From a virus: DNA of 24,888 bases. The DNA lies in the IMG/VR virus record IMGVR_UViG_3300017730_000077, positions 1-24,888 of that record. One strand, 5' to 3'. Under the pieces are notes generated by a model. The model did not search any database. It saw only the letters and a program-made list of their open reading frames with translations, and was not told the origin of the DNA. Shown here piece by piece: positions 1 to 24,888 of this stretch. A program made the translations under genes and the position numbers. Position 1 is the first letter of the stretch. The number at the start of each line of letters is the position of its first letter.

Positions 1-181
1 TACCTGGAATCTGTACTTCTTCGCAATACAATTGCGCTGTTTTTACTTTTTGCTTAGAATCTCCAGTTAACTTTCCTGACAAAGAACCTAGGTTAAAAGT
101 AACCTCAAATCTATCCGCCCTGGCAAAGGTACGCGATTTAATATCTTCTATATAATCTTTTAATTTATGTCCTGCTGGCAT
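1..181 (-). CDS. Tail-tube superfamily protein (gp19/gp54-like), N-terminal part
   Basis: The reading frame begins with an ATG whose A is at 181 and runs off the left edge, so only about 60 N-terminal residues are visible (MPAGHKLKDY...). The motif FARADRFEVTF followed by LYCEEVQIPG matches the opening of T4-type tail-tube proteins (gp19) and their baseplate relatives (gp54), where an 'FxRPNxFEV' strand precedes a strand ending in 'LPG' or 'IPG'. Tube proteins polymerise as hexameric rings inside the contractile sheath. The start codon overlaps the stop of the upstream gene (TAATG), which suggests translational coupling and one late transcript with the two genes to its right. The fragment is too short to separate tube, tube initiator or another member of the fold. 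The family call is fairly likely; the exact paralogue is not settled. Confidence 0.5.
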   Translation of the reverse strand, partial: MPAGHKLKDYIEDIKSRTFARADRFEVTFNLGSLSGKLTGDSKQKVKTAQLYCEEVQIPG

Positions 182-792
182 TATACTTTCCCTACATTAA
201 TAGACCCGCGTCTTTTTCTTTCTGGTTTTTCCATTGTTGTTCTATATACTGTTCTATCTGATGCACCTACAAAGTTCTGTACAGGTAAAAATATAGCTGC
301 TTTCCAATTTTTAGGATCTACTTCTATCATCTTTCCTGTTATATGAGGTGTTAAATATTTTTTAACAGACCCTCTTACTTCGGGGAATCTACTAAAATTT
401 CTTAATGAACTCCATGTAGCCTTAAATACACTCTCATCTGTTAAGTTTCTTTGTGCTGGAAATATTTTATCTAAAAGATTGGCTCTTAATGTAGGAGCCA
501 AGTAATGTAAATTAATACCACTAAATCCATTAGGCATGGGTTCTGTAATTATAACTAAAGGAACAGTATCATAATATGGTAAATCAGCTTTTGTCTTAGG
601 GTCATAAGAAAACATATACATTTTTCCTACTGTTAAAGTTCTTGCTTCTTTACCCAAATCTGTTTGGCTAGCTTCTTGAAAAGTATTAACTCCTCTTGCA
701 TAATTACGAACAGCACGAACATACCATTGAACAGATTTGTCCTGGTGTCTATTACCTGCTGCTTGTTCTATATCTTTGAATGGTGTAGCCAT
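181..792 (-). CDS. Conserved T4-like phage protein, possibly gp2-like DNA end protector
   Basis: A 203-residue basic protein between gp4 and a tail-tube-type gene. Recognisable segments are MYMFSYDPKTK and LPYYD (about residues 58-75) and GFSGINLHYLAP (about 89-100), a pattern I associate with a family widespread in marine T4-like phages and sometimes annotated as DNA end protector gp2. In T4, gp2 caps the ends of packaged DNA and its gene lies next to gene 4, which agrees with the position here. No catalytic motif is apparent and the tail (KPERKRR) is basic, as expected for a DNA-contacting protein. The start at 792 lies exactly where transcription from the TATAAATA at 805-798 should begin, so the message is probably leaderless; there is no Shine-Dalgarno sequence. 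The gp2 assignment rests on memory of the family and on gene order and is only moderate. Confidence 0.45.
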   Translation of the reverse strand: MATPFKDIEQAAGNRHQDKSVQWYVRAVRNYARGVNTFQEASQTDLGKEARTLTVGKMYMFSYDPKTKADLPYYDTVPLVIITEPMPNGFSGINLHYLAPTLRANLLDKIFPAQRNLTDESVFKATWSSLRNFSRFPEVRGSVKKYLTPHITGKMIEVDPKNWKAAIFLPVQNFVGASDRTVYRTTMEKPERKRRGSINVGKV

Positions 793-797
793 GTAAG

Positions 798-805
798 TAT
801 TTATA
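798..805 (-). promoter_or_regulatory. T4-type late promoter (TATAAATA), predicted leaderless start
   Basis: On the minus strand this is an exact TATAAATA, the T4 late-promoter element that normally occupies -13 to -6. Five bases separate it from the ATG at 792, so predicted +1 is the A of the start codon. It lies in the 13-base gap after the gp4 stop codon, with no Shine-Dalgarno sequence. The arrangement copies the one in front of gp25. Confidence 0.75.
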
Positions 806-1252
806 CTAGATACCGAGTTCTTTTTCTGTAACTATTTTAAATTCCATGCCTTGAGACTTACAAAAATCCTTAGCAGCTATCCATTTAGCTTCGTTAACTC
901 CGTATTGTGCTATCTCTTGTAAGTATCTTTTAGTTTTTCTTTTGCCTGGGAGCGGGGCTTTTGTAAATCTTTCAGGTTTTACCTCTATTAAATACTTCTT
1001 TATACTATCTTTCTCTTGTACTTCTATATAGAAATCAACCATATATCTGCGTATCTTATTGTCTAATGGATTGCGATAGGGTATAGCAATCTCTTCTGAT
1101 ACCCAACCTTTAATAGAGTTACTACGATCACACCAGTTCATAAATTTTAGTTCGTAACTAGATCTATAGGTTATTGAGTTGAAGTCACCGAGATACTTCG
1201 TAGGGTTCTTAGGAATAAACTTTCCTTTGTATATTTCTTTGGCATAAACCAT
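806..1252 (-). CDS. 4: Head completion protein gp4, TnsA/PD-(D/E)xK nuclease-like fold
   Basis: At 148 residues this is the usual size of T4 gp4, the protein added to filled heads before the tail attaches. Family hallmarks are KGKFIPKNPTKYLGD (10-24), YRSSYELKFMNWCD (29-42), WVSEEIAIPY (50-59), RRYMVDFYIEV (68-78), YLIEVKP (87-93) and KRKTKRYLQE (104-113). Glu34, Asp73 and the Glu90-Val-Lys92 motif are spaced like the catalytic set of TnsA-type restriction-endonuclease folds, so a DNA-trimming role at the portal is possible. That is a fold-based inference; T4 gp4 is classed simply as head completion. It is transcribed leftwards from the TATAAATA at 1287-1280, giving a leader of about 22 bases without a good Shine-Dalgarno sequence, and is followed by the possible gp2-like gene. 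Confidence 0.88.
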   Translation of the reverse strand: MVYAKEIYKGKFIPKNPTKYLGDFNSITYRSSYELKFMNWCDRSNSIKGWVSEEIAIPYRNPLDNKIRRYMVDFYIEVQEKDSIKKYLIEVKPERFTKAPLPGKRKTKRYLQEIAQYGVNEAKWIAAKDFCKSQGMEFKIVTEKELGI

Positions 1253-1259
1253 ATAAATA
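1252..1259 (+). promoter_or_regulatory. T4-type late promoter for the gp48-gp53-hub operon
   Basis: Exact TATAAATA on the plus strand. Predicted +1 is near 1265, giving a leader of about 36 bases with AGGAG at 1287-1291 before the ATG at 1301. The element touches the gp4 start codon on the other strand and faces the opposing late promoter at 1287-1280. Confidence 0.75.
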
Positions 1260-1279
1260 AGACTATAATGTTAAATAAG

Positions 1280-1287
1280 TATTTATA
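1280..1287 (-). promoter_or_regulatory. T4-type late promoter for gp4 and genes to its left
   Basis: Exact TATAAATA on the minus strand (TATTTATA on the plus strand). Predicted +1 is near 1274, 22 bases before the gp4 ATG. Its last base overlaps the AGGAG ribosome site of the rightward gene, so both promoters are packed into about 36 bases and their transcripts should overlap by about ten bases at the 5' ends. Confidence 0.7.
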
Positions 1288-1300
1288 GGAGTAGAATTTA

Positions 1301-2392
1301 ATGTTGAATTACTTTTTGCAAGAGGGCACCTTCAAACCGGACAAGAAGGCACTTGAAGCATATCAATATCCTCAAGAACTAGGTGATAAAAGATTTCCTA
1401 ACATGGTTAAGTTTAATATCTTTGCTAAAAAAATTACGGCAGCAAAGGGACAACGAGACTATGGAAATTTATCTGCTGAAGATACACAGAGTCGAGCAAA
1501 TGAAAATAGATCCAAAGCAGAAAATTACGAAAAGATAACCAAACAAGCATCTTTTATAGCAGGAACAGTTGGAGGCTATTATGCTGGTAAGAAAACTTCT
1601 GGAAAGAATGTTAGTAAATACTGGGAGATAGGTAAAGGTATTGCTACAGGAACCGTTGCATCAGTGGGAATGGCATTAATAGATGATAATCAGGAAACAG
1701 TAAAATTAAAAGAATCTATATCTCTCTATGTACCTCAATCCGTTATAGCAGCGTATACAGCTAATTGGGACGAAACAGACCTAGGACCTTTTGCAGGTCA
1801 AATAGGAGCGGCTTCAGGAAGTGCCTTTGATATTATGAATACTGATGCTATGGAACTTGGTGGTAGAGGAGCTATAGCAGCAGCTGCCAATGTACCTTCA
1901 GCGGTGGGTGTAGGAGATTTTGATCTAGGTAGTTTGTTTGAAGCAACAAGTAAGAAGATAGGAAACCCATACAAAGAACAATTATTTAAATCTATGGGTT
2001 TCAGGCAGTTCTCATTTCAATATCAATTTTCTCCTAAGAACGAAAAAGAAGCTGAATCTGTTCAAGCTATTATTAGTTTATTTAAAGAAAATATGCACCC
2101 AGATGTTAGTGAGGATGGCATGATGTTAATTTATCCTTCAGAGTTTTCCATAGAGTTTCATCGTAGAGTAGATGATAACACATCTGAAATAAACACAAAT
2201 TTACCTAAAATATCTACATGTGCTTTAAAAAATTGTAAAGTAACTTATGGACCGGATGGAATGTTAAACACATTTAAAAATTCAAAGGGTATGCCAACAG
2301 AAACAACTATGGAATTACAATTTGTAGAACTAGAAACTCTTACAAGTAAACGAATAAGAGAGGCTAGAAAAGAAGGCAAAGGAGAATTTTAA
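1301..2392 (+). CDS. 48: Baseplate tail-tube cap, gp48-like
   Basis: The protein has 363 residues, close to T4 gp48 (about 364). The C-terminal third carries the tube-protein-like fold typical of gp48/gp54: FRQFSFQYQFSPKNEKEAE, then MHPDVSEDGMMLIYPSEFSIEF, then INTNLPKISTCALKNCKVTYGPDG and a strand ending in TTMELQFVELETLTSKRI. The segment SLYVPQSVIAAYTANWDETD (about 140-160) resembles the conserved middle of the family. A small-residue-rich hydrophobic stretch around 85-130 (AGTVGGYYAG, TGTVASVGMALI) is probably buried rather than a signal peptide. In T4, gp48 caps the hub and gp54 then starts tube growth; this protein could cover either role because no separate gp54 is visible. AGGAG at 1287-1291 fixes the start. 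The stop overlaps the next start (TAATG). Confidence 0.75.
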   Translation: MLNYFLQEGTFKPDKKALEAYQYPQELGDKRFPNMVKFNIFAKKITAAKGQRDYGNLSAEDTQSRANENRSKAENYEKITKQASFIAGTVGGYYAGKKTSGKNVSKYWEIGKGIATGTVASVGMALIDDNQETVKLKESISLYVPQSVIAAYTANWDETDLGPFAGQIGAASGSAFDIMNTDAMELGGRGAIAAAANVPSAVGVGDFDLGSLFEATSKKIGNPYKEQLFKSMGFRQFSFQYQFSPKNEKEAESVQAIISLFKENMHPDVSEDGMMLIYPSEFSIEFHRRVDDNTSEINTNLPKISTCALKNCKVTYGPDGMLNTFKNSKGMPTETTMELQFVELETLTSKRIREARKEGKGEF

Positions 2393-2907
2393 TGTATTTC
2401 AAAGCACTACCTAGAATGATTTATCCTTGGAAAGACAAAACAGGAAAATTTCATGGAGCTGTTGTTCCTGACATATTTCGTCGTGTACATCTAGATAAAT
2501 TTTTTAAGAACAGACAATTACTAGAAGATGTATGGGTAGAAGATGGAGATAAACCAGAACATATAGCATACAAATATTATGGTTCAATGGAATATCATTG
2601 GATTGTATTATTATCTAATAATATTATTGATGTTAGATCCGAATGGCCACTATCCCATAGAAGTTTAGTAGACTATGTTGAAGATAAGTATGGCTCAGGT
2701 AACGCATCGGCAATACATCATTATGTAGATTCTACAAATAATTTAATCGTTGATTGGGACGCAGCAAAATTAAGCGCAGGTACAATTAAACCAGTTTCAA
2801 ATTATGATTATGAAACAGAATTAAACGATGAGAAAAGACAAATTACATTATTGAATAAACAGTTTTTAAAGGACATCGTAACACAGTATAAAAAATTGGT
2901 GAAATAA
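2392..2907 (+). CDS. 53: Baseplate wedge protein gp53
   Basis: A 171-residue gp53 homologue, somewhat shorter than T4 gp53 (about 196). Diagnostic features are VVPDIFRRVHLDKFFKNRQL (24-43), a LysM-like segment VWVEDGDKPEHIAYKYYGSM (47-66), then EYHWIVLLSNNIIDVRSEWP (67-86), matching the T4 segment in which a small tip is followed by 'YWVLLMCNDNYDPYYGW'. The protein ends with Asn/Asp/Lys-rich helices (ELNDEKRQITLLNKQFLKDI). In T4, gp53 clamps adjacent wedges around the hub and is needed for baseplate assembly. GGAG at 2381-2384 lies seven bases before the ATG, and TAATG overlap couples it to gp48. Confidence 0.88.
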   Translation: MYFKALPRMIYPWKDKTGKFHGAVVPDIFRRVHLDKFFKNRQLLEDVWVEDGDKPEHIAYKYYGSMEYHWIVLLSNNIIDVRSEWPLSHRSLVDYVEDKYGSGNASAIHHYVDSTNNLIVDWDAAKLSAGTIKPVSNYDYETELNDEKRQITLLNKQFLKDIVTQYKKLVK

Positions 2908-2911
2908 TATT

Positions 2912-4303
2912 ATGGCCGAGGAAGTTTTAATAAAGCCCGGTGATGTAACAATAGACGAACTGTTTATTACGGCACACGATGGCACAGACTACAATCTTAA
3001 AGACGAAGGAATGTTCGCAGAAATAAACATATATGAAGATATATGGAATAAGTTTTTGACAGGAAACATTGCTCTTAAAGATGCAACTAACTTTATAACA
3101 AATGCTCCTATAATGGGTGGCGAGTTAATAACAATAAAATTAAGAACTAATACTTTCGAGGACCATCCAGAGAATATTATAGATAAATCATTTCAAATAT
3201 ATTCTATCAAAAACAGATCTTTAAATAATGATAGGGAACAATTATACATACTAAACTTTTGTTCTGTAGAAATGATGTCAGATCAAACACATACACTATC
3301 TAAAAGATATAAAGGCAATACTGAAGACATTATAAAAGACATATACGATGATTTTATAGTAGAAGCAAGACGCCCAATGGAAGGAACAGACCCTACAGGT
3401 ATTCTCATAGGAGATGTTCCTCATATTTCTAATATAAGTTTTATCGCCAACAACTGGACACCCGTACAAACTTTCGATTTTATGTCTAAATATATTAGAG
3501 GCAATAAATATGGAGGAGCAGATTTTATATTCTATGAATCCAACAAACGCTTTTATTTTACTTCGTTACAAGCATTAATTAAAGAAGGTAAGGATAATGT
3601 GTTTGAAGAATATGTTTATTCTCCTTCATCTTTAAAGGTAAAACATAGAAGTTCAGGGGATAGTTTTATAGGTACACCTTTGCCATTGCCTTGGTGTAAA
3701 ATTGACGCAATGAAAATACCTAGAACTATAGACATTATAGATGGACAAGACTCAGGATACTATGCACAAAGCGTAAGAGCATATGATATATTTACAAAAG
3801 AAACTTTAGAAGCTGAGATTGATGTTAGAAAAGATTTTGGAAAATTTATTCATACAGATGAAGGAATCCCCGTACCTCAAGGAATAAAAAGAAATCCTTA
3901 CTCAATGACAACACTAAAGCTATTAAATAGTGTAAACAATATGACACAAACAGCAAACATACCAGGATCTAAAACAGGCAATTCTGATAGTGAAAATATT
4001 ATAGGATCAAGTTTATTTAGAGATAATTATTTTAATTCTTTTAAAGATTATCAGTTTGAAATAGATGTGCCTGGAAGAACAGATATAGAATGTGGTAATA
4101 TGATTTACATACAATATCCATCACCTAGATCTAAAACAGCAGATTTAAGTTTCGATGATATATACGATAGACAATTATCAGGAAAATATATAATTACAGC
4201 AATAAGACATAAAATAGATACAGTAGCACATGTTATGAAAATGGAAATTATGAAGAACGGCGTACCAGAATCAATGGGCGAAGTGGAGACAAGAGATGAA
4301 TAA
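2912..4303 (+). CDS. Baseplate hub protein in gp27 position
   Basis: This 463-residue protein sits directly before the gp5-type spike and overlaps it (ATG of gp5 at 4296, stop at 4303), which is where a gp27-like hub protein is expected. Visible features fit a two-barrel hub: an N-terminal beta-rich half (GDVTIDELFITAHDGTDYNL; 'ITIKLRTNTFED'; 'KSFQIYSIKNRSLNNDREQL'), then ADFIFYESNKRFYFTSLQAL (about 207-226), common in gp27/gp44-type hubs where a bulk tower-like domain is followed by a 'F-Y-E-x-x-x-x-F-x-F' hairpin, and a C-terminal barrel with FEIDVPGRTDIECGNMIYIQ. In T4 the gp27 trimer binds the spike and the first tube ring. Sequence identity to T4 gp27 cannot be judged here; function rests on position and architecture. 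GGTGA at 2898-2902 is the likely ribosome site. Confidence 0.65.
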   Translation: MAEEVLIKPGDVTIDELFITAHDGTDYNLKDEGMFAEINIYEDIWNKFLTGNIALKDATNFITNAPIMGGELITIKLRTNTFEDHPENIIDKSFQIYSIKNRSLNNDREQLYILNFCSVEMMSDQTHTLSKRYKGNTEDIIKDIYDDFIVEARRPMEGTDPTGILIGDVPHISNISFIANNWTPVQTFDFMSKYIRGNKYGGADFIFYESNKRFYFTSLQALIKEGKDNVFEEYVYSPSSLKVKHRSSGDSFIGTPLPLPWCKIDAMKIPRTIDIIDGQDSGYYAQSVRAYDIFTKETLEAEIDVRKDFGKFIHTDEGIPVPQGIKRNPYSMTTLKLLNSVNNMTQTANIPGSKTGNSDSENIIGSSLFRDNYFNSFKDYQFEIDVPGRTDIECGNMIYIQYPSPRSKTADLSFDDIYDRQLSGKYIITAIRHKIDTVAHVMKMEIMKNGVPESMGEVETRDE

Positions 4304-5852
4304 GTTAAAAAATTATGATAGATTAAATGTCCCAGATTTTGTTTGGTGGGTAGGTGTTGTAGAATCAAGAGCAGACATTACAAAGACAGGAAGATATAGA
4401 GTTAGAATTATGGGGTATCATACTCCAGATAAAGAAATTCTACCAACTAAAGATTTGCCTTATGCGCCTGTTGTAAACGATCCTACAAATGCAAGTACAT
4501 CTGGAATTATGGAGAACCCTAATCTATTACCTGGTTCAACAGTAATAGGATTTTTCTCAGATGGAGATGAAGCACAAATGCCTATTATATTAGGTTCTAT
4601 ATCCGGTCTACCAGCAAAAAAGAATGAAGACATATTTGTAGACGAAGGGTTTCGAGATCCTAATAAACAATATCCTAGAGGAGGCTTTGATGAACCTGCT
4701 CCTACAGGATTGGCAGGTGCAGGAGAACCTGATATATCTAGACTTGCCAGAGACGCAGCAGCGGAAACACATTACACACTACAAACAAAAAGAGCAGAAA
4801 GAGAAGTAGATATAAGAACAGCGGCAGCACCTTCAGTAGAAACAGATCAAATATTAGATGATAAAGAAGGAATAGATTATGAAGGTAAAAAATGGGAAGA
4901 ACCATATGCTAGAGGCAAGGGTCCTTATACGACATTTGAAATGGAAGAGTTTACTCCAAAATATTGGGACGCATTATCAGATCTAAAATCAGGAGGCACA
5001 GGGGTTCCTAAAGAACCAGGAACATATACTTCCATGTATCCTTATAATCAAGTTAGAGAAACAGAATCAGGGTTCACTACAGAAATTGATAACACAGGAG
5101 GAAATGAAAGATATGCTTTCTATCATCCTATAGGCAATTATGAGGAAATACAGGCAGACGGAACAAGAGTAAATAAAATTAAAGGCTCTGACTATGAGAT
5201 TGTAGCAAAAGATAAAAATGTTCTTATAAGGGGTGCATGTAATGTAACTATAATTGGTGATGCTAAAATGTTAGTAACAGGAAACAAATATGAAGAAGTA
5301 GAAGGCGATTACTTCCTATCAGTATTAGGTGATAGAGTTACAAAAATTAATGGTAATGATATTAAGTCTGTTATAACAGATGAAAACACATCTATAAAAG
5401 GAAATAGAACTGTCCGTGTAGCTTTAGACGATACGCAAACAGTAGTAGGAAAACAAGAAGAAACTGTTGCTAAATCTAAGAGTGAGAAAGTAGGAGGTAG
5501 TGTAACAGAAACATTTGCTGCAACGCATAATACAGTGGTGTCCGGATCTAGATTTAATCAGATAGGAAGTCATAGTAATGTGCAAGTAGGTGGCAACCTA
5601 TCATTAGGAGCAGGTGGAACAAGTACATTGGCATCACAGGGAGACCAAACAATAAAAACATTTGCAAGTTTAGATATGGATGCAGATGTTTCAATGACTA
5701 TTGATTCGCCAAGTATGTCTATAGACGGGCCTGCAGGAAATATTACATCTAACAATGTGACATTACATACACATACACATGGACAAACAGGTGGTACCAA
5801 CCCAGACGGAGATAAATCAGTTGATACACAATCACCAACATCAGGAACATAG
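4296..5852 (+). CDS. 5: Baseplate hub/central spike gp5, lysozyme domain absent
   Basis: At 518 residues it has the two end domains of T4 gp5 but not the middle one. Residues about 12-106 form the OB-fold (FVWWVGVVESRAD, TGRYRVRIMGYHTP, LPYAPVVNDPT, GSTVIGFFSDGDEAQMPIIL, GSISGLP). Residues about 107-250 are a charged, Pro/Gly-rich linker with no T4-lysozyme Glu-Asp-Thr pattern. Residues about 270-490 are the VgrG/gp5-type triple-stranded beta-helix with repeated V-x-G steps (VLIRGACNVTIIGD, LVTGNKYEEVEGDYFLSVLG). The tip has HTHTH at 491-495 with GQTGG, like the HxH iron-binding apex of P2 gpV-type spikes. So it should pierce the outer membrane but not digest peptidoglycan; lysis or entry muralytic activity must come from elsewhere. 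GGAG at 4285-4288 sets the start; it overlaps the hub gene. Confidence 0.85.
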   Translation: MNKLKNYDRLNVPDFVWWVGVVESRADITKTGRYRVRIMGYHTPDKEILPTKDLPYAPVVNDPTNASTSGIMENPNLLPGSTVIGFFSDGDEAQMPIILGSISGLPAKKNEDIFVDEGFRDPNKQYPRGGFDEPAPTGLAGAGEPDISRLARDAAAETHYTLQTKRAEREVDIRTAAAPSVETDQILDDKEGIDYEGKKWEEPYARGKGPYTTFEMEEFTPKYWDALSDLKSGGTGVPKEPGTYTSMYPYNQVRETESGFTTEIDNTGGNERYAFYHPIGNYEEIQADGTRVNKIKGSDYEIVAKDKNVLIRGACNVTIIGDAKMLVTGNKYEEVEGDYFLSVLGDRVTKINGNDIKSVITDENTSIKGNRTVRVALDDTQTVVGKQEETVAKSKSEKVGGSVTETFAATHNTVVSGSRFNQIGSHSNVQVGGNLSLGAGGTSTLASQGDQTIKTFASLDMDADVSMTIDSPSMSIDGPAGNITSNNVTLHTHTHGQTGGTNPDGDKSVDTQSPTSGT

Positions 5853-5861
5853 GAGAACAAA

Positions 5862-6467
5862 ATGAGTTGCGGACTAAGTAAAGCAATGGCAGGGGCGGCA
5901 GATCAAGTAGATGCTTTAAACGAAAAATTTGATGCTGCAGTTATGAATTCACCAATAGGGGAGTTAGGTAATATAGCAGAGAAGGCAGAGGCAGCAGCTC
6001 AAGGTGTTATGGATAAATTAAATGATGCCATACCCTCAATCAACCTTCCAGACTTACCCTTTGATCAACTACCATTACAAGATCAGTTTAAAGAATTAGC
6101 AGCACTGACAACATTAGGGATATTACAAGCTCCTAAGATAGCAAGCAAACTGAAGTCAATGAAAAATAAGTATCAAGGCACAGATGTTGATATAGATAAT
6201 TTGGCAGATCTTTTAAGAAGTGGTGCAATGGATATAGACCAAATATGTAAACTGGTACCCAATGTAGACATGCAGGGTGTTAATGTAGAAGTAAAAGGTG
6301 TACCAACATCCTTTCCAGACATTGATCCTGTAGCATTAATTAGAAAAGGAAAATTACCTGATACAAGTACTTTCAACTTAGATGGTGTTAGAGTAGACAC
6401 TAAGGTTATAAGTAAAAAACAAGCCGATGATTTTTTAGATATAGAGTTACCAACCTTTGACTTTTAA
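5862..6467 (+). CDS. Uncharacterised virion-module protein between gp5 and gp25
   Basis: A 201-residue protein I cannot assign. The first 90 residues are Ala-rich and look helical (KAEAAAQGVMDKLNDAIPSI; LPLQDQFKELAALTTLGILQ), with an amphipathic Pro-rich hinge INLPDLPFDQLPL. The rest is more polar, with repeated Val-Asp strands (VDMQGVNVEVKGVPTSFPDI; FNLDGVRVDTKV). No signal peptide or transmembrane helix is clear. AGGAGA upstream (near 5852) and its place between the spike and gp25 on one transcript point to a baseplate or hub component; marine T4-like phages often carry an unnamed structural gene at this position. A tape-measure or hub-plug role, as for T4 gp29 or gp28, is conceivable but has no direct support. 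It ends 15 bases before gp25. Confidence 0.7.
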   Translation: MSCGLSKAMAGAADQVDALNEKFDAAVMNSPIGELGNIAEKAEAAAQGVMDKLNDAIPSINLPDLPFDQLPLQDQFKELAALTTLGILQAPKIASKLKSMKNKYQGTDVDIDNLADLLRSGAMDIDQICKLVPNVDMQGVNVEVKGVPTSFPDIDPVALIRKGKLPDTSTFNLDGVRVDTKVISKKQADDFLDIELPTFDF

Positions 6468-6468
6468 G

Positions 6469-6476
6469 TATAAATA
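6469..6476 (+). promoter_or_regulatory. T4-type late promoter at gp25, predicted leaderless start
   Basis: Exact TATAAATA in the 14-base gap before gp25, with five bases between it and the ATG at 6482. With T4 late numbering (-13 to -6) predicted +1 is the A of the start codon. No Shine-Dalgarno sequence precedes gp25, which agrees with a leaderless message. The flanks (AGTATAAATACT) are identical to those of the promoter at 805-798. Confidence 0.78.
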
Positions 6477-6481
6477 CTAAT

Positions 6482-6886
6482 ATGGCCGTACAAAGACAAA
6501 AAATAACTAGACTATATAAGGATTTCGATTTAGCTTTTGGTAAAAATGCAATAACGGGTGATATTAATAAAAAGTTAGATGTTAATGCTGTTAAACAGTC
6601 TATGAAAAATTTAATACTAACTGAATTAATGGAAAGACCTTTCCAGCCAGACTTGGGGTCTGCTTTAGCTGGTTTGTTATTTGAAAACGCTAATATGTTT
6701 ACATCAGATAGAATTAGAGTAACAATAGAAACATTATTAAAAAACTTTGAAAGACGAGCAAAAATTAATAGTATAGATATAGAACCAGATATTGATGGAA
6801 ACAAATATGGTGTAACAATTAATTTTTATGTTATAGGTATTAACGAGCCACAAGAATTAGAAGTCAAACTAGAGAGAATACGATAA
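6482..6886 (+). CDS. 25: Baseplate wedge protein gp25
   Basis: At 134 residues it equals the usual gp25 length (T4: 132). The signature ERPFQPDLGSALAGLLFENA (51-70) corresponds to T4 'ERPFNPDLGSKIPDLLFE', including the conserved Glu-Arg-Pro that bridges wedge proteins. gp25 is the most conserved baseplate protein, shared with type VI secretion (TssE), and joins gp6 and gp53 in the inner core while nucleating the sheath. The start ATG at 6482 lacks a Shine-Dalgarno site and is five bases from a TATAAATA, so it is likely read from a leaderless late mRNA, though read-through from the gp48 operon is also possible. The length match to T4 supports this start. Its stop overlaps the gp6 start (TAATG). 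Confidence 0.93.
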   Translation: MAVQRQKITRLYKDFDLAFGKNAITGDINKKLDVNAVKQSMKNLILTELMERPFQPDLGSALAGLLFENANMFTSDRIRVTIETLLKNFERRAKINSIDIEPDIDGNKYGVTINFYVIGINEPQELEVKLERIR

Positions 6887-8790
6887 TGGCACAATTAAAT
6901 TTAACAGAGTTAGATTTTGAAGATATAAAAGTTAATTTAAAATCTTTTCTAAAATCACAGAGTGAATTTTCAGATTATAATTTTGAGGGTTCGGGCTTAG
7001 CAACACTTATAGATTTGTTAGCATACAACACACATTACAATGGTATGTTAGCACACATGATTTCAAATGAAAATTTTATTGATACTGCGGTAAAAAGAGA
7101 ATCTGTAGTATCTATTGCAAAGGCATTAGGATATACACCGAGATCATATCTAGGTGCAAGTGCTACAGTAACAATTACAGTTACCCCTCCTACATCTTTT
7201 ACAGATACGACTTTAGAACTAACTAGAGATACTGCATTTACATCTGCCAATGGTGGCGGATCATATCAATTTTATCCTTTAGAAAGTGTAACAGCTTCTG
7301 CTCAAGTAATAGATGGCGTAACGGTATTTGTATTTTCAAATTTAATACTAAAAGAAGGTGTAAGAACATCAAATCAATTTACAGTAGAGACAGCAAATCC
7401 TCAAGGCCCTTATATTATTCCTAATAAAAGTGTAGACGCATCGACAATACGAGCAAGAGTACAAACATCTTTAGGAGACACTTCACTAACTACTTGGAAC
7501 AAATCTACAACAATACTAGATGTTAAAAAAGATTCTAGAGTATTTTGGATAGAAGAAGGAATAGATGGTTTAACACAAGTAAGATTTGGAGACGGCGTAA
7601 TAGGACAAAAACTTGATGTAGATAATATCGTTTCATTAGATTATATTGCAAGTTCCGGCACTACGCCTAATGGTGCAAGCACATTTAATGTAGCAGGTAT
7701 TGTAGCACAATCAGGCGAGACTGTTTCTGTTACAACATCAAGTCCAGCATCGGGCGGTAACATACAAGAAACAGTAGATGAGATTAGATTTAACGCACCA
7801 AGATTAAATGCTACAAGAGATAGAGCAGTAACAGAATCAGATTACAAATCATTAATATTACAAAGTAACTCTAACATACAATCAGTGGCAGTTTGGGGAG
7901 GAGAGAAAAACGATCCCCCTATATATGGTAAGGTATTTATTTCATTAAATCCTGTTGCAGGACAAATTATAACAGATCAAGATAAAGACAATATTAAGAA
8001 TAGTATTATTGATCCTAAAACTCCTGTAGCTATTATACCTGAATTTGTAGATCCAGAGTACACATACTTACAACTTGATGTGACATCTACATACAATCCT
8101 AAAATTACATCTTTGACAAAAGGTGAAATAGAAACAGCAATTAAATTACAAATAGAAAATTATTTTACTAACTATCTAAACAAATTAAATAAAAGTTTTT
8201 ATTATAGTAGATTACACGATCTAATTAATTCACAAACACCCGCTATTATATCTACTAATATACAAATAGGATTACAAAAAAGAGTTAAGGTTGTATTAGA
8301 TAGTGACTTTAACTATACGGTTAAATTTAATCAAAAACTTAATCCAAGAGAATTAACAAGTACATTTTTTAACCTGGAAACATCAGGCACAACAAGCAAA
8401 GTAACATTAGTTGATGTACCAGCAGCCACAGTAGTTGCACCTTTATATAGTGGAACCGGAGTAGTTAATGCAGTATCATTAGACGGTTCACTTGTAAAAG
8501 CAGTAGGAACAATAAACTATGATACAGGAACTGTAGAGCTTCCTGGAATGAAAATTAAAAGTTTATTAGGAACAGAAACAAGTTTAAGAATTAATGTACG
8601 CCCTCATGATAGTATTAAAGATATTACTACACAGGCATTGGTTAGAACATCAGATACTAGTACAGCAGCAGTTATTGCTAAACCGTCTCGTAATACAGTT
8701 TTAATTCAAGATGATAGTGTTTTAAATTCTACAATTAATACAACATCAGGTATAAAAATAACAGCTAATAAAGAAGTCGAAGAAATTTAA
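6886..8790 (+). CDS. 6: Baseplate wedge protein gp6
   Basis: The protein has 634 residues, close to T4 gp6 (660). The N-terminal block [20 protein letters not shown] (41-60), then [20 protein letters not shown] (62-81) and [15 protein letters not shown], is the hallmark of the gp6/gpJ baseplate family. Later come VRFGDGVIG with the '[11 protein letters not shown]' turn (near 232-262), [20 protein letters not shown] (about 297-316) with [11 protein letters not shown], and the domain [20 protein letters not shown] (about 405-424) followed by [15 protein letters not shown] (about 475-490), as in other family members. Two gp6 chains and one gp7 form each wedge and dimerise into the ring. TAATG overlaps couple it to gp25 before and the gp7-like gene after. 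Confidence 0.92.
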
Positions 8791-11660
8791 TGGCAGATTA
8801 TATTCCATCATTTTATAGATATGTATCATCTATAACAGTTACAGCCGGAGGGTCGGGGTATAATAATGCTCCTACAGTTACTATTGCTGGTGGTGATGGA
8901 ACAGGTGCTACAGCTACTGCAACAATTTTTAGTGGTGCGATAACAGGGTTTGTTATTACAAACAAAGGTACGGGTTATACATCAGCACCAGTAGTTACAA
9001 TAACACCTCATGCTAGCGATACATCAGCAACAGGTGCAGCAGGTACAGCTGTATTAGACGCAGCTCAAAGCGCCTCTAGTTTAGAAACAAAAAACAATAG
9101 TTTTTTAATTAAGGAACAAGTACCTCAATATATTAGAACAGAGTATCCTACTTTTGTAACATTTATTGAAAAATATTATGCCTTTATGGATAGTAATTAT
9201 TCAAATACAACAAATTATGTCTCTGATATAGATTACGCTCAAGAAGAATTTTTAGATAAATGGCGAGGAGCTTTAGTATCAGATTTTCCTAAACTATTAA
9301 GCGTAGACAAATCATTCTTTTATAAAAGAGCAAAGGATTTTTATGAGTCAAAAGGTAGTAAACGATCTATAGAGGCTTGGTTTAGAGTATTATTTAATGA
9401 GAATGTAGAAGTATTATATCCTTATCAATATGTACTTAAACCCTCAGACGGTATCTATAATGTAGAAACTGCCGTTAAAATTCAAGAAGCAGAACATGGT
9501 GGTGGTAGTTTAGAACCCCTCTCATTAGAAGGTAAAAAGATTGATCTTAGATATAAAGAAACTACTGGTACAGTTACAATTACAAAAACTGTTAATGCTA
9601 GTGTAAGAAGAGTAGAGAAGAATACATATCAAACAAATGGATTGACCTTACAAAGATTCGAGTTAATCTTAGCATTCGACGATGCTAATGTAACAACTAT
9701 TGAAGGCCCTGGAGCAGGTGCAGATTTAACAGCTAGTGTTTCCGGAGGAGGAGTTTCAGGTATTGCAGTTACTGCCTCAGGTTCGGGCTACAACGCAGCG
9801 CCTCCTATACAAATTTACCCAGCAACAGGCGATACAATAACAACACAGGCAACAGCACACGCACTAGTAACTGATGGAAAAATTACAAGTGTTGTTGTAG
9901 ACAATGCAGGGGTAGGTTATACAAGTGCTCCTACAATAGAATTAGATTTAGAAACTATAAAATCATATGTTGTCGATGATGGTGCACCTAACACCGATGA
10001 TGATATATACGGATATGTTGTTAGAGTATTAACAGGCGTATCATTTAAATCTTATACTGGCTCAGAAGCTAACGCAGGATTTAAAGTAGGACAAATATAT
10101 TCTATAAACGAAACAGGCGATGACGGAAAAGCATACGCCATCTCAGGATATTTTGCTGAAGATTATACATTTATAGGAGGCTCTAATGATGCCTATATAA
10201 GAATAACAGCTATAACAACAGCAGGTTTACCTTCAGCATTTACCGTTGTAAACCCAGGATCAACATTCCTTAAAGATACAGCGGACATACAAATTACTTC
10301 TCCCTCAGGAGAGACATGTAACATTACATTAACAACTGGATATCTATTTTCATACGAAGGTAAATATAAAAACGACCAAGGTAAATTATCCGATGTCAAT
10401 GTACTGGCAGACAACAACAGATACCAACCATATTCATATGTAATTAAATCGGGTATTGCACAAACAACCTGGGATAGATCTATAAGAGATACAGTTCATC
10501 CTTCAGGTATGGAAGTGTTTGGAGATTTAATTGTTAAAAGTGAAATAGACTTTAATGTACAATTTAGTGTTGAATCTACAGGATATAGATTCTTCATATT
10601 TGATGCCGACGATCTAGTAACGACAGTTGAAACTGTTGGCGTATTAGTAAGTAAAGCAATAACAGACGCACCTACAGTAGCAGAATCTCATGGAATACAT
10701 TTTGTTCCTGCAGTTAAGACTGAAAGTGTACTTGGAACAGATCAAGGCATAAACCCTTATTGTGTAAGTGGTTATTGGAATGATGACTCTGACGGAGTAT
10801 CAGCCGATAACTATAACATAGGAGACGATCAATTTATAGTGGATGTTTCCAAAGCGTTTGTGGAGACTCTAACTGTTTCTGATAGTGTTGCAGAAGATGC
10901 AATAGATATTAGTTTCATTAGAACATTTACTGATTCTACAATATCAGTAACTGATGCCCCAGCAAAACACTTTACTAAAGCATTCCTAGAGGCATTCAAC
11001 AATACTTATTGGACACCAGCATCTGGCTCTTCAGCATATACAAATGATGAAGCAGATAACGGGGACTTCCAATATTATGTTGCTACAAGTAATGGTTCCG
11101 TAACAGCTACAGAATCTATTAATGTAGAAAGAATATTAAGTATTACAGATCCTAACGACACAGTATCAGTAACTGAGGTTGCTCAAATAAATACAACTTT
11201 CTCGAGAGCCTTAAGTGATACTGGTACAGCACAAGATTCAAGTTATGTAATGAATCTAAGTGTTTCTTATACTGATACAACATCTAACACAGACACAAAT
11301 GTATTATCAGTATCCAAAGTAATAGCTAATGCAGTTTCAAATATTACAGAAACAGTAGTATTAGCATACTTCAATAATGTAACAGAGTCCGTAGCAGTAA
11401 GTGATTCTGATACATTACAATTAAATAAACCAGTTTCTGAATCTTTAACAGGATCGGAAGCGATAAACAGTATAAATACAAGTAAAGGAATAACAGATAA
11501 CACCTCAGGTGTTGCAGAATCCTTAGCTAATGCACTTAACAAACCAGCAGTAGCTGATAGTGCAGGAGCTACAGACGTAGGTATAGGATCAGTACAAGAT
11601 TATGCAGATCCAACATATCTTTCAGAGGATTATGTAGGAACCGGTTGGAACTTTACATAA
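8790..11660 (+). CDS. 7: Baseplate wedge protein gp7-like, with repeat insertions
   Basis: A 956-residue protein in the gp7 slot between gp6 and gp8 (T4 gp7: 1032). The core at about 105-225 contains [60 protein letters not shown] and LKPSDGIY, which I recognise from marine T4-like wedge proteins and which resembles the P2 gpI-type module. Two pairs of glycine-rich YTSAP-type repeats lie at about 13-80 and 315-400, the first pair in front of the core. From about 610 to 936 is a chain of imperfect Ser/Thr/Asp-rich repeats of about 30 residues ([37 protein letters not shown]). No enzyme motif is seen. gp7 initiates wedge assembly in T4. The gp7 name follows gene order; the decoration by repeats is unlike T4. 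Confidence 0.75.
8827..9050 (+). repeat. YTSAP-type repeat pair in the N-terminus of the gp7-like protein
   Basis: Two copies of a beta-rich module of about 35 residues with the pattern I-T-V-T-x-x-G-x-G-Y-x-x-A-P-x-V-T-I followed by a Gly/Thr/Ala loop ([12 protein letters not shown] and [12 protein letters not shown]). Related pairs occur again in this gene near 9735-9950, in gp8 and in the giant tail protein. Confidence 0.85.
9735..9950 (+). repeat. Second YTSAP-type repeat pair in the gp7-like protein
   Basis: Two more copies ([18 protein letters not shown] and [18 protein letters not shown]) of the module. A weaker fifth copy may follow near 10215-10330 ([18 protein letters not shown]). 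Confidence 0.75.
10620..11600 (+). repeat. Ser/Asp-rich tandem repeats at the C-terminus of the gp7-like protein
   Basis: About eight to ten imperfect units of roughly 25-45 residues. Each pairs a V-S-D-S or V-T-x-S/D strand ([60 protein letters not shown]) with a following K-x-[FI] or N-K-P segment. The divergence is high, so unit borders are approximate. Confidence 0.6.
11471..11478 (+). promoter_or_regulatory. Possible internal late promoter (TATAAATA) inside the gp7-like gene
   Basis: Exact octamer about 205 bases before the start of the 147-residue virion protein gene. In AT-rich coding DNA a chance match is quite possible, so this is only a candidate for extra transcription of the downstream genes. 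Confidence 0.3.
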
Positions 11661-11683
11661 GCTAAACATATTAGGAGAATAAA

Positions 11684-12127
11684 ATGTTTAAAAATGATAA
11701 ATCAGAAGCTACAGGTAAGCTTACTATTGAAATCAAAAACCCTCAGGGCACAGTAATCGACACAAGGGAAGTAAAAAACCTTGTTGTTGACGACGGCCTT
11801 GAATTTATTGCGTCCAGAATGAAGGACACAACATCAACAGCTATGTCTCATATGGCTATTGGAACAGGATCAACAGCAGCAGCAGCTGCTGATACGGCTC
11901 TTGGAACAGAAGCAGCGAGACAAGGATTAACCTCTACAACTGTTACAGCAAATGCTGTAGCTTATGTTGCATCTTTTGCAGCAGGAACAGGTACAGGAGC
12001 TATCACAGAAGCAGGTATTTTAAATGCAAGTTCAGGTGGTTCTCTACTTTGTAGAACAGTTTTTAGTGTTGTTAATAAAGGGGCTTCGGACTCAATGACA
12101 ATTACTTGGACAGTAACAATTTCTTAA
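11684..12127 (+). CDS. Conserved small virion structural protein
   Basis: A 147-residue protein of a family I recognise from marine T4-like phages but cannot name. It opens with a beta-hairpin (GKLTIEIKNPQGTVIDTREV), then VKNLVVDDGLEFIASRM (30-46), MSHMAIGTG (54-62), an Ala/Thr-rich middle, GTGTGAITEAGILNASSGG and a C-terminal strand DSMTITWTVTIS. There is no signal peptide or enzyme motif; the beta-rich, Gly/Ser/Ala-heavy composition suggests a decorating or adaptor protein of the tail. AGGAGA at about 11672 gives a strong ribosome site, 24 bases after the gp7-like stop. Standing between gp7 and gp8, where T4 has no gene, it may attach to one of them. Codon use resembles the neighbours, with slightly higher GC, perhaps reflecting high expression. 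Confidence 0.75.
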   Translation: MFKNDKSEATGKLTIEIKNPQGTVIDTREVKNLVVDDGLEFIASRMKDTTSTAMSHMAIGTGSTAAAAADTALGTEAARQGLTSTTVTANAVAYVASFAAGTGTGAITEAGILNASSGGSLLCRTVFSVVNKGASDSMTITWTVTIS

Positions 12128-12136
12128 GGGAAATAA

Positions 12137-13723
12137 ATGGCTCTAGTACTTCGCAGACTAGGTAGAGTAGAATTAGCAAGGACATTTCATAGAGATGTTC
12201 GTAATAACAATGACTATTTTCACTTTGCCGTAGGTAGAACAGAGGCTTGGTCTGATGACACAAGCCCTGAACTTCCTGTCGATAATGATTCTTATGTTTC
12301 AGCGTTTAGACGGAGCATGATGTTTACCCAAAGAATTGATTCTGCAGATGTTTGTTTACTAGCTAAACGAACAAATTGGACACAAGGCACGGTGTATGAT
12401 GAGTATGACGATAATATATCTTCATCACAACAAACATACTCCGGAGCCTCCAATATTGCAGAAGGTATATTTTTTATAATGACTGATGAATTTAAAGTAT
12501 ATAAATGTATCAGTAATAATAATAACGGACCAAGTACTGTTAAACCATCAAGTACAGGAACATCTGTATTTGAACTATCCGATAATTACAATTGGAAATT
12601 TATGTTCCAAATCTCAGCATCAGATCAAAATAAATTTTTAGATGCGGATTTTATTCCTGTAAGAAAATTAACAGGAAATCCTACACATGATGTTACAGGA
12701 GAAGTAGATAGTATTACTATAACTGCAGGAGGCACAGGTTATACTAGTGTTCCTACAGTAGTAATTCAAGGTGATGGAGATGGTTTGGCAGCAGGCACAG
12801 CCACTATATCAGGCGGTGCAGTAACAGGAGTTACAATATCAGCATCAGGTTCTGGTTATAGTTTTGCTTTTGTATCATTCACAGGAGGTGGAGGTTCAGG
12901 TGCAGCAGGTACAGTTAATTTAGGAGACGCAGATTCTCTTCCAACATTACAGAGTGCCGTAGAAGGTGCAGCTGTTAGCGGAACTTTAGATAGAGTTATT
13001 GTAACAGCAGCAGGACAAGACTATGCAGAAAGTGATGTACAATGTACAGTAGAAGGCGACGGCTCAGGAGCAGAAGCAAGCGCTTATGTTAATTCAGCAA
13101 CAGGAGCTATTACAAAAATAAGAGTAACGAATCCAGGTTCAGGATATTCTTATGCAGACATAGTTATTACAAACACAGCAGCTCCAGGAACAGGAGCATC
13201 AGCTAGAGCTATTGTATCACCTCAAGGTGGACATGGTTCAAATGCACCCAGAGAATTATTTGCTCATAATGTGGGTGTAACAGTATCATTCTCAGACAAT
13301 GATAATAGAGATTTAATATTAGGCAATGACTTTAGACAAATTGCTTTAATAAAAAATGTTAAGACACCTGGAGGTGTAACATATACAACAAACACAGCTA
13401 CAACCTGTCATATAATTAATGTAGCATCAGTATCAGATTATGCAATAGATGATATTATTACATCAAACGATGGAGGTTCATTTACTGTTATACAAATAGA
13501 TTCAACAAACAAAAATATATATTTAACATCTACAAATCCGGCAATAACAGTTAATTCAACATTAACAAATACCACTCAAAGTAAGAGTAGTTTGAGTATA
13601 AATAGTTTAACAGATCCAGAAGTTGATAACGCTACAGGAGAGGTTATTTACTTAGATAATAGATCGCCAATTATTAGATCGGCGGACCAAGTAGAACAAA
13701 TAAAGGCATTGATTAGGTTTTAA
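12137..13723 (+). CDS. 8: Baseplate wedge protein gp8 with a repeat-domain insertion
   Basis: A 528-residue gp8 homologue, about 190 longer than T4 gp8 (334). The N-terminal part has DYFHFAVGRTEAWSDDTSPE (26-45; T4 'NTIFITFGRSEPWSSNENE'), DSYVSAFRRSMMFTQRIDSA, KVYKCISNNNNGPST (120-134) and DNYNWKFMFQIS. The C-terminus GEVIYLDNRSPIIRSADQVE (501-520) then QIKALIRF matches T4 'GEMIYMENRPPIIMAMDQTEEINILFTF' closely. Between about 190 and 360 lie four YTSxP-type repeats absent from T4 gp8, which explain the extra length. gp8 dimers brace gp7 and gp10 in the T4 wedge. AAGGGA ahead of the ATG (near 12126) is the ribosome site. Confidence 0.88.
   Translation: MALVLRRLGRVELARTFHRDVRNNNDYFHFAVGRTEAWSDDTSPELPVDNDSYVSAFRRSMMFTQRIDSADVCLLAKRTNWTQGTVYDEYDDNISSSQQTYSGASNIAEGIFFIMTDEFKVYKCISNNNNGPSTVKPSSTGTSVFELSDNYNWKFMFQISASDQNKFLDADFIPVRKLTGNPTHDVTGEVDSITITAGGTGYTSVPTVVIQGDGDGLAAGTATISGGAVTGVTISASGSGYSFAFVSFTGGGGSGAAGTVNLGDADSLPTLQSAVEGAAVSGTLDRVIVTAAGQDYAESDVQCTVEGDGSGAEASAYVNSATGAITKIRVTNPGSGYSYADIVITNTAAPGTGASARAIVSPQGGHGSNAPRELFAHNVGVTVSFSDNDNRDLILGNDFRQIALIKNVKTPGGVTYTTNTATTCHIINVASVSDYAIDDIITSNDGGSFTVIQIDSTNKNIYLTSTNPAITVNSTLTNTTQSKSSLSINSLTDPEVDNATGEVIYLDNRSPIIRSADQVEQIKALIRF
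12705..13220 (+). repeat. Four YTSxP-type repeats inserted in gp8
   Basis: Copies read [59 protein letters not shown] and ITKIRVTNPGSGYSYADIVI, each followed by a Gly/Ala-rich loop. They lie between two blocks that align with T4 gp8, so they are an insertion into the wedge fold. Confidence 0.8.
13597..13604 (+). promoter_or_regulatory. Possible late promoter for the giant tail gene
   Basis: Exact TATAAATA with the same AG flank as the intergenic ones, 122 bases before the 13727 start, inside the gp8 3' end. The giant gene has only a weak ribosome site of its own. A chance match cannot be excluded. Confidence 0.4.
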
Positions 13724-13726
13724 CAA

Positions 13727-16700
13727 ATGGCATTAAATTTAAATACATCACCATACTACGACGATTTTAGCGACGACAAAAGATTTCATCGCGTTTTGTT
13801 TAAGCCAGGCGTAGCGGTACAGGCTCGAGAGCTAACTCAATTACAAACAATTTTACAAGACCAATTAGATAAAGGATTTGGTTTTGTAATACAAGAAGGC
13901 GCAGTTATAACAGGTTGCGCAGAATCTACAGAGTCTGTTAATTGGATTAAAGTTAACGACACAGACGCAGCAGCAAATGCCATAGACAATACAACTCTTG
14001 CTAACTTTGTAGGAAAAGAAATTTCCGGAGGAACTACCGCCCTACAAGCAAAAATTATTGCAGTAGAAACAGGAGCAGTTGGTGACGCTCCTAATTTAAA
14101 AACACTTTATCTTAAATATCTAAATTCAAGCACAAGTTATACTAACTTCACATCAGGTGAAGAATTAACAGTTTATACACCAAACACAGGCCCAGGAAAT
14201 TCAGCAACAGATTTAAACGGTTTTACTTTCGTTGTAAATAATCTAACAGGTAATAATTTTACAGCAAAATATTACGGGGCAACAAATAGAGTTACATTAC
14301 AACCTGGTATTATATATGCTCGAGGTTCCTTTATTAAAACAGATACAATATCTTGTTTAGTAGATAAGTATAATGAACTACTACCTAAAAATGTAGGCTT
14401 TGTTGTCGAAGAATCCATTGCAGGCGCAGCCACAGATTCATCTTTATTAGATCCTGCACAAGGCTCATTTAACTATAATGCACCTGGTTCAGACAGACTT
14501 AAATTTACAGTAACATTAAAAGCTTTTGATAAAAGCGCAACAAAACCAGAAAATTTTTATACATACGCACACTTTCAAGACGGAGCTATACAACAAATAA
14601 GTCTTAAAGACAGTCCATTACATGGCGTAGGAAATATTTTAGCAAATAGAACTTATGATGAATCTGGTAATTATCTTGTTAAAGGTAATACGGTTTCATT
14701 AAGAGAACATTTAGACGAAAACAACAACGGTGGAATATACTCAGCAAGCAACGGTGGATCTAAAGACGCACTAATGATACAAGTTGATCCTGGTGTTGCT
14801 TATGTAGGAGGACACAAGAGAGAACTATTAAGTTCTAAGCGTATTCCTTTTATGAAGCCCACAATGAATGTTACAAAAGAATCTCAACCTATATCAACAT
14901 CATATGGTAACTATGTTTTAATAGATAATATTACAGGAACATTTGATGTAGATGGTGGTGAGAAAATAGATTTATTTAATAATACAGCAGGAGCAGGCGG
15001 TGCGGGTGCTAAAATTGGAGAAGCCAAAATAAGACAATTGGTTTACGAAAGCGGAACTATAGGATCAACAGCAGCACAATACAGATTATATCTATACGAT
15101 ATCCAAATGCTTAGTGGAGACTTTACAGCTGTTAAGAGTGTAGATTTTAATAACGGCGAAACTTGGGGAGGTGTAGGTAATACAGTTCAAGAAAGTTCTA
15201 AAGCTGTATTGAAAGAAAGTAAGGTAAACAAACTAGTTTATAGATTGCCATTTAAAAATATTAAAACATTAAAAGCAGAAACAGGCAACACATACGATTA
15301 CACATTCCAATATCAGAAAGAATTTAATATTGAATTGGCTGCAGGCACAGGTAAAGCATCTATTACACTTTCTGGAAATGAAACATTTCCTTATTCAGGT
15401 ACATTAACTGATACACAAAAACAAGATTTTATAGCTATAGCAAAAGTAGGATTTACACAAAACTCTGCTACAATAGCAGCAGGTCAATATCTAGATTTAA
15501 CATCTAATAATTCTAACGCAACAGTTACAGTTACAGGCTCACAGGCTATAGAAATAGATCTGGGTGGGGCGGTTACAGGAACAGGAACAATAAGAGTATA
15601 TGCAAATGTACAAGTAGCAGATGCAAATCCAATTGCTAAAACTCTCAACGCTTCACAGTATGTTAAAATAGATACAGGTACACATGTTGCAGGAACAACA
15701 GGTGAATATAATTTAGGCTTAGTAGATTTATATAAAATAGAATCAATTACAGCAGGCACAAATTCAGACTATACAACAGGCCAAGTAGATGTAACAGCAG
15801 ACTTTAGATCTATTACAGGACAGCAAGATAGTTTTTATGGACAAGCAAAAATATTTCAAAGAGGCACAAGTACTTTAAATCTTACAACAAATAGATATAT
15901 TGTTGTTAAATTATCTGTATTTTCACAAACAATTTCAGGCCCTTCATTTGCTTGTTTAGATAGTTATCCAGTAGATGATGCTACGGCAACATTGCCAGCA
16001 GATAAAATTAGAACAGAAAATGTTCCTTTATATAATTCTCAAAAATATGGTGATTTTGATTTAAGAGACAGTATAGATTTCCGTCCATATGTAGCTAATA
16101 CAGCAACACTTACAGGAACATTAGGTAGTGCTACAGTCAACCCTACAAACGATAAATTAATTAACAAACCAGGTCAGGGTTTAAGTAATCCTGTACCCAC
16201 AAAGACATTTAGCACAGATTTAAAATATTATCAAGGCAAAAAACTTAGATTAGTATTAGACTTTGATGGCGAATATAGAATAGTAGAAGGTTCATATTCA
16301 GACAACCCTACAATGCCAGCAGAGCCAGCCAACTCAATGACAATGGCATTGCTTGATCTACCACCATATCCAAGTTTATCTCCTCAATCAGGTAAACTAG
16401 CAGGAAGACTAGACTACACAGCTACAATTAAAAATGTATCTCAGAAACGATTTACAATGAAAGAGATTGGTGGTTTAGAACAAAGAATTAAAAATTTAGA
16501 ATACTATGCCTCACTTAATCTATTAGAAACATTTGCTAAAGATCAAACGATTGTTAATAGCTCAGGTATTGATAGATTTAAAAATGGTATATTAGTAGAT
16601 CCTTTTACAGGACATAATGTAGGCTCAGTATTAGATCCTAATTATAAAATTTCAATTGATCCTAAATTGAAACATGCTAGGCCGTTCTTTGTACTTGAAA

Positions 16701-19700
16701 ATATTAGAACTCAATTGTTCCATAATATTTCATCTACAGCAACATACACAGGAACTGCATTAAGACAAACGGGTGCTAATATAACAGCGCCGTATAATAC
16801 AAAAATTTTAACAGAACAACAACAAGCATCTCAGACTGAGAACTTAGTTAAGGAACTTACATTCTTTTGGAATGGAGACATGGTCCTTACGCCAGATGTA
16901 GATAACTTTGTAGACACCTCAGTTCAGCCAGCAGTTAATAGAAACTTTGACGGCAACTACGACGCATGGGAAAACATGGCAAATGCTTGGGGCACACAAT
17001 GGGGCTCATGGGAAGACTCAGGTGCAGCAAATGTAACTACTTCTACAGAATCTATAAATGGTTTTGGAACAAATGGAAACGGTGGCGCACTTGCTACATT
17101 TACAACTACTACAACAGAACAAACACAAGTTAGACAGGGTATTGGTCTAGATGTTTCAGCAGGAACAGAATCACAATCATTAGGAGAGAAAGTAGTAGAC
17201 ATGGCTTTTGCTCCATTTATGAGAAGTCAATTAATCTTTGTTGAGGCAAATAGATTAAAACCTCTTACAAGAGTTTATCCATTCTTTGATGGAGAAGATG
17301 TATCAGCAAATTGTACAATGGACGATGGAAGTACAACTACATTAACAACAAATGCTAATGGAACAATAATAGTAAGATTCACACTTCCTACAGGAAGATT
17401 TAAAACAGGACAAAGAGTATTTAAACTTATAGATGATGCTAATAATCAGGAAAAAACAGCTAAGACATCTGCTAATGCGATATTTGAATCTTCAGGTTTC
17501 ATACAACAAAAACAAGATACTATATTAGGATTTAAAACAGCGAATGTAGCTTCCTCGGCTTTCTCAGATAGTCAAGTAGTAACAGATACAAGTATGTCCT
17601 ACAGTATTGGAACTGGAGCGCCTTTACCACCTCCACCGGCACCAGTGATTATTAATAATCCCCCGGTAGAAATTATAACAATACAACCTGTTCCTGTACC
17701 AGTACCTCAAATTGTAATACAACCAATACCAGATCCAGGTTTACCATCACCGTGGCCTCCTACTTCGTCTTTAACAACGCCAGCACCACAACCACCAGTT
17801 CCTGTACCACCAGTACCACCAACACCAACAGTTACAGTAACACTACCGTGGACACCACCAGTAACACCTGATATACAGCCTCCACCTCCTTTGCCGGTTC
17901 CGGAACCACCTGTGGTAATACAAGATCCTCCACCAGATGTAGTTCCTTGGAATCCTGGATTCCCTATTAGAGGACAGGGAGCGGGCGGATGGCCAAATAT
18001 TATTATTGATATGGGAGATGGTATTGGTAACTTAGTACTACCAGACATTATAATACCAGCAAGTCCACCACCTCCACCACCACTTCCAGTGGTTACTGCT
18101 TGGGAAGCACCTGAACTAGACTTTGGCGAGAACTTTGGTTGGAGTCCATTCCGAGGAGGAAGATCCGGGCGGGGACGAGGTAGAGATCCTTTAGCACAAA
18201 CATTTACAGTTAGCGGAATGCCAGGAGGCATCTTTATTACAGATATCGATGTTTACTTTAAAACTAAACCAGAAACTGGAGCTAACGGTGTAATAATGGA
18301 AATTAGAGAAGTTATTAATGGTGTTCCAGGTCCTCGTATCATACCTAATGGTACTAAGAAATTACATAGAAATCGTATTAACACTTCATCAGAATCTGGA
18401 GGAGTAACATCATTTGTTCCAACTAGCTTTGTATTTGATCAATTAGTATATTTACAAAACGATACAGAATATTGTTTTGTTCCTAAACCAGAGAATGATG
18501 ATGAAGGATATGAATTATACATTTCAGAATTGGGTGAAAATCAAATAGGAACAACAGAAAGAATTACTAAACAACCTCATGGAGGCATAATGTTTAGTTC
18601 TGCTAATGATAGAACATGGTCGCCTAATCAGTCAAAGGATATAATGTTTAGACTTAACAGAGCAAACTTTAAGTTAGGAACTACAACAGGTAAATTAGCA
18701 AACGAAAATTTAGATTGGATTAACTTTAGTTCTACAAGCACAGGCGAAGATATTAATTGGACACCTGGTAACTTTATACACGGATTCCATACAACATCAG
18801 TAACAGCAGGAGCAGGATATACAAGTGCTCCAACAGTAGTAGTAACGAACACAGGAACAAATGGAACAGGCTTTGCTGCTACAGCTACAGTCAGTGGTGG
18901 AGCAGTAACAGGTATTACAGTTACAAATCCAGGAACAGGATACACATCGGCACCAACACTTGTATTAACAGGTGGAGGCTATACAACGCAAGGTGCAGTA
19001 ACAATCCAAATTAAAAACGGATTAATAGAAAATTACAATTCTTTAGATAAACAATTAACAGTAAATAGACAAGGGGACTTAGCTCCTTTCTTAGTAGGAG
19101 ATGTTATTGGTAATGCAGACGGTTATGCTACTATAGGCTCATTTACAGATAAAGTAATTAATGAAATAGCATTAAACGGAGCTACTATATTACCAACACC
19201 TGCAGTAGCACTATTAGCTAAAATAGCAATTAATGAAACAAGTGCAGCCTCAGCAGTAGGCGCAGACGGCGTATCAGAAACATACACAGATATAGATTTT
19301 AATGTTACAACAAAATTAGAAAAAGAACATAGAATTTATAGTAGATCTAATGAATTAAATTCAATAGCAGCAGGTGGTTACGCAAATAATAAAACAGCTT
19401 TAGTTGAATTACAATTTACTACACAGCAAGAAAATGTTAGCCCAATTATATCAATGGATCAAATGGATTTATTGTGTATTGCTAATAGTGTAAACAATGA
19501 TTCAACTAATGAAGACACAAGATATAAAGGAAACGCTTCTTCTCGGTATATTACAAGAAGGGTAGTGTTGGAAGACGGCCAGGATGCAGAAGATCTAGAA
19601 GTATATCTAGATGCCGCTATTCCAACAGAAGGAAGTTTAAAAGTCTATGGTAAAATGCTAAATTCCGCAGACGAGTCAGACTTCCAGGATGATTTAGGAT

Positions 19701-20173
19701 GGGTAGAATTATCATCAGTAACAAACCCGTTCGAATCAACAGAAGATTTTGCAGAATATAAATTTAAATTACCAGCTAAAGGTTCTAACGCAGCAGGACT
19801 TAATGGTACAGTATTTGAATATGATGTAAAATCAGTAGCAAGCATCTCAGCTGTAGCAGGCACAGGTTATACTAGTGTTCCTACAGTAACAATTACAGGC
19901 GGTGGAGGTTATGGAGCTACAGCAGTAGCGTCGATAAATGGTAGTAACCAAATTTCCGCAATAACGGTTACCAATCCAGGTAGAGATTATACTTCTACAC
20001 CAACAGTTACAGTAACAGGAGGCGGTGGCTCGGGTGGCGACGGTACTGCTACTATAGGTACTGTTACACATTCAGGCTTTAAGACCTTTGCGGTTAAGGT
20101 TGTGCCTTTAAGTTCAACAACATCTAAAGTTCCTTTCTTTAAGGACTTAAGAGCAATAGCATTACAGGCATAA
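13727..20173 (+). CDS. Giant DUF4815-like tail/baseplate structural protein
   Basis: At 2148 residues this is the largest gene here. The N-terminus ([40 protein letters not shown] at about 26-45; [11 protein letters not shown]) is the start typical of the DUF4815 family of marine T4-like structural proteins. Residues to about 1290 are beta-rich with [14 protein letters not shown] and a helical segment [19 protein letters not shown]. Residues about 1298-1412 and 1444-1458 are proline-rich, followed by an Arg-Gly run ([16 protein letters not shown], about 1475-1490) and a conserved C-terminal module ([37 protein letters not shown]). Two YTSAP pairs sit at about 1688-1760 and 2037-2116. Its slot after gp8 is that of T4 gp9-gp10, so it may replace the pin or fibre-anchoring proteins. 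That is inferred; the name gp10 is not given because homology is not visible. Confidence 0.8.
17618..17965 (+). repeat. Proline-rich stalk region of the giant protein
   Basis: About 115 residues rich in Pro and Val ([50 protein letters not shown]) with no matching repeat register at the DNA level. A second short run ([10 protein letters not shown]) lies near 18060-18100. It probably forms an extended polyproline II linker between the N-terminal part and the C-terminal module. Confidence 0.85.
18790..19000 (+). repeat. YTSAP-type repeat pair, giant protein, first location
   Basis: Two copies ([18 protein letters not shown] and [20 protein letters not shown]) in the C-terminal part of the giant protein, more alike to each other than those in gp8. 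Confidence 0.82.
19836..20070 (+). repeat. YTSxP-type repeat pair, giant protein, C-terminal location
   Basis: Two copies ([20 protein letters not shown] and [20 protein letters not shown]) followed by Gly-rich loops ([20 protein letters not shown]). They sit inside the last conserved domain, just before the C-terminal strand. Confidence 0.82.
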
Positions 20174-20174
20174 G

Positions 20175-20405
20175 ATGAATACTTTACCTACTGGACTTAT
20201 AAATATAGAGGGAGAACGAGATTTAGTTAGAGATCGTAATTCCAAAGCCTTACTCAATACAAACAATGAAAGTCTTAAAGCATATAAAATTAAAAGAAAT
20301 GCTAATAATAAGATCCTAGAGTATGAAAATGATATAAATACTTTAAAGACAGAAATTGTTGAGATAAGAAAAACATTAGAACTTTTAGTCAACAAAATTA
20401 CATAG
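20175..20405 (+). CDS. Small coiled-coil protein of the tail module
   Basis: A 76-residue protein, highly charged. The first 40 residues include NIEGERDLVRDRNSKALLNT, and residues about 42-74 form a predicted heptad coiled coil (ILEYENDINTLKTEIVEIRK). It starts two bases after the giant gene's stop, with only a weak CAGG ribosome site, so coupled translation is likely. Small coiled-coil proteins at this spot are common in marine T4-like phages; they could be trimerisation adaptors or fibre chaperones, similar in kind to T4 gp57A, but no sequence link to gp57A is visible. The coding call is supported by strict packing between neighbours and normal codon use. Confidence 0.7.
   Translation: MNTLPTGLINIEGERDLVRDRNSKALLNTNNESLKAYKIKRNANNKILEYENDINTLKTEIVEIRKTLELLVNKIT
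20198..20205 (+). promoter_or_regulatory. Weak candidate late promoter inside the coiled-coil gene
   Basis: Exact TATAAATA 216 bases before the next gene start. It lacks the AG flank of the intergenic copies and may be a chance match in AT-rich coding sequence. Confidence 0.2.
20333..20340 (+). promoter_or_regulatory. Possible late promoter for the fibre genes
   Basis: Exact TATAAATA followed by CT, as in the gp25 promoter, 74 bases before the 20414 start and inside the 3' part of the coiled-coil gene. Predicted +1 near 20346 would give a leader containing the AGGAAG ribosome site near 20406. Confidence 0.45.
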
Positions 20406-20413
20406 GAAGATAA

Positions 20414-20944
20414 ATGGCAACTTTAACATTAAGATCAGCAAAAGGTAGTCCTCTTACAAATAATGAGGTTGACGCTAACTTTACCAATCTTAATACTGAC
20501 AAATACGAATCAGGAAACAATGCCGTATTCGGCACACTTTCAGGTACGACAGTAAGTGCTACAACTGTGGCTACAACGGGTTCACTAACTGTAGGAGGTT
20601 CTTCTACATTAAGTGCAACAACAGCAGTCTCAGCAGCAGGTACTGATTTGGCAGGAGCTACAGCCCTAACTAAGTCATATAATATAGTTACTACAGCAGC
20701 AGCTAATGCAGGAGTTAAACTTCCTGATTGTGCAGCTGGCTTAGAAACATTTTTATTAAATGACACCTCAAACAATTTAAAAGTATATCCTCTATCAGGA
20801 GAGACTATTGATGGTGGTGGCAGCGGCATAGCAGTAGATTTGGCACCAGGACATTCATTGAAACTGGTGGGAGTAAGCGCAACGAAATGGAACAGGTTAA
20901 GCCCTGTTATCATTTATAATTCATCAGGAACAAGAGTAAACTAG
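20414..20944 (+). CDS. Tail-fibre-type structural protein
   Basis: A 176-residue protein whose N-terminus KGSPLTNNEVDANFTNLNTD (10-29) is a common opening of fibre and fibre-like proteins in marine T4-like phages. Residues 40-75 are a Thr/Ser/Val run of short strands (LSGTTVSATTVATTGSLTVG), typical of trimeric fibre shafts. The remaining part has a beta-rich head (KLPDCAAGLETFLLNDTSNN, LKVYPLSGETIDGGGSG, SLKLVGVSATKWNRL), which resembles the small domain often found in distal tail proteins. A ribosome site AGGAAG is just upstream. No transmembrane or catalytic motif is seen. It probably forms a short fibre or fibre adaptor with the next gene. Confidence 0.75.
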   Translation: MATLTLRSAKGSPLTNNEVDANFTNLNTDKYESGNNAVFGTLSGTTVSATTVATTGSLTVGGSSTLSATTAVSAAGTDLAGATALTKSYNIVTTAAANAGVKLPDCAAGLETFLLNDTSNNLKVYPLSGETIDGGGSGIAVDLAPGHSLKLVGVSATKWNRLSPVIIYNSSGTRVN

Positions 20945-20955
20945 GAAACAAATAA

Positions 20956-22242
20956 ATGAGACCACTAAGAATTAAAGCATCAGCATATCCTGTTAGTTCA
21001 GGTAATCTACAAGGATTACAAGAAATGACAGATACTGAAATCGAACAGTATTACAGTGCAATACTTACAAAAGATTTCGCAGACAATCATGATGGAACAA
21101 ATACTGGTGAAATAAACATTGGTGGTTCAGGAACAACTATCGGTACTGCAACAGATACAAAGAGAGATGACGCAGTAGGAACACATCCTACAGACGGAGC
21201 ATCTTCTACAGTTACTACTTACACAGCTAAACAAGTAGAAACCACAGTATCCGAAAGTGTTACAAATAGACCTTTAGGGTATGTATCCTCAGGCACAGTA
21301 GGTATACACGAATTCGATGATACAGAAATAGACACAGATATTTTAGATAAGGTAGCTGATGACTTTGTTGCACAAGGCAACTATACAATAGGTCAATACT
21401 CATTAGCAGCATCAACACCTTCAGGTGGAACATGGACATCTAGATATACATTAACAGATACCCAAGTAGATGGTACCACTGCTAACATGTATATTTGGCA
21501 AAAGACAGCAGCAACAACAGCAGCTGTAACTAATTACAAACCTCTTAAAGTTAAAGATAGTGGAGCCGGTGTACAAGAAATGACTGTTGCAGAGATGGAA
21601 CAGCAAATGCCTAACTTTAGAAACTATATTATTTCTAGTGGTAAAGGTAAATATGTATTACAAGCAACTGCACCAGGGTCAGGTACATGGGTACAACAAG
21701 GAGACGCAGGCGGTTATACAGATACTAAGAAAGATGTAGCATCCGAAAATTACACAGGCGCTTATGCAGGAGCTTATACTGGAGCCTACACAGGCGGTTA
21801 CACAGGAGCTAAAAATTACGGTGGAACATATACAGGAACCTCAGCATACGCAGGCAGTTATACAGGTGCCAAAAGTTATGCAGGAGCTTACACAGGAACA
21901 TCTGGTTATTCAGGCACATACCAAGGAACATACACAGGAAACTACGCAGCAGATTACTCAGGTTACGCAGGAACATCTTACGCAGGAGATTATACAGGTA
22001 ACTATGTAGGATATTATACAGGTGCTAAAAACTACACAGGATATTATACAGGAACCTCAGCATACGCAGGTAGTTATACAGGTGCTAAAAACTATGCAGG
22101 CACATACACAGGAACCTCAGCATACTCAGGTACATATTCAGGTACATACACAGGTTATTATTCTGGTACATACGCAGGCGACACAATTAAATCTTCAAGC
22201 TCAACAGTCAGTACGGTAAAATTGTGGTTAAGAACTGCTTAG
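20956..22242 (+). CDS. Tail fibre with Tyr-Thr-Gly repeat domain
   Basis: A 428-residue fibre. The N-terminus has LQGLQEMTDTEIEQYYSAIL (about 19-38), and a related copy recurs at about 206-220 (GVQEMTVAEMEQQMPNFRN), each near a segment of the form Y-x-L-x-A-x-x-P-x-x-G-T-W, so the N-terminal 260 residues contain an internal duplication. From about 262 to 412 the sequence is a tetrapeptide array, Y-[TA]-G-x, with interspersed GAKNY and GTSAY blocks. These are organised into 20-residue units and a 72-residue higher-order repeat. The protein ends in an ordinary polar tail (TIKSSSSTVSTVKLWLRTA) that could be a capping strand. AGGAAA near 20943 is the ribosome site. It is the last gene of the fibre set and likely touches the host surface, but the receptor is unknown. 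Confidence 0.82.
   Translation: MRPLRIKASAYPVSSGNLQGLQEMTDTEIEQYYSAILTKDFADNHDGTNTGEINIGGSGTTIGTATDTKRDDAVGTHPTDGASSTVTTYTAKQVETTVSESVTNRPLGYVSSGTVGIHEFDDTEIDTDILDKVADDFVAQGNYTIGQYSLAASTPSGGTWTSRYTLTDTQVDGTTANMYIWQKTAATTAAVTNYKPLKVKDSGAGVQEMTVAEMEQQMPNFRNYIISSGKGKYVLQATAPGSGTWVQQGDAGGYTDTKKDVASENYTGAYAGAYTGAYTGGYTGAKNYGGTYTGTSAYAGSYTGAKSYAGAYTGTSGYSGTYQGTYTGNYAADYSGYAGTSYAGDYTGNYVGYYTGAKNYTGYYTGTSAYAGSYTGAKNYAGTYTGTSAYSGTYSGTYTGYYSGTYAGDTIKSSSSTVSTVKLWLRTA
21740..22182 (+). repeat. Tyr-Thr-Gly tetrapeptide array with a 216-base higher-order repeat
   Basis: DNA built from 12-base units such as TACACAGGAGCT, encoding Y-T-G-x. One block starting at 21805 (GAKNYGGTYTGTSAYAGSYT, then GAKSYAGAYTGTSGYSGTYQ) recurs at 22021, exactly 216 bases (72 residues) later. 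The two copies agree at most positions over about 47 residues. Within each block there is also a 20-residue period. Other frames of the array stay open for up to 81 codons as a by-product of the repeat. Confidence 0.92.
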
Positions 22243-22249
22243 TTAGCAG

Positions 22250-22257
22250 TATAAATA
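22250..22257 (+). promoter_or_regulatory. T4-type late promoter for the glycosyltransferase operon
   Basis: Exact TATAAATA in the 36-base gap after the fibre gene. Predicted +1 is near 22263, giving a 16-base leader with GGAG at 22270-22273 before the ATG at 22279. It shares the AG flank with the gp25 promoter. Confidence 0.72.
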
Positions 22258-22278
22258 AAGTTACATTATGGAGATATT

Positions 22279-22791
22279 ATGGCAAAGAAGAAGGCTATAC
22301 CTTTAAAAATTGAGATTGATCCTGCAGACATAACAACTGTAGAAAACGAACCTCCCAAAGAAAAGAATTTTAAATACGCTGCTCCCTATTGGTCTAATAA
22401 AGAGCGTAAACATATTGTCGTTACATTAGAATATAATGATGGTAGAAGAGCCACCGCATCTGTCCAAGATATGGATGGTACAAATCCAGACTACAAAGCA
22501 ATATTAGAAGAATTTGGAGAGGAAGTTCTCGATAAAAATACAGAAGAAGGTATTAGAAGAAGAGATGAAGGTATTAAAAAGAGACTCCAAAGAAAAGAAA
22601 CAGAGGCAGTTCGTGCCAAACAAGAACAATTATTCGGTGCTAAGTTACAAGCATTTGAAATAGAGGCAGTTAAAGACTCTTCTAATATAGAATTAAAAAG
22701 ACTTATTCGTAAAGCCAAATCTCCAATGGAAGTTAATGCCTATACAACTATATTATTAATGGAGTCATTGGATGAACAAAATAAATCCTGA
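22279..22791 (+). CDS. Uncharacterised charged protein downstream of tail fibre
   Basis: A 170-residue protein with no family I can name. It has a basic, Lys-rich N-terminus (MAKKKAIPLKIEIDPADITT), a small beta domain with aromatic residues (KYAAPYWSNKERKHIVVTLE, DGRRATASVQDMDGTNPDYK; about 32-75) and a long charged helix (about 80-130, RRRDEGIKKRLQRKETEAVR) likely to form a coiled coil. The gene opens its own late transcript right behind the fibre and overlaps the glycosyltransferase start, a position where phages often encode fibre-assembly chaperones. That is a positional guess; a structural role is equally possible. Ribosome site and start are clear. Confidence 0.65.
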   Translation: MAKKKAIPLKIEIDPADITTVENEPPKEKNFKYAAPYWSNKERKHIVVTLEYNDGRRATASVQDMDGTNPDYKAILEEFGEEVLDKNTEEGIRRRDEGIKKRLQRKETEAVRAKQEQLFGAKLQAFEIEAVKDSSNIELKRLIRKAKSPMEVNAYTTILLMESLDEQNKS

Positions 22792-23521
22792 GGATTTTCC
22801 TGAAAACGGTTTTTTAATCGTAGCTTCCAAACATGAAAGATTCTACAAAGCAGCTATAGAATGTGCAGAGTCTGTAAAACTATTTTATCCTGAAGCACAC
22901 ATAACAGTATTCGTCGATCACGAAGAATGGATTAAGCCTAGTGATTGGAATGTAGCAGATTATATTATATCATGGGAAGTACCTAAACATATAAGAGCTA
23001 AACTATGGGCACTAGGACAAACACCTTACTCAGGCAAAACATGTTATCTAGATGCAGATATGTTATGTCAACATGAAGATATAGAATTTGTATTTGATCA
23101 ACTACCAGATGATTTAGATTTAGTCTTTACAAAAATTAGAGCATACAATGCTAAAGTAACAAAACTATCTAACACAGAAGAAATGACAATGCACTGTGGA
23201 ATGTTTGTTTATAGAAATAATCCACAGACAATTAAGTTAATGGAATCCTGGTATGGAGAATATTTAAAACAAACAGAACAAACAGTAGATGGTTTATATG
23301 TAAATGACATAGGCGGATATCCAGATGATGTTAGACAATGGGACACATTTACAATGTGGAAACTTCTAACATATTCAGATCATGGAGTTGAGTGGGGAGA
23401 AGATATGCCTGTTCGTTGGAACTTTATTAATGGCCACATGTATGAAGAACTTGAAGGAGATGAAATTGTTATGTGGCATTACTCTATTCCTTCACATGAA
23501 ATATATTTAAAGAAAAAATGA
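22772..23521 (+). CDS. GT-A-fold glycosyltransferase (GT8-like)
   Basis: A 249-residue protein. It starts with a beta strand GFLIVASKHERFYKAAIECA (13-32), then ITVFVDHEEW (44-53), the segment AKLWALGQTPYSGKTCYLDA (76-95) with the DxD metal/sugar-nucleotide motif Asp94-Ala-Asp96, then MTMHCGMFVYRNNP (138-151) and RQWDTFTMW (188-196), ending in IVMWHYSIPSHE (232-243), whose His is in the place where GT8 enzymes carry a metal ligand. This order (strand, K-W-x-L, LDAD, N/HxGxxxYR, Q-D, H) is that of small GT-A transferases. The donor and acceptor are unknown; DNA, virion protein or host glycans are possible. It overlaps the previous gene (GGAG at 22761-22764) and shares ATGA with the next, so all three are probably co-translated from the 22250 promoter. 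Confidence 0.72.
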   Translation: MNKINPEDFPENGFLIVASKHERFYKAAIECAESVKLFYPEAHITVFVDHEEWIKPSDWNVADYIISWEVPKHIRAKLWALGQTPYSGKTCYLDADMLCQHEDIEFVFDQLPDDLDLVFTKIRAYNAKVTKLSNTEEMTMHCGMFVYRNNPQTIKLMESWYGEYLKQTEQTVDGLYVNDIGGYPDDVRQWDTFTMWKLLTYSDHGVEWGEDMPVRWNFINGHMYEELEGDEIVMWHYSIPSHEIYLKKK

Positions 23522-24162
23522 TTTGGACTGATATATCAGATGAAGTTAAAGGCATGTTGGAACCATATTCAGAATGGTTCTTTAGACAAGATCTTACACT
23601 CTTAAATAAATTAGCAAAAGACAATCCTAAGAATACAGATACAATGGAGAACGGATGTTCAATAGAGTATCTAGATAAAGTAGTTAAAGCAGACGGACGC
23701 CATGAAGGGTATCCAGAAATTTCATATAGTTACGATTTAAAAATGGGCAACATAGGAGAGTTCCAAGAAAGATATCAGGAACTATCTACAGAATTATGTA
23801 CATGGTTGGGAGCTCGCAACGAGGCTGTCCATGTATATTATCCTAAGAATGGATTCATGAGTTGGCATAATAATTGGAATGCACATGGATACAACATACT
23901 ATTATCCTATACAGAAAACGGCGGTGGGTTCTTCAAATATAGAGATCCACTAACACATGAAGTCGTTGAAATGTTAGATCCTGGTGGCTGGTCTTGTAAG
24001 GTAGGATACTATGGCAGGGGTAGAGAGCCCGATAAAGTCTACTATCATACTGCTGGAACACACGAACCACGCCTTACATTAGGGTTTGTTATCCCTAATA
24101 TTGACATGTGGCGGTGTATGATTGAAGATATCTCTGGAAAAGATGCTTCACATCTCTCCTAA
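23518..24162 (+). CDS. 2OG-Fe(II) oxygenase-like protein (double-stranded beta-helix)
   Basis: A 214-residue protein with the layout of a small 2-oxoglutarate/iron dioxygenase. After a helical N-terminus come a strand AVHVYYPKNGFMSWHNN (103-119), YNILLSYTENGGGFFKYRD (125-143, the usual G-G-x-F turn), ATG-like surface loops, GWSCKVGYYGRG and VYYHTAGTHEPRLTLGFVIP (174-193). His117 and the H-x-N pair, His177 and Arg185 (eight residues after His177) are in the positions of the metal HxD, second His and 2OG-binding Arg. The Asp of HxD is an Asn here (Asn119), which is unusual and might lower or change activity. Substrate unknown. ATGA overlap with the glycosyltransferase indicates one operon. Confidence 0.6.
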   Translation: MIWTDISDEVKGMLEPYSEWFFRQDLTLLNKLAKDNPKNTDTMENGCSIEYLDKVVKADGRHEGYPEISYSYDLKMGNIGEFQERYQELSTELCTWLGARNEAVHVYYPKNGFMSWHNNWNAHGYNILLSYTENGGGFFKYRDPLTHEVVEMLDPGGWSCKVGYYGRGREPDKVYYHTAGTHEPRLTLGFVIPNIDMWRCMIEDISGKDASHLS

Positions 24163-24200
24163 ACCCTTGTTCTTACAGTAAAAAAGATTTCAAAATAACC

Positions 24201-24222
24201 CAAAAAAAGGTTGACCTTTGGT
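24201..24222. other. Imperfect inverted repeat at the late-module end
   Basis: CCAAA (24201-24205) pairs with TTTGG (24218-24222), and inside GGT pairs with ACC around a two-base loop. It covers the -35 element of the promoter at 24212-24240, so an operator is as likely as a weak terminator. No U-tract follows, so I do not call it a terminator. Confidence 0.3.
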
Positions 24223-24240
24223 TCGTCAGAGTGCATAATG
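24212..24240 (+). promoter_or_regulatory. Sigma70-like promoter for the next gene unit
   Basis: TTGACC at 24212-24217 and CATAAT at 24235-24240 are separated by 17 bases, close to the host housekeeping consensus and to T4 early promoters. It lies in the largest gap of the window (24163-24273), between the oxygenase and the 143-residue gene. GAGGA at about 24262-24266 is the ribosome site. No T4 late octamer is present in this gap, so it likely marks a switch to early or middle expression. Confidence 0.7.
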
Positions 24241-24273
24241 TATGTATATTAAATAAAAAGTGAGGACTTAAAT

Positions 24274-24705
24274 ATGTATTTAAAAGACAGAGTAGTAATA
24301 GCAGGCCAGTATGTAGACAAACAAAGATTTGGAATGGCCAGCATCCATGATGAGAACAAAACTTTTACAGGTGATGTTCTATACAAAAGCCAAATAAGAA
24401 CAGCACCAAGTGGTTATTCTTATGATAATTCCATTGAAACAAAATTCCAAGACACAGCTCAAGTAGATGGGCTTACAGTATGGAAATCAAATGGTGAAGT
24501 TCCATTCGCAGACATGTTATTAGACTTTGTACAAATTGGTGGCATAACTTTAGAACAAGCAGAGTTTTCATTACTCCAAAGACAAAAAGATTCTAGTGCA
24601 AGTCTTGAAACTCTGTACAGAGCAGACGACGGCAATGTTTACTTAGGCGAAGGTGCCCTAGACTATAGAGACGAAAGACTAGCAAAAATAGCGGAGGCAG
24701 CGTAA
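24274..24705 (+). CDS. Unknown 143-residue phage protein, start of a new module
   Basis: No family recognised. The protein is acidic and soluble, with strand-like starts (YLKDRVVIAGQYVDKQRFG), a middle segment ETKFQDTAQVDGLTVWKSNG and a helical C-terminus (EQAEFSLLQRQKDSSASLET; DYRDERLAKIAEAA). No signal peptide, transmembrane helix or zinc motif is visible. It is the first gene after the structural block and is preceded by a sigma70-like promoter, unlike the late genes, so it is probably expressed early or middle. Its stop overlaps the next start (TAATG), suggesting that it works with, or is at least co-regulated with, the WGR-like gene. Confidence 0.7.
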   Translation: MYLKDRVVIAGQYVDKQRFGMASIHDENKTFTGDVLYKSQIRTAPSGYSYDNSIETKFQDTAQVDGLTVWKSNGEVPFADMLLDFVQIGGITLEQAEFSLLQRQKDSSASLETLYRADDGNVYLGEGALDYRDERLAKIAEAA

Positions 24706-24888
24706 TGATATTTCCTTTACCAACACTTTACAAAAGAGACACGAACGGAAACATTCGTGAACTAACAGTTGAATATTCTAATGGTGTGATGAATGCTACT
24801 AGAACTATTGCAGGCATAAAAGACGGCAACCTAGTTACTAGTGGCTGGAAAGATGCTTACGGAAAGAACGAAGGCAAAGCAAATGCTA
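24705..24888 (+). CDS. WGR-like domain protein, N-terminal part (possible DNA ligase or related)
   Basis: The window ends after 61 codons. The visible N-terminus (MIFPLPTLYKRDTNGNIREL, then TVEYSNGVMN, IAGIKDGNLVTSGW, KNEGKANA) shows the alternating strands and the pattern L-Y-K-R-D-x-x-G-x-x-R ... G-x-K-x-G-x-x-V-x-S-x-W ... G-K-N-x-G-K-x-N-A of a small WGR-like nucleic-acid-associated domain. In several phages I recall this domain at the start of longer proteins, including some annotated as ATP-dependent DNA ligases, but the ligase core (K-x-D-G) lies beyond the edge. Only the domain call is supported; the enzyme is an open question. Start by TAATG overlap. Confidence 0.5.
   Translation, partial: MIFPLPTLYKRDTNGNIRELTVEYSNGVMNATRTIAGIKDGNLVTSGWKDAYGKNEGKANA

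Follow-up and report, generated by a model that had tools for sequence, protein, structure and literature searches.

A Tyr- and Gly-rich repeat protein linked to glycosyltransferase and oxygenase-fold genes in uncultured marine T4-like phages

Computational analysis of a 24,888-bp virus record, treated here over its whole length and referred to as the window, defines a family of phage repeat proteins, their architecture, their linkage to a set of downstream genes and the folds of the enzymes that these genes encode. The family member in the window carries an array of Y-x-G-x tetrapeptides enclosed by a folded N-terminal domain and a conserved C-terminal strand, and its gene is followed by a cassette for an accessory protein, a glycosyltransferase and a 2OG-Fe(II)-oxygenase-fold protein. 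We regard it as an even prospect that the protein is an adhesin or fibre and that the enzymes of its own cassette hydroxylate and glycosylate its repeat loop. The preliminary description of this DNA, which drew attention to the repeat, overlooked both the insertion of the array into a hairpin and the linkage to the glycosyltransferase and 2OG-oxygenase genes.

Genomic setting of the repeat gene

The window covers baseplate genes of a T4-like phage, including the T4-type baseplate gene gp6 (37.7% to HTVC008M). Judged by the gp23 of a closely related virus, the nearest cultured phages are Methylophilales phage Melnitz (70.5% identical) and Pelagibacter phages HTVC008M and Mosig (66–69%). With T4-type capsid and baseplate genes, the markers of a T4-like marine phage (Kyanoviridae-like), the virus of the window is an uncultured marine T4-like phage. 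The repeat gene adjoins the baseplate genes, in keeping with the location expected of the fibre that the preliminary description had proposed, and the cassette lies just downstream of a VrlC-type gene. In HTVC008M, Mosig and Melnitz, the baseplate genes are arranged much as in the window as far as the VrlC-type gene, whereas no Y-x-G-x array and neither enzyme was found in the parts of their tail-gene regions that were examined; that of Mosig contains a homologue of the accessory protein without the array and the enzymes.

Several other features of the region were recorded. Three baseplate-region proteins (8790-11660, 12137-13723 and 13727-20173) have in common a YTSAPTV/GGGGSGA-type repeat module and matches to PHROGs 701, 708, 460 and 19630. 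A minus-strand gene at 806-1252, divergent from the tail operon, encodes a TnsA-like endonuclease domain (E=3.6e-20) and probably specifies a head-completion nuclease of the T4 type. A small ORF at 20176-20403 (MNTLPTGLINIEGERDLVRD...), located between the VrlC-type gene and a short fibre gene, has a product that, judging from its sequence, looks like a small coiled-coil structural protein.

Repeat array and anchor domain

Residues 266-409 consist of Y-[T/A/S]-G-x tetrapeptides in frame with the 428-aa ORF (Table 1). The tetrapeptide array reported in the preliminary description is real: Tyr residues are spaced by exactly 4 positions 18 times, compared with a maximum of 13 over 2,000 shuffles of the same residues. 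The 72-residue super-repeat likewise held up, being present in two copies with a DNA identity of 0.72 at an offset of 216 bp, against 0.48-0.53 at offsets of 204 and 228. The block at 21805 matches that at 22021 in 96/120 bases and 34/40 residues, the codon differences comprising 10 synonymous and 6 non-synonymous changes. Tandem Repeats Finder reported periods of 12, 30 and 60 bp, that is, units of 4, 10 and 20 residues. AKN and TSA inserts introduce 6-residue steps, so that much of the array can be read as the 10-mer YTG-[AKN or TSA]-Y-x-G-x.

With a period of 4 and even spacing, the array is not a collagen-like repeat (G-x-y, Gly every third residue), as had been stated before, and a known phage fibre repeat was ruled out by the wrong period and the lack of a family match. 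The repeat protein matched no curated fibre family in PHROGs, and no Pfam or PHROG family covered it convincingly; Gly-zipper-type Pfam matches in some family members were judged compositional. An overlapping ORF at 21764-22009 was rejected as a gene because it is a shadow of the repeat. The literature yielded nothing relevant on a Y-T-G-x repeat.

The array stops before the C-terminus of the protein and is enclosed by the folded N-domain and a conserved C-terminal strand. Profile–profile alignment resolved the first ~265 residues into three homologous modules. In the alignment of modules 2 and 3, the C-terminal KLWLRTA pairs with YIWQKTA of module 2, from which it follows that the chain ends with the second strand of the hairpin of module 3. 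The array is hence a giant insertion at the hairpin tip, its two ends held next to each other. That residues 254-274 pair with 398-426 is itself a prediction from secondary structure and profile alignment, and the last strand may pair within its own chain or be contributed to an adjacent subunit of an oligomer. AlphaFold, run with the 58-member alignment, modelled residues 1-265 mostly with high confidence and the last 18 residues with a pLDDT of ~95; for the array (residues 269-401) pLDDT was <50, without a confident fold, so that it may be disordered. Because the chain ends as a strand of module 3, a freely ending shaft was rejected. In L263, a naturally short form, the array is down to 7 motifs and both ends are retained. 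Searches of PDB and BFVD with the anchor domain gave no match at E<=0.001, weaker matches being left unused, and the modelled anchor fold thus appears to be one not seen before in the structure libraries searched.

Table 1. Coordinates of the repeat gene, its modules and the downstream cassette in the window
Feature	Position	Strand	Evidence
Repeat protein gene, 428 aa: anchor domain, Y-x-G-x loop, C-terminal strand	20956..22242	+	ORF; 58-member alignment; AlphaFold
Anchor module 1, residues 1-101	20956..21258	+	hhalign, modules 1/2 E=1.1e-11, modules 1/3 E=4.4e-11; pLDDT mostly high
Anchor module 2, residues 102-190, last strand YIWQKTA	21259..21525	+	hhalign, modules 2/3 E=9.4e-20, probability 99.2
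Module 3 first part, residues 191-265, to first hairpin strand	21526..21750	+	hhalign; strand 254-274 predicted
Y-x-G-x array, residues 266-409	21751..22182	+	two 72-residue copies, inside module 3 hairpin
Module 3 C-terminal strand, residues 403-428, ...STVKLWLRTA	22162..22239	+	strand 398-426 predicted; family-conserved
TATAAATA, T4-type late-promoter-like motif	22250..22257	+	21 bp before accessory gene
Accessory protein, 170 aa	22279..22791	+	at 115/122 repeat-gene ends; no Pfam or PHROG family
Glycosyltransferase, GT-A type (likely), 249 aa	22772..23521	+	invariant DxD; 111/122 ends
2OG-Fe(II)-oxygenase-fold protein, 214 aa	23518..24162	+	HxN...H...R; 104/122 ends

Diversity and distribution of the family

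A DNA scan for the Y-T-G-x period recovered at least 119 stretches, and protein-seeded scans added further ones. The stretch recognised as repeat measures 40 to 1,604 residues in 136 distinct family proteins; the motif spacing is even in 94.5% of cases, and in 87% it is a multiple of four. At the first position of the motif, Tyr accounts for 74% and Phe for 26%; the second is filled mostly by Thr, Ser or Ala (Ala 15%), the third by Gly (75%) and the fourth mostly by Asn, Thr, Ser or Ala. The arrays are rich in Tyr (17%), Thr (16%), Ser (10%) and Asn (6%) and poor in Lys, Pro and Cys; across the 136 proteins, none of the acceptor residues is strictly conserved. The even spacing fits a beta structure that displays Tyr and Gly on the same side. 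A terminus of the form L-[WFY]-x-[RK]-x is found in 93 of the 98 repeat ORFs with a complete 3' end. Two Y-x-G-rich ORFs without the LWVRTA-type C-terminus (L020 and L114) possibly belong to a different family with a similar repeat.

The preliminary description had also suggested that DNA identity between the copies allows copy-number change. Array length is essentially constant within the window's own clade (81-100% identical), where no rapid change at the locus was seen; in sister clades, loops do vary in length. Pairs with N-domains 90-96% identical have loops of 200 versus 156, 180 versus 244 and 104 versus 168 residues. Loop differences between sister-clade pairs with 80-96% identical anchors are mostly multiples of 4, indicating that array length can change while register is kept.

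Phage C48C1 was the only carrier of the family found among 50,697 phage records, and no relative turned up when the window protein was used to scan genomes of bacteria and archaea. A megablast search with the L064 locus as query returned no matches. The C48C1 protein (WJE88074.1; Kyanoviridae, OQ984149), annotated only as a hypothetical protein, has a homologous anchor, a Y-rich array and the same C-terminal strand, and is followed, as in the window, by genes for the accessory protein, glycosyltransferase and oxygenase; it differs in its length of about 3,350 aa and in the many Arg residues that replace Gly within its repeat. Nothing relevant on Phage C48C1 was found in the literature.

The downstream cassette

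The repeat gene is followed, on the same strand and in the same order, by genes for the accessory protein (~150 aa; 170 aa in the window), a GT-A-type glycosyltransferase and a 2OG-oxygenase, close-packed in the window, where the last three genes overlap. Linkage was counted at the 122 distinct repeat-gene ends that are followed by 2.3 kb or more of sequence, the genes being sought within 4 kb. The accessory gene was present at 115 ends, the glycosyltransferase at 111, the oxygenase at 104 and all three at 103; because all loci share descent, these counts are not independent trials. Several exceptions to the full cassette are the first gene of a tandem pair. The outer neighbours are less constant: the short fibre gene upstream was found at 56/115 ends (49%) and the gene beyond the cassette at 19/91 (21%), compared with 85, 81 and 75 of the same 91 ends for the cassette genes. 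The gene beyond the cassette (24274-24705) encodes a 143-aa protein with a weak 6-fold beta flower match (E=0.012).

Searches seeded with the enzymes gave the same picture. A repeat gene lay upstream in 68 of 72 loci found with the glycosyltransferase, the other 4 loci lying on contigs that break off upstream or representing the short form L263, and divergent seeds (the L187 glycosyltransferase and the L039 oxygenase) led to a repeat gene in 16/16 loci. For both enzymes, the sole match among the 50,697 phage records was C48C1, the carrier of the repeat protein. Between loci the enzymes share as little as about 30% identity, with gene order and spacing retained. Two tandem repeat-protein genes before one enzyme cassette were observed in L301-L305 and also in L064, L068 and L071, as if one enzyme set served two fibres.

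The glycosyltransferase is likely of the GT-A class on sequence grounds. D94 and D96 of its DxD motif are invariant in 53 sequences, and the best family members match Pfam GT8 (1.2e-4) and Nucleotid_trans (3.3e-7), the window protein itself falling below the cut-off. The nearest solved sequence to the family profile is glycogenin, which has the DxD in common with the window enzyme, as do other GT8 enzymes; the similarity is weak (PDB profile match, E about 0.04). The AlphaFold model of the oxygenase (pLDDT 93.9) has the double-stranded beta-helix fold, and Foldseek matched it to P. putida P4H (best, 2.4e-5), AlkB and PHD2 (E 2e-5 to 3e-4) with probabilities of 0.98-1.00 and modest TM-scores of 0.3-0.4. 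H117, H177 and R185 are invariant and canonically spaced in the alignment, and the metal-acid position of HxD/E is occupied by an invariant Asn119 (W-H-x-N; 23866-23874). With Asn in place of the metal-binding acid, oxygenase activity is uncertain, and iron binding may be unusual. The accessory protein is possibly an assembly chaperone.

The gap before the cassette contains the AT-rich motif TATAAATA, which we take to be a T4-type late-promoter motif on the basis of the T4 consensus. Of 176 homologous gaps, 37 contain it (2.5 expected), the gap sequences being mutually related; in many of the other gaps the genes abut. Over the whole window the excess of the motif is not significant (9 versus 5.3 expected), and only its position across relatives was therefore used. 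That position would fit expression of the cassette together with virion proteins, not in early host modification.

Proposed function and alternatives

The constant pairing of the repeat gene with the two enzymes suggests that these phages decorate their own fibres. The neighbouring VrlC-type and baseplate genes point to a late virion surface protein, an adhesin or fibre of the baseplate region. Its anchor would hold both ends of the loop side by side, so that the loop projects outwards and returns, and could lengthen in 4-residue steps with the anchor undisturbed; insertion into the module 3 hairpin would account for growth of the repeat from 40 to 1,604 residues in an unbroken protein. The accessory protein or chaperone, the glycosyltransferase and the oxygenase would form a maturation cassette by which, to judge from the conserved linkage, the array is hydroxylated and glycosylated before or during assembly. 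The decorated Tyr-, Thr- and Gly-rich loop might then present a hydrophilic or adhesive surface towards the host, or act as a shield. The abundance of acceptor residues (Tyr, Thr, Ser, Asn) counts in favour of modification of the array; their lack of conservation, with Phe at 26% of first and Ala at 15% of second positions, counts against it. A fuller version is speculative and, in our view, clearly less likely than not: a self-contained hydroxylating and glycosylating system, acting possibly on Tyr through a glycogenin-like enzyme, that creates a bioadhesive or glycan shield on a novel anchor fold and is widespread in uncultured marine T4-like phages.

The main rival is that the two enzymes act on the host surface (e.g., LPS) to block superinfection and merely lie beside fibre genes in a hypervariable host-recognition region. 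Glycosyltransferases encoded between VrlC and gp14, the host recognition cluster of pelagimyophages, have been interpreted as host-surface modifiers (PMC7029224), and the cassette starts just past the VrlC-type gene. The gene content of that region is described as variable (PMC7029224), yet the enzyme pair lies beside one fibre family in nearly all loci, was not found without the repeat gene where sufficient DNA was present and is preceded by the late-type motif, and we consider host-surface modification unlikely. It is rather more doubtful that the substrate of the enzymes is the anchor domain or a different virion protein, with the array as an unmodified flexible spacer: the low pLDDT of the array (<50) and the absence of a strictly conserved acceptor residue are what such a spacer would lead one to expect, but the constant partner of the cassette is the array gene, the upstream short fibre gene being present at only 56/115 ends.

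The preliminary description pictured a shaft or adhesive surface whose copy number would alter host range; as a rival to the decorated loop, this would be an unmodified, beta-structured array. Its rows of Tyr and Gly agree with the even, beta-compatible motif spacing, and loop lengths do differ among close relatives in other clades. Against it, both array ends return to one anchor domain, the array lacks a confident fold, array length is fixed in the window's clade, and the linked enzymes would be left unexplained. We find this model improbable as a whole.

If the decorated-fibre reading is correct, tailed phages build virion surfaces by a collagen logic of their own, in which a repeat protein is joined by a hydroxylase and a glycosyltransferase, and they do so in a group of marine viruses from which hardly any isolate has been annotated. 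A testable role would also fall to those marine-phage glycosyltransferases and 2OG-oxygenases that are now filed as host-surface or metabolic genes.

Comparison with known systems

The closest parallel is found in mimivirus, in which the bifunctional L230 protein, a lysyl hydroxylase and glucosyltransferase, acts on collagen-like viral repeat proteins (PMC9614988). In both systems the virus has genes for a long, repetitive and (in the window, presumably) structural protein as well as for a glycosyltransferase and a 2OG hydroxylase, the latter two being predictions in the window. They differ in that the repeat of the window is Y-x-G-x with almost no Lys or Pro, the enzymes are encoded by separate genes and the virus is a tailed phage; moreover, modification has been demonstrated in mimivirus, whereas in the window it is suggested by conserved gene linkage. 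Having an unrelated repeat and separate enzymes, the window system lies outside the mimivirus L230 family, which serves solely as its closest working model.
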